61,452 nt of DNA, from contig JASGMV010000017.1 of NCBI GenBank assembly GCA_030156255.1, positions 1 through 61,452 on the forward strand. Reading direction: 5' to 3'. Each line of letters opens with the position of its first letter. Positions within the stretch are counted from its first letter, which is position 1. The stretch comes from Desulfovibrionales bacterium (GTDB lineage Bacteria; Desulfobacterota; Desulfovibrionia; Desulfovibrionales; Desulfovibrionaceae). Shown piece by piece: positions 1-61,452 of the stretch. The notes under the pieces were generated by a model that was not told the DNA's origin, did not search any database, and saw nothing but the letters and a program-made list of their open reading frames with translations. Both the position numbers and the translations under genes were made by a program.

Positions 1-1875
1 TTCGCCGAAAAAATGCAGACGGCGAAAGCACTCGCTTCCTGGGTCGCTGCGGACAAGGACGTCGCCGCCGCCTTCGCCAACCGTGACAGGGAGGCTCTGC
101 TGACCCGTCTGCTGCCCATTTTTGATGCGCTCAAAGGTCCGTTGAATTTGTCTCAGTTCCAGTTTCATCTCCCCCCGGCCACTTCGTTTCTCCGGTTGCA
201 CAAGCCCGAAAAATACGGGGATGACCTCAGCAAATTCAGGCCAACGGTCCTGCGGACCAACGAGTCCACGACCGCCCAGGTGGGACTCGACGGGGGGGCC
301 GCCGGCTTGGGCCTTCGCGGCGTGGTCCCGGTTTTTCATCAGGGTGTCCACGTGGGCTCCGTGGAATTCGGCATAGCGGTAAACAATGATCTGATTCTCC
401 CTCTGAAGGAAGAATCCGGTTTTGATATTTCCATTTTAGCCCCAAAGGGCGACGGTTTCGATTTCATCGCCAAGACGCACGGCATGCCCGTGGTCCCAAG
501 CATGGCGCCCACCCTGCGTCAGGTGTACGACAGCGGGCGTTCTTTATTCAAACGGGTCAACAAGGCGGGCAAGCAGCTGTATACTGCCTACTTCCCCCTG
601 AATGACTATACGGGGAAGACCATCGGCGTGCTGGCTATTCCCACCGACATTTCAAACTCCCTCTCGGCAATACACCGCCTGCTGCTTAAGACGGTGGGCG
701 TGGGCCTGCTGGCGTTGCTGGTTTCCGGAGTCCTGGTCGGCGTGATCGTCAAGCGGATCATCGGTCGGCCGTTGAACAGCATGCTGCTCTTTCTTGGCAA
801 GCTCGCAGGCGGCGACTACTCGGATCGACTTGGCAACGGATATTGTTGCGAGATGGGCGTGCTGGCCGACGGCGTCAACACCATGACCGATGCGGTGGCC
901 GACGCCATGAAACAAGCGCAGCAGGCGGAGGCCGTCGCCGTGGAGGAAGGTGAAAAGGTGAAGGGCGCTCTTGCCGAAGCCGAAGCGCAGAAGGAACGGG
1001 TCTCGGACCTGCTGAGCTCCCTGAAGCGGGTGGCCAAAGAGGCCAATGACATCGCCCAGGAGGTCGCCTCCGCCTCTGAAGAGCTTTCCGCGCAGGTGGA
1101 GGAGGTAAACCAGGGAACCATCATCCAGAGCGAACGCACTGATGAGACCGCCACTGCAATGGAGGAGATGAACGCCACCGTGCTGGAAGTGGCCCGCAAT
1201 TCCAGTTCTGCTGCGGAAAGCGCAGGGGCCGCCAGGACCGAGGCCGCCGAAGGACAAAAAGTCGTCAGCCAGGCCGTGGAGGCGATTCAGGGCGTGTCCG
1301 AACGCGCTCTGGAGCTGAAGGAGGAAATGAGCGAACTCGGCAAGCAGACGGATGGCATCAGCCGTATTCTTGATGTCATTTCCGACATCGCCGACCAGAC
1401 CAACCTGCTGGCCCTGAACGCGGCCATCGAGGCGGCCCGGGCCGGTGAAGCGGGCAGAGGATTCGCGGTTGTCGCCGACGAGGTCCGCAAGCTTGCGGAA
1501 AAGACCATGACAGCCACCAAGGAAGTGGGAGACGCCATCAACCAGATCCAGCAGGGCGCGCATCGAAACATCGCCTCGATGGACAGCGCCGCCGAGGCCG
1601 TGGGCGAAGCCACCGAACTGGCGAACCAGTCCGGCGCGGCGCTTCAGCAGATCGTGCAGCTGGTCGTCAACGCCTCGGACGAGGTGCGCTCCATCGCCAC
1701 GGCGGCTGAAGAGCAATCCGCGGCAAGCGAAGAAATCAGCCGGGCTGTGGAAGACATCAGCCGCATTGCGACCGAGACCAGGGGAGGCATGGACAAGTCG
1801 GCCAACGCCGTGGTGAGCTTGACGGATTTGGCCCAGCAGCTTCAGCGCCTCATCGAGGAGATGAACCAGCTTTGA
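1..1875 (+). CDS. methyl-accepting chemotaxis protein, 5' end outside the window
   Basis: Membrane chemoreceptor that senses a ligand outside the cytoplasmic membrane and controls CheA through CheW. The frame stays open to the left edge, so the ATG at 13 is probably not the start; 620 residues are visible from it. A periplasmic Cache domain of the dCache_3 kind (motif [12 protein letters not shown] near residue 51) fills roughly the first 215 residues. A membrane segment follows at about 221-245, then HAMP, a coiled coil, and the conserved signalling tip around [20 protein letters not shown] at about 461-480. The first transmembrane helix must lie upstream. No che gene is nearby, so it is an orphan receptor. 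The family call is certain; the ligand is unknown. Confidence 0.95.
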
Positions 1876-1927
1876 TTCGTTGTCGCCTCGTTCCCAACAC
1901 GCCAACCCCGTACGAGCAGCTCCCTAG

Positions 1928-2045
1928 AGCATAGTACGCTTGAAATGCTTGTAGGCGAGCTACGCTCGCCTACAAGCATTTGGCAGCAAGGATTTGCGGA
2001 CAAATCCTTGCCGAGCAGTTAAACTTTTTCAAAGTTCAATGCTCG
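1928..2045. repeat. triple-hairpin intergenic element, copy 1
   Basis: Three hairpins in a row. Stem 1 pairs 1943-1960 with 1964-1981, 18 perfect base pairs around a TAC loop. Stem 2 pairs 1987-1996 with 2001-2010, 10 bp around CGGA. Stem 3 spans about 2013-2045 and is slightly imperfect, around a central CTTTTTCAAAG. A close relative lies at 23974-24095. It sits between a rightward and a leftward gene and may act as a two-way terminator for them. Confidence 0.85.
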
Positions 2046-2198
2046 AGTTGGCCTGCCCGAGAAAAATCCGCTTGAGACGGTGGGGCTGACTGGACGGTGA
2101 CGAAGCTTTGTCTTTCAGCGACACAGGCGCCGCCTTGGCCTGGCCGAAAGGCGCCGCCGCCGGGCTCCACGCGCGGGATCCAGCGTTGCGGGCGCACG

Positions 2199-3110
2199 TC
2201 AAAGCGTGGACGACGGCAAGGGAGACTCCCGGCCGGCCGATTCCTGGCTCACCAGCACGCCAAGCATGACCACGGCCGAAGCGGCGTATTGCCACCCCGT
2301 GAACTCCTCGCCTAAAATCAGATGCCCGAGCAAGACGGTGATCACGGGGATCAGATTAATGAACGCTGAGGATTGGCCGGCGGGCAGGCGGGACAGCCCG
2401 TAGTTGTACAGGCCGTAGGCCAGCAACGTCACCGCGCTGCCCAGGTAGATGATCGACGCCGTGGGAAGCGGCGGGAAGCTGGTCGGCAGTTGGGTGGAGG
2501 GAAGCAACAGCAGCGGCAGGTAGAAGACTGCTCCCACGAGTGATTGAACGGCCGTCAAAAACCAGGAGCCGTAACGCGCCGAAAGTCGTTTGCAGCAGAT
2601 CATGTAGCCGGTGGCGCAGACCATGGCCATGAACTCCAAAAAGTTGCCGAGCATGGGGTTGGGAGCATGGGCGTCGCTTTCGGAGATGACGGACAACCAC
2701 AGTGCGCCGACCACGGCCATGGCGAATCCCAAAACCATGCGCTTGGTGAGTCGTTCCTTCAGGACGGCGGCCGCTGCCGCTGCCACCATCAGCGGGAGCA
2801 TCGCCGTGATCATGCCGGCCTGGGAGGCGCTGGTGTAGGTCAGGGCCTTGGCCTCGAACACGAAATACAGCCCCGGCTCGCAAACGGCCATGAACACCAT
2901 CAGCTTGAGGTCTTTCATTCGAAAGGAGGTGGACAAGCCTTTCAGAAAAGGCGCAAAGCATAACGACGCCACCACCATGCGGCCGAAGATGACCACCCAT
3001 GGGTCGAAGTGGCGGAAGGCGAATTTCAGGGCGATGAAGGAGCTGGCCCATAGAACCATGGCCCCCACGAGCCCCAGAGTCGGCCCAAGCCTGGATGTAG
3101 TCCGAGGCAC
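2199..3110 (-). CDS. EamA/DMT-family transporter
   Basis: Inner-membrane metabolite exporter of the drug/metabolite transporter superfamily. The 303 residues carry about ten hydrophobic helices in two EamA repeats (first repeat from GAMVLWASSFIALKFAF; second from the MVCATGYMICCKRLSARYG region). The frame is open further upstream, but I chose the GTG at 3110 because an AAGGAG ribosome site lies six bases before it and the extension is an unconvincing Arg-rich stretch crossing a hairpin. The gene stands alone, downstream of a leftward terminator. Substrate unknown; amino acids or related metabolites are usual for the family. Confidence 0.88.
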   Translation of the reverse strand: MPRTTSRLGPTLGLVGAMVLWASSFIALKFAFRHFDPWVVIFGRMVVASLCFAPFLKGLSTSFRMKDLKLMVFMAVCEPGLYFVFEAKALTYTSASQAGMITAMLPLMVAAAAAAVLKERLTKRMVLGFAMAVVGALWLSVISESDAHAPNPMLGNFLEFMAMVCATGYMICCKRLSARYGSWFLTAVQSLVGAVFYLPLLLLPSTQLPTSFPPLPTASIIYLGSAVTLLAYGLYNYGLSRLPAGQSSAFINLIPVITVLLGHLILGEEFTGWQYAASAVVMLGVLVSQESAGRESPLPSSTL

Positions 3111-3161
3111 GCAATGCTCCTTGCGGCGACGCCGTTGCGAGTTTACCGGGAAATTCAAAAA

Positions 3162-3192
3162 CGGAAGCGGAAACCGCCGGTTTCCGCTTCCG
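3162..3192 (-). terminator. leftward Rho-independent terminator
   Basis: A 15-bp perfect inverted repeat (3162-3176 with 3178-3192), which as a real hairpin would have a slightly larger loop. On the minus strand it is followed by GTTTTTGAATTT. It fits the end of the zinc-ribbon gene transcript, just upstream of the EamA gene. Confidence 0.6.
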
Positions 3193-3360
3193 CAACTCCG
3201 CACTTTTACATACGCCGTTCGTTCGCCGGCGGCAACGGAGAAAATGCGGCGAGGAACCTGATTGCCTGCGAGCAACGACTGCTCGCCAAGGGCGCGTTTG
3301 CCGTTCGTTCTTCGCCTGTCGTCAGGGAGTTATGCGGCGCGCTGCTTCGGGGATCGTCCG

Positions 3361-3621
3361 CTATACCGGCGCACGCCACGCGAGCAGGTTGAAAGGTTTG
3401 TACCCGTTGTCCGGATTCACGGCGTACCGACAGCCGACGTTGGAGGCGCGTTTTCCCTGGATGTCGTCAGGCGAGCCTTTGAAGAACTCGCAATCGTTGT
3501 TCTGGCAGACCAGAATGACGTTCCAGCCCGAACCGGGCGCCCCCAGGGTGGGGGTGAGCATCTCGCCGCAATGGGGGCAGTGATGCTCCTCGTACGTTTC
3601 GCCCATGAATTCAATCGCCAT
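3361..3621 (-). CDS. small zinc-ribbon protein, function unknown
   Basis: An 86-residue soluble protein. Start at 3621 is chosen because AAGGAG precedes the ATG by seven bases. Cys15-x2-Cys18 and Cys39-x4-Cys44 (CPHCGE and CQNNDC) look like the four ligands of a zinc ribbon, reminiscent of Ogr/Delta-type fingers; Cys64 is extra. The C-terminal half (GCRYAVNPDNGYKPFNLLAW) is hydrophilic to aromatic with no recognised domain. It stands alone between two leftward terminators, so it is probably monocistronic. Metal binding is inferred from the Cys spacing; no function can be assigned. Confidence 0.75.
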   Translation of the reverse strand: MAIEFMGETYEEHHCPHCGEMLTPTLGAPGSGWNVILVCQNNDCEFFKGSPDDIQGKRASNVGCRYAVNPDNGYKPFNLLAWRAPV

Positions 3622-3647
3622 AGAATGCTCCTTGCCAAAAGGCTGAT

Positions 3648-3669
3648 GAAAAAGCCCGCTTTGCGGGCT
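3648..3669 (-). terminator. leftward Rho-independent terminator
   Basis: The stem AGCCCGC/GCGGGCT (3653-3659 with 3663-3669, loop TTT) is followed on the minus strand by five Ts. It ends the family 9 glycosyltransferase transcript before the zinc-ribbon gene. Confidence 0.75.
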
Positions 3670-3892
3670 GTACGTGCGCACCACGCGTAAAGTAAGGGGT
3701 TTTCGCCGGGCGTCAAGGGGCGGGTTCGTTTTCGTCCCGGACGCCGCGCACGCTCGGTGATGAGGGGATGGCCCCGTGGCTGGCGCGCCGACTTTGCGGG
3801 CGTCGAACCGCCGCCTGGCCCCGACTCCGGTCCATGGGGAGCGGCCGGCCGCGTCCTCGTGGTCCAGACGGCCTTCTTGCGCCGAAGACTTG

Positions 3893-4792
3893 TCAGCTCG
3901 CCGTCTCGCCGCGTCGGAGGAGGTCCTCCACATAGTTTGGCTTGAAAAGCGCTGTTGCGACGATCTCGCGCACCATATCCGGCGTGATGGATCGCATGCA
4001 CTGGTGTTTTCGTTCGCAGTGCAGATGTTTGACGGCGTACCTGTCGCAGCTGTTGGTGAACACGGGAACCGTGAGCGCATGGGCGCGGGAGGCCGGGTGG
4101 ATCGGTCCGAAGAGCGTGACGGCCGGAACGCCCACGGCCGTTGCGAGGTGGGCGAGTCCGCTGTCGCACCCGAGGAAGGCGTCGCATTGGGAGATGACGG
4201 ACGCCGTTTGCCGGATGGTGAGCTTGTCCAGGTAGGACGCCGACGTATTGGGCAGCTTGTTGGCGACGACCTCGCCGAAGCAGTTGCGGATCGACTTGCC
4301 CACTTCCACGATGAGAACGCCTTTTTTTTGCAGCATCTCGCACACCGCTGTGAAATTTCTGAGCGGCCATTGCCGGATGGGCCAGCCGCAGCGGGTGTCC
4401 ACGGCTATTTTTTTCGCCGAGCTTTCGAAAATGGAGGACGAGACGGCGTCCTCCGGGTCAAGGAATATCTCCAGTTTTCTGTCTTGGATTTCGACATCCG
4501 CCTGTCTGGCGTAGTGATCGATCAGGTGGAGGCGGTGCGTTTCTTGATCCGGTAACTTCAATATTTTTAAATCGTTATATGCTTCTCTCCAGGTGACGTA
4601 GGGATTGTTCTTGAATATTTCTCGACTGTAGTTGGCGTTGATATAGATTTTTTCACGATATTTTTCGCTCAACGCTTTGACCACGGGAGCGGCGTTGAGT
4701 TCATCCCCGAAAGATCCCCGCAGAAGAATGGCCGGCATGTCAGTTTCCAACTCGTCGAGTCTCAAGGCGTGCTGTGCGAACACAGTCTTCAA
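3893..4792 (-). CDS. glycosyltransferase family 9 (heptosyltransferase-like)
   Basis: Predicted to transfer a sugar, typically ADP-heptose, onto lipopolysaccharide core at the inner face of the cytoplasmic membrane. The 299 residues end with the family 9 donor-binding region: CDAFLGCDSGLAHLATAVG followed by PAVTLFGPIHP. The N-terminal GSFGDELNAAPVVKAL corresponds to the acceptor-domain glycine-rich start, with Glu where many members have an Ile or Asp. It is somewhat shorter than the usual 330-350 residues. An ATG at codon 19 (MPAILLRGSFG) would also fit the family start. No other LPS genes are adjacent, so the acceptor cannot be inferred. Confidence 0.85.
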   Translation of the reverse strand: MKTVFAQHALRLDELETDMPAILLRGSFGDELNAAPVVKALSEKYREKIYINANYSREIFKNNPYVTWREAYNDLKILKLPDQETHRLHLIDHYARQADVEIQDRKLEIFLDPEDAVSSSIFESSAKKIAVDTRCGWPIRQWPLRNFTAVCEMLQKKGVLIVEVGKSIRNCFGEVVANKLPNTSASYLDKLTIRQTASVISQCDAFLGCDSGLAHLATAVGVPAVTLFGPIHPASRAHALTVPVFTNSCDRYAVKHLHCERKHQCMRSITPDMVREIVATALFKPNYVEDLLRRGETAS

Positions 4793-4890
4793 TGGGCGGA
4801 TAGGCGTATTCTTCTCCCAACATCGTCACCCGTTTTCTGCTGATGGATTACTCCCCCCATAAAAGTTTTGTGGAAAGGGGACGGGGGTCT

Positions 4891-4937
4891 GGGGGAAGGG
4901 GAAAACCACTTTTTCAAAAGTGGTTTTCCCCTTCCCC
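4891..4937. terminator. long hairpin terminator between proS and the glycosyltransferase
   Basis: A near-perfect inverted repeat of about 23 bp per arm runs from GGGGGAAGGGG to CCCCTTCCCCC, with a core CCACTTTT-TC-AAAAGTGG. There is no clean T-run after the stem, but the A/T-rich core and its place just after the proS stop suggest it ends that leftward operon. Confidence 0.6.
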
Positions 4938-4960
4938 CAGTCTTATCAAACTAAAATTGC

Positions 4961-6685
4961 TTACAACCCCCAGCCGTTGCGCACTTCGGTCCGCCAGTTC
5001 TTGAAGTTCTCCAGGAAGTTTTCCAGCGCGATTTCCGTGCGCTCGCCCGTGCGGCGGTCCTTGGCCTCCACGATACCGTTCGCAAGGCCCTTGTCGCCCA
5101 CCACGAGCTGCATGGGGTAGCCCACCAGGTCCGCGTCCGCGAACTTGACGCCGGGCCGCTCTTTTCTATCGTCCAGCATGACCTCGATCCCGGCCGACTC
5201 CAGCGCGTCGTGGATTTCCTGGGCCTTGTCCGCCACTTCCTGCTTCTTGCCGGCCAGCGACAGCACCGCGACCTCGAACGGCGCGATGGGCGGAGACCAG
5301 ACAATGCCGCGGTCGTCGTTGTTCTGCTCGATGGCCGCGGCCACGATGCGCGACACGCCGATGCCGTAGCTGCCCATGACCATGAACTGCTCCTTGCCCT
5401 GTTCGTCCAGGTACTTGCAGTTCAACGTGGAGCTGTATTTCAGGCCGAGCTTGAACACGTGGCCCACCTCGATGCCCTTGGCGAACTCCAGGGCCCCGCC
5501 GCAGCGCGGGCACGGGTCTTCCGGCGTGATGACCCGCAAGTCCGCGAACGTCTCCACTTCCGCGTCGCGGGCCAAGTCCAGGTGCAAGTGATGCGCGTCG
5601 GCCGCGTTAGCGCCCGTGATCCAGTCGGCGCCCAGCGCCAGTTCGTGGTCCGCCACCAGGCGTTTGACCTTGAGCCCCTTGGGGCCTGCGAAGCCCACGG
5701 GCGCGTTGCTGACTTCCTTCACCACCTCGGGCGGCGCCATGGCCAGCATCCCGGCGTTCAGCAGGTTGCTCAGCTTGGCCTCGTTCAGCTCCCGATCGCC
5801 GCGCACCAGGGCGGCCACGGGTTCGCCGTCCGCCAGATAGATCAGCGTCTTGATCAGCTTGCTCGGCGGGACGGACAGAAATTCGCAGACCTCCTCCACC
5901 GTGTGCTTGCCCGGGGTGGCGACGGTCTCCAAGGGCAGGGAGGCGCAGGGGGCGGCGCCTTGCGGGGGATTGATCTCGGCCCGCTCCAGGTTGGCCGCGA
6001 AGTCGCAGGACAGGCACGAGGCGATGGTGTCTTCGCCCGTTTCGGCGAGCACCATGAATTCGTTGGAGAAACTGCCGCCGATGGCCCCGGAGTCGGCCAT
6101 GACCGCCTTGAAGCGAAGGCCCAGGCGTTCGAAAATGCGTTCGTAGGCGTGGAACATGGCCTTGTAGCTTTCGTCCGCGCCGGCGTCGTCGCGGTCGAAG
6201 GAATAGGCGTCCTTCATGACGAACTCCCGGCCGCGCATGAGTCCGAATCGGGGCCGTATCTCGTCCCGGAACTTGGTCTGAATCTGATACAGGTTGATGG
6301 GCAGTTGCCGGTAGGACTTCACCTCTCCGCGGACCAGGTCGGTGACGACTTCCTCATGGGTGGGCCCTAGGCAGTAGTCCCGGTCATGGCGGTCCTTGAT
6401 GCGCAACAGCTCCTTGCCGTAGAACTCCCAGCGCCCGGATTCCTTCCACAGGTCGCCCGGCTGGACCATGGGCATGAGGATTTCCTGGGCGCCGGCGCGG
6501 TTCATCTCCTCGCGCACGATATCGGCCACTTTGTTCAGAACCCGCAGGCCCAGGGGCAGATAGGTATAGATGCCCGAGGTGAGTTTGCGGATCATGCCCG
6601 CGCGCAGCAGCAGCTTGTGGCTCACCACCTCGGCTTCGGCCGGGCTTTCCTTCAGGGTTGGGGCGTACTGCCGGGAGAGACGCAT
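4961..6685 (-). CDS. proS: proline--tRNA ligase (bacterial type)
   Basis: Class II aminoacyl-tRNA synthetase that charges tRNA-Pro in the cytoplasm. The 574 residues are the normal bacterial length, including the editing insertion between motifs 2 and 3. Visible landmarks are [20 protein letters not shown] with the following [20 protein letters not shown] (motif 2), the editing domain in the middle, motif 3 in [13 protein letters not shown], and the anticodon-binding domain at the C-terminus ([19 protein letters not shown]). The start codon abuts the ispG stop, so ispG and proS form a two-gene leftward operon, an arrangement seen in related sulfate reducers (from memory). Confidence 0.97.
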
Positions 6686-7762
6686 TCAGGATTCTCCTTC
6701 TCGTTCAGCCAGAAATTTTTGAACATCTTTCATGAATTCTTCGGCTAGGTTTCCTCCGCGGATTTTGCGCACCACCTCGCCTTTGCGGAAGACGACGCCC
6801 AGGCCGCGGCCGCCGGCGATGCCGATGTCCGCTTCCTTGGCCTCGCCCGGCCCGTTGACCACGCAGCCCATGACCGCCACCTTGAACGGCAGCGTCACCG
6901 GCCGGAGACAACGCTCGACTTCCTCGGCCAGGCCGATGAGGTCGATCTCGGTGCGTCCGCAGGTGGGGCAGGAGATGATCTCCGGGCCGCGTTCGCGCAG
7001 GCCAAGGGCCCGCAGCAGCTCCCAGGCCACCTCCACCTCGCGCACAGGGTCGTGGGTCAGGGAGACGCGGACCGTGTCGCCGATGCCTTCCCAGAGCAGA
7101 ATGCCCAGCCCCGCCGCGGACTTGGCCGTGCCGCGCACCAGGGTGCCGGCCTCGGTGACGCCGATGTGCAGGGGGTAGTCCACCTTCTCGGACATCAACT
7201 CGTAGCAGGCGATGGTGTGGGGGACGTTGGAGGACTTCAGGGAAATTTTGATGTCTTGGAACCCGCGTTTTTCCAGCAGTCGGACGTGGGTCAGGGCGCT
7301 TTCGACCATAGCCTCGGGAGTGGGGCCGCCGTAGCGCTTGAGCATATCTTTTTCCACGGAGCCCGAGTTGACGCCGATGCGGATGGGCGCGCCTGCGGCT
7401 TTGGCCGCATCGACCACGGCGTCGACCTTGGCCGGGCCGCCGATGTTGCCGGGATTGATGCGCAACGCGTCGATGCCGGCCTCCAGGGAGGCCAGAGCCA
7501 GACGGTAATCGAAGTGGATGTCCGCCACCAGGGGAACCGGCGATTCGTTCCGGATGCCCTTGAGCTGGGCCGCGGCGGCTTCGTCGGGCACGGCCAGCCG
7601 GACGATCTCGCAACCGGCCTCGGCCAGTTGGTGAATCTGGACCAGGGTGGACTCGGGGTCCCTGGTGTCGGTGTTGCACATGCTCTGGACGCGGACCGGG
7701 TTGTCCCCGCCCACGCCCACGCCCCCGATATCCAGGGAGCGTGTCCTTTTCCGCGGTTTCAT
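6686..7762 (-). CDS. ispG: 4-hydroxy-3-methylbut-2-enyl diphosphate synthase
   Basis: Penultimate enzyme of the MEP isoprenoid pathway; converts MEcPP to HMBPP using a [4Fe-4S] cluster. The 358 residues form the N-terminal TIM barrel (PVRVQSMCNTDTRD near the start, VADIHFDYRLA, RINPGNIGG) and the C-terminal cluster domain, with ligands in SCPTCGRTE and GCVVNGPGEA. The ATG at 7762 is a normal start. It is the first gene of the ispG-proS operon. With dxr at 56-57 kb, it indicates that the organism makes isoprenoids by the MEP route. Confidence 0.97.
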   Translation of the reverse strand: MKPRKRTRSLDIGGVGVGGDNPVRVQSMCNTDTRDPESTLVQIHQLAEAGCEIVRLAVPDEAAAAQLKGIRNESPVPLVADIHFDYRLALASLEAGIDALRINPGNIGGPAKVDAVVDAAKAAGAPIRIGVNSGSVEKDMLKRYGGPTPEAMVESALTHVRLLEKRGFQDIKISLKSSNVPHTIACYELMSEKVDYPLHIGVTEAGTLVRGTAKSAAGLGILLWEGIGDTVRVSLTHDPVREVEVAWELLRALGLRERGPEIISCPTCGRTEIDLIGLAEEVERCLRPVTLPFKVAVMGCVVNGPGEAKEADIGIAGGRGLGVVFRKGEVVRKIRGGNLAEEFMKDVQKFLAEREGES

Positions 7763-8006
7763 GCATCCTCCTCATCGCGCCGGAGGGCGGCGCCTAATCC
7801 GGGGTGCATACCTTCGAGCGCGCGGGTCGTCAATCGCAGATGATGCAAAACGCTTGAAGGAAAGATGATGAACCTGCAGCCGCCGCACGACTCCGGCGCA
7901 CCGGCCTGGACGGAGCGGGGCGGAAGAGGGTAGTAACGTATTCGGCTGGCGCTCGCGCGCACTCTTGCGCGGGCCGTGGCGATCCACCGCATGAAAGGAG
8001 TTTGGT

Positions 8007-8441
8007 ATGGATGAGATATCGCGAATGGTGCTGGCCGCCGGCGGCATGTGCGCCCTGGCCACGAGTTGGGAGGACCAGCCGTGGGTGTCGCTCATGGCCT
8101 ACGTGTTCGAGCCCGAACGCAAATCGTTGCTTCTGATCACGCCGGCGTCGTCGCGCAAGACGCAAAATTTGCGGGTCAACCCCAAAGTGGCCTTGCTGGT
8201 GGACACGCGGCGCGACGAGGCCGCGGCGCGGGAGGGAATCATGGCCTTGAGCGTCGACGGCGTGGCCGAGTTTCTGGACGGGGAGGAGGCCGAGGACGCC
8301 AAGCGGCGCATTCTGGAGCTGCACCCGGAATTGTCGGAGATGGCCAGGCAGGAGCTGCACTCGATTCGGGTGACGGTGGCGTCGCACCAACTGGTGCGCG
8401 GTGCGACGGAGATCGTCAGCCGCAGCACGGACGACGCCTGA
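8007..8441 (+). CDS. pyridoxamine 5'-phosphate oxidase-family flavoprotein
   Basis: A 144-residue split-barrel protein of the PNPOx/HugZ-like kind, expected to bind FMN, F420 or haem as a dimer. The conserved N-terminal pattern is present: MCALATSWEDQPWVSLMAYV, then the strand LLLITPASSRKTQNLRVNPK with VALLVD, where the SRKTQNL part usually touches the flavin phosphate. A strong GAAAGGAG site precedes the ATG. It lies just upstream of tRNA-Arg. True PNPOx is longer and keeps a PLP site, so this is probably not pdxH. Substrate unknown. Confidence 0.82.
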   Translation: MDEISRMVLAAGGMCALATSWEDQPWVSLMAYVFEPERKSLLLITPASSRKTQNLRVNPKVALLVDTRRDEAAAREGIMALSVDGVAEFLDGEEAEDAKRRILELHPELSEMARQELHSIRVTVASHQLVRGATEIVSRSTDDA

Positions 8442-8482
8442 GCCGCAATTGGATATTTTTGAAGTCGCCGGTCAGAAAATTC

Positions 8483-8512
8483 TTGACGACCCCAAGGGTT
8501 TGGAGCTAGTAA
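8483..8512 (+). promoter_or_regulatory. possible tRNA promoter
   Basis: TTGACG (8483-8488) and a weak TAGTAA (8507-8512), spaced 18 bases, lie just upstream of tRNA-Arg. The minus-35 is good; the minus-10 is poor, so this is tentative. Confidence 0.35.
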
Positions 8513-8526
8513 CTCTTTTCTCGCAC

Positions 8527-8603
8527 GCGCCCGTAGCTCAGCTGGATAGAGCGCCGGACTACGAATCCGTAGGCCGCAGGTTCGAATCCTGCCGGGCGCA
8601 CCA
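8527..8603 (+). tRNA. tRNA-Arg(ACG), CCA encoded
   Basis: A 77-base cloverleaf. Acceptor GCGCCCG pairs with CGGGCGC; a D-arm with AGCTGGATAG follows; the anticodon loop CTACGAA gives ACG; the T-arm is GCAGG-TTCGAAT-CCTGC; the 3' end is ACCA in the DNA. The outermost anticodon-stem pair (C27-U43) is mismatched. Its last 48 bases are repeated exactly at 12639-12686, so it served as an integration site and still provides an intact tRNA. Confidence 0.96.
8556..8603 (+). repeat. attL: 48-bp direct repeat, left copy
   Basis: Identical to 12639-12686. It starts at GGACTACGAATCC in the anticodon arm and ends at the encoded CCA. This is the usual footprint of a tyrosine-recombinase element that integrated into a tRNA 3' half. 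Confidence 0.9.
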
Positions 8604-8611
8604 ATAATTAC

Positions 8612-8648
8612 AACCCCTTAGGCCACTTTTCGGCTTAAGGGGTTTTTT
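8612..8648 (+). terminator. Rho-independent terminator after tRNA-Arg
   Basis: AACCCCTTAGGCC pairs with GGCTTAAGGGGTT, followed by six Ts. It is inside the island, so the element brought its own terminator for the tRNA it reconstituted. The original terminator probably now sits right of attR. Confidence 0.85.
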
Positions 8649-8953
8649 CATACCAACAACATGCCGACATTTCTACGCAATATATTGATATTATTGTATG
8701 TTGTGAGCTAGAGAAAGTCTAGAATCTATGGCTAGGTATGGGCCAGGTTGGCAACATGTTGTCATGAAAGTACTTTTTTAGAATGGTTCCTATGCGCTTT
8801 GGATAGACAACCTTTTCAACTCCCCCCCTCGAAAGACACATTGCTTCATCTTGGGAATGGCTGTTGCCTTTTTTTCTTTTCGTGTCTATAATTCCTTAAA
8901 AACAAAGCGTTTTTATCGATTTGTTTCACCGAACTCCACTGGTAAAGTGTCGC

Positions 8954-9472
8954 ATGGAAGACAAAACTATTTTCATCATAGCTGGCCCCAATGGCGCGGG
9001 GAAGACCACGTTTGTGGAGACGTTTCTTCCCGAGTTGTTCGACACCCCTCCCTTGTTCGTGAACGCAGATAAGATAGCCAGCGGATTGGCCCCGTTTTCT
9101 CCCGAGAGCGAAATCGTTCAAGCAGGGAAGCTCATGCTGAAGCAGATCGACAAGTATGCGTCTGAAGGTGTAAGTTTCTCTTTTGAAACCACTTTGTCAG
9201 GCAAGGGATATCTCAAGAGAATCCCCGTATGGCGAAGAAATGGGTATGTGGTGAATCTCATTTTCTTGGCTTTGCGCGATGAACAAGCAGCTATAAGCCG
9301 TGTAGCCAAGCGGGTTTCCCATGGGGGCCACAATATACCTCGTGAAGTGATTATTCGCCGTTTTCAAAAGGGAATCGAGAACTTATCCCTATACAAAGAA
9401 ATTGTGGATGGTTGGTATTTGTTCAACAACATGGGTAGGAAGCCACATCTTATCGACTCTGGAGGCAACTAG
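8954..9472 (+). CDS. zeta-toxin-like P-loop ATPase
   Basis: A 172-residue protein of the zeta toxin / predicted ABC-type ATPase group; characterised zeta toxins phosphorylate UDP-N-acetylglucosamine. Walker A is GPNGAGKTT at 11-19, preceded by IFIIA; FVNADKIASGL at about 37-47 matches the zeta NAD-I substrate region, and SFETTLSGKGYL at about 76-87 matches the S/T-FET segment. The arginines in ISRVAKRVSHGGHNIP resemble the catalytic Arg region ending in GGHxIP. Start at 8954 is chosen for the family fit; an in-frame upstream TTG-like start is possible. A short ORF follows after one base. I infer a toxin or kinase of a two-gene module. Confidence 0.82.
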   Translation: MEDKTIFIIAGPNGAGKTTFVETFLPELFDTPPLFVNADKIASGLAPFSPESEIVQAGKLMLKQIDKYASEGVSFSFETTLSGKGYLKRIPVWRRNGYVVNLIFLALRDEQAAISRVAKRVSHGGHNIPREVIIRRFQKGIENLSLYKEIVDGWYLFNNMGRKPHLIDSGGN

Positions 9473-9473
9473 A

Positions 9474-9668
9474 ATGGCCCTCAAAAGCAGTGAGGAGTTG
9501 AAGGAACTGATCGAAAAAGCTTTGAAACGTTCAGCGTTGAAGGCTCGGGAGATTGCCCTTCAAACCAATACCCCCATCGTCATCGAAGTGGACGGGGAAG
9601 TGAAGGAAGTTTTTGTCACCGAGCAGGATGTTCAACAGTACCGGGAAGAGATTAAAGATGCGCTATGA
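9474..9668 (+). CDS. small protein paired with the zeta-like ATPase
   Basis: A 64-residue, charged, largely helical protein, with a short beta-like stretch (PIVIEVDGEVKEVFVTE) and a helical C-terminus. GGAGG lies nine bases before the ATG, inside the end of the upstream gene, and only one base separates the two genes, so they are co-translated. Proteins of this size next to zeta-like ATPases are often listed as their antitoxin-like partners; this is inference here, and the order (ATPase first) is the reverse of classical epsilon-zeta. No sequence match to epsilon was recognised. Confidence 0.7.
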   Translation: MALKSSEELKELIEKALKRSALKAREIALQTNTPIVIEVDGEVKEVFVTEQDVQQYREEIKDAL

Positions 9669-9717
9669 TTAAAAACGATTTGCACATATCAATTATGTCA
9701 CAACGCCATGTTAGGTT

Positions 9718-10011
9718 CTATTTTATACCATAATATTTAAGCGCAGCTTCAGTTAATACTGATGTTGCAACTGAAATACCCATCTTCCAAGTTCCAATCG
9801 CAGCTTTTTTCAAATTTGACGCTATCCAGTTTTTAGCATTCTGCCCGAAAGGTTCTTCTTTGCTTGTTGGCGTTTCTTGCTCTACAATTGTAGCAAACTC
9901 AGTTGCATCATCTTCTGGAAATCCTGCGGCAACAAGGTATCCCATGAGTGAACTTTTGTCATGGCTTACAATGGAGACATCGACTTTGATCTCAGAGGCA
10001 TTCGAACTCAC
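9718..10011 (-). CDS. unknown 97-residue protein
   Basis: Not recognised. The first half is acidic and polar (IKVDVSIVSHDKSSLMGYLV, then FPEDDATEFATIVEQE). The second half is an amphipathic to hydrophobic, Gly/Ala-rich helix from about residue 60 to the end (WIASNLKKAAIGTWKMG followed by ISVATSVLTEAALKYYG). This could be a membrane-active or oligomerising tail. It is encoded opposite to its neighbours, after the zeta-like pair. The composition is intermediate. The gene is supported by an ATG and sensible length only, so confidence is moderate. Confidence 0.5.
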   Translation of the reverse strand: MSSNASEIKVDVSIVSHDKSSLMGYLVAAGFPEDDATEFATIVEQETPTSKEEPFGQNAKNWIASNLKKAAIGTWKMGISVATSVLTEAALKYYGIK

Positions 10012-10053
10012 CCCGGCTTCCGTTCCACCTATGCACTGCGGCTGCTTGCGTCA

Positions 10054-10278
10054 TCATGAAGAGGTCGTGAAGCCTACCTTCGAGGGATTGCCCTTGCCCT
10101 TCGAGTCTTTCTGGTGGTAAACGTACCCACGATAAAGGTTGGCGGACACAGCGACAGGAACTTTGAATCTGGACTCCTTAGCTTGAGCTGAGACGTCGAT
10201 CAGGATGCCATCATCAAGAGTTTGCTTTCGGGGGTAGGAGTAGATCAGCTTGAAGTTGCCGTTATCCATAATGGTCAT
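10054..10278 (-). pseudogene. truncated DUF6573-like fragment
   Basis: The first 45 or so residues (IYSYPRKQTLDDGILIDVSA then KVPVAVSANLY) match my memory of DUF6573, a small family common on conjugative and other mobile elements, whose members run on well past this point. After NLY the sequence changes to an unrelated basic tail and stops at 74 residues, so the gene is truncated or frameshifted. It is a marker that the island derives from a larger mobile element. ATGs at 10278 or 10269 are possible starts. Confidence 0.55.
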
Positions 10279-10571
10279 CCTCCAGTAGATTACATGGTCA
10301 ACCCTGGCAGGATATCCTCAAGCTGGGGGTGTGGTCACGGGAGGAGATGGTTCTGGAGAGGAGAGGGAACTGAAACCGTTTGCGCAGAATCCTGTGTTTT
10401 TGGTTTGTCCAATGAAATCCTAGCGAGAAAAAATACCAAAAAACAAAATTTGAGAGTCATCATTTCTCTATGTATACTATTAAGCTATTATTATTTGAGT
10501 AAAACGATTTTATTTGTACTATTCACAAGCGTTTTATTTGTTGCAAAACCAACTAATCATTAGGGGTGGCA
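10279..10571. other. AT-rich intergenic stretch in the island
   Basis: No credible gene is present. From about 10430 it is strongly AT-rich with runs of A and T, as expected for an upstream region of the DUF262 gene or a recombination scar. No clear promoter boxes were identified. Confidence 0.5.
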
Positions 10572-12281
10572 ATGTCGACTTGGTCTTCAAAGTCAGTAGC
10601 AGAAACGGTTAAAGATATTTCAAGCAATGTTTTTGTATTGCCTGTCATACAAAGAAGACTGGTATGGGGTGAAGAAAAAATCGAGCTTATCTTTGATACG
10701 CTATTGAAAGGTAACTCATTTGGCGGTATTATGGTTTTAGAAGAGGAAAAAGGAAAAGAGCCTCTGTTTGAGTACAGAGAATTTAGTGCAGATGGAACGC
10801 CAATCAAATCAAAGAAAATAAGCCATGAGCTAGACAAAGATCAGTATTTTGTAATAGATGGACAGCAAAGACTGCAGTCTTTTTACATTGGCTTAATGGG
10901 TAGCTATAATGGGAAGGTACTTTATTTTAATTTAAATAACAACTACAGAGATCTTGAATTTGATTTTAAATTCTCAATAGATCCTAAAAAACTTCCGTCC
11001 ACTAAAAAAGACGACGATAACGTTAGCACGCGAACCATTTGGTACCCAGTTGCAAAACTATTCAGCCATTTAAAAAATACAAACGATGACAGGCAAGTTT
11101 CTCGTGAAATAGCAAATGAACTTGAAATCCGTGATGACATTGAAAAGCAGTATATCGCAGACAATATATGGAGTTTTTATAAAAGTATTTTCAGCAATCC
11201 TAGTATCGGATTATGCACAGTTATAATAAACAGAAGTCTTGATAAGACATCGAACAAGCAAAGAATAGTAGAATTATTTCGTCGCTTAAATGATGGTGGT
11301 ACTAGATTGTCAGCATTCGATCTAGTCGCATCAATCCTTAAAGGGTTTGCGTGGGAGATGGAGTCTTTTCTAGACAATATTATTGAAAAATATCACGATA
11401 TAGGCATCTCTCAGGACGAAATTATAAAACTAATTTTTATACTACAGAATGACCATCAGAAGCAGCCTGTTAACATAACAGTAGCTGATGCTGAATTCAC
11501 GATAAAAAACAAAAAAAGGATTGAGAACGCTTTAAAGGCAACAGAAAACTTTTTGCAGACATCTAATCTCTATGGGTATTTCAAGTCAGCGAACAGGTCG
11601 ACAATCCCTTTGTATTTTATAGCATACAACCTATTTCACAAAAAAATTTCTGACGATGACATCCTTACATATTACGACAGGTTTGACATAGCAAATAAAG
11701 ATTATTGCGAATGCTATAAGTGGCTTTACGAATCTCTTTTAAATGGAGTGTTTAAAAGTAGAGGAGCAGGATGGATACCATATACCACTGGAGTACGAAA
11801 AATACTAGAAGTTATGAAAGTTAATTCTGGTAACATTTTCCCACGAAAAGAAATATATGATGTGTATAGGGAACATCCTTTGCATTTCTTTAAAACAAGC
11901 ATTAAAGATATTGAATTGGATTATTACGATGCAAGCTTTGTTTACTACTTAATTTATGATAAACAATGCGTTGTAAGACTTCAGGATGAGGATCATATAC
12001 ACCCACAACATATTTTAGAAAAAAAAGGTTTTGAATGGGATGATATCAATTCAATCGCAAACTTCCAACTAATTGATCGGAACACTAATAGAGGATCAAA
12101 AAATGCAAAGGAATTGCATAACTGGATAAAAGAAGACGTAGCAAATAAAACTTTTTACCTTAGCCGTCATTTAATTCCATCTGAAGAGTATCTTTGGAAG
12201 TCCGATAATTTTCTAGATTTTATCAACAAACGCAGATCGATGATTGCTGCGAAACTGAAAAATGCAATAAAAATAGATTAA
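10572..12281 (+). CDS. DUF262 and HNH (DUF1524) protein, GmrSD/SspE-like defence candidate
   Basis: A 569-residue soluble protein. The N-terminal DUF262 ParB-like domain has the nucleotide-binding signature DGQQR at 96-100, preceded by FVLPVIQRRLVW. The C-terminal DUF1524-type HNH nuclease has DHIHP at 474-478, followed by NFQLIDRNTN with conserved Asn residues. This order is that of GmrSD type IV restriction enzymes (fused form) and of SspE and BrxU, which attack modified phage DNA using NTP binding by DUF262. The ATG at 10572 has AGGGG five bases upstream; a GTG six bases earlier is possible. It is strongly AT-rich compared with the chromosome. No partner modification genes (ssp, dnd, brx) are in the window. 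Confidence 0.85.
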   Translation: MSTWSSKSVAETVKDISSNVFVLPVIQRRLVWGEEKIELIFDTLLKGNSFGGIMVLEEEKGKEPLFEYREFSADGTPIKSKKISHELDKDQYFVIDGQQRLQSFYIGLMGSYNGKVLYFNLNNNYRDLEFDFKFSIDPKKLPSTKKDDDNVSTRTIWYPVAKLFSHLKNTNDDRQVSREIANELEIRDDIEKQYIADNIWSFYKSIFSNPSIGLCTVIINRSLDKTSNKQRIVELFRRLNDGGTRLSAFDLVASILKGFAWEMESFLDNIIEKYHDIGISQDEIIKLIFILQNDHQKQPVNITVADAEFTIKNKKRIENALKATENFLQTSNLYGYFKSANRSTIPLYFIAYNLFHKKISDDDILTYYDRFDIANKDYCECYKWLYESLLNGVFKSRGAGWIPYTTGVRKILEVMKVNSGNIFPRKEIYDVYREHPLHFFKTSIKDIELDYYDASFVYYLIYDKQCVVRLQDEDHIHPQHILEKKGFEWDDINSIANFQLIDRNTNRGSKNAKELHNWIKEDVANKTFYLSRHLIPSEEYLWKSDNFLDFINKRRSMIAAKLKNAIKID

Positions 12282-12638
12282 TATGTCTCATCTCCACACT
12301 GTACAAACTATGCTGTTCCTCAACCATCTTGCCATTAACTCTCTTAAATTTGCACCCAAAACCAAGGTTGGCATCCCCGGTTGGCAGCATAAAAAGAAAG
12401 GGAGACCCCCAAAGCAAACCTAACCCGTTAATATATTTAAAAAAATGGTGCTTATGGACGGATTTGAACCCTCGCCTATTACTTGGGCAGCAATGGTTCT
12501 TTTTAGTAGTTTTTACTGCAACTAAAAATATCTAATTATTCCAAGATGTTGTGATGGAAATTTTTGGTCTTTCTTTTTGTGCATAACTCTGCCAAAACCG
12601 ACCTTCCCGCGTGCCGGAGGATGTTTTCCCCGAGCAAA
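12282..12638. other. gene-free right end of the island
   Basis: AT-rich sequence between the DUF262 gene and attR. It contains a tRNA-3'-end-like fragment on the minus strand (12446-12480) and no coding region I can support. Confidence 0.6.
12446..12480 (-). other. tRNA 3'-end-like remnant
   Basis: Read on the minus strand, GGTTCAAATCC is followed by GTCCATAAGC and ACCA, giving a T-loop, a four-of-five T-stem and a CCA tail. There is no matching 5' acceptor (GCTTATG) within 100 bases upstream, so it is not a functional tRNA. It may be a scar of another tRNA-targeting integration or a decayed element-borne tRNA. Confidence 0.45.
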
Positions 12639-12686
12639 GGACTACGAATCCGTAGGCCGCAGGTTCGAATCCTGCCGGGCGCACCA
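12639..12686 (+). repeat. attR: 48-bp direct repeat, right copy
   Basis: Exact copy of 8556-8603, lacking the tRNA 5' half, so not a functional tRNA. It marks the right boundary of the island. Confidence 0.9.
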
Positions 12687-12694
12687 TAAAAAAC

Positions 12695-12725
12695 AGGGGC
12701 TTAGGAGTAAATCCTAGGCCCCTTT
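12695..12725 (+). terminator. hairpin right of attR, probably the original tRNA-Arg terminator
   Basis: AGGGGCTTAGGA pairs with TCCTAGGCCCCT around a short loop, followed by TTT. Before integration this would have lain directly behind the tRNA gene. Confidence 0.65.
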
Positions 12726-12778
12726 CATTGTTTGAAAATGCCATCCTCGGCTCGTCTGTATTGCACCACCCCTTTGGG

Positions 12779-13153
12779 TTACAAAAATACCTTGAAGTTG
12801 GCGTTCAGCGCCTCCCCCAGGCGTTTGGCCACGTCTTTGCCAATGGGGCGCTTGCCGTTCTCCATTTCCGAAATATGGTGAGGCTTCAGCTTGGCTAGCT
12901 CCGCAAGCTGCTTCTGCGTCAGCTCCTCCCGCAGGCGGAAGCCGCGCAGGATCGCTCCGGGGTGGCTGTCCGGGAAGACTTCGGAGGCGTCGAAGAGTTC
13001 TTCGCCCTCATCGTTGGTTTCGCGCACCTCGTAACCCGCCAGCCGCCAAAATTCTTTGGTGGCGGTGAGGATCCGGGCTGCGTCCTTGGCCGGAGCCCGG
13101 AGGCGCATCTCAACGAATTTTCCCGTAGTCTGCTTTTTCGTGAGTTCCAACAT
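12779..13153 (-). CDS. XRE-family antitoxin (HigA-like)
   Basis: A 124-residue DNA-binding protein, predicted to neutralise the toxin encoded just before it and repress the operon. The helix-turn-helix is in the C-terminal half (LTQKQLAELAKLKPHHISEM then ENGKRPIGKDVAKRLGEAL), after about 60 residues of alpha/beta sequence. Start at 13153 is chosen because GGAGG lies six bases upstream; it falls inside the toxin gene, giving a 44-base overlap and probable translational coupling. The next upstream ATG in frame (13201) gives an Arg/Trp-rich extension that is the shadow of the toxin frame. Confidence 0.85.
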   Translation of the reverse strand: MLELTKKQTTGKFVEMRLRAPAKDAARILTATKEFWRLAGYEVRETNDEGEELFDASEVFPDSHPGAILRGFRLREELTQKQLAELAKLKPHHISEMENGKRPIGKDVAKRLGEALNANFKVFL

Positions 13154-13421
13154 ATCGAACCTCCACCAATTGAATGGCGTTCTCCGCCACCTTCCAGACA
13201 ACCACGTATCGCGGTTTGCTCTTGTCCAGGTGGCAATGATGGTAGCCGGGCTTTCCTTTCAGTTTGCCGTAGTTGGGCCAGGAAGGAACCACGGGGCCGT
13301 TGACCTCGATGTCCCGGCGAAGAGCGTCCAAAAGCGCCTGCCAGCGCTCGGGCAATTGCTCTTTCTGCTTCCTGGCCTTTCCCGTAAACTGAACTGTCCT
13401 GCCCATGGCGTATGTTACCAT
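13110..13421 (-). CDS. RelE/HigB-like toxin
   Basis: A 103-residue (98 if the ATG at 13406 is used) basic protein of the RelE/ParE fold, predicted to cut mRNA at the ribosome. The pattern FTGKARKQKEQLPERWQALL at the N-terminus and KPGYHHCHLDKSKPRYVVVW with VEVRYVGTHEKADY at the C-terminus is typical: the latter is the RelE-like beta sheet with its terminal His-x-Tyr region. Toxin-first order is that of higBA systems. TACCA/TGGTA half-sites overlap the start codon and could be the operator. Neither candidate start has a strong ribosome site. Confidence 0.85.
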   Translation of the reverse strand: MVTYAMGRTVQFTGKARKQKEQLPERWQALLDALRRDIEVNGPVVPSWPNYGKLKGKPGYHHCHLDKSKPRYVVVWKVAENAIQLVEVRYVGTHEKADYGKIR

Positions 13422-13610
13422 CTACTGGTATTTTGTCAATGGTAGTCCGGTCTTCGTTTTCACCTATCCACTCTTCATGTCCTCCCGGTTGACCACCCTC
13501 CCCGCCGTCTTCTTTCTGTCCTGCTCGGAAACTTGGAGGACTTATCTTCGAAGTTTACAGACTTGCGCTACATCACCACATCTTCTTGTATCTTGGAGCA
13601 AGAGAAGAGG

Positions 13611-13633
13611 AAAAAAGACCGCCCTGGTCTTTT
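13611..13633 (-). terminator. leftward Rho-independent terminator
   Basis: AAAAGACC (13613-13620) pairs with GGTCTTTT (13626-13633), with six Ts on the minus strand. It follows the leftward sodium:solute symporter gene. Confidence 0.75.
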
Positions 13634-13700
13634 CGACGAGCGAGAAGCCGGTTGTCGGTTATCGGCGCATAGTGGATACCGGCGCGACGGCCGCGAGTCG

Positions 13701-15026
13701 TCAGGCCGCTGTGGACCGGCGTTGGCCGCGCAGGGTTCCGACCAGGGTCAAGAGGCCCGAGGCCAGGACGCCGGCCAGGGCCGCGAGGTCCTGGCCCGAG
13801 GCGCAGGACCAGACGCCCATGGATCCGCCCAGGACCACGGCGGCCGTCCCCCAGGCAGGGTGGACCGTCCAGCGCGGCCAGGCCAGAAGCGCCACGGCCA
13901 CGGGCGCCACCACCCCGCAGGTGAAGATGGTGGTGGCCTGCAGGAGCAGTCCGATGATGTCCGGACGCCCCCAAGCGAGGAAAGCCGATAGCAGTCCGCA
14001 GAGCAGCACGTGGAAACGAATGCCCTTTACTCGGCGGCGGCGCAAAAGATCGTGCTCCACGATGCTCCCCACCGTGATCAGGCAGGAGTCGGCCGAGGAG
14101 GTCACGGCCGCCAGCAGCCCGAGCACGAGCAGCACGCGCAGGGGCGTGGGCAGAAGTCCCGCCACCGCGCCCGTGAGCACCTTGTCCGGGTCGGCGACGC
14201 CCGGGAGGACCTGGGCGGCCCAGAGGCCGATGGCGGCGATGACCAAGCTCATGAGGGCGAGCCCTATGGCGGACCCAAGCGTGGCGCGCCGCGCCGTTTG
14301 CGGGGAGCGGGCCGTGAAGAGCCGGCTGAAGAGCATGGGGCAGACCACGTAACTGCCGCCCATGATGACCAGGAAATAGAGCAATCGCCCTGGCGGAAAA
14401 TGGGCGTTCACCAGCGTGAGCTGCGCGCGCGTCGGCCACACGGGATGCGTTGCGTAGAGATAGGCTGCCGTGGCGATGAGCGCCGCGGACAGGAACAGGA
14501 ACTGCCAGACGTCCGTTTTCAGGACGGAAATCTGTCCGCCCATGGCGGCGTAGGCCGTCACCGTCAGGGCGCAGGCCGCGAGGATCGCGGTCTGGTCCAC
14601 GCCTAGCATGGGGTGCAGAATCTTGGCGATGGTCACGAACTGGGCCGCCGTGATGCCGATCCAGGCCGGCGCGATGACGAGCGCCACCGCGATCCGGCTG
14701 CGCTGGCCGAGCAGGGCGCCGGCCAGGTCCGGCAGGGTGTTCGCCTCCAGCGCCCGCAGCTTGCGAGCCAGGAAACAGCCCAGCACGATGAGTCCGAGAG
14801 CTCCGCTGCCCAGCCACCACCAAGCCGGCAACCCTGCGGTGTAGGCCATGCCCACCACACCCACCGTGGCGGAGCCGCCGATGCACGAGGCCATGAGAGA
14901 GAATCCCACCACGCCGGCGCTCTGTCGCCGGCCGGCCAGCAGATATTCCCCGAAACCGGTGATCCGGCCGCGTTCGAGCAGGCCGGCGATCAGCAACAGC
15001 GCGAAGAAGCCGAGAACCCAGACCAC
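13701..15026 (-). CDS. sodium:solute symporter family protein
   Basis: Inner-membrane secondary transporter of the SSS family that couples solute uptake to sodium (or proton) entry. The 441 residues hold about 12 to 13 membrane helices. The conserved start of the family is seen in GFGEYLLAGRRQSAGVVGFS followed by LMASCIGGSATVGVVGMAY, with the small residues of the first helices of the LeuT fold. The C-terminal TSSADSCLITVGSIVEHDL matches the conserved helix-8 sodium-site region (SSADS). It has no operon partner. Substrate not predictable. Confidence 0.9.
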   Translation of the reverse strand: MVWVLGFFALLLIAGLLERGRITGFGEYLLAGRRQSAGVVGFSLMASCIGGSATVGVVGMAYTAGLPAWWWLGSGALGLIVLGCFLARKLRALEANTLPDLAGALLGQRSRIAVALVIAPAWIGITAAQFVTIAKILHPMLGVDQTAILAACALTVTAYAAMGGQISVLKTDVWQFLFLSAALIATAAYLYATHPVWPTRAQLTLVNAHFPPGRLLYFLVIMGGSYVVCPMLFSRLFTARSPQTARRATLGSAIGLALMSLVIAAIGLWAAQVLPGVADPDKVLTGAVAGLLPTPLRVLLVLGLLAAVTSSADSCLITVGSIVEHDLLRRRRVKGIRFHVLLCGLLSAFLAWGRPDIIGLLLQATTIFTCGVVAPVAVALLAWPRWTVHPAWGTAAVVLGGSMGVWSCASGQDLAALAGVLASGLLTLVGTLRGQRRSTAA

Positions 15027-15216
15027 GTCAGGCTGCCTTTCCGCGGTTGGGAGAAGCCTGCGCGGCGGGCTTCGGATTGCGCGGCCGGGCCGGAATCGCG
15101 TCCGGGAGCGCCGGACGGCCGCCGCGAAAGGCGGTGAAAAGTCGCGTTGGAAGAATGGGGTTCATGGTCTCCTCAATGGGTTGTCCGCTGCGGCGAGGCG
15201 GTGGTTTTTCGTATGG

Positions 15217-16509
15217 TCAGGGCAGTCGGCGGACCACGTCGACCACGGCGCTGACGAGCTTGTCCAACTCGTCCGGGGAAACGACGTAGGGCGGCATGAC
15301 GTACACGAGGCGGCCGAAGGGCCGTACCCACACGCCGCGCTCCACGAACATGGCTTGAATACGGGCTACGTCCACGGGGGTCCGCAGCTCGATCACGCCG
15401 ATGGCGCCCAGCGCCCGCACCTCCGCCACGCCGGGTAGGTCGGCGCAGGCGGAAAACCCTTCGCGCAGCGCCGCTTCGATGCGCGGTGTCGCCGAACGCC
15501 ACGCTCCCTCTTCGAGGATTTCCAGGCTGGCGTTGGCTGCGGCGCAGGCCAGCGGATTGGCCATGAAGGTCGGTCCGTGCATGAAGACGCCGTCGTTACG
15601 GGATATGGCGTGCGCCACTTCCCGGGTCGTCAGCGTCGCGGCCAGGGTCATGTATCCGCCGGTGAGGGCCTTGCCCACGCACAGGATGTCCGGAGAAATC
15701 CCCGCCCATTCGCAGGCGAAAAGTTTTCCGGTGCGGCCGAAGCCCGTGGCGATCTCGTCGCAGATGAGCAGTACGCCGGCCTCGTCGCAGAGCTCCCGCA
15801 CCCGTCGCAAAAAATGCGGGGAGTAGATGCGCATGCCTCCGGCGCCCTGCACCACGGGTTCGAGGATCACCGCGGCCAGCTCCTGCGAATGCTCCTCCAG
15901 GCGGTCGGCGAAGTCCTGGATGTAGGCTTCGTCCCAGAGCGCGTCGAAGGCGCAGCGCGGCGCCTCGGAAAAAATCTGCTCCGGCAGGAACCCTTGGAAA
16001 AGGGTGTGCATCCCCGTGACCGGATCGCAGACCGACATGGCGCCGAAGGTGTCGCCGTGGTAGCCGTTGCGGATGGTCAAAAAGCGCTTGCGCTCCGGAT
16101 GATCCAGAGCGCACCAGTACTGCAGGGCCATTTTCAGGGCCGCCTCCACGGAGACGGAGCCGGAGTCCGCGAAAAACACGTGTTGCAGCGGCGTTGGGGT
16201 CATGGCCGTCAAACGGCGCGCCAGCTCGACGGCGGGACGGTGGGTCAGCCCGCCGAACATGACGTGGGCCATGTTCCGCAACTGCTCCTGAACGGCCTGG
16301 TTGAGGCGGGGGTGGTTGTAGCCGTGGATGGCGCACCACCAGGAAGCCATGCCGTCGATGAGTTCGCGGCCATCCTCAAGAATGATGCGACAACCGCGGG
16401 CGGACCGGACGGGATAGACCGGCAGCGGATTCACGGCCGATGTGTAGGGATGCCAGATATGCTCCCGGTCGAAGGCCAGATCGCAGGAGGAAGTCGGAGA
16501 CGGGGCCAT
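15217..16509 (-). CDS. bioA: adenosylmethionine-8-amino-7-oxononanoate aminotransferase
   Basis: PLP enzyme that converts 7-keto-8-aminopelargonate to 7,8-diaminopelargonate with SAM as amino donor, in biotin synthesis. The 430 residues start at 16509, giving the classical BioA beginning (DREHIWHPYTS). MASWWCAIHGYNHPRLNQAV, the GYHGDTFGAMSVCDP region, LICDEIATGFGRTGK and the PLP lysine in VGKALTGGYMT are all present. The long open frame further upstream only reads through bioD in another frame. It starts four bases after the bioD stop, so the two form an operon. bioB, bioF, bioC and bioH are not in the window. Confidence 0.97.
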   Translation of the reverse strand: MAPSPTSSCDLAFDREHIWHPYTSAVNPLPVYPVRSARGCRIILEDGRELIDGMASWWCAIHGYNHPRLNQAVQEQLRNMAHVMFGGLTHRPAVELARRLTAMTPTPLQHVFFADSGSVSVEAALKMALQYWCALDHPERKRFLTIRNGYHGDTFGAMSVCDPVTGMHTLFQGFLPEQIFSEAPRCAFDALWDEAYIQDFADRLEEHSQELAAVILEPVVQGAGGMRIYSPHFLRRVRELCDEAGVLLICDEIATGFGRTGKLFACEWAGISPDILCVGKALTGGYMTLAATLTTREVAHAISRNDGVFMHGPTFMANPLACAAANASLEILEEGAWRSATPRIEAALREGFSACADLPGVAEVRALGAIGVIELRTPVDVARIQAMFVERGVWVRPFGRLVYVMPPYVVSPDELDKLVSAVVDVVRRLP

Positions 16510-16513
16510 GGCG

Positions 16514-17230
16514 TTACGCAGCCCCCAGCAGCTTGTCGAGGTGGTCGCAAATGGCGTCGAGGCGCCGGTCGAGGAGGTCCGGCGCCGGATCGTGCTCGAT
16601 GTTCGCCAAAAGCGGCGTCTTGCCGAAGCGAGGGATGGCTGCGGCGTTTTCCACGCGGATGTCGGCGTCGTCCGGAGAGGCGGGGTGGGGCTGGGTGAAC
16701 ACGACGCCGGCGACTTCAAGTCCGCGGCTGCGCAGGGCGGCCAGGGAAAGCAGCACGTGGTTGATGGCGCCCAGCCGGTTTTCGGCCGTCAGCAACACGG
16801 GGAAGCCGAGCCGGGCCATGAGGTCCAGCATGGTTTCGGATGCGTTGAGCGGCGCCATGACGCCTCCCGCGCCCTCCACGAGCAGCGGGCGGTAGCGCAG
16901 GCTGCGGACGCGGGCCAGCATGGACTCGATGTCCGGTTGGGCTCCTTCCAAGGCGCCGGCCATGTGCGGAGAGCAGGCCCGGCGGTAGGTCAGCATCGTC
17001 ATGGCCTCGCGCGTTCCCGCGGGGAGCAGGCCTTCCGCCGTTTTCAGGTAAGCCTCCACGTCCGGGGCGCACAGACGGCCGTCCGCGCCTGGTTCGCAAC
17101 CGGTCTGCACCGGTTTGACGGCCATGGCGTCCCGCCCTCGCTGCCGAAATCGCCGCAGCAGATGCGCCGTGACGAAGGTCTTGCCGGCGTCCGTATCCGT
17201 CGCCGTGATAAAAAGTCCGTTGTTGCCCAT
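16514..17230 (-). CDS. bioD: dethiobiotin synthetase
   Basis: ATP-dependent closure of the ureido ring, converting diaminopelargonate plus CO2 to dethiobiotin. The 238 residues show the P-loop TATDTDAGKTF near the start, KPVQTGCE (substrate loop), and VEGAGGVMAPL. It is the first gene of a leftward bioD-bioA operon whose promoter should lie in the AT-rich 17231-17420 region. I looked for a BirA-type palindrome there and did not find a convincing one. Confidence 0.96.
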   Translation of the reverse strand: MGNNGLFITATDTDAGKTFVTAHLLRRFRQRGRDAMAVKPVQTGCEPGADGRLCAPDVEAYLKTAEGLLPAGTREAMTMLTYRRACSPHMAGALEGAQPDIESMLARVRSLRYRPLLVEGAGGVMAPLNASETMLDLMARLGFPVLLTAENRLGAINHVLLSLAALRSRGLEVAGVVFTQPHPASPDDADIRVENAAAIPRFGKTPLLANIEHDPAPDLLDRRLDAICDHLDKLLGAA

Positions 17231-17812
17231 TTCGTAGTTTTTGTTTATGTAATAAAATTTTCATCGTAATTTTTTTCATCACCCCTGTCCAGTCGGGCTC
17301 AGGCTCTAATTTCTTCGGTCCTGGCTTGGGAGTATCTTCTTGGTATTACCAAATTATATTTTTTATACGATCCATATAATCTTTTCTTGACTCATGCCTC
17401 GCATCGGCGTAAAAATTTCTTACCAATTTTGAACGCTTCGGTTGAAAGAAACCTCGCCTGAGGGAAGGATTCGGTCTGAACCAATGGGTAGGGTGGGTTG
17501 TTTGCCGGCCTGCGCCCGTTGAGACGATCCCTCCCTTTTTAGGTTTGAACCGCTTTTTTCCTCCTGGCGCAACTTCGGCGGTTATCCGCCGGGAGCTGGG
17601 ATGGGACACCTTTCTGACTCGTTCAAAGCCTTCTTGTTCTTCGCCGCATGGATGGACGGCTTCCGTCGCGTTTTCGACGGCGCCTGCATGCTTCCCGGTT
17701 CCGCTGGCGTTGCGCTTGTCCTTCCTCGATCAACGCGATCGTCCTGCCCGCTTCTGAAATCGTCCCGGCGCAATCCTTCGGGTGCGCGCCGACAACGCAT
17801 ACGAGGTCTCTC
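17231..17812. other. 582-bp divergent intergenic region between bioD and the Nfl operon
   Basis: The left part (to about 17420) is AT-rich, consistent with promoters in both directions. The right part is GC-rich and holds a possible small ORF (17601-17816) whose stop overlaps the ATG of the next gene. No repeat or riboswitch was recognised. Confidence 0.5.
17387..17415 (+). promoter_or_regulatory. possible promoter for the Nfl operon
   Basis: TTGACT (17387-17392), a 17-base spacer and TAAAAA (17410-17415). Match by eye to sigma-70 boxes; it lies about 400 bases before the first gene, so a long leader or an extra small gene would be implied. Confidence 0.35.
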
Positions 17813-19432
17813 ATGACATTGACGCACGATCTCGATCGGATCGTTTGTGCGGGAAACACCTTTGTCGTCTTCGCTCAGGTTCAGAACGGACGGGTGCAAA
17901 GGGCGTGGAGCACCGGCCGGATGATGCGGAGCTTGGAGATGATTCTGGAGAGCGCGGAGGGGCCGGACGGCTTGCCGACCTTCATTCCCCGCGCCTGTTG
18001 CCTCTGCAATGACGCCCACATCGCAGCAGCGGTGCGCGCCTGCGAGGATCTGTTCGGAGTGGAGCCCCCGCGCCCCGCCCGGCTTATTCGCAGTCTTGTT
18101 CAGGCCGTTCGTTTTCTGCAGGAGCACCTTTTGCACGTGTACCAGTACAGTTTGTCCGACTGGGCCTGCGCTCAGCGCGCCTTGCGGGCCGATGCAGCGA
18201 AGGCGGCGGCCATGGACTCGGGGGGGCGGGCGCCGGCTTATTTCCAGGAGGCGCAGGTCCGTTTGGGGGACATGCAGCGCCGCCACGCCGGCGGGCGTTC
18301 TTCGAGCCTTGCGGACTCGGAGAGTTACGCAGGGCCGGATGAACTGCATCTGTTGCTGCATGCGCACAGTTTTGAGTCGCTACGGGTGCGGAAATTTTTG
18401 AACGCGGCGCTGGAATCGCTGGGAGGCTCCGATTCCTCCCATCCCGCCTTTCAGGTCGGAGGCGTTTCCGATCGACTGGGCCTGGATTCCCATACGCTGC
18501 GATACGTTCAGAGTCTGCTGGCGCAATGCCGGGATTTCATCACCGGCGCCTTGCTGCCGGATCTGGAGCATACGGCCCGGTCTTATCCCGAATGGGCGGT
18601 GCGCGGTCCCTCGGAGAATTTTCTCTCCTGGGGTGGATTTCTCGGGCGCGATGGGCGCGATGCGCTGTTTCCGCGCGGCGTTTTCTCCCTGGCGCCGGAA
18701 GGCGGTAGGGTGCGCGGCCAAGCGGCGGATACGGCGGGAGTCGTTGAAGAGGAGCATTTGGATTGGAGCGCGGAGGACGCGGCCATCTACCGCTTGCGTT
18801 TGGAGTCTCGCGGTGTGGCTTTTTCCTGGGGAGGCGGCGTTCTTGACTGGTTTGTCTCTCCCCGGCATCATGCGCAAGCCTGCGAAGTCGGTCCGTTGGC
18901 CCGGATTCTCGGCGCTCGCGCTGTGAACGAAAAACTGGTCGCGACGGAGCTGGATGCGTGCTTGGTCCGTATCGGGCAACCATTGACGGCTATGAACTCC
19001 ACGCTGGGGCGCGTCCTGGCGCGAGGGGTGGAGGCTGCCGCGCTGGCGGAGGCCTCGCTGCGCTGGCTGGACGAGTTGGCTTCCGAGCTTGCAAGCGGCC
19101 GCGCGGACCTGCGCAGCCCCCTCCCTGCTCCGCCGGACGGGGAGGGCGTCGGGTTGGTGGAAATTCCTCGCGGGGCTTTATCCCACACCATCACCGTGGA
19201 GAGCGGCCGCATCACGAATCATACCCACCTCATCCCGTCGCTGTGGAATTTCGCGCCAGGGGGCCCGGAGGACCGGAGCCCGCTGGAAAGCGCTTTGGAG
19301 CGTACGCCGGTGGAGGGCGAGAGCCCTTTGAATTTGTTGCGAACGATCCACGCCTTCAGTCCATGCAACGCCTGCGTGGTCGTTTGGGAGGACGTGGACA
19401 AGGGAACCGTGTCCAAAACGTGGGCTCAATGA
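17813..19432 (+). CDS. divergent [NiFe]-hydrogenase large-subunit-like protein
   Basis: A 539-residue relative of NiFe large subunits, first gene of the Nfl operon. N-terminal FVVFAQVQNGRVQRAWSTGR and the RSLVQAVRFLQEHLLHVYQY region match the family, as do EVGPLARIL and IPRGALSHTITVESGRI with NHTHLIPSLWN. The Ni-site pairs are kept: Cys62-x2-Cys65 (RACCLC, with Cys63 replacing the usual Gly) and Cys518-x2-Cys521 (SPCNAC). Lost are the L1 Glu (RIVCAG instead of RIEGH), the Asp before the last pair, and the His at the endopeptidase site, so the C-terminus is probably not processed. No small subunit or maturation gene is near. Start at 17813 has GAGG upstream. It may be a nickel or NiFe scaffold or a new enzyme rather than a hydrogenase (inference). 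Confidence 0.88.
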   Translation: MTLTHDLDRIVCAGNTFVVFAQVQNGRVQRAWSTGRMMRSLEMILESAEGPDGLPTFIPRACCLCNDAHIAAAVRACEDLFGVEPPRPARLIRSLVQAVRFLQEHLLHVYQYSLSDWACAQRALRADAAKAAAMDSGGRAPAYFQEAQVRLGDMQRRHAGGRSSSLADSESYAGPDELHLLLHAHSFESLRVRKFLNAALESLGGSDSSHPAFQVGGVSDRLGLDSHTLRYVQSLLAQCRDFITGALLPDLEHTARSYPEWAVRGPSENFLSWGGFLGRDGRDALFPRGVFSLAPEGGRVRGQAADTAGVVEEEHLDWSAEDAAIYRLRLESRGVAFSWGGGVLDWFVSPRHHAQACEVGPLARILGARAVNEKLVATELDACLVRIGQPLTAMNSTLGRVLARGVEAAALAEASLRWLDELASELASGRADLRSPLPAPPDGEGVGLVEIPRGALSHTITVESGRITNHTHLIPSLWNFAPGGPEDRSPLESALERTPVEGESPLNLLRTIHAFSPCNACVVVWEDVDKGTVSKTWAQ

Positions 19433-19469
19433 CGTCGGAAGAACCGTTCAGACGAGCAGGGTGCTGTCA

Positions 19470-20480
19470 ATGTTAGAGCGAGGCGAAATTCTTGAGCTGT
19501 TGCGCGGCGTTGAAAATCAGGACCAGCTTTTTCAGCGGGCGAGGGATATCCGCCGGACATATTGCGGCGACGAGGTGCAACTGCGCGGGGTGGTCCATTT
19601 TTCCAACTATTGCCGTTGCAACGACCTCTATTGCGGGTTGATGAAGGACAATGCGCAGACCCGGCGTTTTCGCATGACCGAAGACGAGGTGGTGCAAACC
19701 GCCCTTGCCGTCGCGGAAGCCGGGCTGCACACGGTGGTGCTGCAATCCGGGGAGGACTTTCATTACTCCCGCGCCATGCTGTGCTCCATCATCCGCCGCA
19801 TTCTGGACCAGGCCGACGTGGCGATCACGCTGAGCCTGGGAGAACGGCCCGTGGAGGACCTGCGCGCCTTTCTGGACGCCGGCGCCAGCCGGTATTTGAT
19901 GAAGCACGAGACCGTGAATCCTGCGCTGTATGCGAAAATGCGTCCCGGCTTGCGGCTCGATGACCGGCTGCGCGCCATCGAAACGCTGCGGCGGTTGGGC
20001 TACCAGGTGGGCGTGGGCAACATCGTGGGGCTGCCCGGCCAGACCCTCGAGGACCTGGCCGAGGACATTCTCTATTTCCAGGAATTTCAACCGGACATGG
20101 TGAACATCGGCCCCTTCATTCCCCATGCGCAGACCCCGCTGGCGGCGTATCCCTGCGGCGACATGGAGCTGATGCTGCGGGTCTTCGCCTTGACGCGCAT
20201 CGTCACCGGGAACACGCACATGGCGGCGGCCAACACCGTGGCGACCCTGGACCCGGAGAACGGCCAGTACCTTTGCCTGGCTCTTGGGGGCGCAAACGTC
20301 ATCATGCCCAACTGCAATCCGTTTCTGAAAAGCCGGACCGACAAGATCGAATACGAGTTTCAGATCACCACGGCCAAGCGTTACGTGTCCGTGGGCGAGG
20401 CCCGCCGCGTTCTGGGCCGGGCCGGCCGGACCGTGGCGCAAGGCCCGGGGCATTCCTTGAAAATGAACGCCGCGGCGTAG
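19470..20480 (+). CDS. HydE/BioB-type radical SAM protein with an unusual Cys motif
   Basis: A 336-residue radical SAM TIM-barrel protein, closest in pattern to HydE, PylB and biotin synthase. The cluster motif reads NYCRCNDLYCG, with Cys at 48, 50 and 55 (C-x-C-x4-C), where HydE has C-x3-C-x2-C. The middle Cys position is Asp52. Other landmarks remain: LQSGEDFHYS (SAM contact), LSLGERP, SRYLMKHETVNPALY and VGVGNIVGLPGQTLEDLAED, followed by FIPHAQTPL. Starts are ATG 19470 or GTG 19461. It lies between the hydrogenase-like and NifH-like genes. It probably makes or modifies a cofactor for the operon, but the altered motif could affect radical chemistry. Confidence 0.88.
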   Translation: MLERGEILELLRGVENQDQLFQRARDIRRTYCGDEVQLRGVVHFSNYCRCNDLYCGLMKDNAQTRRFRMTEDEVVQTALAVAEAGLHTVVLQSGEDFHYSRAMLCSIIRRILDQADVAITLSLGERPVEDLRAFLDAGASRYLMKHETVNPALYAKMRPGLRLDDRLRAIETLRRLGYQVGVGNIVGLPGQTLEDLAEDILYFQEFQPDMVNIGPFIPHAQTPLAAYPCGDMELMLRVFALTRIVTGNTHMAAANTVATLDPENGQYLCLALGGANVIMPNCNPFLKSRTDKIEYEFQITTAKRYVSVGEARRVLGRAGRTVAQGPGHSLKMNAAA

Positions 20481-20539
20481 CAGGCGATTCGCGGAACGCA
20501 TCCGATTCACATTCCTATTGTCGAACAGGGAGGGAGATC

Positions 20540-21310
20540 GTGATCAAAGTGGCCATTTACGGCAAGGGCGGCATCGGCAAATCGACCGTGGCGTCGGGAA
20601 TCTCCGCCGCTCTGGGGATGAAGGGAACGCGCGTCATGCAATTGGGATGCGACCCCAAGACCGACTCCACCATCAACTTGTTGGGCGGCTCCCCGCCGCC
20701 TCCGATTTTGCAATATTTGCAGGAGCACGGCCGGCCTGCAGGCCTGGAGGACATCGCCCGGCGCGGAGCGGGCGGCGCGGTCTGCATGGAGGTGGGAGGC
20801 CCCACGCCGGGCGTCGGCTGTTTCGGCCGGGGCATGCTCACCGCTTTTGAACTGCTGGAGGAAATGGGCGCCTACGCCGTCTATCGGCCGGACGTGGTGC
20901 TGTACGACATTCTGGCGGACATCGTGTGCGGCGGCATCGCCGTGCCCATGCGCGAAGGCTTCGCCGACAAGGTCTGCATCGTCACCTCGGGCGAAAAAAT
21001 GGCGTTGCTGGCCGCGCGCAACATCATCACCGCCCTGCGCAATTTCGCGGACCGCCATTACTCCGAACTGGGCGGGCTCATCCTCAATTGCCGCGATATG
21101 GACCACGAGGAACAACGGGTCCGCGACTTCGCCGAGGAGATGGAGACCGAGATCATCGGCGTGATCCCGCGCGATACGGACATCCATCGCTACGAGGAGC
21201 AGGGCATGACGATTGTGGAGGGAGCCCCGGACCATCCGACCTCGGCGCGGTTTTTCGAGCTGGCCAAGACCATTTTGCAATTCGAACCCAAAAGCGCCGC
21301 GGTTTGTTGA
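20540..21310 (+). CDS. NifH/BchL/CfbC-like ATPase (NflH)
   Basis: A 256-residue homodimeric iron-protein-type reductase that passes electrons from its [4Fe-4S] cluster to the NifDK-like partner with ATP hydrolysis. GTG start at 20540 has a GGGAGGGA ribosome site. The P-loop YGKGGIGKST is at 7-16; switch I CDPKTDST at 37-44; cluster ligands Cys94 (PGVGCFGRG) and Cys130 (DIVCGGIAVPMREG) correspond to NifH Cys97 and Cys132. All signature residues are intact, so it should be functional. It is shorter than NifH (about 290) because the C-terminal tail is absent, as in group IV members. Good evidence that the operon has an active redox function. Confidence 0.95.
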   Translation: MIKVAIYGKGGIGKSTVASGISAALGMKGTRVMQLGCDPKTDSTINLLGGSPPPPILQYLQEHGRPAGLEDIARRGAGGAVCMEVGGPTPGVGCFGRGMLTAFELLEEMGAYAVYRPDVVLYDILADIVCGGIAVPMREGFADKVCIVTSGEKMALLAARNIITALRNFADRHYSELGGLILNCRDMDHEEQRVRDFAEEMETEIIGVIPRDTDIHRYEEQGMTIVEGAPDHPTSARFFELAKTILQFEPKSAAVC

Positions 21311-21316
21311 TCGGCT

Positions 21317-21360
21317 CCGCCGCGCCGCATCGCCTCGGAGCGATGTTTTCCGCGCGGCGG
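21317..21360 (+). other. hairpin between the NflH and NflD genes
   Basis: CCGCCGCG (21317-21324) pairs with CGCGGCGG (21353-21360), and inside it CATCGC pairs with GCGATG around CTCGGA. There is no T-run, so it is more likely an mRNA processing or stability structure than a terminator. Confidence 0.45.
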
Positions 21361-21407
21361 GCGCATCAACGTGCGTGAGTTTTTAACGGTCAAAAATGAG
21401 GAACGAT

Positions 21408-22706
21408 ATGCTGTTGGATCAAGCCGGAGTATGCGCGCGCGACCTGCGCCGCAAGGAGGATTTTCCGTTCGCTCCCCTGGAGGGCGTCGGCCCCAACCTG
21501 GCCGGATGGGGCGTCATCGAAACCTGCCTGCTGCTGCCTGAATCCATTTGCGTCATGGCGGGGCCGTCGGCCTGCTTGCGCCATTCCGCTTTCATGGCGC
21601 ACGCCCGCGGGTTCACGGAGCGTTTTTACATGCTGTGCCTGTCCGAATTGGACATGACCATGGGCAAGCATTTGGAAAAGGTGGAGCGGGGTGTGGCCGA
21701 TATCGCCGCGCGCCGCAGTGAGAAGGTCATTTTCCTCATCGTGGGCTGTCCGGATTATATTTTGGGCACGGACTTCACCGGCGTTATCGCCAGGCTGGAG
21801 CAAGCCACGGGAAAGCGCGTCATTCTCGGAGCCATGGCGCCCATCACCATCGGGCTCAAGGATTCTCCCTTCACCAGCGCCTATACCGCTTTTTTCGATT
21901 TTCTGAAGGATGTCCCCCGCAGCCCGGACCCGAACACCGTCAATCTGTTGGGAACCTTCATGCCGCTGTCCGACTCGGGAGAACTGTACCGAACGCTCGC
22001 CGCGGCCGGCGTTCAGGAAGTGCTGCAAATCCCCTTGTGCTCCACCCTGGAGCAATTCGGCCGCATGGCCAGCGCCCGGACGTCCGTGGTGCTGCACCCC
22101 TTGGCCAACGGATTGAACGGCAAGCTGGAGAAGGAACTGGGCCTTTCAAGCTGCTTCACGCCAACCGCCTACGGCTTTCCCACCATCGCCGAACACTATG
22201 AGCGCATCAGCCAGGCCGTGGGGCGAACGTTGGACGTCTCCGCGGTCGCGGAAGCCGCCCGGGCCGAGGCGGAGCCTCGGCTGGAGGCGTTGCGGGGCAA
22301 ACGCATCGCTATCGGATGCAGCATCAACGGCAGTCCTTTTGAACTGGCCCATTTTCTTCTTCAGTCCGGGCTGCAGGTGGAGGCGCTGTTCGCACGCAGC
22401 GGCGTCAGGCCTTTCGAATGGAAGATTCTCGACGACCTGCGCGACATCAAGCCGGACCTCATGATCTACAATGCGTCGCATCCGGCCCTGTGCGGCCGGA
22501 CCGAGCCTTTCGACCACATCGATATCGCTTACGGCGTGGACGCGGGCGTGTTTTGCGTCAACGCGGTCAACGTTCCCTTGTCGCGCTATCAGGAGCAAAA
22601 GTTCGGCTACGAAAACACGCTGTGGCTGCTGGACCAGACCGAGCAGGCCCTGGCCGACCCGGTGAGCAACTACGACTGGATTTACCGCCACAATTTTCTC
22701 ATCTGA
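21408..22706 (+). CDS. NifD-like nitrogenase-superfamily subunit (NflD)
   Basis: A 432-residue protein of the nitrogenase component 1 fold. Start at 21408 is chosen because GAGG lies six bases upstream; an ATG at 21396 is also possible. Candidate cluster ligands are Cys56 (MAGPSACLRHSAF, the place of NifD Cys88) and Cys114 (VGCPDYILGTDF, the place of NifD Cys154). The Cys62 equivalent is not found; Cys40 and Cys48 lie between instead. The FeMo-cofactor Cys/His pair of NifD was not recognised. It is followed after 15 bases by the NflK gene. By analogy to BchN, CfbD or MarD it should bind a low-potential cluster and a substrate. Confidence 0.88.
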   Translation: MLLDQAGVCARDLRRKEDFPFAPLEGVGPNLAGWGVIETCLLLPESICVMAGPSACLRHSAFMAHARGFTERFYMLCLSELDMTMGKHLEKVERGVADIAARRSEKVIFLIVGCPDYILGTDFTGVIARLEQATGKRVILGAMAPITIGLKDSPFTSAYTAFFDFLKDVPRSPDPNTVNLLGTFMPLSDSGELYRTLAAAGVQEVLQIPLCSTLEQFGRMASARTSVVLHPLANGLNGKLEKELGLSSCFTPTAYGFPTIAEHYERISQAVGRTLDVSAVAEAARAEAEPRLEALRGKRIAIGCSINGSPFELAHFLLQSGLQVEALFARSGVRPFEWKILDDLRDIKPDLMIYNASHPALCGRTEPFDHIDIAYGVDAGVFCVNAVNVPLSRYQEQKFGYENTLWLLDQTEQALADPVSNYDWIYRHNFLI

Positions 22707-22721
22707 CACAAGGGGATTTCC

Positions 22722-23927
22722 ATGCAAACGTACCATCAACTGCTTCCCCTGGCCACGGGCTACTTCGGAGTCAGCTCCGCTCTCTACGATTTCGACGGAC
22801 TGGTCGTGATTTACGGCCCGGCCGGCGGGGCGTGGCACATCAATATCGAGGACGAACCTCGTTGGTATCGCGGCCCGGCCACGGTGGTCGGCGCCGGGAT
22901 TCTTGAAATGGATGTGATTCTTGGCAACGAAAACAAGTTCATCGACAATATCGTGCGCGCGGCTTCCGAACTCAAGCGCAGATTCGTAGCCCTCACCGGA
23001 ACGCCCATTTCCGAGATCATCGGCACGGATCTCCGGGGGCTCGCCCGCATGATCGAAACGCGCACCGGGCTGCCTACGTTCATGACGCCGACCGCCGGGT
23101 CCGAGCCGTACTCCCAGGGCGCCTCCAAGGCGTTTCTGGCTTTGGCCGACAAGTTTATGGACCCGCATGCGCCCAAGCGTCCGAACGGGATCAATGTGCT
23201 CGGCGCCGTCCACCTTTCTTTGGGCAAGGAAGCGCATGTGCAACCGTTGCTGGACGGCCTCGAAAAAGAAGGCTTCGAACTGGTGGGCGTGCTTTCCGCG
23301 CCCCGGCCGGGCGGCGGCGATCCCTTGCAGGGGGTGCGCGACGCCCCGGGAGCCGCGCTCAACCTCGTGGTGTCCGCGAGCGGAGTGGACCTTGCCGAGC
23401 GCATGTACGCTCAGTACGGCGTTCCCTACGTGACGGGCCTGCCGGTCGGGCGTTATGGTTGGGCCGCTTTGCAAGCGTTGTTGCGAGGAGAAGAACCGCC
23501 GCAGGCGCCCGCGGCTCCCGAACGCACGAACCTGCGCCATGCGTTGGTTATCGGCGAACCGGTCATGAGCGAGGGCGTCCGCTGCTGCCTGCGTCATGAT
23601 TTCGGCGTCCCGGCCGTGGACGTTGTCTCCGTGCAGCCCCGCGGAGGACTTTTGCAGGCTTCCGAGGCGCGCCGGGGAAGCCTGATGTCCAGCGGACCGG
23701 CGGACGCGGAGACGGACGACGAGCAGGAAATCGCCGCACTCATGAACGCTCCGGACGTGGACTGCGTGGTCGCGGACCCCTGTTACCGTCCTTTGCTGGA
23801 GGAGGGGGCCGCCGCCCGTTTCATTCCGCTGCCGCATATCGCTATGAGCGCTCGAATCCATTGGGATTTGCCCTATGAATACGCGCTGGAGGCGGGATAT
23901 GGCTATGTGGCTGAGCAGCTTGCCTGA
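22722..23927 (+). CDS. NifK-like nitrogenase-superfamily subunit lacking N-terminal Cys (NflK)
   Basis: A 401-residue protein, last gene of the operon. The fold signature is visible: YGPAGGAWHIN (where NifK has GSQGC) and TGTPISEIIGTDL (where NifK has TTCMAEVIGDDL). Both cluster Cys are replaced, by Gly36 and about Pro95. The first cysteines in the whole protein are Cys288 and Cys289, then two near the C-terminus (DCVVADPC). It therefore cannot supply the usual three P-cluster ligands, so any interface cluster must rely on NflD or on non-Cys ligands. Central VGVLSAPRPGGGDPLQG and C-terminal EEGAAARFIPLPHIA resemble the family Rossmann parts. ATG at 22722. Confidence 0.82.
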   Translation: MQTYHQLLPLATGYFGVSSALYDFDGLVVIYGPAGGAWHINIEDEPRWYRGPATVVGAGILEMDVILGNENKFIDNIVRAASELKRRFVALTGTPISEIIGTDLRGLARMIETRTGLPTFMTPTAGSEPYSQGASKAFLALADKFMDPHAPKRPNGINVLGAVHLSLGKEAHVQPLLDGLEKEGFELVGVLSAPRPGGGDPLQGVRDAPGAALNLVVSASGVDLAERMYAQYGVPYVTGLPVGRYGWAALQALLRGEEPPQAPAAPERTNLRHALVIGEPVMSEGVRCCLRHDFGVPAVDVVSVQPRGGLLQASEARRGSLMSSGPADAETDDEQEIAALMNAPDVDCVVADPCYRPLLEEGAAARFIPLPHIAMSARIHWDLPYEYALEAGYGYVAEQLA

Positions 23928-23973
23928 ACGGAGCGCATGATTCGTCGGGGCCGTTTGCGTCCCGTCCTTCTGA

Positions 23974-24095
23974 AGCATATTACGCTTGAAATGCTTGCTT
24001 CACGGCGAACGTAGCTCGCCTACAAGCATTTCGCGGCAAGGATTTACGGACAAATCCTTGCCGAGCAGCTGAACTTTTTCAAAGTTCAGCTGCTC
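23974..24095. repeat. triple-hairpin intergenic element, copy 2
   Basis: Same layout as 1928-2045. Hairpin 1 is degraded in its left arm (GCTTGCTTCACGGCGAAC) but keeps the right arm CTCGCCTACAAGCATTT. Hairpin 2 (CAAGGATTT / AAATCCTTG) is intact. Hairpin 3 is a perfect 15-bp stem around TTC (24063-24077 with 24081-24095). It lies after the Nfl operon and probably terminates it. Confidence 0.85.
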
Positions 24096-24177
24096 TATCG
24101 AGGCGCGTCTCGTTGTTCCGCCATCGTTGCGCCCTTTTTCCTGCTGATCGGAGTATTGCGCAAGAAGCCTTTGAATA

Positions 24178-24206
24178 TTGACAACTGGGCGCCCGCAGTG
24201 GATAGT
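24178..24206 (+). promoter_or_regulatory. probable sigma-70 promoter of the AEC transporter
   Basis: TTGACA (24178-24183), a 17-base spacer and GATAGT (24201-24206). GAATATT and AATATTC copies flank the boxes and could be operator half-sites. Confidence 0.45.
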
Positions 24207-24307
24207 CGCAATATTCCCCGAGGGCTCTTGCAAGACGCCGGGACGGGCGCCGTTGGGGCTTTGTCGGGAATATTCATTCGACAAGCAAAAAGTCATATCC
24301 AAAAAAA

Positions 24308-25276
24308 ATGTTCACCGCCCTGATCCAGATCCTGCCCGTGTTCCTGATCATCGCCTTCGGGGCGCTGCTGGATCTGTCCCGGCTGCTGCCCAAGCAGGCC
24401 GGATCTATCATCGGAACCTACGTTCTGTATGTAGCGCTGCCCTTGCTGCTGTTGCGCACCATGGCCGGGGCGTCCCTGGACGAGGTTATGCGCGGCGGGT
24501 TCTGGATCGGCATGATCGCCGCCCAACTGGCGATCTACGGGCTGGGATACTTCGGCGAGCTGTTTTTGGACCGCCGAGGCCACGGGCCGGCCGCGGTGAC
24601 GGCGTTGTCCTGCAGTTGCTCCAACATGGCCTTCATCGGGTTGCCGGTGATCATGAGCGTATTGCCCGGCAACCACGAGGCCCTGGTGGCCACGGGATTT
24701 GCGATGGTCTCCTCGGTCGTGGTGACCGCGCCTTGCCAGATGCAATTGGAATTTCTCAAATACGCCGGCGACCAGGACAAGGGCTTTTGGCCCAAACTGG
24801 CCCACGCCACGCTTCACAACCCCTTCGTGGTCGCCACGGTCCTGGGCCTCCTGCTGGGCCTTACCAGGACCAGGCTGTGGGCGCCGCTGGACGGAGCCGC
24901 GGAGATGGTCGGGGCCACGGCCGCTCCGTGCATGTTGCTGGCCCTTGGCCTGGACTTGCGCGACAAGGTGCGCGCGGCTTTCTCCCGAAAACAGGGCGTC
25001 GGCGTCGCGAGGCTGGTTCTGGTCAATACGGTCAGGCTCGTTGTCAGCCCTTTGCTCGCCTGGGGGCTTCTGGCCTGGCTCGGCGTCGCCGGAGTATGGC
25101 TCGCCGTGGGCGTCATCACCAGCGGAGCGGGCTCGGCTTTGCTGACCTACGTTGTCGCGGAAGTCTATCAACAACTTCCCGAGGACACCGCGCTGATCGC
25201 CGTGGTCTCCAACATCCTGAGCCTTTTCACTCTATCGATTCTCATCACGGCCTTGCGCTCGCAAGGGGCGATGTAG
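24308..25276 (+). CDS. AEC-family (auxin efflux carrier-like) transporter
   Basis: Inner-membrane transporter of 322 residues with about ten helices in two halves, as in bacterial AEC proteins such as malonate or amino-acid carriers. Typical parts are VFLIIAFGALLDLSRLLPKQ at the N-terminus, YVLYVALPLLLLRTMAG, the mid-protein SNMAFIGLPVIMSVLPG and the C-terminal helix with VAVVSNILSLFTLSIL-like character. The ribosome site is poor (A-rich). It is separated from the Nfl operon by the hairpin element and its own promoter, so probably independent. Substrate unknown. Confidence 0.9.
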   Translation: MFTALIQILPVFLIIAFGALLDLSRLLPKQAGSIIGTYVLYVALPLLLLRTMAGASLDEVMRGGFWIGMIAAQLAIYGLGYFGELFLDRRGHGPAAVTALSCSCSNMAFIGLPVIMSVLPGNHEALVATGFAMVSSVVVTAPCQMQLEFLKYAGDQDKGFWPKLAHATLHNPFVVATVLGLLLGLTRTRLWAPLDGAAEMVGATAAPCMLLALGLDLRDKVRAAFSRKQGVGVARLVLVNTVRLVVSPLLAWGLLAWLGVAGVWLAVGVITSGAGSALLTYVVAEVYQQLPEDTALIAVVSNILSLFTLSILITALRSQGAM

Positions 25277-25312
25277 GGGCCGGAGCCCTGCGCCGTAGGG
25301 TTGCGGCGGGAC

Positions 25313-26863
25313 TCACTTCAGGGCCAGAAACAGCCGCAGGCAGGCGAACAGGAACAGGCCTGCGGCCGTCGCCTCATGGCCCGGGAAATCCAGCAGGGCG
25401 GCGAGGAAGGCCGCGGCCGCGAAGGCGGCGCAGACCAGGTAGGGCGCGAGCCGTCGTCGCAGCGCGTTCAGGAAAAGATCCACGCTGTCGGGCGACAACC
25501 GCACCTGCAGGCTGCCGTCGCTCAAGTCGGCCAGGGTCGTCTTGAGTCGCCGAATGGTCAGCGGAATGTCTTTGACTTCCTGGGTCATGGTGGGGAAAAG
25601 GCCTGCTTCGGCCCCCAGCGCCCGGCCGAGATTCTTCTGAAGCTCGGGCAGGATATCCTTGACGCCGTTGAAATTTTCGATGTGCGCCGCGCCGAGTCCT
25701 TCGATGAGCGCGCTGACGCGCATCACGTAGACCACCTCTTGCGGGAGCTTGAAGGGCAACTCCTTCATGGAGTCGAGCACTTCGAAGATCAGCGCCTGCA
25801 TGGAGGCGGCCGAGAGATTCTCGTTGCCCAGGATGTCGAACATGCGTTCGGCGAATTCGATGATCAGGCCGGACGGGGCTTCGGACGCCACCACGCCCAG
25901 GCGGCGGCAGGCCCGCACATACATGTCGTAGTCCCGCTCGTGGGCCGACTTGGCCAGTTCGATCATGCCCAACCGCGTTTCTTTCGGCAACCGTTTGACC
26001 ATGCCGAAATCCAGCAGTACGAGAGAGCCGTCCTCGCGGATCAGAAGATTGCCCGGATGGGGATCGCAGTGGAAGAAACCCCGCACCAGCATCTGTTCGG
26101 TGTAGAACGACACCAGCCGGTTCAGAAAATCCTTGAAGGGGATGTCCAGGCTTCGCAGCGTCTCCTGGTCGTCCACGCGGTAGCCGGGCTCGAAGGACAT
26201 GACCAGGACCTCGACGTTGCTCAGTTCGGGGTAGGGCTTGGGAAAGATCACGCCGGAGTGCTTGTAGGTCCGCCGGAATTTCTCCAGGTTGTCGAGTTCC
26301 ATGGAGAGGTTGGCCTCGCGCCGAAGCATGGCCGAGAATTCGAGGATTACCGACTCCAGGGAGTTGCGGGTGTAGCGGTTGAACAACGGCCGGAATACTT
26401 TGAGAAACAGGCCCAGCAGCAGCAAATCGTCGTGGATGCGCTCCTCGATGCGCAGCCTGCGCAGCTTGACGGCTACGGTTTCGCCGCCTGGCGCAACGGC
26501 CCGGTGCACCTGCCCGATGGATGCGCTGGCGATGGGGGCGGGATCGAATTCGGTGAAAGGCGGTCCTTCGGGGTAGGCCAGTTGGAGCGCGGCGCGCAGT
26601 TCGGCCTCGTCCATGGGCGCGACCTGGTCATGGATGGTTTTGAGCTGGGCGAGATAGTCGTCCGGGAAGAAGTCGGCCCGGGTGGCGAGCACCTGGGCCA
26701 ACTTGATGAAACACACTCCGAGGTCCAGAACGTGCTGCTTCAGCCCCTCGGGCCCCAGCGGAGGAAGACCGAAAAAGCTCGGTCTGCGTCGCATGATGAC
26801 GAAAACGGTCAAAAGCAGCCGGAACGCCTTGAGCACCCGCCCGGGCGAATAGCTGGAGAGCAT
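25313..26863 (-). CDS. ABC1/UbiB-family atypical kinase
   Basis: A 516-residue protein-kinase-like protein anchored by C-terminal helices (LVCAAFAAAAFLAALLDF and the last 20 residues). Known members support ubiquinone or other quinone and lipid metabolism. The Ala/Gly-rich loop is ASIGQVHRA, the lysine AVKLRR, the catalytic loop HCDPHPGNLL and the metal motif LDFGMVKRL. The family KxGQ motif reads KLAQ here, with Gly changed to Ala. Five bases separate it from the phasin-like gene, so the two are co-transcribed. Role in quinone or envelope lipid traffic is inference. Confidence 0.92.
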   Translation of the reverse strand: MLSSYSPGRVLKAFRLLLTVFVIMRRRPSFFGLPPLGPEGLKQHVLDLGVCFIKLAQVLATRADFFPDDYLAQLKTIHDQVAPMDEAELRAALQLAYPEGPPFTEFDPAPIASASIGQVHRAVAPGGETVAVKLRRLRIEERIHDDLLLLGLFLKVFRPLFNRYTRNSLESVILEFSAMLRREANLSMELDNLEKFRRTYKHSGVIFPKPYPELSNVEVLVMSFEPGYRVDDQETLRSLDIPFKDFLNRLVSFYTEQMLVRGFFHCDPHPGNLLIREDGSLVLLDFGMVKRLPKETRLGMIELAKSAHERDYDMYVRACRRLGVVASEAPSGLIIEFAERMFDILGNENLSAASMQALIFEVLDSMKELPFKLPQEVVYVMRVSALIEGLGAAHIENFNGVKDILPELQKNLGRALGAEAGLFPTMTQEVKDIPLTIRRLKTTLADLSDGSLQVRLSPDSVDLFLNALRRRLAPYLVCAAFAAAAFLAALLDFPGHEATAAGLFLFACLRLFLALK

Positions 26864-26867
26864 GAAC

Positions 26868-27173
26868 TCAGTCCGATTTCAAGAGCTTTTTCAGCTCGGC
26901 GAACTCCCTGCTGATGTGGTCCTTGATCTCCTGGACATCGTCTTTGGAGGCCAGTCCGTACTCCTTGACGACCTCCTTCACTCTGGTTTTGATGCTTTCC
27001 TCCAGGTCTTCCTGTTGCTTGTGGGCGCGTTCTCTGGCGTCCTCGATGAATTTCTGGGCTTCGCCCTTGCTGAGCTGGCCTTTTTGCTCCATTTCGTTCA
27101 GGAGTTTTTCCAGGCGGTCCTTGGCCATATAGGCTCCCCCGAGGCCGAGGTAGAACAGGTCGGCGGCTTTCAT
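26868..27173 (-). CDS. phasin-like coiled-coil protein
   Basis: A 101-residue, highly charged helical protein. The N-terminal LFYLGLGGAYMAKDRLEKLL is typical of polyhydroxyalkanoate granule-associated phasin-superfamily proteins that sit next to ABC1 kinases; the remainder (KFIEDARERAHKQQEDLEES and onward) is coiled coil. Start at 27173 is chosen because AAGGAGG lies six bases upstream. It is the first gene of a two-gene leftward operon. No polyhydroxyalkanoate genes are present, so the granule role is not assumed. Confidence 0.8.
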   Translation of the reverse strand: MKAADLFYLGLGGAYMAKDRLEKLLNEMEQKGQLSKGEAQKFIEDARERAHKQQEDLEESIKTRVKEVVKEYGLASKDDVQEIKDHISREFAELKKLLKSD

Positions 27174-27491
27174 GATTGGCCTCCTTGCATTCATTGCGGT
27201 GGTTGGCGCTGAATTTCGCGTATTTCCAGATCAATATGCACGGAGCCTGATTGCGTCAAGGAGATTGCGGCGGGAGGCTGGATGAAAAAGCGGCGTTCTT
27301 TTCGCCGCGACCTGAGCGACTCCCTTGCGCCGATGTCGGACACGTTAAGATTTGAATCGAAACGGCGCCCAGGGCCGGGTGTTTTTGAAAGACGCAGTGT
27401 TTTGGACTATTGGAAAATTTCATCGAGCTTTTGCTCCCGACGGTTCGGATGCGGCGGACAAATCGTCGGACATACCCGCTGCAAGGAATCC
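27174..27491. other. divergent intergenic region
   Basis: About 320 bases between the phasin-like gene and the BaiN-type gene. The frame of the latter stays open leftwards to 27282, but this part (Arg/Ser-rich, no domain) is judged noncoding. Promoters for both directions should be here; none is clear by eye. Confidence 0.45.
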
Positions 27492-28658
27492 ATGCATCAG
27501 GCCGATTGCGACGTCATGATTCTCGGAGCCGGAGCTTCGGGCTTGATGTGCGCCGCCGTTGCTGCGGCCCGCGGCCGCAAGACGCTCGTTTTGGATCACG
27601 CCGATGTTTTCGCCCGGAAGGTCAGGATTTCCGGCGGCGGCCGGTGCAACTTCACCAACCTGCGCGCCTCGGCCGAGGATTACGTCTGCGGCAATCCTCA
27701 CTTTCCCAAGTCGGCCTTGGCCAGATTCACGCCCGCCGACGCCGTGGAGTTGTTGCGGGGCTTGGAGCTTCCGGCCCACGAAGAGGAAGGCGGCAAGATC
27801 TTTTGCGAAAGCGCCGAACAGACGGCCGAGGCCCTTTTGGGGCGGGCCAGGCGAGCCGGCGCGCGGTTGCTCGGGGGCGCGGCCATTCAGGCGGCGCGCA
27901 GGGATGGGAACGTCTTCCGCGTGGACACGAGCGTCGGAAGTTTTCGGGCGTCGAGTCTTGTTTTGGCGCTGGGCGGACCGGCTTGGCCTCAGATCGGCGC
28001 CACGGCCTTTGGTTGTAAGATTGCGAGATCCTTCGGACTTGGTGTGACGCAGTTTCGGCCGGGGCTTGCGCCGTTCATCGCGGACGGGGACTTTCGCAAA
28101 CTGTGCCGCGAGCTGTCCGGCGTTTCCCTGCCGGCGCGCGTGGCCGAGCCGCACGCGGCCGAAGGCGGTTTGCTGTTCACCCACAGCGGCCTCTCCGGCC
28201 CGGCGGCGCTGGATGCGTCGCTGTCTTGGAGAGAAGGCCGGGCCGTGGTCCTGGATTTGGCGCCGGATGTAGACCTGGCTGAAAAGATTGACCAAAACCC
28301 GCGGCGGTCCATCAAGAACATTCTGGCGCAGGTGCTGCCGAAAAGGCTGGCGTCGCTGCTTTGCGAGGCGTACGGCTGGGACGGCGTCGGGGCCGATCTC
28401 TCGAAAAAACGCCTTGAGGCCATCGAAGGCAGGTTGCATGGATTTTCGTTCACGCCGGCCAAAACGGCGGGTTGGCCGCAGGCCGAGGCGGCCCTCGGAG
28501 GCGTGGACGTCGGCGCGCTGTCGTCCAAGACCATGGGGGCCAAGGACGTCCCGGGCCTCTACTGCATCGGAGAGTTGCTCGACGTGACCGGTCGTGTTGG
28601 AGGCTTCAATCTGCAGTGGGCGTGGTCGTCGGGAGCCGCCGCCGGGGAGGTCGCCTGA
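27492..28658 (+). CDS. BaiN/HI0933-family NAD(P)/FAD-dependent oxidoreductase
   Basis: A 388-residue soluble flavoprotein. The dinucleotide-binding motif is VMILGAGASGLMCAAVAAAR at the N-terminus, followed by KVRISGGGRCNFTNL, the hallmark of the HI0933/YhiN group, and the C-terminal FAD-binding RVGGFNLQWAWSSG. Start at 27492 has AAGGA four bases upstream and gives the expected family beginning. The physiological reaction of most members is unknown; BaiN reduces bile acids. The gene is followed 89 bases later by the Cache/HD-GYP gene on the same strand. Confidence 0.9.
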   Translation: MHQADCDVMILGAGASGLMCAAVAAARGRKTLVLDHADVFARKVRISGGGRCNFTNLRASAEDYVCGNPHFPKSALARFTPADAVELLRGLELPAHEEEGGKIFCESAEQTAEALLGRARRAGARLLGGAAIQAARRDGNVFRVDTSVGSFRASSLVLALGGPAWPQIGATAFGCKIARSFGLGVTQFRPGLAPFIADGDFRKLCRELSGVSLPARVAEPHAAEGGLLFTHSGLSGPAALDASLSWREGRAVVLDLAPDVDLAEKIDQNPRRSIKNILAQVLPKRLASLLCEAYGWDGVGADLSKKRLEAIEGRLHGFSFTPAKTAGWPQAEAALGGVDVGALSSKTMGAKDVPGLYCIGELLDVTGRVGGFNLQWAWSSGAAAGEVA

Positions 28659-28747
28659 CGCGCTTGGCGCCCGTGTCCGGCGGCGTTTGACGCGATTTTG
28701 CGGACATTTTGTATGGGGACGCTCCGCCGCCATGGCGGGCGATCGAC

Positions 28748-31700
28748 ATGGAGATCGACGTGCGGTTGAATCTATCTCTCTCGTCCTTGATTGCTTTCAT
28801 TATTCTTCTAACGTCAGCAACGTTGTTGATTATTTTACTTTTTATCGTCAGGTACGAAGGGCGATCGACTGCGGTTGATTCCGCTGCGGCAATTTTCAGC
28901 GAAGCGTCCGGGAAGACAATAGCCAAGATAAACGGCTCTATCGAGTCGTTGGCCGCTATCGCCAATACGGCTTCTTTTTCGTTCAGCAGTGAGATCGTGA
29001 ATAACATACGAAAGTACGCCCAGAGAGATTTATATGTATTAAAGTCTATATTGAGCGAAAATGAAAACATCATGTCTGGTTATGTGGGGTATATGAATGG
29101 AGCGTTTCATCAGTTGATTGCTGTACGAAACGACGTTGATCTCATCAAGACGTATAAATGCCCTTATGGGACAAGCTACGTCGACAGGTGGGTGTATGTC
29201 CTGAAGGACGGAGAGACGCGCCAGCGATGGGATTTTTACGCCGAGGAAATGAAGCTGCTCGGCGCTCGTTTTGAAGAAAGCGTTTCCTACGACCCCCGTC
29301 AAAGGCCTTGGTACGCCAAGGCCATGAAAAGCGACCAAAGCGTCTACACGAACCCTTATGTGTTCAGCAGCTCGCGGCTGCCCGGCGTCACCTGCGCCAG
29401 GCGTTTGGCCGACGGCGCCGGCGTCTTCGGGGTGGACATGACCCTCGCCCAATTGGGCGGCATGCTCGCCAAGGAGCACACAGCGATCCACGGGGTATCG
29501 TGGATAACGAACCAACAAAACCGCATCGTGGCCGCTCCCGGCCTGGATTGGAAAAAAGTTCTTGCCCAGGACATGCGGTTGCCGCTCGCCAACCAGTCGT
29601 CTTCTCCCCTGATGCGTGCGGTGTCGCACGCCTTCCCGGGCGCTGTAACGCCGAGGGGCTTTCCTTTTTTCGTCCAGGTTGAAGAGACCTTGTACCTGGT
29701 TGTTTCGACGCCGATGAACGTCGACCAGTCGCTTGCCTTGAACGTGTTCAGCGCAGCGCCTCTGAAAGACTTCACCGAACGCATCAACCGGCTGGTCGTG
29801 CGCATTTTGGCCGTCGCGGCGTGTCTGTTGACGCTCCTGGTTCCGTTGGCGGTCCTCCTCTCGCGTCGATCTTCCCGGTCCGTCAAAGCGTTGGTGCGCG
29901 AGACCGAAAAGATACAACGCTTTGATTTTTCTCCTTCGGAGCCCGTTCAATCGAACATCACGGAAGTGCAGAAGCTGGTCGCCGCCTTTGCGGCCATGAA
30001 GGCCACCATCCAGGCCAAAACGGAAAGCCTGGTGCAGACGCAGAAGAAGCTGGAGCTGTTGGTCCGGAGCGGGGTGGCCCTTTCGGCGGAAAAGGACTGG
30101 AAGGCGCTTGTGTCGCTTATTTTTCGAACCGCCATGGACCTCGTGAGCGCGGACGGCGGTGTTTTGTATCTTCTGGACGGCGACGGGTTGCGGGTGGAGA
30201 TGGTCTCCGTGATCTCCAAAGATTTTGCCCGGGGAGGCCATTCGGGGCGTCCGGCTCCCCGGATCAGGATCAAAGCGGAGGAGGAGCCCTCTCTTGATCG
30301 GGACTCGGTGCTGCGGTCGGCCTGGGAGGTTTTCCGATCCCGGAAGCTTTTGTCCCTCGCCGATTGCTCCCTGACGCTTTTCCCCTCCGACCAGCCCGAC
30401 GAACCGGAGGCCTACACGGTGAGCTCGCTTATCGCCGCGCCTATCGTCAATCACCGCGGTGAAATTTTCGGCGTCATTCAGCTTTTGAACCCCGAGAACG
30501 GGGGCGTTGAAACTTCGGAGGATGGCGGCCGCAGCGCCGTGGATTTTGTCGGCTCCCTCGCAGCTCAGGCCGCGGTGACTTTGGACAACCGGGCGTTGCT
30601 GAACTCCCTGCAGGCGTTATTCGACTCATTGGTCCAAGTGGTGGCCACTTCCATTGACGCCAAATCGCCTTACACGGCCGGCCACTGCAGGCGGGTTCCG
30701 ATTTTGACCGAGTTGCTGGCGCAGGCCGCGCACGAGGCGACGGAAGGCCCGTTGAGCGGTTTTCGCATGGAGAATCCTTGGGAATGGCGCCAGCTCTGGA
30801 TCGCGGCCTGGCTGCACGACTGCGGCAAAGTCACGACACCGGAGCATATCGTGGACAAGGGGGCCAAACTGGAGACCATCTACAATCGCATCCATGAGAT
30901 ACGCACCAGATTCGAGGTGTTGCGCCGCGACGCCGAAATCGAGTATCTGCGGGGGATCCTCCGGGGGGAGGAGGACGCCGCCGTGTTGCGGCGCAGGCTC
31001 GACGCCGCCTTGGCCGAGCTTGAAGACGATTTTGATTTCATAGCCCGATGCAACGTGGGCGGGGAGTTCATGACGGACGAAGACGAGGAGAGAGTTCGAA
31101 AAATAGCCGGGCGCGTCTGGATGCGCCACTACAGCGACCGGCTGGGACTCTCGGAGGATGAACTGCGCAGGAAAAACGCATACGAAGAACCGGACCTGCC
31201 GGCGGCCGAGTCGTTGCTTTCCGATAAGCCCGACCAGGTCTTTTTGAGAACCAAAGATTACTCCTACCTCAAGGACGTCCAAGGCGCCCCCCTCGATGTC
31301 CCTGCGTACGAGTGGAACAAGGGCGAACTCTACAACTTGAGCATCCGCCGCGGCACGCTGACGCATGAAGAGCGATTCAAGATCAGGGAGCACACCTTGA
31401 GCGGCTTGGAAATGCTCTCGAAAATTCCTTTCCCCCCTCCCTTGAGCCGGGTGGCGGACATCGCCATGGCCCACCACGAAACGCTGGACGGGGAGGGGTA
31501 TCCGCTGAAGAAACACGGCGCCCAACTTTCCATGGAAGCGCGGATTCTGGCCATTGCGGATATTTTCGAGGCGTTGACCGCGTCGGACCGTCCCTACAAG
31601 AAGGCCAAGACCATTTCCGAGACGTTGACGATCATGGGCCGCATGCGCGACGAGCAGCACATCGATGCGGATATCTTCGACGTCTTTTTAACGAGCGGGG

Positions 31701-31783
31701 CCTTTCGGCGGTATGCGCAGGATTATCTGGCGTCGGAGCAGGACGATGTTGAAGATGTTTCCGTCTATGTGAGAACCAAGTAA
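28748..31783 (+). CDS. Cache-HAMP-GAF-HD-GYP sensor phosphodiesterase
   Basis: A 1011-residue membrane sensor predicted to hydrolyse cyclic di-GMP in response to an external ligand. Order: helix near residues 13-35, periplasmic double Cache domain (SVSYDPRQRPWYAKAM is typical), second helix around 345-370, HAMP, GAF at about 450-620, then HD-GYP. The HD pair is His690-Asp691 (WLHDCGK) and the later motif is His909-His910-Glu911 with GEGYP. About 220 residues separate them, against roughly 60 in canonical enzymes, so the domain carries a large insertion, partly shared with the protein at 58303-60045. ATG 28748 is chosen; a TTG at 28709 is possible. It ends two bases before the convergent Smr gene. 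Confidence 0.92.
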   Translation: MEIDVRLNLSLSSLIAFIILLTSATLLIILLFIVRYEGRSTAVDSAAAIFSEASGKTIAKINGSIESLAAIANTASFSFSSEIVNNIRKYAQRDLYVLKSILSENENIMSGYVGYMNGAFHQLIAVRNDVDLIKTYKCPYGTSYVDRWVYVLKDGETRQRWDFYAEEMKLLGARFEESVSYDPRQRPWYAKAMKSDQSVYTNPYVFSSSRLPGVTCARRLADGAGVFGVDMTLAQLGGMLAKEHTAIHGVSWITNQQNRIVAAPGLDWKKVLAQDMRLPLANQSSSPLMRAVSHAFPGAVTPRGFPFFVQVEETLYLVVSTPMNVDQSLALNVFSAAPLKDFTERINRLVVRILAVAACLLTLLVPLAVLLSRRSSRSVKALVRETEKIQRFDFSPSEPVQSNITEVQKLVAAFAAMKATIQAKTESLVQTQKKLELLVRSGVALSAEKDWKALVSLIFRTAMDLVSADGGVLYLLDGDGLRVEMVSVISKDFARGGHSGRPAPRIRIKAEEEPSLDRDSVLRSAWEVFRSRKLLSLADCSLTLFPSDQPDEPEAYTVSSLIAAPIVNHRGEIFGVIQLLNPENGGVETSEDGGRSAVDFVGSLAAQAAVTLDNRALLNSLQALFDSLVQVVATSIDAKSPYTAGHCRRVPILTELLAQAAHEATEGPLSGFRMENPWEWRQLWIAAWLHDCGKVTTPEHIVDKGAKLETIYNRIHEIRTRFEVLRRDAEIEYLRGILRGEEDAAVLRRRLDAALAELEDDFDFIARCNVGGEFMTDEDEERVRKIAGRVWMRHYSDRLGLSEDELRRKNAYEEPDLPAAESLLSDKPDQVFLRTKDYSYLKDVQGAPLDVPAYEWNKGELYNLSIRRGTLTHEERFKIREHTLSGLEMLSKIPFPPPLSRVADIAMAHHETLDGEGYPLKKHGAQLSMEARILAIADIFEALTASDRPYKKAKTISETLTIMGRMRDEQHIDADIFDVFLTSGAFRRYAQDYLASEQDDVEDVSVYVRTK

Positions 31784-31785
31784 GA

Positions 31786-32547
31786 CTATCCCTTGTCCCA
31801 CATCACTTTGCCTTTGCTCTTTCTGTATCGGCGCAGCAGGACGTACAAGGCTCCCGCGCCGCCGTGCTTCGGCTGGGCTGTGCAGTAGGCCATGACCATT
31901 CGTTTGAGGGGCTCCTGGGTCAGCCATGTCTGCAACTCCTGGCGCAGGATGGACCGCCCCCCCGGCGAGTTTTTGCCTCGGCCCGGGACCAGAAGCACGC
32001 AGCGTTTGTTTTGCAGATAGCATTCGTGCAGGAAGAAGAGCAGGGAGTCCCTGGCTTGGTCCGAATTGAGCCCGTGCAGGTCCAGATGGGCGTCCATGGA
32101 CAGCGCGCCGGCCTTGAGCTGGTTGAAGACTTTGGCGTCCAGCCCTTTGACGCGTCCGAACATGTATTCATCGGAGTACTCGATTTCGAACTCCAGCTCG
32201 CCGGCGATGAAACGGTTCAGATCGGCCAGGGCGGTTTCGTCCGGCGCCGTCCACTTGGGCTGCGCGGGTTCGGTCTCCGGGTCGACCTCCCGACCCTTGA
32301 GCGCCGGATTGAGCGGTTTGACGCCGGACATGGCCTGGGCGAACAGATGTTCCTCTTCTTTGGGAGTCAAGGAGGGCTGCGTTTGGGACTTCGCCTGCCG
32401 CGCTTCGGCCGGGCTGAGCCCGAAGCGCTTGGCGGGGCGTTTGGGCGGCGGGGCGGGTTTTGACTCGGGCTCGGGCTTGCGCGCTTTTTTGAGTTCCAGT
32501 TGCAGGCTTTTCAGTTCGTCCAGACTGTTGAGCCTCTTTTTGACCAT
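31786..32547 (-). CDS. Smr-domain protein
   Basis: A 253-residue protein with a disordered, Lys/Pro-rich N-terminal half and a C-terminal Smr domain (LDLHGLNSDQARDSLLFFL, then VPGRGKNSPGG and GGAGALYVLLRRYR). Smr domains are nicking nucleases or RNA endonucleases acting in DNA or ribosome quality control. The LDLHG and GGxGA motifs are intact. Start at 32547 is chosen because GCAGGAGG lies just upstream. It diverges from the SufC gene. Function in this organism is not established. Confidence 0.92.
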   Translation of the reverse strand: MVKKRLNSLDELKSLQLELKKARKPEPESKPAPPPKRPAKRFGLSPAEARQAKSQTQPSLTPKEEEHLFAQAMSGVKPLNPALKGREVDPETEPAQPKWTAPDETALADLNRFIAGELEFEIEYSDEYMFGRVKGLDAKVFNQLKAGALSMDAHLDLHGLNSDQARDSLLFFLHECYLQNKRCVLLVPGRGKNSPGGRSILRQELQTWLTQEPLKRMVMAYCTAQPKHGGAGALYVLLRRYRKSKGKVMWDKG

Positions 32548-32650
32548 GTTCGCCTCCTGCAGTGATGTGGACCGCCCCACTGTACCCGAGGTTGGCGGGC
32601 AAGGCAAAACACCCGGCGGGGGCCGAATGCGGTATGTCTGGACTTGTCCG

Positions 32651-32678
32651 TTGACATTGAGCTACAACGGCCTACATT
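32651..32678 (+). promoter_or_regulatory. probable promoter of sufCB
   Basis: TTGACA (32651-32656), a 16-base spacer and TACATT (32673-32678), about 60 bases before the sufC ATG. The AT-rich TAATCGAATATTCAA just downstream could hold a regulator site. Confidence 0.5.
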
Positions 32679-32739
32679 CATAATCGAATATTCAACCGGC
32701 CACCGGGAAATGGCCTGGAAAACGCAAGGATGATCTGCA

Positions 32740-33498
32740 ATGCTGAAGATTGAAAACCTGCACGTCAAGATCGGCCAGCGAGAGGTTCTGACCGGGATCG
32801 ACCTTGAGATCAACGCCGGCGAGACGTATATTTTGTTCGGCCCGAACGGATCGGGCAAGACGACGCTGCTGATGACGCTCATGGGCCTGGGAAACTATGA
32901 AGTGACCGGGGGCAAGATTTGGTTCAAAGGGCATGACATTACCGAAATGCCTACCTATGAGCGGGCTCGGCTTGGCGTCGGCATGTCCTTTCAGCGGCCT
33001 CCGACCATCCACGGACTGTCCACCAAACATCTGGTCCGCATGGCCGCCCAGGGCCGGGATTTCGACGTTGAATCCATGGCCCGCAAGGTGAACATGGAAA
33101 GTTTTCTGGACCGCGACGTGAACGCCGGTTTCTCCGGCGGTGAGATCAAGCGTTCGGAGCTGTTGCAGCTCATGGCCCAACATCCGAACCTGCTGCTCTT
33201 CGACGAGCCCGAATCGGGCGTGGACCTGGAGAACATGCACCTCATCGGCAAAACCGTGCGCACGCTGCTTGAAGGCGAGATTGCCCCGCGCCCGGACTGC
33301 TCCATGCGCGAGCAAAAGGAAATGAGGTCTTCGTCCGGCCTGATCATCACGCACACCGGCTACATTCTTGATTACATCAACGCCGACCGCGGCCAGGTTC
33401 TTTACGACGGGCATTTGTGCTGCGAGGCGCGGCCCCGGGACATCCTGGAGCACATTCGGGCCCATGGATACCAAGAATGCGTGCGCTGCCTGAACTAA
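32740..33498 (+). CDS. sufC: Fe-S assembly ATPase SufC (minimal SufBC type)
   Basis: ABC-type ATPase of 252 residues that powers iron-sulfur cluster assembly on SufB. Walker A FGPNGSGKTTL is at about 32-42, the signature SGGEIKRSELLQL and Walker B LLLFDEPESGVDLENM are intact. A short Cys/Glu-rich insertion (APRPDCSMREQKEMRSSSG) lies before the switch His region THTGYIL. Only sufB follows; sufA, sufD, sufS and sufE are absent. This is the two-gene arrangement described for anaerobes as SMS (SmsCB). The AAGGA ribosome site precedes the ATG by nine bases. Confidence 0.94.
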   Translation: MLKIENLHVKIGQREVLTGIDLEINAGETYILFGPNGSGKTTLLMTLMGLGNYEVTGGKIWFKGHDITEMPTYERARLGVGMSFQRPPTIHGLSTKHLVRMAAQGRDFDVESMARKVNMESFLDRDVNAGFSGGEIKRSELLQLMAQHPNLLLFDEPESGVDLENMHLIGKTVRTLLEGEIAPRPDCSMREQKEMRSSSGLIITHTGYILDYINADRGQVLYDGHLCCEARPRDILEHIRAHGYQECVRCLN

Positions 33499-33522
33499 CC
33501 AGCCAAGAGAAGAGGGGCCGAT

Positions 33523-34680
33523 ATGCCGAAGGTTGATTTGAGCCAGTTCGAGTTTACGGGACACGCGAGCAATCTGATCGAAGATTTGACGACCATGCCG
33601 CAGGCCGAGAAGGAACGGTTGATCATGAGCGGCGTGGACGTGACGGGCGTCGGGCGCAGCGGGACGTTTCTCCAGACCGACCACAACGCCGTGCATTGCG
33701 AAACCCACCAGCCCGGCGTCGAGATGATGGACATCAAGGACGCCTTGAAGAAATACGACGGCCTGGACGGCTATTACTGGACCCAGGTGGACCCGGACAA
33801 GGACGAGTTCACCCGCGCCGTGGCCGAAAACGTACACGGGGGCTACTTCATCCGCGTGGCCGAAGGCGTGCAGGTTCAGGACCCCGTGCAGTCCTGCCTG
33901 TTGATCCGGGCCAACGACACCGGGCAGAACGTGCACAACGTGGTCATCGTCGAGGAGGGCGCAAGCCTTCATATCATCACGGGATGCACCGTGGCCAGCC
34001 ACGACACCAAAGGCGCCCATTTAGGCATCTCCGAGTTCTTCATCAAAAAGAACGCCAGCCTGACTTTCACCATGGTTCACAACTGGGGCGAGAACTCCGT
34101 GGTCCGGCCTCGAACCGGCGGCGTGGTGGAGGCCGGCGGCGTGTTCCAGAACAACTACGTGTCCATGAAGACAGTCAAGGATTTGCAGTCCTATCCCACC
34201 ATCCGGTTGGCCGGAGCGGGGGGAATTGCGCGGTTCAACTCGGTGCTGGTGGCGCCTCCGGGCGCCTATCTGGACACCGGCAGCCGGATCATCATGGACG
34301 CTCCGGACACCCGGGGTGAAATCATCTCCCGCACCATCACCACCGGCGGAACCATCATCGCGCGGGGCGACATCCAGGCCAACTACGTGCCGGCTCGCGG
34401 CCATCTGGAGTGCAAGGGGCTTATTCTGGGCAAGGGCGTCATTCACGCCATCCCGGAGCTCCGGGGCACGGTGGAGGGCGTGGAGCTCTCCCACGAGGCC
34501 GCAGTGGGCAAGATCGCCCAGGAGGAGATCGAATACCTCATGGCCAGAGGACTGGACGAGGACGAGGCGACCTCCACCATCGTTCGGGGTTTCCTGAACG
34601 TGGACATCATGGGCCTGCCTGCGCGGCTCAACGACGCCATCCAGAAGACCATCGAGGAATCCGAGAAGGATATGTTCTAG
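33523..34680 (+). CDS. sufB: Fe-S assembly scaffold SufB (minimal SufBC type)
   Basis: A 385-residue right-handed beta-helix scaffold on which the cluster is built, partner of SufC. The core is typical: YFIRVAEGVQVQDPVQSCLL, HNVVIVEEGASLHIITGC, FFIKKNASLTFTMVHNWGEN and KGLILGKGVIHAIPEL; the C-terminal LSHEAAVGKIAQEEIEYLMA and RGLDEDEATSTIVRGFLN form the SufC-binding helices. It is shorter than E. coli SufB (about 495), as expected for the minimal type. It follows sufC after 24 bases. A terminator lies directly behind. Confidence 0.95.
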   Translation: MPKVDLSQFEFTGHASNLIEDLTTMPQAEKERLIMSGVDVTGVGRSGTFLQTDHNAVHCETHQPGVEMMDIKDALKKYDGLDGYYWTQVDPDKDEFTRAVAENVHGGYFIRVAEGVQVQDPVQSCLLIRANDTGQNVHNVVIVEEGASLHIITGCTVASHDTKGAHLGISEFFIKKNASLTFTMVHNWGENSVVRPRTGGVVEAGGVFQNNYVSMKTVKDLQSYPTIRLAGAGGIARFNSVLVAPPGAYLDTGSRIIMDAPDTRGEIISRTITTGGTIIARGDIQANYVPARGHLECKGLILGKGVIHAIPELRGTVEGVELSHEAAVGKIAQEEIEYLMARGLDEDEATSTIVRGFLNVDIMGLPARLNDAIQKTIEESEKDMF

Positions 34681-34709
34681 TTTGCGATCCAACGACAGCG
34701 TTGACTACT

Positions 34710-34730
34710 GGGGCCGAAAGGCCCCTTTTT
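34710..34730 (+). terminator. Rho-independent terminator of sufCB
   Basis: GGGGCC-GAAA-GGCCCC followed by five Ts. Clear tetraloop terminator. Confidence 0.92.
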
Positions 34731-34975
34731 ATTTTGAAAAGACCTCCGAACATCGCGCAGTTTCGGCGTCGGGCATGGCAAGAAGCTTCTAGAGCGATCC
34801 CGCGCAACGGCGTAACGGACCATTCACAGACAAACAACATGGAGGTCGCTATGACGGCGTGTCGGCGGTCATTCCCAAAGGGGCGGAGCATGAAGGTCGG
34901 GCCGGGGACGAGGGGTTGGTGATATTTGCCAAGTTTGCGCCCGCCTTGTTATAAGAAGCCTCCCTTGGAGGCTGC

Positions 34976-35317
34976 ATGAATAAAGGTTTCCAGTTTGCAT
35001 TGAAAGAATGGACGATCAACGGGGCTCGGGAGGCGGCGACGGCCGTCGGGTCCACCCGGTCCTTTCCGCGCCATGCGCATCAAAGCTGGTGCGTGGTCGT
35101 GGACGGAGAACGATTGGTGACGTCCCAACTCGGCATGACGCCCTGCGAGCTGTCGCTGTGCGCGCGGCTGCGCAAGGCCCTCCGGCTGCTGGAGACCGGG
35201 AATTCCGCCGCCGCCGCGGCTTTTGAGGCCGGCTTCAGCGATCAAAGCCATTGCAAGGCGCTCATGGGCCAGACGCCGGGGCGCGTCTATTCCGCACGCG
35301 GGAGGGCGTCCTCATGA
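34976..35317 (+). pseudogene. AraC-family regulator remnant
   Basis: A 113-residue protein that begins like an AraC effector domain (STRSFPRHAHQSWCVVVDGE) and then jumps to the C-terminal AraC helix-turn-helix (KALRLLETGNSAAAAAFEAG, FSDQSHCKALMGQTPGRVYS). Most of the cupin domain and the first helix-turn-helix are missing, against about 280 residues normally. It is probably a deleted remnant, although the frame is open. It overlaps the next gene by four bases (ATGA). Confidence 0.7.
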
Positions 35318-35826
35318 CCGGTTTGGGCGGTTGGTTGCTGATTCTTCTTGTGGGGACGGTCGGCGGACTGGCCGGGGCCAAGCTCGACATCCCCGTCGGA
35401 GGGATGTTCGGGGCCTGCTTCGCCGTAATCGTGCTCAAGCTGGCGTTCAAAGAATTGCCGGAATTGCCTCCGAGTTTCAACCTGGCCGTGGAAATCGCCG
35501 TGGGCGTCATGATCGGCGCCGGTTTTTCTCCGGAGTTGTTCAACAATTTCGGAAAGCTCGCGGTGGTGGTGCTGGGTACGAGCCTTTTTCTTATCATCGC
35601 CGGCGCCGTGCTGGCGGTGATCTTCATCAAACTGGGTTTGATGGACCCGTTGAGCGCTTTTTTGGCCACCAACCCTGGCGGCCTCACTGGTCTGGTGGTG
35701 CTGGCCAAAGACATGCACAGCGATTTGACCGTCGTGTTCCTCTGTCATTTCGTGCGGTTGATGCTGGTCTTGATTACGGCCCCTCTCCTGGTCCGGCTGG
35801 GCATGGCCTGGCTGGGAGGCCGATGA
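35314..35826 (+). CDS. half-size AbrB-family membrane protein
   Basis: A 170-residue membrane protein with about five hydrophobic helices. GGLAGAKLDIPVGGMFGACF and LATNPGGLTGLVVLAKDMHS match one repeat of the AbrB duplication family, whose usual members have two such repeats and about 350 residues. The ATG overlaps the stop of the AraC remnant and has GGGAGG upstream. A single-repeat protein could work as a homodimer. Substrate and function unknown; ammonia-monooxygenase regulator is the common but uninformative label. Confidence 0.85.
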   Translation: MTGLGGWLLILLVGTVGGLAGAKLDIPVGGMFGACFAVIVLKLAFKELPELPPSFNLAVEIAVGVMIGAGFSPELFNNFGKLAVVVLGTSLFLIIAGAVLAVIFIKLGLMDPLSAFLATNPGGLTGLVVLAKDMHSDLTVVFLCHFVRLMLVLITAPLLVRLGMAWLGGR

Positions 35827-35866
35827 CTTCTCTATCTTATTTCCCCGATACGACATGCTGAAAAAA

Positions 35867-35898
35867 AGCCCGGGCCATTGACAAGGTCCGGGCTTTCA
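35867..35898 (+). terminator. Rho-independent terminator
   Basis: AGCCCGGGCC pairs with GGTCCGGGCT around an eight-base loop, followed by TTCATTT; an A-run precedes it, so it could work both ways. Confidence 0.78.
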
Positions 35899-35937
35899 TT
35901 TCTCTAGAAGGAAAACCCGAGAGCAAGGAGCAAGGGT

Positions 35938-38883
35938 ATGGCCGACACCGACGCGGCAGCCAGGGGCCGTATAGCAACGGGCCTGCTGCGGGACATCGAG
36001 GCGGAGGCGGGAAGCATTGTTCCGTGGTTTTACGACCAGATGCCGGAATATTATTTTTTGTCCCATGACGAACAAGACGTCCGCCGGCATCTGCGAGCCC
36101 TGATTTCCGGCCAGGTGCTGGAGGAAGGGCGGGAGCTTTCTCTTTCGGGACCCGGCGCCGGGAAACGGACCTACATCACTCCGGGCGGCGACATGAGCCG
36201 GTTGACGTCCGTATTGGCTCGGCTCAAGGACCAGGACATTCGGACCGCCCGCATTTACGAAACCGGAGACCGCAAATTGCGGTTGGATACGTTCTTGTTT
36301 TCTCCCCAGTGCTCCTGTGACACGCAAAGCGAGGCCTTCGCCTCGATCCTCGGAGACGTCCTCGACCGGGGGCTCGTTTCCGAGGCGGAAATGGAGGACT
36401 TCCGCTGTTTTCTCTCTTCCGCCTCGGAAGATTACATCCAGAGATTCGAAACCGGGCGGGCGCTTCGGCATTTTCACACGTGGCGCGGCATTCGCGGAAC
36501 CGAACGCGTCCACGTCCAGCTCGAAAAGGAGGTCTACGAGGGGCTGGATCGCGTCATGGTCTCCATGAACCGCCCGCCGAAGACCGGATTGCTGCTGTTG
36601 GCCTGCCGCATCTTCGCCCGGGCCGGCGTCGACGTGCAGCGGGCCTATGGAGACGTTTTCAGCGATTGCGACAAGAATGAGACGGCGGTGCTGAGTTTTT
36701 ATCTGCGAAGGGGCGAACGCGCGCTCGCCCCGAATTCGGAGGAGTGGGCCGACCTGCAGCGCGACTTGTCCTGCCTCAAGTGGTTCGCTCCCCACGACCT
36801 GGAGGCCCTGGCCGACGAGGACGGCTACAGCCTCTCCCAGGTGATGCTGGTTCAGGCCGCCTGCGAGTTCGCTCACCAGTATCTCCAGCGAAGCAACATC
36901 TACGCCTACTCGTCCGACAGAATCGTCCGGGCCGCGTTGAAGCATCGCGATGTCATCGCCGTTTTGCTGCGCTATTTCGACGCGAGGTTTTTGCCCTGTT
37001 TCGGCGGCCGCGAGATCATGCTCGACGACGCCAAGAGCGAGGCGCGCAAACTGTTGGCCAGCCTCGCTTCAGAAAACAGCCGCGCCATCCTCGGCTGCAT
37101 GTTTCGATTCGTCCGATACATCAAAAGGACGAATTACTACGCTCCCAACCGGTTCGGCCTGTCCTTCCGGCTGGACCCCGCCCTGTTTTCCGACTTGCCG
37201 CGCGCCCAGCGCCCGTTCGGGGTGTATTTTTTCCACGGCCCGTTTTCCCTCGGTTTCCACGTCCGCTATCGGGACATGAGCCGGGGCGGCGTGCGCATCG
37301 TGCCCACCCCAAGCCAGGAGCGCTTCGAAATCGAATCGAACCGGCTTTTCGACGAGGCGGTCAAGCTGGCCAGCGCCCAGCAGTTCAAGAACAAGGACAT
37401 ACCCGAAGGCGGCTCCAAGGCCGTGCTGCTGCTCGGACCCAAGGCCGACCGGGACATCGCGTTGGCGTGCATGGTGGACGGTCTGCTGGATTTGATCGTC
37501 GCCGGCCCGGACGGCGCCCTGGCGCCGGAAATCGTCGATCACCTGGGCCGTGAAGAGATCATCTATCTGGGGCCGGATGAAAACGTGGAGCCCCGGCACA
37601 TCGAATGGATCGTGGAGCGGGCGCGCAAGCGGGGCTACAAGTGGCCCTGCTCCCTGATGAGCTCCAAACCGAAGACCGGGATCAACCACAAGGAATACGG
37701 CGTCACCAGCGAGGGCGTCGTAGTCTTCGCGGAGCAGGCCCTCATCTCCGTAGGTCTGGATCCTCGCACCCGGCCTTTTTCCGTGAAGTTCACCGGCGGG
37801 CCCGCCGGCGACGTGGCCTCCAACTGCATGCGTATTCTGCGCCGCGAATTCGGCGAGAACGTCCGCATCGCGGCCATGGCCGACGGACACGGCGCAGCCT
37901 TCGATCCCGACGGGCTCGACGCCGGAGAGCTGCAAAGGCTCATCGACAAGGGGCTGCGGGCCGACAGCTTCAATCGAAACCTGTTGAAGGGCGCGGGGGC
38001 CTTTGTCGCGTCCGCGTCCACGCCGGAGGGCGCCAGGCTGCGGGACGATTTGCACAACAAGGCCCGGACCGATCTGTTCATCCCCGCGGGGGGGCGGCCG
38101 GACACCATCAACGACAAGAACTGGCGGGCGTTTCTCGACGCCGACGGACGCCCGTCGGCCCGCGTCGTCGTGGAGGGGGCCAACATCTTCATTTCCCCCG
38201 GCGCCCGGCGTAAGCTGGAGGACGCAGGCGCGCTCGTGGTTCCCGGGCCGTCGGCCAACAAGACCGGGGTCATCTGTTCGTCCTATGAGATTCTGGCCGG
38301 CCTGTCGCTGACGGACGAAGAGTTCCTGTCCATAAAGAGCGCCTACGTCCAGGAAGTGCTGGCCATCCTGCGCCGGCGCGCCCTGGACGAAGCCCGCGTC
38401 ATCCTCGGAGAGCGCCGGCTGCGGGGCGCCGCGGCGCCGCTGTCCGTGATCTCGCAGGAGCTTTCCGTGGAGATCAACGCCCTGGGCGACGCCATCCGGG
38501 AATCTTTGGAGCGCGAAGGCGCCGACCCCTCCAGCGATCCGCAATGGATGGATCAGGTGCGCGCCTATTGCCCGCCGGTGCTGGCGCAGCGGTTCGGAGA
38601 CCGGGCGGCGCAGACCGCGCCGAAGTCGTATCTGCTGTCGCTTTTGGCCGCGTCCATCGCCTCCCGGATGGTCTACCGGGAAGGGCTGGGGTTTATGACC
38701 TTCCTGGCCGGAGTGCGTCCGGTGCGCGAGGTCGTGCATGCGTTCTTGGCGGAGGAGGGGCGCGTGGATGAGCTTACGGCCGAAGTGCTGCGCATGGATT
38801 GCAGCGACCGCCTCGCCTTGGCCCGCATCGTGGAGTCCCAGGGCCTCCGGCGTTTGATGCTGGAGCGTCTCGGCTTGTTGTAA
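35938..38883 (+). CDS. NAD-dependent glutamate dehydrogenase, long type
   Basis: A 981-residue cytoplasmic enzyme of the large (about 115-kDa) glutamate dehydrogenase class, which deaminates glutamate to 2-oxoglutarate. The first 400 residues are a regulatory region with no strong motif. The catalytic part starts around GVYFFHGPFSLGFHVRYRDM and contains the substrate Lys region FKNKDIPEGGSKAVLLLG. Later parts are SKPKTGINHKEYGVTSEGV (nucleotide domain entry) and VVVEGANIFISPGARRKLED. AAGGAG lies upstream of the ATG. It is monocistronic between two terminator-bearing regions. It indicates amino-acid catabolism or nitrogen balancing. Confidence 0.93.
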   Translation: MADTDAAARGRIATGLLRDIEAEAGSIVPWFYDQMPEYYFLSHDEQDVRRHLRALISGQVLEEGRELSLSGPGAGKRTYITPGGDMSRLTSVLARLKDQDIRTARIYETGDRKLRLDTFLFSPQCSCDTQSEAFASILGDVLDRGLVSEAEMEDFRCFLSSASEDYIQRFETGRALRHFHTWRGIRGTERVHVQLEKEVYEGLDRVMVSMNRPPKTGLLLLACRIFARAGVDVQRAYGDVFSDCDKNETAVLSFYLRRGERALAPNSEEWADLQRDLSCLKWFAPHDLEALADEDGYSLSQVMLVQAACEFAHQYLQRSNIYAYSSDRIVRAALKHRDVIAVLLRYFDARFLPCFGGREIMLDDAKSEARKLLASLASENSRAILGCMFRFVRYIKRTNYYAPNRFGLSFRLDPALFSDLPRAQRPFGVYFFHGPFSLGFHVRYRDMSRGGVRIVPTPSQERFEIESNRLFDEAVKLASAQQFKNKDIPEGGSKAVLLLGPKADRDIALACMVDGLLDLIVAGPDGALAPEIVDHLGREEIIYLGPDENVEPRHIEWIVERARKRGYKWPCSLMSSKPKTGINHKEYGVTSEGVVVFAEQALISVGLDPRTRPFSVKFTGGPAGDVASNCMRILRREFGENVRIAAMADGHGAAFDPDGLDAGELQRLIDKGLRADSFNRNLLKGAGAFVASASTPEGARLRDDLHNKARTDLFIPAGGRPDTINDKNWRAFLDADGRPSARVVVEGANIFISPGARRKLEDAGALVVPGPSANKTGVICSSYEILAGLSLTDEEFLSIKSAYVQEVLAILRRRALDEARVILGERRLRGAAAPLSVISQELSVEINALGDAIRESLEREGADPSSDPQWMDQVRAYCPPVLAQRFGDRAAQTAPKSYLLSLLAASIASRMVYREGLGFMTFLAGVRPVREVVHAFLAEEGRVDELTAEVLRMDCSDRLALARIVESQGLRRLMLERLGLL

Positions 38884-39044
38884 GCTGGCGTTACTGCATC
38901 TTTATAGCGATTGATCAAAATTTTCTCATGGATGTTGTCAAGTTGTTGCAGATATTTTATCCGTTGGGCTGAATGTGCGGAGGGCCCAGCAACCGTTTCG
39001 CGGGGGCGGAGCGTTTCATCAGCTTGTAACCTGAAGGAGTTGAG

Positions 39045-40430
39045 ATGGACCAGGCCAGCCGGGATCGCGGCTATAGCAAACTCGTGTATATTGTTGCGGC
39101 CATAGCGGCCACGGGCGGACTGCTTTTCGGCTTCGACACCGGCGTCATCTCCGGGGCGTTGCTTTTTTTGCGGGAGACGTTCCAGATAGGCTCCGCAGGC
39201 CAGGGAATCGTGGTCAGCTCCGTGCTGGTGGGCTGTATCTTCGGCGCCGCCATGAGCGGCAGGCTCACGGACGTATTTGGCCGCAAGTTGGTGATTCTGG
39301 TCACAGCCCTGATTTTCGCTCTTGGCTCCGTGGTGTCGTCCCTGGCTCCCGGCGTCGGCCTGTTGATCGGCGGCCGGGTGATCATCGGGCTGGCCATCGG
39401 CGTCGCCTCCTACGCCGTGCCGTTGTACATCTCCGAAATGTCGCCTCCGAAGGTTCGCGGCGCGCTGGTGTCTCTGAACCAGCTCATGATCACCATCGGC
39501 ATCCTGGTCTCCTATTTCGTGGACGGAGCCTTCGCCCACACCGAGTGGACATGGCGCTGGATGTTTTTTGTAGGCGTTGTCCCCGCGGTCGTTCTGTTTT
39601 TGGGTATGCTCTTTTTGCCCCGCAGCCCCCGTTGGCTCGCCACCCAGGATCGCGAAGGCGAAGCCCGCAAGGTGCTGCTGCGGTTGGGCGTTCCCGACGC
39701 GGACGGCGAACTGGGCGAAATGCGCAAATCCAGGACCGCTGAAGGCCACGGCGAGCTGCGGGAGCTGCTTTCCCCGTGGGTGCGGCCGGCCTTGATCATC
39801 GGCGTGGGCGTCATGTTCGTGCAGCAGTGTACGGGCATCAACACCGTGATCTACTACGCGCCCACCATTTTCGAAATGGCCGGCTTCGACTCCGCGGCCG
39901 CGGCCATCGGGGCCACCGTGTCCGTGGGCGTGATCAACGTGATCTTCACCGTGGTCTCCATTTATCTCATCGACCGGCTGGGCCGGAAGCCGTTGTTGTA
40001 CATCGGGTTGGCGGGCATGGTGCTGAGCCTGTTCGCCCTGGGGCTGGCCTTCCACTTCCAGCAAATCCTGGGCGGCGGCCTCAAATGGTTCACCATGGGC
40101 AGCTTGCTGGTCTACATCGCCTCCTTCGCCATCAGCCTGGGCCCCATCGCCTGGCTGCTCATCGCAGAGGTTTACCCGGCGCACATCCGCGGGGTGGGCA
40201 TGTCCGTGGCGACGTTGAGCAACTGGCTGTTCAACTTCATCGTGGCCCTGACGTTTCTGGCCATCATCGACTGGTTGGGCCAGGCCGGCGCCTTCTGGCT
40301 CTATGCGGCCATGGGCGTGCTCGGCCTCGTTTTCACCTGGCTCTTCATTCCAGAGACCAAGGGCGTGTCCTTGGAAACCATCGAAGAAAATCTTCGGGCC
40401 GGCAAGGCGGCCAGGAACTTGGGCGTCTGA
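39045..40430 (+). CDS. MFS sugar:proton symporter
   Basis: A 461-residue, 12-helix transporter of the sugar porter family (GalP/XylE-like). All family signatures are visible: GFDTGVISGALLFLR in helix 1, GRKLVILVTALIF after loop 2-3, the helix 4 region VPLYISEMSPPKVRGAL, LPRSPRWL at the central loop, QQCTGINTVIYYAP in helix 7 (QQ...G...YY sugar site) and PETKGVSLETIEE after helix 12. The gene is alone, with its terminator downstream. Glucose, galactose or xylose are possible substrates. No sugar kinase is near. Confidence 0.95.
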   Translation: MDQASRDRGYSKLVYIVAAIAATGGLLFGFDTGVISGALLFLRETFQIGSAGQGIVVSSVLVGCIFGAAMSGRLTDVFGRKLVILVTALIFALGSVVSSLAPGVGLLIGGRVIIGLAIGVASYAVPLYISEMSPPKVRGALVSLNQLMITIGILVSYFVDGAFAHTEWTWRWMFFVGVVPAVVLFLGMLFLPRSPRWLATQDREGEARKVLLRLGVPDADGELGEMRKSRTAEGHGELRELLSPWVRPALIIGVGVMFVQQCTGINTVIYYAPTIFEMAGFDSAAAAIGATVSVGVINVIFTVVSIYLIDRLGRKPLLYIGLAGMVLSLFALGLAFHFQQILGGGLKWFTMGSLLVYIASFAISLGPIAWLLIAEVYPAHIRGVGMSVATLSNWLFNFIVALTFLAIIDWLGQAGAFWLYAAMGVLGLVFTWLFIPETKGVSLETIEENLRAGKAARNLGV

Positions 40431-40457
40431 TCGATTCCCGGCGTTGCGTCTCGAACG

Positions 40458-40489
40458 GGCCGATCCATCCGTTGGGTTGGCCTTTTTTT
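40458..40489 (+). terminator. Rho-independent terminator of the sugar porter gene
   Basis: GGCCGATCC pairs with GGGTTGGCC (two G-U pairs), followed by seven Ts. Confidence 0.85.
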
Positions 40490-40930
40490 GTCATGTTCGA
40501 GAACACCGTTGGCGCTTTTCTTGTTGGCGGTGCAATTTTATCTTTAATAACAATGTGTTAGTTGTGGCATGGCAATTGCTTTACTTTAATGCATTGATGA
40601 ATTGCTGTCGCAAGTTGACTTCTGATTACTGTTTCGAATACTGTAATCCATGCGATGGGATGCAGACAAATAGTATGCATGGTCTCATAGACGCTAAGCG
40701 CTCGGGAGGATATTGCGGGATGCGGTTGAAAAAAATGCATCATCGTGGATACATAACGGAAATGTTTTATATGGGTGCAAATAAGAAATACGTCTTGCAT
40801 TCGCTCATTGCTTGATTTGTTGATCTTAAATCTTGCTGTATTCATGAAGATTATATTTTGTTGACGTGCAGCAAGCTTGAGATATCGGTGTGTGGGGCTT
40901 GATTTGTACAATCAAAATTATGGAGATGTT
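40490..40930. other. AT-rich intergenic pocket
   Basis: About 440 bases with base composition far more AT-rich than the surroundings. No gene is convincing; an open frame ending at 40815 runs on from the 3' part of the sugar porter in another frame and lacks any domain. It probably arrived with the following small gene. Confidence 0.5.
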
Positions 40931-41377
40931 ATGAAAAAATTTATTGTGGCGTCATCGTTGTCTCTTGTGGCTATCTTTTGCTTTGCTGCGTTCGTGAAAA
41001 CCAATGCGGCGATGGCGGATGAAGACCAATACATCGGCATGTATGATTGCTCCATCAAGGAGACGACGGATTGCAATAAATGCCCTGGATATCAAGAGAA
41101 CAATAAGGGATGGGCCATTTCCGTGAACAAGCTTGACGGAAACATGTACCTCTTCTCTGTGCACAACATGTACACAGGAGAAATAGATTTCTACAGAAGC
41201 GCCATCGAGTATGGCGGCAAGTTTTATTACACGGACAGCGAGTCGGGCTACGGCGTGAGCATGCAGTCCAGCGTGCAGGGCGAAATCTCCGGCAACCAGC
41301 TTCGGGGCGTCGAGTCGGGAACCATGTCCGGCGCCTGCTCCTGCTCCTACCGCAACGACTTTACCTGCACCAAGTAA
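40931..41377 (+). CDS. secreted Cys-rich protein, unknown
   Basis: A 148-residue exported protein. The N-terminus is a signal peptide (MKKFIVASSLSLVAIFCFAA, then FVKTNAAMADE, likely cleaved near the second Ala-x-Ala). The mature part is about 120 residues with Cys in DCSIKETTDCNKCPGY and again in GACSCSYRNDFTC, suggesting disulfides or metal binding in the periplasm. No family was recognised. Tyr/Gly-rich strands suggest an all-beta fold. GGAG lies upstream of the ATG. It is followed by a strong terminator. Composition at its 5' end differs from the genome, suggesting transfer. Confidence 0.8.
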   Translation: MKKFIVASSLSLVAIFCFAAFVKTNAAMADEDQYIGMYDCSIKETTDCNKCPGYQENNKGWAISVNKLDGNMYLFSVHNMYTGEIDFYRSAIEYGGKFYYTDSESGYGVSMQSSVQGEISGNQLRGVESGTMSGACSCSYRNDFTCTK

Positions 41378-41398
41378 GTAGAATGGCGAATGGCTGAA

Positions 41399-41430
41399 GA
41401 GGCCCGCCGCATCTCGATGCGGCGGGCCTC
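41399..41430. terminator. bidirectional terminator between convergent genes
   Basis: A 14-bp perfect stem (41399-41412 with 41417-41430, loop CTCG). TTT follows on the right. It separates the secreted-protein gene from ppsA. Confidence 0.85.
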
Positions 41431-41447
41431 TTTGGTCGTGAATCCCG

Positions 41448-43862
41448 TCAATCCCGCCTCTCCAGGTCCTTCTCCAAATCCGCCACCGCCATCCAGGTGG
41501 AGAGCACAGTGTCCGGATTCAGCGACATGGATTCGATGCCGCACTCCACGATGAACTGGGCGAACTCCACGTGGTCGCTGGGCGCCTGCCCGCAGATGCC
41601 GATGTACTTGCCTTTGCGCAGGGCCGTTTCGATGACCTGCTTGACGAACAGCTTTACGGATTCGTCACGCTCGTCGTACACGTCGGCCACCAGCTCGGAG
41701 TCGCGGTCCACGCCGAGCAGGAGCTGGGTCAAGTCGTTGGTGCCGATGGAGAAGCCGTCGAAGATGTCCAGGAACTGGTCGGCCAGGATCACGTTGGACG
41801 GAATCTCGCACATGCCGATGACCTTGAGGCCGTTTTCGCCCTGGCGCAGACCGAAGGAGGCCATGGTCTCGATGACCTTGCGGGCCTCGCTCAGGGTCCG
41901 GCAGAAGGGAATCATGATCTCCACGTTGGTCAGCCCCATGTCGTTGCGGACCTTGAGCATGGCCTTGCACTCCAGGCCGAAGGCCTCGCGGTACGCCTCG
42001 GCGTAATAGCGCGAGGCGCCGCGCCAGCCGATCATGGGATTGTCCTCCCGGGGCTCGAACTGCGCGCCGCCGATGAGGTTGGCGTACTCGTTGGTCTTGA
42101 AGTCCGAGAGGCGCACGATGACTTTCTTGGGATAGAAGGCCGCCGCGATCATGGCCACGCCTTCGGCCAGCTTGTCCACGAAATACTCGGCCTTGGACGC
42201 GTAGCCGCGGGTCATGTCCTCGATGGTGCGGCGGGCCGCCCGGTCGCTCAGTTCGTCGAAGCGCAGCAGGGCCAGGGGATGGATCTTGATGTGGGAGTTG
42301 ATGATGAACTCCTCCCTGGCCAATCCCACGCCGGCGTTGGGCAGAAAGCTTTTCTCGAAAGCCTGCTCCGGGCTCGCCAGATTGAGCATGATCTGCGTCT
42401 TGATCTGGGGCAGTTCCTTGAGGTCTGTTTTTTGGGTTTCGAAGGCCACCTCGCCGTCATAAACGTATCCCGTGGAGCCTTTGGAGCAGTCCACCGTGAC
42501 CATGCGGCCGTCTTCAAGCTTTTCGGTGGCGTCTCCCGCGCCCACAACGCAGGGAATGCCCAGCTCCCGGCTGATGATGGCCGCGTGGCAGGTGCGCCCT
42601 CCGCGGTTGGTGACGATGGCCGCAGCCGATTTCATGATCGGCTCCCAGTCCGGGTCGGTCATGTCCGTGACCAGCACCTCGCCCGGCTTGAACTCGCTGA
42701 TCAGGCTGGCCTGCTTGATGATGTGGACCTGGCCTGCGCCGATGCGGTCGCCCACGGACTGGCCGTCGACCAGCACCTTGCCTTGCCCCTTGAGCACGAA
42801 TTTGGTGATGGTGGCCGCATCCTTGAGGGCGTGCACGGTCTCGGGCCTGGCCTGAACGATGAACAGTTCGCCGGTCTGGCCGTCCTTGGCCCATTCGATG
42901 TCCATGGGACGAAGTTGCCCGGCCTTTTCGGAGTAATAATCCTCGATGGTCACGGCCATGCGCGCCAGCCTCACCACCTCCTCGTCGTTCAGCACCAGCC
43001 TGCGGCGATCCTCGTCCGGCGTGGCCACGTTCTTGGTGGGCTGCTTGGCGTCCGTGGTGTAGACCATCTTGATGGCCTTTTGGCCTATGCGGCGCATGAT
43101 GATGGGAGAAAATCCCTGCTTGAGGGTGGTTTTGTACACGTACCATTCGTCCGGGTTCACCGCGCCCTGAACCACGTTTTCGCCCAGTCCCCATGCGCCG
43201 GTCAGATACACCGCGTCGCGGAATCCGGACTCCGTGTCGATGGTGAACATGACGCCGCTGCTGGCCAGGTCCGAGCGCACCATCTTCTGTACGGCGATGG
43301 AAAGATAGACGGAAAAGTGGTCGAATCCCTTGTCCTGCCGGTAGCTGATGGCCCGGTTGGTGAACAGGGAGGCGAAGCAGCGGCGGCAGGCGTCCAGGAG
43401 GTCCTCCTCGCCGCGGATGTTGAGATAGGTCTCCTGCTGGCCCGCAAAACTGGCGTCCGGCAGGTCTTCGGCTGTGGCCGAGGACCGCACGGCGACGTCG
43501 CAGCGCTTGCCGTAGCGCTCCTCCAACTCCGCATAGGCCCGGCCGACGGCCTGGCGCAGGTCGGAAGGAAACTCCAGGTTGCGGATCAAGGCCCGAATCT
43601 TGGAGCCCCGGTCGCTCAGGTTGTCCATGTCCGAGGTGTCCAGGCCGTCCAGAATTTCGCGGATACGCTCAAAGGCTCCGGCTTCGCCCAGAAAGTGTCG
43701 ATACCCTTTGGCCGTGATGGCGAACCCGTTGGGGATGTTCACGCCGCGGCCGGTAAGATTGCGGTACATTTCTCCAAGGCTGGCGTTTTTGCCGCCCACG
43801 ATGTCCACGTCGGATATGGTCAGGTCCTCGAACCAGGCAATGTACGCCTCTCGCTTGTCCAT
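41448..43862 (-). CDS. ppsA: phosphoenolpyruvate synthase
   Basis: An 804-residue enzyme that makes PEP from pyruvate, ATP and water, feeding gluconeogenesis. Start at 43862 is chosen because AAGGAGG lies upstream and the sequence then begins in the family manner (WFEDLTISDVDIVGGKNASL, GEMYRNLTGRGVNIPNGFAI). The ATP-grasp domain includes VAVRSSATAEDLPDASFAGQ; the phosphohistidine is in GGRTCHAAIISRELG (His near residue 425); the PEP barrel carries MIGWRGASRYYAE and the C-terminal YIGICGQAPSDH. It is monocistronic and leftward. In sulfate reducers growing on lactate or pyruvate this is the usual entry to sugar synthesis. Confidence 0.97.
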   Translation of the reverse strand: MDKREAYIAWFEDLTISDVDIVGGKNASLGEMYRNLTGRGVNIPNGFAITAKGYRHFLGEAGAFERIREILDGLDTSDMDNLSDRGSKIRALIRNLEFPSDLRQAVGRAYAELEERYGKRCDVAVRSSATAEDLPDASFAGQQETYLNIRGEEDLLDACRRCFASLFTNRAISYRQDKGFDHFSVYLSIAVQKMVRSDLASSGVMFTIDTESGFRDAVYLTGAWGLGENVVQGAVNPDEWYVYKTTLKQGFSPIIMRRIGQKAIKMVYTTDAKQPTKNVATPDEDRRRLVLNDEEVVRLARMAVTIEDYYSEKAGQLRPMDIEWAKDGQTGELFIVQARPETVHALKDAATITKFVLKGQGKVLVDGQSVGDRIGAGQVHIIKQASLISEFKPGEVLVTDMTDPDWEPIMKSAAAIVTNRGGRTCHAAIISRELGIPCVVGAGDATEKLEDGRMVTVDCSKGSTGYVYDGEVAFETQKTDLKELPQIKTQIMLNLASPEQAFEKSFLPNAGVGLAREEFIINSHIKIHPLALLRFDELSDRAARRTIEDMTRGYASKAEYFVDKLAEGVAMIAAAFYPKKVIVRLSDFKTNEYANLIGGAQFEPREDNPMIGWRGASRYYAEAYREAFGLECKAMLKVRNDMGLTNVEIMIPFCRTLSEARKVIETMASFGLRQGENGLKVIGMCEIPSNVILADQFLDIFDGFSIGTNDLTQLLLGVDRDSELVADVYDERDESVKLFVKQVIETALRKGKYIGICGQAPSDHVEFAQFIVECGIESMSLNPDTVLSTWMAVADLEKDLERRD

Positions 43863-44080
43863 TCTTTCCGTCCTCCTTGGTTGAGACGCTTTCAGGGCGA
43901 ATTTTCCACCTCTTTCTCCTATCCTTATATATCCGGGAAGAGCAATAAGGAACTGTTGCAGGAGCACAGGTGTTGACGGCCGGCCGCGTCGGCGGGGCGA
44001 TTGCATCTTTGCTTTTTGGAGGCTACACCACTTCTGTCGAACGCAACCATGCACAGCCCCCGTTTTTCGCACAACCGAAC

Positions 44081-47000
44081 ATGATGACCGACCAGCAACA
44101 TCCGTCCTCCCGGATCGTGGAGGCGCTGAGAGTTCGCTCGGCCTTTTTCGATTCGGCCCCTGCGCGCCCCTTCGATCTGCTGCAAGAGCTGGCGGGCCAG
44201 CCGGAAGCTCTGGAGGCGGGCCCGGCCCCGGCGCTTTCCTGCTCCGTCGCCGCCGTCCTGGTCCACCAACTGCTGGAGGAAGACTCCGGCGACGCGGCTT
44301 TGCTGCGGCTCTGCGTCAAGACCCTGCTGCGCCTTGGAGGGATGGGGCGCCTCTGTCTCTGCGAGTATCTGCGAACCTCCACGGCCTACACCTTGCCCCA
44401 GCTCACGGGCGCGCTCAAGGACCTTTCCGGAGTCGAGCGGTTGCTGATGGCGCACGAGTTATTGGCGCGCCCGGGGAGTAATAACCGGGCGCTCATGGGA
44501 TGGGCGCGGGAATTGTTGGACTTCTTGGCCGGCAGCGATCCCCACGAAGTTCTGGGCTGTCTGGTCCTGCTTGGCCGCGAGGAGGCGCCGGCCGCCTACG
44601 CCGTCAAGCGTGCGTTGCTGCGCGGCGAGTTCGGTAAATGGCTGAATCGGAAACTGGGCCGGCCCATGGGCGATGTGATGTTCGGCGATCTTTGCCTCGC
44701 CGCCGCGGCTCTGGAGGACGATTCCGTCACGGCGCGCCTGGCCGTGCGGATCGCCGGCGTTTCGGATGCGACGGCGGTTTGGACCATCCCGCTGCTTTGC
44801 TCGCTGTCCGTCGCGGGCAACCAGTTGGTGGCCAAGGCGGTTGTTGAGCGGCTGAAAACCGCCGGCCCCGAACTCCAACTCGCCTGCCTGGACGGCCTGA
44901 GAGCGCTGCAATGGCGCAATACGGGGCTGGCGGCCGCTGGATTGTACAAGACCCAACCGGGACTGCGCAGGGCCGTCGGCCTGCGGATGGCGATATCCTC
45001 CTCGGCGGGTTTCGAACAATTTATCGAGGGCCTGCCGCTCAAAGATCAAACACTGGTTCTGGCCGAAAATTTTTCCGCAGTTTGCCGTTTGGCGCCGGCC
45101 TTTGTCCGCGAATGCGCCAGGGGGGCCGCGCGAAGCGGCGTCCATCAACTCGGAGCGAAGCAGGCCGCAGCGCTCAAGAAGGCGCTGGACGATGCGCAGG
45201 CGTCACCCGTTCCGGACGTGTCCCCGCTCTCCGTGGCGGGGCTGGCGCCCCGGGCGTCCCGGGAGCAGGGCTGGGGAGGGCTCTTCTCCCGCAAAGGCTT
45301 GCATCATAAGAGAGCGTTGGCGCGGGCTCTGGATGGGCGATTCGACGTCTCCGACCAAAAATTGGGTGGAAGCGTGCTGCGCGGGGCCTCCGTCTGCGGC
45401 AAAGCCTTTGTTCGCACGGACCTTTCCGGCGGCCGTCTGGAAGAAGTCCGCTTCGAGAAAGTTCGTTTTTCCAACGTCGATTGCGGCCTTTCAGGGTTTT
45501 CAAACTGCGTATTCAGCCAATGCGACTTCAGCGGCGTCTGGTTCGATCAGGCCCGGTTTGCGGACTGCACGTTTGAGCAATGCGCTTTCGACAGCTGCGA
45601 TTTCAGCCTCGCGCAGTTGGAAAAGACACTTTTTACCGACTGCAGGCTCCGGCGCACTTTGTTCGCCGGAGCGGCCTTTGAGGAATGCAACGGCTCGGCC
45701 AACCGGTTGGAAATCTCCACGATGGCCGGGGCGGCGTTTTCCCGGTGCCGGTTCGAGGCCTCCCTCCTGCGGGGCGTGGATTTGTCCGGCGCCGCCGTGC
45801 GCGATTCCCGGTTGCTCGGACTGGAGTGCGAGGACGTCCGCCTGTCGCAGGCGGCCTTTTTCCGAAGCGATGTTTTGGAATGCGAATTTACGAACGCCGC
45901 CGCTCCCGGGATGCGCGTTGTGGGATGCCAGGCGGACGACCCGGTTTTGCTGGCCGCAGAGCGCCGCAGCCGGGAGGCGGGGATGGCCGTCCTGTGTGAA
46001 GCGCCCGATTCGGAAGTCCGGGCCGAGGCTTTGAGCTCCGGGGCCGCGTTCGCAGCCGATACCGCGCGGGCCTATCTCCTGGAGCTGGACGTCGCCCGGC
46101 GCGAAGAGGCGATGGCGGCCAACGACCACCGCCGTCGGCGTTGGGGCGTTGAAAAGATGGCGCCCCGCCAGGCGGATTTTTTCAAGCTGCTCCCGTACCT
46201 GTTGCACACCGACGCCTTTGAGCTGCGCCAGGGGATTCCCGGCGTTCCGGGATGCGCTGTGGACGGCTATGCTCCGAAATATTCGGCCTTGCGGCTGGCC
46301 GAGGAATTTTTTCCCGACGGCCGTACGGAGCAACCGGGGGAGGCCCTCGCCATCGAAGCCGTGTACGCCATCGGTTCGTTGGGCAGTCTGGCTCAGACAG
46401 GGCAATCGGATGTGGACTACTGGGTCTGCTGCGACATGGCCGGCCAACCCGATGAAGCCTTGGACCGGCTTCGGACCAAGCTGGACGCCTTGAGCCGCTG
46501 GGCCGAAGAGGCGTTCGGCCTGGAAGTCCATTTTTTCGCCATGGATATGAACGACGTGCGGGCCAACGATTTCGGGCTTTCCGACGAAGAAAGCTCCGGA
46601 TCGGCGCAGGCGTTGCTGCTCAAGGAGGAATTTTACCGCACGGCGGTGCGGATTGCGGGGCGCCGCCTCTTCTGGTGGGTTACGCCCCCCGGAATCGACG
46701 AGGCGTCGTACAAGGCCTTGTATGACCGTAGCAGGGATTATCCTTTGGCGGGCCGGCCTCGGTTGTGCGATGCGGGCTATTTGGGCTCCATTCCGCCCAG
46801 CGAATATTTCGGGGCCTGCCTGTGGCAGATCGTCAAGGCTGTGAAAAGCCCCTACAAATCGGTCATGAAGCTGGGATTGTTGGAAAAGTACGCCCGCCAG
46901 AGCGACCAGGGCGGCCTCATGCTTTGCGAGCGCATCAAGGCCAACATTTTTGATCGCAGGCGAGGGGCGGTCCAGGTGGACCCCTATGCGGCCTTGTTCA

Positions 47001-47986
47001 AGGAGCTGGCCGAAACGTACTGGGCGGCTGAGGACAAGGAGGCGGTCCGGCTCGTTCGCGAGGCCTTTGCGCACAAGGCCAAGCTGGAGCGGTTCGACGC
47101 CGTTCTGGGATTTCCGCATCGTGCGGAGGAGGATCAATTGGTCCGGTTGCTGTTCGGTCCCAAGGCCACGGACCAGGAGGCGGCCGGCAAGGCCCGGGAT
47201 GGCGCCGGGTTCGAACGGGCCGCCCAGCTTGCCGGCATGGTCAACCGTTTCATGATGGGCGCCTACGGACGCATCCAGGAGCAATTGTCCGTCTCCGGGG
47301 ACTCGCGTCTGATTTCAAGCGAGGATTTGACCACGCTCGGCCGGAAAATTTTCGCGGCCTTCGCCGCCAAACCCGGCAAGGTGGAGCGGTTGCCTTTTTT
47401 CGACGCAGGCGACGCCGCCTTTTCCGAGCTGGTGTTTTCCGCGGAAAAGGCCGTGGGCAAGAAAACGCAGTGGCTGGTCAAGGGCTGCCCCAAGGGCGTC
47501 AAATCGACCCGCAAGGACATGCTGGAGATCCGCCGGGACGACGACCCCGTGCGGTTGTTGGTCTGGTTTGCGGCCAACAACCTCTGCAATGGCGATCTGC
47601 GCCTGTTGTGCGACGGAGATATCGCTCCGCTTTCGGCGTCGGATGTCCAGGCGCTCATGGACAAGCTTCGGGGGTTTTTCCCGGCCAAGGAGATTTTCGA
47701 AGTTTCCCCGGCCGAGACGCTGAAAGCCGAGCGCATCACCCGGGCGTTGTTTGTACTCAACCTGGAGGCTCCGCCGAAGCTCAAGAAGTTGGAGCGCCTT
47801 ATGGCGGTCTACGCCACCAACTGGGGAGAGTTGTATTGCCGGCGCGCGGCTGGCGTGGACGCCGAGGCCGTGGAGAAGCCTGCGCTTATTTTGAAGCGGC
47901 TCGCCCCGGACCTTTTGAGTCCGGCGCCGCTCCTGGATCAGTTCTCGCCCCGCAAGAGCGCCTGCCCCAAATTGGCGCTCGGCTGA
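44081..47986 (+). CDS. HEAT-like/pentapeptide-repeat/class I adenylate cyclase fusion
   Basis: A cytoplasmic protein of about 1301 residues. Residues 1-400 are helical and Leu/Ala-rich like HEAT-type repeats. About 417-623 are pentapeptide repeats (units such as ADLSx/CxF: FSQCDFSGVWFDQARFADCT then FEQCAFDSCDFS). About 695-1040 resemble the class I cyclase catalytic domain: AIGSLGSLAQTGQSDVDYWV contains the Ser and Asp-x-Asp metal and nucleotide residues, and SGSAQALLLKEEFYRTAVRI follows. E. coli CyaA has the cyclase at the N-terminus and a regulatory C-terminus, so this is a different order. No ribosome site is clear; the ATG at 44081 (or 44084) is the best guess. Function as a cAMP source is inferred. 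Confidence 0.85.
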   Translation: MMTDQQHPSSRIVEALRVRSAFFDSAPARPFDLLQELAGQPEALEAGPAPALSCSVAAVLVHQLLEEDSGDAALLRLCVKTLLRLGGMGRLCLCEYLRTSTAYTLPQLTGALKDLSGVERLLMAHELLARPGSNNRALMGWARELLDFLAGSDPHEVLGCLVLLGREEAPAAYAVKRALLRGEFGKWLNRKLGRPMGDVMFGDLCLAAAALEDDSVTARLAVRIAGVSDATAVWTIPLLCSLSVAGNQLVAKAVVERLKTAGPELQLACLDGLRALQWRNTGLAAAGLYKTQPGLRRAVGLRMAISSSAGFEQFIEGLPLKDQTLVLAENFSAVCRLAPAFVRECARGAARSGVHQLGAKQAAALKKALDDAQASPVPDVSPLSVAGLAPRASREQGWGGLFSRKGLHHKRALARALDGRFDVSDQKLGGSVLRGASVCGKAFVRTDLSGGRLEEVRFEKVRFSNVDCGLSGFSNCVFSQCDFSGVWFDQARFADCTFEQCAFDSCDFSLAQLEKTLFTDCRLRRTLFAGAAFEECNGSANRLEISTMAGAAFSRCRFEASLLRGVDLSGAAVRDSRLLGLECEDVRLSQAAFFRSDVLECEFTNAAAPGMRVVGCQADDPVLLAAERRSREAGMAVLCEAPDSEVRAEALSSGAAFAADTARAYLLELDVARREEAMAANDHRRRRWGVEKMAPRQADFFKLLPYLLHTDAFELRQGIPGVPGCAVDGYAPKYSALRLAEEFFPDGRTEQPGEALAIEAVYAIGSLGSLAQTGQSDVDYWVCCDMAGQPDEALDRLRTKLDALSRWAEEAFGLEVHFFAMDMNDVRANDFGLSDEESSGSAQALLLKEEFYRTAVRIAGRRLFWWVTPPGIDEASYKALYDRSRDYPLAGRPRLCDAGYLGSIPPSEYFGACLWQIVKAVKSPYKSVMKLGLLEKYARQSDQGGLMLCERIKANIFDRRRGAVQVDPYAALFKELAETYWAAEDKEAVRLVREAFAHKAKLERFDAVLGFPHRAEEDQLVRLLFGPKATDQEAAGKARDGAGFERAAQLAGMVNRFMMGAYGRIQEQLSVSGDSRLISSEDLTTLGRKIFAAFAAKPGKVERLPFFDAGDAAFSELVFSAEKAVGKKTQWLVKGCPKGVKSTRKDMLEIRRDDDPVRLLVWFAANNLCNGDLRLLCDGDIAPLSASDVQALMDKLRGFFPAKEIFEVSPAETLKAERITRALFVLNLEAPPKLKKLERLMAVYATNWGELYCRRAAGVDAEAVEKPALILKRLAPDLLSPAPLLDQFSPRKSACPKLALG

Positions 47987-49150
47987 TTACACCACCAGCA
48001 CCCGCGGCGCTTCAGGCCGGATAAGCCCCGCCAACCATTCGGTCGGGAGCGTGGGGTAGTCCGCGTTCAATCGGTGCCGGGCGGCGCCCGCTCTGTCGAA
48101 TCGGGCCAGCTTGGCTTCGATTTCGCCGGGTCGCTTGAGCAGCCGGCTCAAGTGCAGAATGAAGGCGTCCAGGACGATGGCCCGGGGGCCGGGAAGCCCG
48201 GTGATCCGTTCGTGGATGGGGCGCTCGAAGCGGACGTTCGGCCCTTTGCGGAAAAGGCGCAGTTGGAGGTCTGGCCACAGGCCGTAGCCGACCTTGAAGC
48301 GCTTGTCGTCCGGGAACAGGGTCAGCCTCGGGACGTGCACGCCATGGACGCCCGGCAGGCTCGCCAGCGCCGGAAGCATCCGGTCCAGCTCGACCGGCGT
48401 CCGTTCGTCGGCGTCCAGGTAGAACACCCAACCGTCGCCGGCCAACTGCAGCATGCGGTTGCGTTGAACGGAAAAATCTTCTCCCAGGGGGTGGGCCGCC
48501 TGGAGCAGGTTCGTCGGCGTCGAGACATTCTCGGGAGGCGTTTCGGCGTCCCACAGCACGGCCGCGTTTTTTGTCGATTTCGGCGCGTGGGCAAAGAAAT
48601 CGGCCAAGTTCGGCTCCTCGGGATGGAGCATGGCCGTCAAGGCGATGTCCGCGGCTGCGGAAGGCTTTGCGTCGATCTCCAGAATTTTGGCGCCGGCGAA
48701 AGTCCGTTGCAGGCTTTGCGCCTCGGCGCGATCCTCAGGGGCCAGCTCCGGGTTGAGCGCGGTCATCGAATTTTCCGGCGTCAGGCCGGCCATGGTCCAT
48801 ATCAGCAGATGCGCCCAAGGCGAGGCGTCGGCCAGCAACGCGAGGTTTTGGCGTTGCAGTCGTCCTTCCCGGAGCAGGCTCCTGGCCCTGGTTGCGGAGG
48901 TTTCGCTGACCACGACGGGAAGGGCGGAGCATCGGGCGAGGTCTTCGGCGAATCCTCCCGCGCCGGCGCCCAGGAGAATGATGCTGCGCGCGTTGCGTTT
49001 GTCGGCCAGCCGCGCTGTGCGCTCGGCTTTGGCGCGGCGCTCTTCGGCCGGCGCGGGACGGACCGGAGCGGGCGATTCGCCGTCCAGATTGTAGGACAAT
49101 ACGGCGGCAGTGTATGCCCGGGCGGCCCGGAAAAGCTCGTCGAGGGTCAT
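47987..49150 (-). CDS. GT2-type glycosyltransferase with an N-terminal Rossmann-like domain
   Basis: A 387-residue protein. The C-terminal half is a GT2 (WaaE-like) transferase core: DFSVQRNRMLQLAGDGWVFY then LDADERTPVELDRML, with the Asp-x-Asp metal site, RLTLFPDDKRFKVGYGLWPD and RFERPIHERITGL. The first 180 residues carry a glycine-rich nucleotide-type motif (SIILLGAGAGGFAEDLARC) and no clear GT2 start. The stop codon directly abuts the convergent cyclase gene, and the ATG overlaps the stop of the GT4 gene (ATGA), so the two transferases are co-translated. Position behind flagellar genes suggests flagellin glycosylation (inference). Confidence 0.82.
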   Translation of the reverse strand: MTLDELFRAARAYTAAVLSYNLDGESPAPVRPAPAEERRAKAERTARLADKRNARSIILLGAGAGGFAEDLARCSALPVVVSETSATRARSLLREGRLQRQNLALLADASPWAHLLIWTMAGLTPENSMTALNPELAPEDRAEAQSLQRTFAGAKILEIDAKPSAAADIALTAMLHPEEPNLADFFAHAPKSTKNAAVLWDAETPPENVSTPTNLLQAAHPLGEDFSVQRNRMLQLAGDGWVFYLDADERTPVELDRMLPALASLPGVHGVHVPRLTLFPDDKRFKVGYGLWPDLQLRLFRKGPNVRFERPIHERITGLPGPRAIVLDAFILHLSRLLKRPGEIEAKLARFDRAGAARHRLNADYPTLPTEWLAGLIRPEAPRVLVV

Positions 49151-50220
49151 GGCCGTGCGGCCCGGGCTTCGAGCAGGCCGTCGTAAATAGCCTCCAGGCC
49201 GCGGGCGATGTGTTGGGCCCGGAACTGCTCCCTGGCCTTGGTCCGCCCGGCTTGGCCCATTTTGCGAGCCTCGTCGGGATGCTTGAGCAACCAGGCCACG
49301 GCCCCTGCAAAATCCTCCGCCGTGGCCGCATGCAGGCCGGTGACGCCGTGGTCCACCAGTTCGAGCTGCGCGTTGTCCCGCAGGCCTTCGGCCGGATGCG
49401 TGACCACGGGCAGGCCTGCGGCCATGGCTTCGGCGATGACCAGCCCGAAGCTTTCGCCCGTGTCGTTGCCGTGGGCCAACAGGCAGGATTCGGCGTGGAA
49501 GTCGCAGACCTCCTCGTCCGTGAGCACGGGCGGATGGGCCTCCACGCGATCCATGACCCCTTGCTCCCGGAAATACGCTTCGGCCTCGGGGATCATGCCC
49601 ACGATGCGGTAGCGCGCCTCCGGAATTTCCTTGAGCAGCAGGGGGAAGAACTCCATGGCGATGCGCGACCATTTGCCGGGGTCGGGTCGGGAGACGCGCG
49701 TGAAGACGGGCTGGGAAAAGTCTCGATCGGCCGGAGAGTGGGATTCGTACAGGTCGGTCTCCACGGGATAGTACAGGACTTCGTAGCCCGGTGGAACGGC
49801 GTCGACATGGTGCAGCGCGGCGTAGCGCTCCCGGCAGAAACGGGAGATGAAGATGTGGCAGTCGATGATTTGGCCCGAAGGGGAATCGTCGAATCGTCCG
49901 AATACGTTCGTCTCCACGATCGCTTCCGGCGGGTTGAGGCGAAACGGCCGCATGAAGTCCGGCTCGGGCCAGCCGGCCCGGTGGATGTGGATGATGCGCG
50001 GCTTGAATTTGTTCAGGATCGGGTAGGGATCCGCGGAGACGACCACGGGGACGCCGGCGTCCCGGATCAGCTTGCGGCGGTCTCCGTCGCCCAGGGCGAG
50101 TACGAGGATTTCGAAGCGGCTCTTGTCCAGATGGGTGACATAGAGCTGCATGGCCTTTTCCGTGCCGCCCAGGCCAAGGCCCTTGCAGACGTGCAACACG
50201 CGGATCGGCTTTGAAGACAT
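49147..50220 (-). CDS. glycosyltransferase family 4
   Basis: A 357-residue GT-B retaining glycosyltransferase. The N-terminus RVLHVCKGLGLGGTEKAMQL is the acceptor-domain glycine loop; the donor motif is ESFGLVIAEAMAAGLPVVTH (Glu-x7-Glu). It uses a nucleotide sugar in the cytoplasm. It overlaps the next gene by four bases and follows fliS by about 34, so it belongs to the leftward flagellin-fliD-fliS-transferase block. The target could be flagellin; LPS is an alternative. Confidence 0.9.
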   Translation of the reverse strand: MSSKPIRVLHVCKGLGLGGTEKAMQLYVTHLDKSRFEILVLALGDGDRRKLIRDAGVPVVVSADPYPILNKFKPRIIHIHRAGWPEPDFMRPFRLNPPEAIVETNVFGRFDDSPSGQIIDCHIFISRFCRERYAALHHVDAVPPGYEVLYYPVETDLYESHSPADRDFSQPVFTRVSRPDPGKWSRIAMEFFPLLLKEIPEARYRIVGMIPEAEAYFREQGVMDRVEAHPPVLTDEEVCDFHAESCLLAHGNDTGESFGLVIAEAMAAGLPVVTHPAEGLRDNAQLELVDHGVTGLHAATAEDFAGAVAWLLKHPDEARKMGQAGRTKAREQFRAQHIARGLEAIYDGLLEARAARP

Positions 50221-50254
50221 GCCGAACTATGGCGTGTTTTCGGCGGAAAGTAAA

Positions 50255-51127
50255 TCAACGCGCGTTCATGTAGGCGTTGGCGGCCCGGCGCAACGTCGGA
50301 GAAAGCGGGGAGGAGGCCTTCTCGGCGTCCGGGGGAGACGTCGGCGTCATCGGCGCCTGCTCCCTATCCGAGGGCGCGTCCTTCTGCGGATGCCGGGCTT
50401 CGGCCCGCGTCGCTTGTTTGGGGTGGGCGTCGGCGTGTTGCGGCGATTGCCGGGAATAGGCGTCCATGGCGGCGGGCTTGCCTTGGTCCTTGGGCGACGA
50501 GACGGGATTTTGCTGGGCTTTGTTTCGGGGCGTAGAGGAAACCGCCGCCGTCGCCTTCGCCGACGCTCCGGCGCCGTAGCGTCCGGTTGGTCCGGCAATG
50601 GTTTTTCCGGCGACCTTGAGCCCGGGAGCCGCGGGGCGCGAGGGGGCGATCATGGACGCCGCCTGGTTTTCCTGCATTTGCAGCGTCGCCATCGGCTGCG
50701 GCGCAGGAGCGGTTCGCAGTTTCGGTTGAGCCGCCGCCTGCGGCGCCGGAGCCTTGCCCTCGTACTCGGGAACGATCTCGGCGAAAGCCGAACGCAGACC
50801 GGCGAGGATGGCGATGACCTCGTCGATGAGGTCGATGTCCATCTTCAGATTGGCCTTGAGCAGCTTGGATTGGCAATAGAAATAGAGGTGCAGCAGGTTG
50901 GCCGAGAGTTCGCCTCCCTGATTCCGGTTGAGGCTCTTGGACAGTTCGCCGACGATCTCCAGGGCCTTGGAGATGAGAATGCCTTTTTGCGCGTAGTCCC
51001 TCTTCTCAATATACACTTTCGCCTGCTTGAGAAACTTGATCGCCGCGTCATAGAGCATGATCAACAGTTGGCCCTGGCTTGTGGTGTTGACTTGGGTGGC
51101 GAGATAGGCGTGGGCGGCCGTTTGCAT
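50255..51127 (-). CDS. fliS: flagellin chaperone FliS with a long disordered tail
   Basis: The first 127 or so residues are FliS (YLATQVNTTSQGQLLIMLYD, AAIKFLKQAKVYIEKRDYAQ, KALEIVGELSKSLN and the C-terminal helix), which binds the flagellin C-terminus in the cytoplasm and stops early polymerisation. The remaining 160 residues are Pro/Ala/Lys/Gln-rich and presumably unstructured. The last residues (RRAANAYMNAR) loosely echo the FliS N-terminal TAAHAYLATQ. Normal FliS is about 125-140 residues. It lies 29 bases after fliD. Confidence 0.92.
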   Translation of the reverse strand: MQTAAHAYLATQVNTTSQGQLLIMLYDAAIKFLKQAKVYIEKRDYAQKGILISKALEIVGELSKSLNRNQGGELSANLLHLYFYCQSKLLKANLKMDIDLIDEVIAILAGLRSAFAEIVPEYEGKAPAPQAAAQPKLRTAPAPQPMATLQMQENQAASMIAPSRPAAPGLKVAGKTIAGPTGRYGAGASAKATAAVSSTPRNKAQQNPVSSPKDQGKPAAMDAYSRQSPQHADAHPKQATRAEARHPQKDAPSDREQAPMTPTSPPDAEKASSPLSPTLRRAANAYMNAR

Positions 51128-51156
51128 GGGAACTCCTTACAATGCGTTGAAAAGGC

Positions 51157-52857
51157 TTAAGTGCTGCTGCCCATCTGATTGATCAGCTGGGTGAGCGTCG
51201 CGCTGATGTTGCTGTATTCGCCGAGCGTCGTCTCAAGCCGTGAAAATTTGTCCGTCAACCGTTGTTCATAGTTGGAAAGCCGCTCTTCTTCGCTTAGTAT
51301 TTTGTCTTCGATGTTGTCGATGATGTCGTCGTAGTTGTCTTCCAGAATGTTGATGGCTCCGGTTTCTTCGCTGGTCATGTCCTCCAGCGTATTGACCAGT
51401 TCGCCGATCTTGCCGAGCTTCAGGGACACGCTTCCGTTATAGGTCCCGTCCGCGTGGTTGGTGGCCGTGATCGAAAGGCCTCCTTCGTCCTGGCCGTAGG
51501 CGCCGGTGAGAATCCAGCCGTCTATGTCGGCCTCGTGTCCGTTGATGGTGGCGGATACGATTGATCCTCCGCTGACGGTGTAGGAGACGTCGTAGACGCC
51601 CGCCTTGGTGATGTCCTCAATGTAAGAGTTGTAGGCCATGTCCGAGGAGTTGGATTGGCCGTCGTAGTAGGCGGCGAAAATAGCGGTCACGGCGTCCGGG
51701 TCGGCCGCCAGTTTTTCATCCAGGACTGTTTCGTCGATTTCCAACAATCCGCACAGGGAGGACCCTTCGTCGGCGTTGGTCAGAATGCCGAGGTCGGCCA
51801 GGCTGCAGTAGATATCCCCCGTGCCGGTATCTGCGTCGTAAAACTCGAAGCCGACGCCGATGCTGGCGACGATATCTTTGAGTCGTTGGCCGACCAACTG
51901 CTGCACGCCGTAGTTGCCCGTGAAGATGGACCCTTCCTCCGCGTCTGCATCGTAGGCCGTGAGGTCCTGAATCGACGTCCGGATGGCGTTCATCTGCTCG
52001 ACGAAGGTTTCGATGTTTTCCTTGATGGCGTCGGTATCCACGTCCGTGGTCAAGGTGATGGTCACCGGATTGTCGTAATCAGCGTATTTCAGACTGATGT
52101 TGATCCCGGACAGGCTATTGGAAATGGTGTTGGAGGCGTTGCTGATCCACGAGTCCGAGCCGCTGGGCCAGCCGTCGATCTTGTACAGGGCGCTCGCCGC
52201 TTCTTGGGTATTGTCGAAGCTTGAGGAGTCGAAGCCCGACAAGGTGGTGCCCGCGTCGTTGATTTCCACCTGCGCGTCGGATCCCAGGTCCAGGCCTCTC
52301 AACTGGAGATAATAATTCTCTCCATCGGAAATGACGGCGGCTCGGACGCCCGGGTTCTCAGTATCGTTGTTGATGATGTCGGTGAGATTTCCGAGCGTGG
52401 CTCCGTCGGAAACGTCGACGGTGTAGGTTTCGCCTTGGTACGTATAGGAAAAGGTGGCGTTGGAGCCGGAGTTGTTGACGGAGGCGTCTTCGGAAGCATA
52501 TCCGGTGTCATGGACCAGGATGTCGTTGGCGGCCAGCTGCTTGACGGTGATGGTGTGGCTTCCGCTTTCCGCGTCGCTGTCCGCCGTCGCCGTGAGATAG
52601 GCGGAGTTGGACACCGTGACGGACTTCACCTCGAATTCGTTCGGCGTGTCCATGGAGCTCAGGGTGTCCTGCAGCTCCAGCAGTTGCGCATTGAGATCTT
52701 GCAACGCCGCGACCTTATCTTCCCAGGTTTGGAGCCAGTCCTCATATTTTTCTAATGTATAGCTTTCAACCTCAAGGAGACCTTCGATCAAGGTGTCGAA
52801 ATCTGTGGAGGAGGCAATGCCGCTAAAGGTAATGCTTCCCGAGGTGTAGTCGCTCAT
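51157..52857 (-). CDS. fliD: flagellar hook-associated protein 2 (filament cap)
   Basis: A 566-residue FliD, exported through the flagellar secretion system; five to six copies cap the filament. The N-terminal domain begins ITFSGIASSTDFDTLIEGLL with the VESYTLEKYEDWLQTWEDKV coiled helix; the C-terminal domain ends in a coiled coil (EDKILSEEERLSNYEQRLTD, KFSRLETTLGEYSNISATLT). The middle is Asn/Asp/Ser-rich, as usual. Acidic composition is typical for secreted flagellar proteins. It precedes fliS in the same leftward block. Confidence 0.96.
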   Translation of the reverse strand: MSDYTSGSITFSGIASSTDFDTLIEGLLEVESYTLEKYEDWLQTWEDKVAALQDLNAQLLELQDTLSSMDTPNEFEVKSVTVSNSAYLTATADSDAESGSHTITVKQLAANDILVHDTGYASEDASVNNSGSNATFSYTYQGETYTVDVSDGATLGNLTDIINNDTENPGVRAAVISDGENYYLQLRGLDLGSDAQVEINDAGTTLSGFDSSSFDNTQEAASALYKIDGWPSGSDSWISNASNTISNSLSGINISLKYADYDNPVTITLTTDVDTDAIKENIETFVEQMNAIRTSIQDLTAYDADAEEGSIFTGNYGVQQLVGQRLKDIVASIGVGFEFYDADTGTGDIYCSLADLGILTNADEGSSLCGLLEIDETVLDEKLAADPDAVTAIFAAYYDGQSNSSDMAYNSYIEDITKAGVYDVSYTVSGGSIVSATINGHEADIDGWILTGAYGQDEGGLSITATNHADGTYNGSVSLKLGKIGELVNTLEDMTSEETGAINILEDNYDDIIDNIEDKILSEEERLSNYEQRLTDKFSRLETTLGEYSNISATLTQLINQMGSST

Positions 52858-52939
52858 GGTGGTGTCCTCGCCGGAAAAAAATGCCTGCTTGAGTTTTCCG
52901 ATCGAGACTTTGCAATTTTAGCGCCACCTGCTTATGAGG

Positions 52940-52969
52940 CCGGCCGAGCCCCTGTCGGAGCCCGGCCGG
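52940..52969 (-). terminator. GC-rich hairpin after flagellin
   Basis: CCGGCC (52940-52945) pairs with GGCCGG (52964-52969), with further pairing inside. There is no T-run, so it may only attenuate or protect the flagellin message before fliD. Confidence 0.45.
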
Positions 52970-53007
52970 TTGTTGCTTGACAGTGGTGAACGAGGCTGAC
53001 GCTATCG

Positions 53008-53904
53008 TTAGCCGATGAGCGACAGGGCCATCTGCGGCAGGCTGTTGGCCTGGGACAGCATGCTCACCGCGGACTGGGTCAGAATCTGCTGGCGCACGAA
53101 CTCGGTCATTTCCGTGGACACGTCCACGTCGGAAATCCGGGATTCGGCGGCGGACAGGTTCTCGCCCTGGATCTCAAGGTTGGTGATGGTGTTCTCCAAC
53201 CGGTTTTGAAGGGCTCCCAGGTTGGCGCGGATTTGGTCCTTGGACACGATGGCGTCGGTAAGGGCGGTCAAAGCATTCTGGGCCAGCTCCTGGGTGGAGA
53301 TGGAGCGCCCGGTCGCAGTGCTGGCGGCGCCGAGGCCCAAGCCGAAGGCCGAAGCCGTGGAGTTGTCGATGGAGACGTAGTAGTAGTCTTCCGCCGAGTC
53401 GTTGGCCGTACCGAAGTGAATCTTGGCCGGACCGGTTGGCGTGAGGGTGGAGCCGTCGTGGTCGGAACTCGCGCCCGAGAGGTTGCCGTTGAGCAGGTTG
53501 ATGCCGTTGAAGTCCGTGGCGTTGGCGATACGGGTGATTTCCGAAGCCATGGCCTGGTACTCGGAGTCGATGATCATGCGCTGGGCGGAGGTGTAGGTGC
53601 CCGTGGACGCCTGGGTCGCCAACTCCTTCATACGGATGAGCTTTTCGTCGATGACCGAGAGCGCGCCGTCCGCGGTCTGAATCATCGAGATGGCGTCGTT
53701 GGCGTTGCGAACGCCCTGGTGCAGGGACGTGATGTCCGCACGCATGAGTTCGCGAACAGCCAGACCGGCCGCGTCGTCCGATGCGTTGTCGATGCGCAGG
53801 CCTGAAGACAGCCGGCGAGTGGACACGCTCAACGCGTCGTACGAATTGTTCAGGTTGCGCGCCGCATTCATCGCCATTAAGTTGTGGTTGATAACGAGAG
53901 CCAT
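53008..53904 (-). CDS. fliC: flagellin
   Basis: A 298-residue filament protein, polymerised outside the cell. The D0/D1 N-terminus (ALVINHNLMAMNAARNLNNS, then RLSSGLRIDNASDDAAGLAV) and C-terminus (VSTEMTEFVRQQILTQSAVS, ending SLPQMALSLIG) are standard; the variable middle is short (about 100 residues), so the filament surface is simple. AAGGAGG precedes the ATG. A sigma-28-like promoter and inverted repeat lie upstream. Codon use is highly biased, as expected for a very abundant protein. Confidence 0.98.
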   Translation of the reverse strand: MALVINHNLMAMNAARNLNNSYDALSVSTRRLSSGLRIDNASDDAAGLAVRELMRADITSLHQGVRNANDAISMIQTADGALSVIDEKLIRMKELATQASTGTYTSAQRMIIDSEYQAMASEITRIANATDFNGINLLNGNLSGASSDHDGSTLTPTGPAKIHFGTANDSAEDYYYVSIDNSTASAFGLGLGAASTATGRSISTQELAQNALTALTDAIVSKDQIRANLGALQNRLENTITNLEIQGENLSAAESRISDVDVSTEMTEFVRQQILTQSAVSMLSQANSLPQMALSLIG

Positions 53905-53994
53905 GTTTTTTTCCTCCTTGAAGTTACTTCGGCTTCCTTGCCGTTGGTTTTGCTCGGTTCATCGAGCCGTTGGGGAGTTTTTTACTTGAGAACT

Positions 53995-54032
53995 TTCCGT
54001 CGTTGCTCATCTCATCGACGGCAACGACGGAA
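53995..54032. promoter_or_regulatory. 12-bp inverted repeat over the flagellin promoter
   Basis: TTCCGTCGTTGC (53995-54006) and its exact complement GCAACGACGGAA (54021-54032), 14 bases apart, overlap the sigma-28 boxes and the presumed start of transcription. Operator or 5' leader hairpin. Confidence 0.55.
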
Positions 54033-54038
54033 ACTTTA
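54012..54038 (-). promoter_or_regulatory. sigma-28 (FliA)-type flagellin promoter
   Basis: On the minus strand TAAA (54038-54035), a 15-base spacer and GTCGATGA (54019-54012), six of eight matches to GCCGATAA. It lies about 110 bases before the flagellin ATG. Confidence 0.65.
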
Positions 54039-54170
54039 GGCTGGCGGCGCTATTTGAAGAATGGAGGAAAATTTTTCTTTTCTTACTTAACTCATTAAAG
54101 TTTAATGAGTTAATGAGAATAAGCTCGCGAAGAGGCGGGGGAAGATCAAAAAAAATTTCGTTGCAAAGGA

Positions 54171-54965
54171 TCAGTCGCGGGGCGAGCGGGCCGCGTCCAG
54201 GGCGCGGCCCGCCTGTTCAGGGCTGATTCCGCGGGAACGGGCGATTCCGGCCAGATTTTCTTCGGCGTCCGAGGCGCGTAGGTACAAAGGCTCGATGGGC
54301 TCGTCCCGGAATTCGGCTTCCAGGGCGAAATCGGCTATCGCCTGGGCGCATGGTTCGTCGAATCGATCGTCCAGCAGCCGGACGCCGCTGTCTTCAAGGG
54401 CTTTGGCCAGCCCGGTGTTGCGGCGCAGGCCGCTGCCCAGGGCCGTGGTCTGCGCCGGCGGTCCCTGCAGCGCGATCTGCTGGGCTTCGGCGACGTCCAC
54501 CACGCTGATTTTGCTCGCAGGCGCCAAGCCTTCGAAGACCTGGACGTAAACCTGTCTGGTCCTGGCGTGGGTCAGCACCACGCTTCGTCTGGCGAGGCTG
54601 GACCGAGCGGAGCGGACAAGGGCCTCCATGTGGGACAGGCCGGCGCGCGGTAGTCTGCGTGAGAGGCTGAAGCCTTCGGCGAAGGCCAGAACGATGCGCA
54701 ATCCCGTGAAGCTTCCCGGTCCGCGTGTGCAAACCAGCCCGCCGATGCCTTCCGGCGTGAGTTTGAGAAGTTCGAGCATCCGGTCCAGGGCCGGCCCCAG
54801 AATTTCGGCCATCCGGCCCGTCGCCTCCCATTGCTGGGCGGCTAGAAGCCTGGCCTTCGGACCCGGCTCGGCCTTGAAAATCCCCAGCGTCAGACGGCGC
54901 TCGCAACCGCCCAGCAGCAGGATGGGATCAGAGGGGAGTGTTGTTGAGGCTTCGAGCGAGATCAT
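54171..54965 (-). CDS. tsaB: tRNA t6A-synthesis protein TsaB
   Basis: A 264-residue partner of TsaD/TsaE in making threonylcarbamoyl-adenosine on tRNAs that read ANN codons. The ASKHA-fold marks are VCTRGPGSFTGLRIVLAFAE, then GLSHMEALVRSA; the usual N-terminal DTST box is weak (LLLGGCERRLTLGIF). The ATG at 54965 overlaps the end of rseP by 38 bases; a later start cannot be excluded. It is the last gene of cdsA-dxr-rseP-tsaB. The degenerate N-terminus fits TsaB being a non-catalytic scaffold. Confidence 0.87.
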   Translation of the reverse strand: MISLEASTTLPSDPILLLGGCERRLTLGIFKAEPGPKARLLAAQQWEATGRMAEILGPALDRMLELLKLTPEGIGGLVCTRGPGSFTGLRIVLAFAEGFSLSRRLPRAGLSHMEALVRSARSSLARRSVVLTHARTRQVYVQVFEGLAPASKISVVDVAEAQQIALQGPPAQTTALGSGLRRNTGLAKALEDSGVRLLDDRFDEPCAQAIADFALEAEFRDEPIEPLYLRASDAEENLAGIARSRGISPEQAGRALDAARSPRD

Positions 54966-56016
54966 TATAAATAGCCAACCCCATGAGGGCCAGGATGACC
55001 ACCAGGCCGGCCTGGGTGGCCAGCCGCCGGATGCGTTCATTGACGGGACGGCGCAGGACGATCTCCAGGGCGAAGAAAAGAAGATGCCCGCCGTCCAGAA
55101 TGGGGATGGGCAACAAGTTGATGAGCCCCAGGTTCAGACTGATGATGGCGGTGATGAACAGCAGGTCGTAGATGCCTTTATGGGCTTGTTCGCTCACAAG
55201 CTGGGCGATCATGATGGGGCCGCCGATCTTCTCCAGGGGCACGATGCGTTCGACGATCTTGATCACGCCTTCCACCAGGAAGACGGTGGTGCGCCAAGTC
55301 TCCTTGCCGGCTTCGCCAAAGGCCTCCACCCACGGCACCTGGACGCGCATGGTTTGGTTCATGGTGGCGATGACCCCGATGCGCGCCTTGTGCACGGTCT
55401 CCCCGAACACGTTGACGTCTTGCTGTATTTCCGGAGTGATGCGCCGGGTGAACGTCTTTCCTTCGCGCTGAATCGTCAGGTTGAGGGGGGCGGCTCCATG
55501 GGTCTGGATCGCGTCGGCCATTTCCCCCCAAGTCTTGATCGGATGCTGGTCGATGGCCAGGATGGAGTCGCCGGGTTTCAGCCCGGCGGCGTGGGCCGGT
55601 CCGCCTTCCTGCAGTCCTCCCACGATCGGGGGCAAGACCATTTTGCCTTGGGCCGCAAGCAGCATCCAGAACAGCAGCCAAGCCAGCAGGAAATTGAACA
55701 AGGGGCCGGCGGCCACCACGCACATGCGCTGCCAGGGCGGCCGAAGCATGAAATGCTCCTTGGCCGAGAAATCCGGGTCCAGCTCGCCGCCTTCGTCGAG
55801 AAACTGCTCCCCGACCATGTGCACATAGCCGCCCAATGGAATGGCGGAAAGTCGATATTCCGTGCGGCCGTGGCGAAAGGAGAGCAGTTTGGGGCCGAAT
55901 CCCAGGGAGAATGTCCGGACGCCTACCCCCAGAGCCCGGGCCACCAGAAAATGCCCCAGCTCATGAAAAAAGATGAGTCCGCCCAGGACCAGTACAATGG
56001 CGACAACACTCAACAT
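54928..56016 (-). CDS. rseP: site-2 protease RseP-like (M50)
   Basis: A 362-residue intramembrane zinc protease that cuts anti-sigma factors or signal-peptide remnants within the inner membrane. HELGH is at residues 18-22 in the first helix, a PDZ domain occupies the middle (GGLQEGGPAHAAGLKPGDSI), and the second metal motif is NLLPIPILDGGHL. One PDZ domain is present rather than the two of E. coli RseP, common outside gammaproteobacteria. It overlaps dxr by seven bases, so it is translationally coupled. Confidence 0.95.
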   Translation of the reverse strand: MLSVVAIVLVLGGLIFFHELGHFLVARALGVGVRTFSLGFGPKLLSFRHGRTEYRLSAIPLGGYVHMVGEQFLDEGGELDPDFSAKEHFMLRPPWQRMCVVAAGPLFNFLLAWLLFWMLLAAQGKMVLPPIVGGLQEGGPAHAAGLKPGDSILAIDQHPIKTWGEMADAIQTHGAAPLNLTIQREGKTFTRRITPEIQQDVNVFGETVHKARIGVIATMNQTMRVQVPWVEAFGEAGKETWRTTVFLVEGVIKIVERIVPLEKIGGPIMIAQLVSEQAHKGIYDLLFITAIISLNLGLINLLPIPILDGGHLLFFALEIVLRRPVNERIRRLATQAGLVVILALMGLAIYNDLARSLNNTPL

Positions 56017-57233
56017 CGGACGTTGCTTCCTCCGGCAAGGCGTTCGAGCAAGTTTCTGCGGCAGCGGGCGTCGATCTCCAAGATGTGCTCCGGCTCCTCC
56101 ACATCCACTGCTTCATGGGCTTCAAGGGCCTGTTCGATGAGTTCGGGAATGCGCAGGAAGGGAATTTTTTCCTGAAGGAACAAGGCGACAGCCACTTCAT
56201 TGGCCGCGTTGAGCACGATGGGGTGGCTTTTGGAGGCGGCGAAAGCCTCAAAGGCCAGCCGCAGGCAGGGGAACAGGTCCTGCTTGGGCTCCTCGAAAGT
56301 CAAGGAGCCCGCTTCCGCCAGGCTCAACGTCTTCAGGGGCAAGGAGACCCGCTTGGGGTAGCAGAGGCAGTGGGCGATGGGGATCATCATGTTGGGCGTC
56401 CCGAGATGTCCGATGAGCGAGCCGTCCACGTACTCCACCAGCGAGTGGACGATGGACTGCGGGTGGACCACCACTTTGACGGCCTGCGGGGGGAGCCCGT
56501 AAAGATGGCAGGCTTCGATGACCTCCAGGCCTTTGTTCATGAGCGTCGCGGAGTCGATGCTGATCTTGGCGCCCATGGACCAGTTGGGATGGTTCAAAGC
56601 CTGGTCCGGCGTGACCTGCTGCAGGAAGGCTTTGTCGCGCGTCCGGAAAGGGCCTCCGGAAGCGGTGAGCACCAGATGCCGGACGTCTTCTGCGTCGTGC
56701 CCGGCCAGGGATTGGAAAATGGCATTGTGCTCGGAGTCCACCGGCAGGACCACGGCGCCGCTTCGACGACAGACCCGGCGAATGATGTGTCCTCCCAGGA
56801 CCAGGGATTCCTTGTTGGCCAGGGCGATGATCTTCCCGGCGCGGGCCGCGGCCAGGGTGGGGGGGAATCCCGCGGCGCCGACGATGCTGGAGAGGATCAC
56901 GTCGGCTTCGTCCAGAGAGGCTAGCTCGCAGGAGCCTTGCTCTCCCACGTGAATCTCAGGGGCGTAGCCGGCCGGCAGCAGGCCGGCGAGTTCGTCCGCG
57001 GCCGGTTGGTCTGCAATCCCCAGATGAGAGGGACGCCAAGTTGCGGCCAGCTCGGCCAGCCGCTGAACGTTGCGCCCGGCGCCTAGGGCGACGATGGTGA
57101 ACAGGTCGGGATGTTCGGACACCACCTTGAGGGCGCTGAGGCCGATGGAGCCGGTGGCGCCCAGGATGGACAGACGTCTCGGGAAGGACGGCGCGGCCAT
57201 GTCGGCCGGCCAGGGAGAAATATAGGTCTTCAC
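56010..57233 (-). CDS. dxr: 1-deoxy-D-xylulose 5-phosphate reductoisomerase
   Basis: Second enzyme of the MEP isoprenoid pathway; NADPH-dependent conversion of DXP to MEP. The 407 residues show the NADPH site ILGATGSIGLSALKV, the ALANKESLVLGG motif, and the substrate loop PNWSMGAKISIDSATLMNKG. The GTG at 57233 overlaps the cdsA stop (GTGA); an ATG at 57200 gives the more usual N-terminus and is a real alternative. It is coupled to cdsA and rseP, the classical order. It complements ispG at 6.7-7.8 kb. Confidence 0.97.
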   Translation of the reverse strand: MKTYISPWPADMAAPSFPRRLSILGATGSIGLSALKVVSEHPDLFTIVALGAGRNVQRLAELAATWRPSHLGIADQPAADELAGLLPAGYAPEIHVGEQGSCELASLDEADVILSSIVGAAGFPPTLAAARAGKIIALANKESLVLGGHIIRRVCRRSGAVVLPVDSEHNAIFQSLAGHDAEDVRHLVLTASGGPFRTRDKAFLQQVTPDQALNHPNWSMGAKISIDSATLMNKGLEVIEACHLYGLPPQAVKVVVHPQSIVHSLVEYVDGSLIGHLGTPNMMIPIAHCLCYPKRVSLPLKTLSLAEAGSLTFEEPKQDLFPCLRLAFEAFAASKSHPIVLNAANEVAVALFLQEKIPFLRIPELIEQALEAHEAVDVEEPEHILEIDARCRRNLLERLAGGSNVRC

Positions 57234-58063
57234 GGAGTCGCGCCTCCGGCGCCGAAAAACGGATAGATGCTTTCCGCCAACAGGTAGACGGGCAGGGCGA
57301 AGAGCAGGCCGTCGATGCGGTCCAGGATGCCGCCGTGTCCCGGCAGCAGGCGCCCGGAGTCTTTGACGCCAAGGCTGCGCTTGAGGACGGATTCAAAGAA
57401 GTCGCCGAATTGCGCGGCGAGATTCATGGCCAGGCCGAGGACGCACCAAGCCCACCACGGCGCCTGGCCCAACAACAGGCCGAAAACCACGGTCAAGGCC
57501 ACGCAGGCGGCGCAGCCGCCGAAGCTGCCGGCCCAGGTCTTCTTCGGGCTGACGGTCGTCCATACCTTGGCGCCGCCGACCAGATGGCCGGTGTAAAAGG
57601 CCGCCGTGTCCGAAACGGCCGTGGCGGCCAGGACCAGAACCATGGCCAAGGGCTGCATCCAGAGAAAGCATTGCAGGCAAAGCGGCAGATAAAGCAGGCC
57701 CATGAGCGCCGTCAGGCCGGGCTGAATTTCGAAATTTTCCGGATTGCGGCTGTAATCGAACAAGAGGTGCATGGCCACGGCCCAAAAGGAGAAAAGCAGG
57801 GCCAACAGGATGAATTCGGATCGTTTGCTGGCGCAGGCGGCCAAAAGCAGGGCGCCCAACCCCATGCAGCCGATTTTGAGCCGCAGGTCCATTCGCGTTG
57901 CTTTCTGTTCTGCGAAAAGGGAATAGAACTCCCAAAGAGCGAGGGCGACCACCACCACCAGCACCGTCGCCAGCACCCAGCCGCGAAAGATGATGGCTGC
58001 GGCCGGAGGGATAATAAGCGCCAGGCCGGTGAGAATACGCTTCAGGTGGGGATTGTCTGGCAT
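57230..58063 (-). CDS. cdsA: phosphatidate cytidylyltransferase
   Basis: A 277-residue, eight-helix membrane enzyme that makes CDP-diacylglycerol from phosphatidate and CTP, the branch point of phospholipid synthesis. The signature lies at the C-terminus: SPKKTWAGSFGG, then GDFFESVLKRSLGVKDSG and LPGHGGILDRIDGLL with the conserved Asp pair. Start at 58063 (MPDNPHLKRILTGLAL). uppS, its usual upstream neighbour, is not present within the window. First gene of the four-gene leftward block. Confidence 0.96.
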   Translation of the reverse strand: MPDNPHLKRILTGLALIIPPAAAIIFRGWVLATVLVVVVALALWEFYSLFAEQKATRMDLRLKIGCMGLGALLLAACASKRSEFILLALLFSFWAVAMHLLFDYSRNPENFEIQPGLTALMGLLYLPLCLQCFLWMQPLAMVLVLAATAVSDTAAFYTGHLVGGAKVWTTVSPKKTWAGSFGGCAACVALTVVFGLLLGQAPWWAWCVLGLAMNLAAQFGDFFESVLKRSLGVKDSGRLLPGHGGILDRIDGLLFALPVYLLAESIYPFFGAGGATP

Positions 58064-58302
58064 GCTGGCTCGAATGATGTTGTGAGGCTTGCGCCGGTTT
58101 CCGGCGCTCCTTGGAGGCAAACTTTTAAACTATTCCCGAATCCTGGGCAACCCCGCAAGAAGCGCTGCGGGCCCCGGGCAAGGAGTTTATTGCAGCGAAG
58201 AAGTATGTTACCTTACATCGATTCAAAATAATACGCCTCCGAGCATATTGCAAAAAATTGGCGTGATCGCAGGATGGAGACTTCCTTGATCAGGAGGGGG
58301 AC

Positions 58303-60045
58303 ATGGAGAATAAAGACGGCGGTTCGAAGAATGGCGCGCAAGGCCTCGCGGCGCGCGAACAGCTTGAGCTCCAGTTCGGCGTCCAGGATCGCAAGCTCGG
58401 AAGGTTGCTGCAGTCCGTCGTGGACGAGGTGAAGTTTTACGCGGGCGCACAGTTGAAGCACATTGAAAAGCTGGCCGAGATCGGTTTGGCCCTGTCCGGC
58501 GAAAAGAACGTGGACAGGCTGCTTGAAATGATCGTGAACGAGGCCCGCGATCTCACCTTCGCGGACGGCGGCACCTTGTACATCGTGGACGATTCAGGTC
58601 GCCGTCTTGATTTCGTGATTCTTCAAAACGACACCATGAAGACTCGGATGGGAGGGACCAGCGGGGTCGAAATCACGCTGCCGCCGGTTCCCATGTACAA
58701 AGACGACGGTTGCCCCAATCATCAGAACGTTTCTTCTTACGCCGCCTTGACCAACGAAATCGTCAATATCGAAGACGTGTATGTGGCGGAGGGGTTCGAT
58801 TTTACCGGTCCCAGAAAGTACGACCAGTCCACGGGCTATCGCTCGAAGTCCATGCTGGTCATCCCCATGCAGAACCACGAGAACGACATCATCGGCGTTC
58901 TGCAACTGCTCAACGCCAAGGACGAGGAAACCGGGGAAGTGGTCCCCTTCGCCAGAGAGTACGTGGACCTTGTCGCATCCCTGGCCTCGCAGGCCGCCGT
59001 GGCTCTGACCAACGCCCGGCTCATCCAGGACCTCAAGGAGCTTTTGTACTCCTTTATCCGATCCATCGCTTCGGCCATCGACGCCAAATCTCCGTACACC
59101 AAAGGCCACATCGACCGCGTAGTGGAGCTGACCATGCTGATCGCCGGCGCCGTGAACGGCGCGCGCAGCGGGCCTTACGGCTCCGTGGACCTTTCCGAAG
59201 ACGAGCTTGAGGAACTCAGGCTGGCGGCCTGGATGCACGACGTGGGCAAGATCACCACACCGGAATACGTGGTGGACAAGTCCACCAAGCTGGAGACCAT
59301 TTTCGATCGGGTGGAGCTGGTGCGCACCCGCTTCGCGTTGATCGAAAAAAGCCTGGAGGCGGACCATTACCGGAAACTGGCCCGATTGGCCCGCAACGGA
59401 GCGCCGGAGGCGGAGCTCCATCGCATCGAGGAGGCCTTTGGCGAGGCGCTGAACGTTCTGTGCGAAGAACGCGATTTCGTGTTGTCCTGCAACTCCCCCG
59501 GGGAGTTCATGGACGAGGGCAAGGCGGAGCGGCTGCGGCGGATCGCCGAGAAGACATTCAGTCACAACGGACGGCGACAGAGCTACCTAACGGACGACGA
59601 AGCGCTGAACCTGAGCATACGCAAGGGCTCCTTGACCGACGCGGAGCGCAAGGTCATCGAGGACCATGCGCGCATGACCCTTGAGATGTTGAGCGAGTTG
59701 CCGTTCCCCAAGCGTTTGTCCCGCGTGGCGGAATATGCGGCGGGGCACCATGAGAAGCTCAATGGCTCCGGTTACCCCCGGGGGATCACCGGAGAGCGTC
59801 TTCCCCTGCAGGCCCGCATCCTCGCCGTGGCCGACGTTTTTGAAGCTCTCACGGCCAAGGACAGGCCGTACAAGAAGCCCATGAAGCTGTCCATGGCCAT
59901 CAAGATTCTCGGCTTCATGTGCAAAGACGGCCACATCGACGGGGACATCCTGGATTTGTTCCTGTCGTCGGGCGCCCATAAGGCCTACGCCGCGCAGCAT
60001 CTCGATCCGAGCCAGCTGGACGAGGTCGAAGAGGCCGCCGGATAG
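58303..60045 (+). CDS. GAF-HD-GYP cytoplasmic phosphodiesterase
   Basis: A 580-residue soluble protein. A GAF domain spans about 55-240 (ADGGTLYIVDDSGRRLDFVI; SMLVIPMQNHENDIIGVLQL). The HD-GYP domain begins at SIASAIDAKSPYTKGHIDRV; the HD pair is His312-Asp313 (WMHDVGK) and the second motif His482-His483-Glu with NGSGYP, where Asn replaces the common Asp. About 170 residues separate the two motifs, against about 60 normally; part of this insertion matches that of the 28748-31783 protein (VVDKxTKLETI, RTRF). AGGAGGGGG precedes the ATG. Predicted cyclic di-GMP phosphodiesterase with its own terminator. Confidence 0.92.
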   Translation: MENKDGGSKNGAQGLAAREQLELQFGVQDRKLGRLLQSVVDEVKFYAGAQLKHIEKLAEIGLALSGEKNVDRLLEMIVNEARDLTFADGGTLYIVDDSGRRLDFVILQNDTMKTRMGGTSGVEITLPPVPMYKDDGCPNHQNVSSYAALTNEIVNIEDVYVAEGFDFTGPRKYDQSTGYRSKSMLVIPMQNHENDIIGVLQLLNAKDEETGEVVPFAREYVDLVASLASQAAVALTNARLIQDLKELLYSFIRSIASAIDAKSPYTKGHIDRVVELTMLIAGAVNGARSGPYGSVDLSEDELEELRLAAWMHDVGKITTPEYVVDKSTKLETIFDRVELVRTRFALIEKSLEADHYRKLARLARNGAPEAELHRIEEAFGEALNVLCEERDFVLSCNSPGEFMDEGKAERLRRIAEKTFSHNGRRQSYLTDDEALNLSIRKGSLTDAERKVIEDHARMTLEMLSELPFPKRLSRVAEYAAGHHEKLNGSGYPRGITGERLPLQARILAVADVFEALTAKDRPYKKPMKLSMAIKILGFMCKDGHIDGDILDLFLSSGAHKAYAAQHLDPSQLDEVEEAAG

Positions 60046-60101
60046 AGCTTTTCAAACGTAACTCTAACGTAACTCTAAGAATTTTGCGTTCCAGGAATGA
60101 A

Positions 60102-60139
60102 AATCGGGATCGCTTCGTCAAGGAATGATCCCGGTTTTT
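60102..60139 (+). terminator. Rho-independent terminator
   Basis: AATCGGGATC pairs with GATCCCGGTT around a 15-base loop, followed by five Ts. It ends the GAF-HD-GYP transcript. Confidence 0.82.
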
Positions 60140-60653
60140 GTATCGCGCCTGAGGTCGGCCGCCGCCTTCATCTCTCGTCGGGCGCGTGCGACGCCGTTCC
60201 GGTTTCGTTTGATTTGTGACGATTCGTAACGCAAAATCGAAATTTCGTCCTTGCAATTTCGTCCAGACTTCTTTGTTTTCATGGCGTTGACCGAAAAGTA
60301 GTTGGTGTACGTCGCTCTGCTTCGGTCTTGCCGTTTTTGCCTATATGTGGCATGTGCCTCATGCTTGTAACATATATTGCGCGGCTGCCTATGCGGCCGC
60401 CGTCCTTTCTGAGTCAATCGAGCGGGGCGACTTGTGGAGTTTGGATTCACGGCCGTCCGCCGGGGCGTTTCGACTGCAGGATCGTCATGACGCAGTGGCC
60501 GTTCGGGGATAGGCCGTTTCGTCTGCTGGTCCGTCGAAACGTTTGCGGAATTTGAAGAGCCGATGTCGATTTATGTGGTGGGACTGAAAAATCCAGGTGC
60601 GAGCTGAAATCGCAGTTTCGTGAAATCTATAACTCCACAATGAGGGCAGAGCG
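60140..60653. other. 514-bp region without a gene
   Basis: Only short open frames with no family resemblance. It should hold the promoter of the following membrane protein. No repeat or clear promoter was seen. Confidence 0.5.
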
Positions 60654-61373
60654 ATGAAGAAACTGAAAAAAATGGATATTCTTTTTCTGTGCATTTTCGT
60701 GGTCCTGCTGATTTACGCCTTGGTCACCGGCAAGTTCGCGTGGTTTAAGGCGTGGACCACGCAGTCCCCCTACCTGGCGAGCTTTGTCAAGTTCGCCGTC
60801 CTGGCGACCTTTGGCGAATGCCTGGCGTTGCGGATCAAGACCGGGTCCTACTACCGCAAGGGCTTTGGCTTGGCGCCCCGCGTCTTGGCCTGGGGCGTGC
60901 TGGGTGTGTTCGTTTACATCATCTTTACCATTTTTGCGGCCGGGGCCTGGCCGTTGCTGGAGACTCTGGGTTTCACGACGCCGCCGGAAGGCTTCGGATT
61001 GACCGCCATCCTGGTGTCCTTCACCATCAGCGTGACCGTCAATGTGCTCTGGGCGCCCGTGTTGATGGTCCTGCACAAGGTCTCGGACAATCGCATCGAG
61101 AATACGAACGGTTCGCTGCTCAGATATCTGACCTCCAAGCTGGACATCGCCCAATTGCTGCGTGAGGTCGACTGGAATGTGATGTGGGGGTTCGTGATCA
61201 AGAAAACCATTCCCCTCTTTTGGATTCCCGCCCACACCATCACGTTCTTGTTGCCGCCGTATTTGCGGGTGCTGTGCGCCGCCGTGTTGAGCGTGGTGCT
61301 TGGCGTTATCCTTTCTCTCGCCGCTCAAACCGCACGCCGCCGGAAGCAAGCCCCCAACGTTGGCGCGAAATAG
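60654..61373 (+). CDS. conserved-type integral membrane protein, unknown
   Basis: A 239-residue protein with about five to six hydrophobic helices (FLCIFVVLLIYALVTG; VLAWGVLGVFVYIIFTIFAA; LTAILVSFTISVTVNVLWAP; PLFWIPAHTITFLLP; VLCAAVLSVVLGVILSLAA) and positively charged ends, so it is an inner-membrane protein. The motif WAPVLMVLHKV and WGFVIKKTIPLFWIPAHTI suggest a defined family, but I do not recognise it. GAGGG lies eight bases before the ATG. Alone, with a terminator behind. Confidence 0.8.
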   Translation: MKKLKKMDILFLCIFVVLLIYALVTGKFAWFKAWTTQSPYLASFVKFAVLATFGECLALRIKTGSYYRKGFGLAPRVLAWGVLGVFVYIIFTIFAAGAWPLLETLGFTTPPEGFGLTAILVSFTISVTVNVLWAPVLMVLHKVSDNRIENTNGSLLRYLTSKLDIAQLLREVDWNVMWGFVIKKTIPLFWIPAHTITFLLPPYLRVLCAAVLSVVLGVILSLAAQTARRRKQAPNVGAK

Positions 61374-61422
61374 TCGTCCGATAGCGGCGACTCGCCCTTT
61401 GTTTGTCCCTCCACTGACAGAG

Positions 61423-61449
61423 CCGGCCCCCTTTCGGGGGCCGGTATTT
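61423..61449 (+). terminator. Rho-independent terminator
   Basis: CCGGCCCCC pairs with GGGGGCCGG around TTTC, followed by TATTTT. Confidence 0.85.
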
Positions 61450-61452
61450 TAT

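Follow-up and report, generated by a model that had tools for sequence, protein, structure and literature searches.

How does a HydE-type radical SAM protein operate when one of the three cysteines of its CX3CX2C motif is an aspartate, and what does such a protein do in an operon with nitrogenase-like genes? These questions were raised by a gene in a 61,452-nucleotide stretch of DNA from Desulfovibrionales bacterium (contig JASGMV010000017.1 of assembly GCA_030156255.1); the whole stretch is called the window hereafter. The frame is open for 336 codons from position 19470, and the bases at 19611-19634 (TGC CGT TGC AAC GAC CTC TAT TGC) read Cys-Arg-Cys-Asn-Asp-Leu-Tyr-Cys, which confirms the codon reading given in an earlier note on this DNA. 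The features of the locus are listed in Table 1.

Table 1. Features of the Asp-HydE locus in the window.
Feature	Coordinates	Strand	Basis
[NiFe]-hydrogenase large-subunit-like protein	17810..19432	+	PF00374; start codon inferred, longest frame from 17648
Asp-HydE, HydE-type radical SAM protein with CX3DX2C	19470..20480	+	TIGR03956, PF04055, model match
Cluster motif Cys48-Arg-Cys-Asn-Asp52-Leu-Tyr-Cys55	19611..19634	+	Codons read; Asp52 codon 19623-19625
Codon of Cys282 (MPN-C-NPF), which always accompanies Asp52	20313..20315	+	Alignment
NifH-like ATPase, GTG start	20540..21310	+	PF00142, 258.6 bits
NifD-like nitrogenase component 1	21396..22706	+	PF00148, 103.8 bits
NifK-like nitrogenase component 1	22722..23927	+	PF00148, 84.3 bits
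AEC-type membrane transporter downstream of the operon, at most a possible member of the system	24308..25276	+	PF03547, 77.5 bits

In profile searches, the protein, here called Asp-HydE, scored 267.3 bits against TIGR03956 (HydE), above the curated cut-off of 254.6, and 67.8 bits against PF04055. It matched Thermotoga maritima HydE at E 6e-78, with 40-41% identity to the HydE structures, bearing out the earlier statement that the protein is otherwise HydE-like. The best structure matches of an AlphaFold2 model (mean pLDDT 81.6) were likewise T. maritima HydE (TM 0.88), so that the predicted fold is that of HydE. The motif, in contrast, read CX3DX2C in 22/22 rows of the alignment described below, and because this replaces CX3CX2C, we classed Asp-HydE as a HydE-derived variant and not as a plain HydE. 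Compared with HydE itself (TIGR03956; T. maritima 3CIW, 3IIZ and 7O1O), it shares the fold and the SAM-side residues, whereas CX3DX2C, Cys282 and a partly changed substrate side set it apart.

Conservation of the motif was read in 22 distinct Asp-type rows, drawn from metagenome relatives, a class search and a phylum search. The metagenome set comprised six relatives (L003-L008) from named assemblies, with 61-75% identity. The class search, covering 348 genomes, gave 19 at E 1e-174 or better, followed by a gap down to 1e-118, and the phylum search, covering 395 genomes, gave two more Asp-type genomes. The 19 genomes are taken as the class carriers, to which G305 was added after a fragment at a contig end had been read; among the weaker class-search matches, the motif was read only where the locus was returned. 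The Cys-type comparison consisted of 44 HydE rows, one of them an incomplete further copy from G155, and the Cys282 column could be aligned in 42 of these, two rows being without a residue there.

As the alignment showed, Cys48, Asp52 and Cys55 were present in all 22 Asp-type rows, and so was Cys282, which occurred in 0/42 alignable Cys-type rows. The suggestion that Asp takes the place of the middle cluster cysteine therefore holds throughout the clade, and C-x3-C-x2-C, the arrangement that the earlier note had named as counter-evidence, was found in no orthologue read. The C-x-C-x4-C spacing proposed along with it was rejected as a conserved feature, since 9/22 orthologue rows deviate. The extra cysteine within the motif was found at position 3 in 13 Asp-type rows, at position 2 in five and nowhere in four, and a stray cysteine at one of these positions also occurred in 8/44 Cys-type rows, so that it is not special to the Asp-type group; a role as a general compensating ligand was rejected on the same counts. 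In the tree, the Asp-type proteins formed a single clade with a support of 100/100 and a long stem. Taken together, the alignments define the trait as CX3DX2C combined with Cys282, fixed clade-wide. A sequencing or assembly error at the motif, for which the earlier note had proposed a check of the reads and which has nothing in its favour beyond the unusual residue order, is refuted with negligible residual probability, because the window's eight residues, or at least the Asp, recur in L003-L008 from other assemblies and across all 22 rows, which come from many assemblies.

Residues S122, E147 and R166, which we take to be the SAM contacts of T. maritima HydE, were invariant in a seven-row alignment of Asp-type proteins. 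In 13/22 carrier genomes, Asp-HydE was the sole TIGR03956 match at E 1e-40, and each of these 13 genomes encodes a HydA bearing the three H-cluster motifs. On these two grounds, a loss of radical chemistry, also entertained earlier, appears less likely. Such a loss is part of an explanation in which Asp-HydE, lacking radical SAM chemistry, would be a scaffold or an iron-diatomic carrier beside the NifHDK-like complex; the disappearance of a motif cysteine throughout the clade and the replacement of the substrate-side Thr pair of T. maritima HydE are consistent with it, but the presumed SAM contacts and the 13 genomes with no other such match argue against it, and we regard it as rather improbable.

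If Asp-HydE is instead an active radical SAM enzyme, as we prefer, Asp52 may be a weak carboxylate ligand of the cluster, or Cys282 may provide its third thiolate. Judged from the fold, Cys282 would lie after the final strand of the barrel, adjacent to the strand that bears the cluster loop; the pLDDT of the model is under 50 for residues 283-303, directly after Cys282. That one or the other of the two residues is a cluster ligand seems plausible, at a confidence just short of even. A labile Asp ligand, Asp311, is described for the [4Fe-4S] cluster of HydF (PMC12752695); the parallel lies in the shared pathway and in the Asp at a [4Fe-4S] cluster, although the HydF cluster is not a radical SAM cluster. 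With the Asp52/Cys282 pair, nature provides a test of the extent to which the radical SAM CX3CX2C rule can bend. A divergent HydE-like protein with the motif CDRACRHC, which may be decaying, was also seen adjoining hydF in G286 (L066, 16353-17501, minus strand).

The operon in the window encodes, in this order, the [NiFe]-large-subunit-like protein, Asp-HydE and the NifH-, NifD- and NifK-like proteins. Of 20 loci read in other genomes, 18 kept this order (a contig end truncates one), and the other two, L075 and L076, had Asp-HydE-NifH-NifD-NifK without the large-subunit-like gene, which is a member of the operon in Desulfovibrionaceae-type loci. The large-subunit-like protein passed PF00374 with 273.5 bits (cut-off 25.8), and its closest solved structure was a D. 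fructosovorans-type large subunit (E 4e-74), with the [NiFe] core mostly retained. The large subunits of [NiFe] hydrogenases carry the motifs C-x2-C-x3-H and D-P-C-x2-C-x2-H. In an alignment of 18 rows, from which the fragment L057 was excluded, Cys120, Cys573 and Cys576 were present in 18/18 and Cys118 (before L/I-C) in 17/18. The first motif was shifted to C-x-C in 17/18 rows, and the final His of the second was absent in 18/18, so that the [NiFe] signature was not found intact; the cysteines at the aligned bridging positions were retained. Such a pattern would fit a nickel-free iron site.

The NifH-like protein scored 273.9 bits against TIGR01287 (NifH), under the curated cut-off of 394.35, and its Cys94 and Cys130 were conserved in 21/21 rows. 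Cys60, Cys118 and Cys387 of the NifD-like protein were likewise found in 21/21 rows, and Cys308 in 20/21, while the NifK-like protein had no cysteine conserved in 20 or more of the 21 rows. Like BchLNB, BchXYZ, CfbCD and NifEN, the three are PF00142 and PF00148 proteins in H-D-K order; unlike these systems, they reached none of the curated NCBIfam cut-offs of named nitrogenase-like enzymes, and their NifK-like member lacks a conserved cysteine.

The genomic company of Asp-HydE points to [FeFe] hydrogenase maturation. With HydF scored at E 1e-60, HydF was present in 19/19 class carriers versus 160/329 other class genomes, and G305 also has it. HydA accompanies HydF across the carriers (22/23); it was not found in G305, which has the operon and HydF, perhaps owing to an assembly gap. 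Among the 22 carriers searched, all 17 that lack HydG encode at least one HydA with a full set of the three H-cluster motifs; by the pattern used, an additional HydA copy of the window's own genome has two of them. The stretches read around the 20 operon loci contained hydF in 10, aspA in 9, hypD, hypE or hypF in 9 and hydA in 4. The genes flanking the operon at both L075 and L076 include aspA, hydF, hypF and a gene for an [FeFe] hydrogenase; hypD and hypE join them at L076. As a control, the surroundings of hydF were read in 20 HydG-positive non-carriers (three stretches cut by contig ends), and these contained no nif-like gene and a hyp gene in one case. Within the 61 kb of the window, no match to the hydF or hyp queries was found. 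Several carriers, G000, G273 and G314 among them, keep a second HydE in addition to Asp-HydE. In PMC11736057, AspA encoded near hydF is assigned the supply of ammonia for the bridging ligand, and authentic hydF genes are taken to be those with adjacent hyd genes. Asp-HydE thus shares HydF, AspA and HydA with HydE as genomic company and differs from it in its NifHDK-like partners and in the frequent absence of HydG.

This absence was examined among the 179 HydF-positive class genomes, with HydG scored at E 1e-90. HydG was missing in 14/19 carriers versus 22/160 others (Fisher p 9.6e-8, a value that overstates the contrast because the genomes are related). With G305 counted as a carrier, the figures were 15/20 carriers versus 21/159 HydF-positive non-carriers, 138 of the 159 having HydG. 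The difference was also seen within genera: in g5, HydG was missing in 7/8 carriers versus 0/21 HydF-positive non-carriers, and in g8, it was missing in 2/2 carriers and present in 14/15 non-carriers. Five of 23 carriers nevertheless have a HydG over the cut-off, and the operon is therefore not solely a HydG substitute.

The window's own genome carries hydA, a HydG remnant, aspA, a Cys-type hydE and hydF on one contig. The remnant (L118, G000:C84 2676-3155), located between hydA and aspA, has its first ~130-140 residues fused in frame to its last ~27-30, so that the C-terminal part is missing along with most of the barrel. No further HydG was detected in this genome, and it is scored as lacking HydG. 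The gene appears to have been internally deleted; an assembly error is possible.

The HydF-positive, HydG-less genomes that were first scored as non-carriers numbered 22. One was G305, and six have a related operon in genus g45, described below. In a further six (L112, L115, L116, L117, L125 and L208), hydE and hydF were adjacent and no nif-like gene was present in the stretch read, which constitutes a further HydG gap; of the remainder from the same class, three lie on short contigs and six were outside the locus reading. A motif-based survey of acetogens (PMC9431212) detected HydG in just a subset of the genomes and named free diatomics or an atypical form of HydG as possible reasons.

In the HydG-less g45 genomes (G147, G155, G156, G145, G146 and G132; operon loci L113/L186, L114/L187, L202-L205 and L232), two NifHDK-like sets come after hydE and hydF. 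Next to these are hypF, hypC and hypD in 5/6 genomes and hypE in four, the contig of the sixth genome ending there; in G146, the distance from hydE to hydF is ~4 kb. A separate search of 22 genomes, the six g45 genomes among them, detected no HydG above the cut-off. The HydE of g45 has all three cysteines and falls in a clade separate from the Asp-type. Since g45 has similar gene company with a Cys-type HydE, the Asp is not required for HydG-less life. As in HypCDEF maturation of [NiFe] hydrogenases, the HypF, HypD and HypE proteins of the loci studied here (and HypC in g45) are over their family cut-offs; the hyp genes differ, however, in lying beside hydF and NifHDK-like genes. No PF00374 protein was found in G147 or G155, the two g45 genomes tested, and their Hyp genes are therefore without the usual client. 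A HypA-family protein is present in both despite the missing PF00374 protein, and an absence of HypA, considered as a sign that Hyp retains just its iron branch there, was rejected. A Fisher test pooling Asp-type carriers with g45 was set aside, as the g45 operon had been sought in only part of the HydG-positive non-carriers.

In the established scheme, as given in PMC12752695, HydG makes an Fe(CN)(CO)2 synthon, HydE converts this to [Fe2(SH)2(CO)4(CN)2]2-, and HydF finishes and delivers the product. HydG is taken as required for H-cluster assembly in PMC6212873, and the product of HypCDEF is given as Fe(CN)2CO in PMC9431212. Asp-HydE carriers resemble this scheme in having HydF, HydA and AspA, presumably with the same H-cluster product, and differ from it in that HydG is mostly missing, with NifHDK-like and often Hyp genes alongside. 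The full explanation that we judge best, and hold with slightly more confidence than doubt, is that the HydE-derived Asp52/Cys282 protein serves a HydG-independent route to the [2Fe] part of the H-cluster. Taken by itself, a route to the H-cluster without HydG is fairly probable from these gene distributions, whereas Hyp as the ligand source in that route is evenly balanced between true and false. In such a route, Fe-CN/CO units made by HypCDEF would stand in for the HydG synthon, and the large-subunit-like protein would carry a unit, nickel-free, on its retained bridging-type cysteines. The NifHDK-like complex would then supply ATP-driven low-potential electrons that alter the ligands or the charge of the unit, and Asp-HydE, with SAM binding kept, would make the di-iron precursor for HydF. 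It is a more tentative proposal, which we would sooner doubt than accept, that two unrelated hydrogenase classes share one CO/cyanide source, with Fe-CN/CO units from Hyp passing through a nickel-free carrier to the HDK complex and to an enzyme of the radical SAM type whose cluster is bound by two cysteines of the motif and by either Asp52 or the remote Cys282.

The operon might alternatively make a separate, new metallocofactor for the large-subunit-like protein, its ties to HydF and HydA reflecting descent from a hyd cluster. This would suit the presence of the large-subunit-like gene in 18/20 loci, the retention of most of the [NiFe] core, and the separation of the operon from hydF in 10/20 loci as well as in the window. 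It stays a serious rival because of HydG in five carriers, the lack of HydA in G305, the second HydEs, the six HydG-less genomes without nif-like genes near hydE-hydF and the Cys-type HydE of g45. However, the operons of G420 and G452 have hydF and hydA but no large-subunit-like gene, as is likewise the case for the g45 operons, and the missing HydG would be left unexplained. We consider a separate cofactor unlikely.

The importance of the locus rests on a conserved operon that is often found by hydF, contains nitrogenase-like genes, frequently has hyp genes close by and reaches its highest frequency in genomes without HydG. If true, the HydG-independent route would give the CO and CN ligands of the H-cluster a second origin, link [NiFe] and [FeFe] cofactor assembly, and assign a job to an orphan nitrogenase-like clade. 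We recognised no description of a CX3DX2C HydE or of a HydE-NifHDK-HydF-Hyp locus in the literature searched, the coverage of which excluded most subscription journals and bioRxiv.

Two further features of the window were observed apart from the operon. The G+C content is ~0.39-0.41 between positions 10000 and 13000, compared with ~0.6 beyond, and a 571-codon frame in this region appears to resemble DUF262-type proteins. Two small overlapping frames are located at 12779-13421 on the minus strand, and we take them to resemble a toxin-antitoxin pair of the HigBA type.
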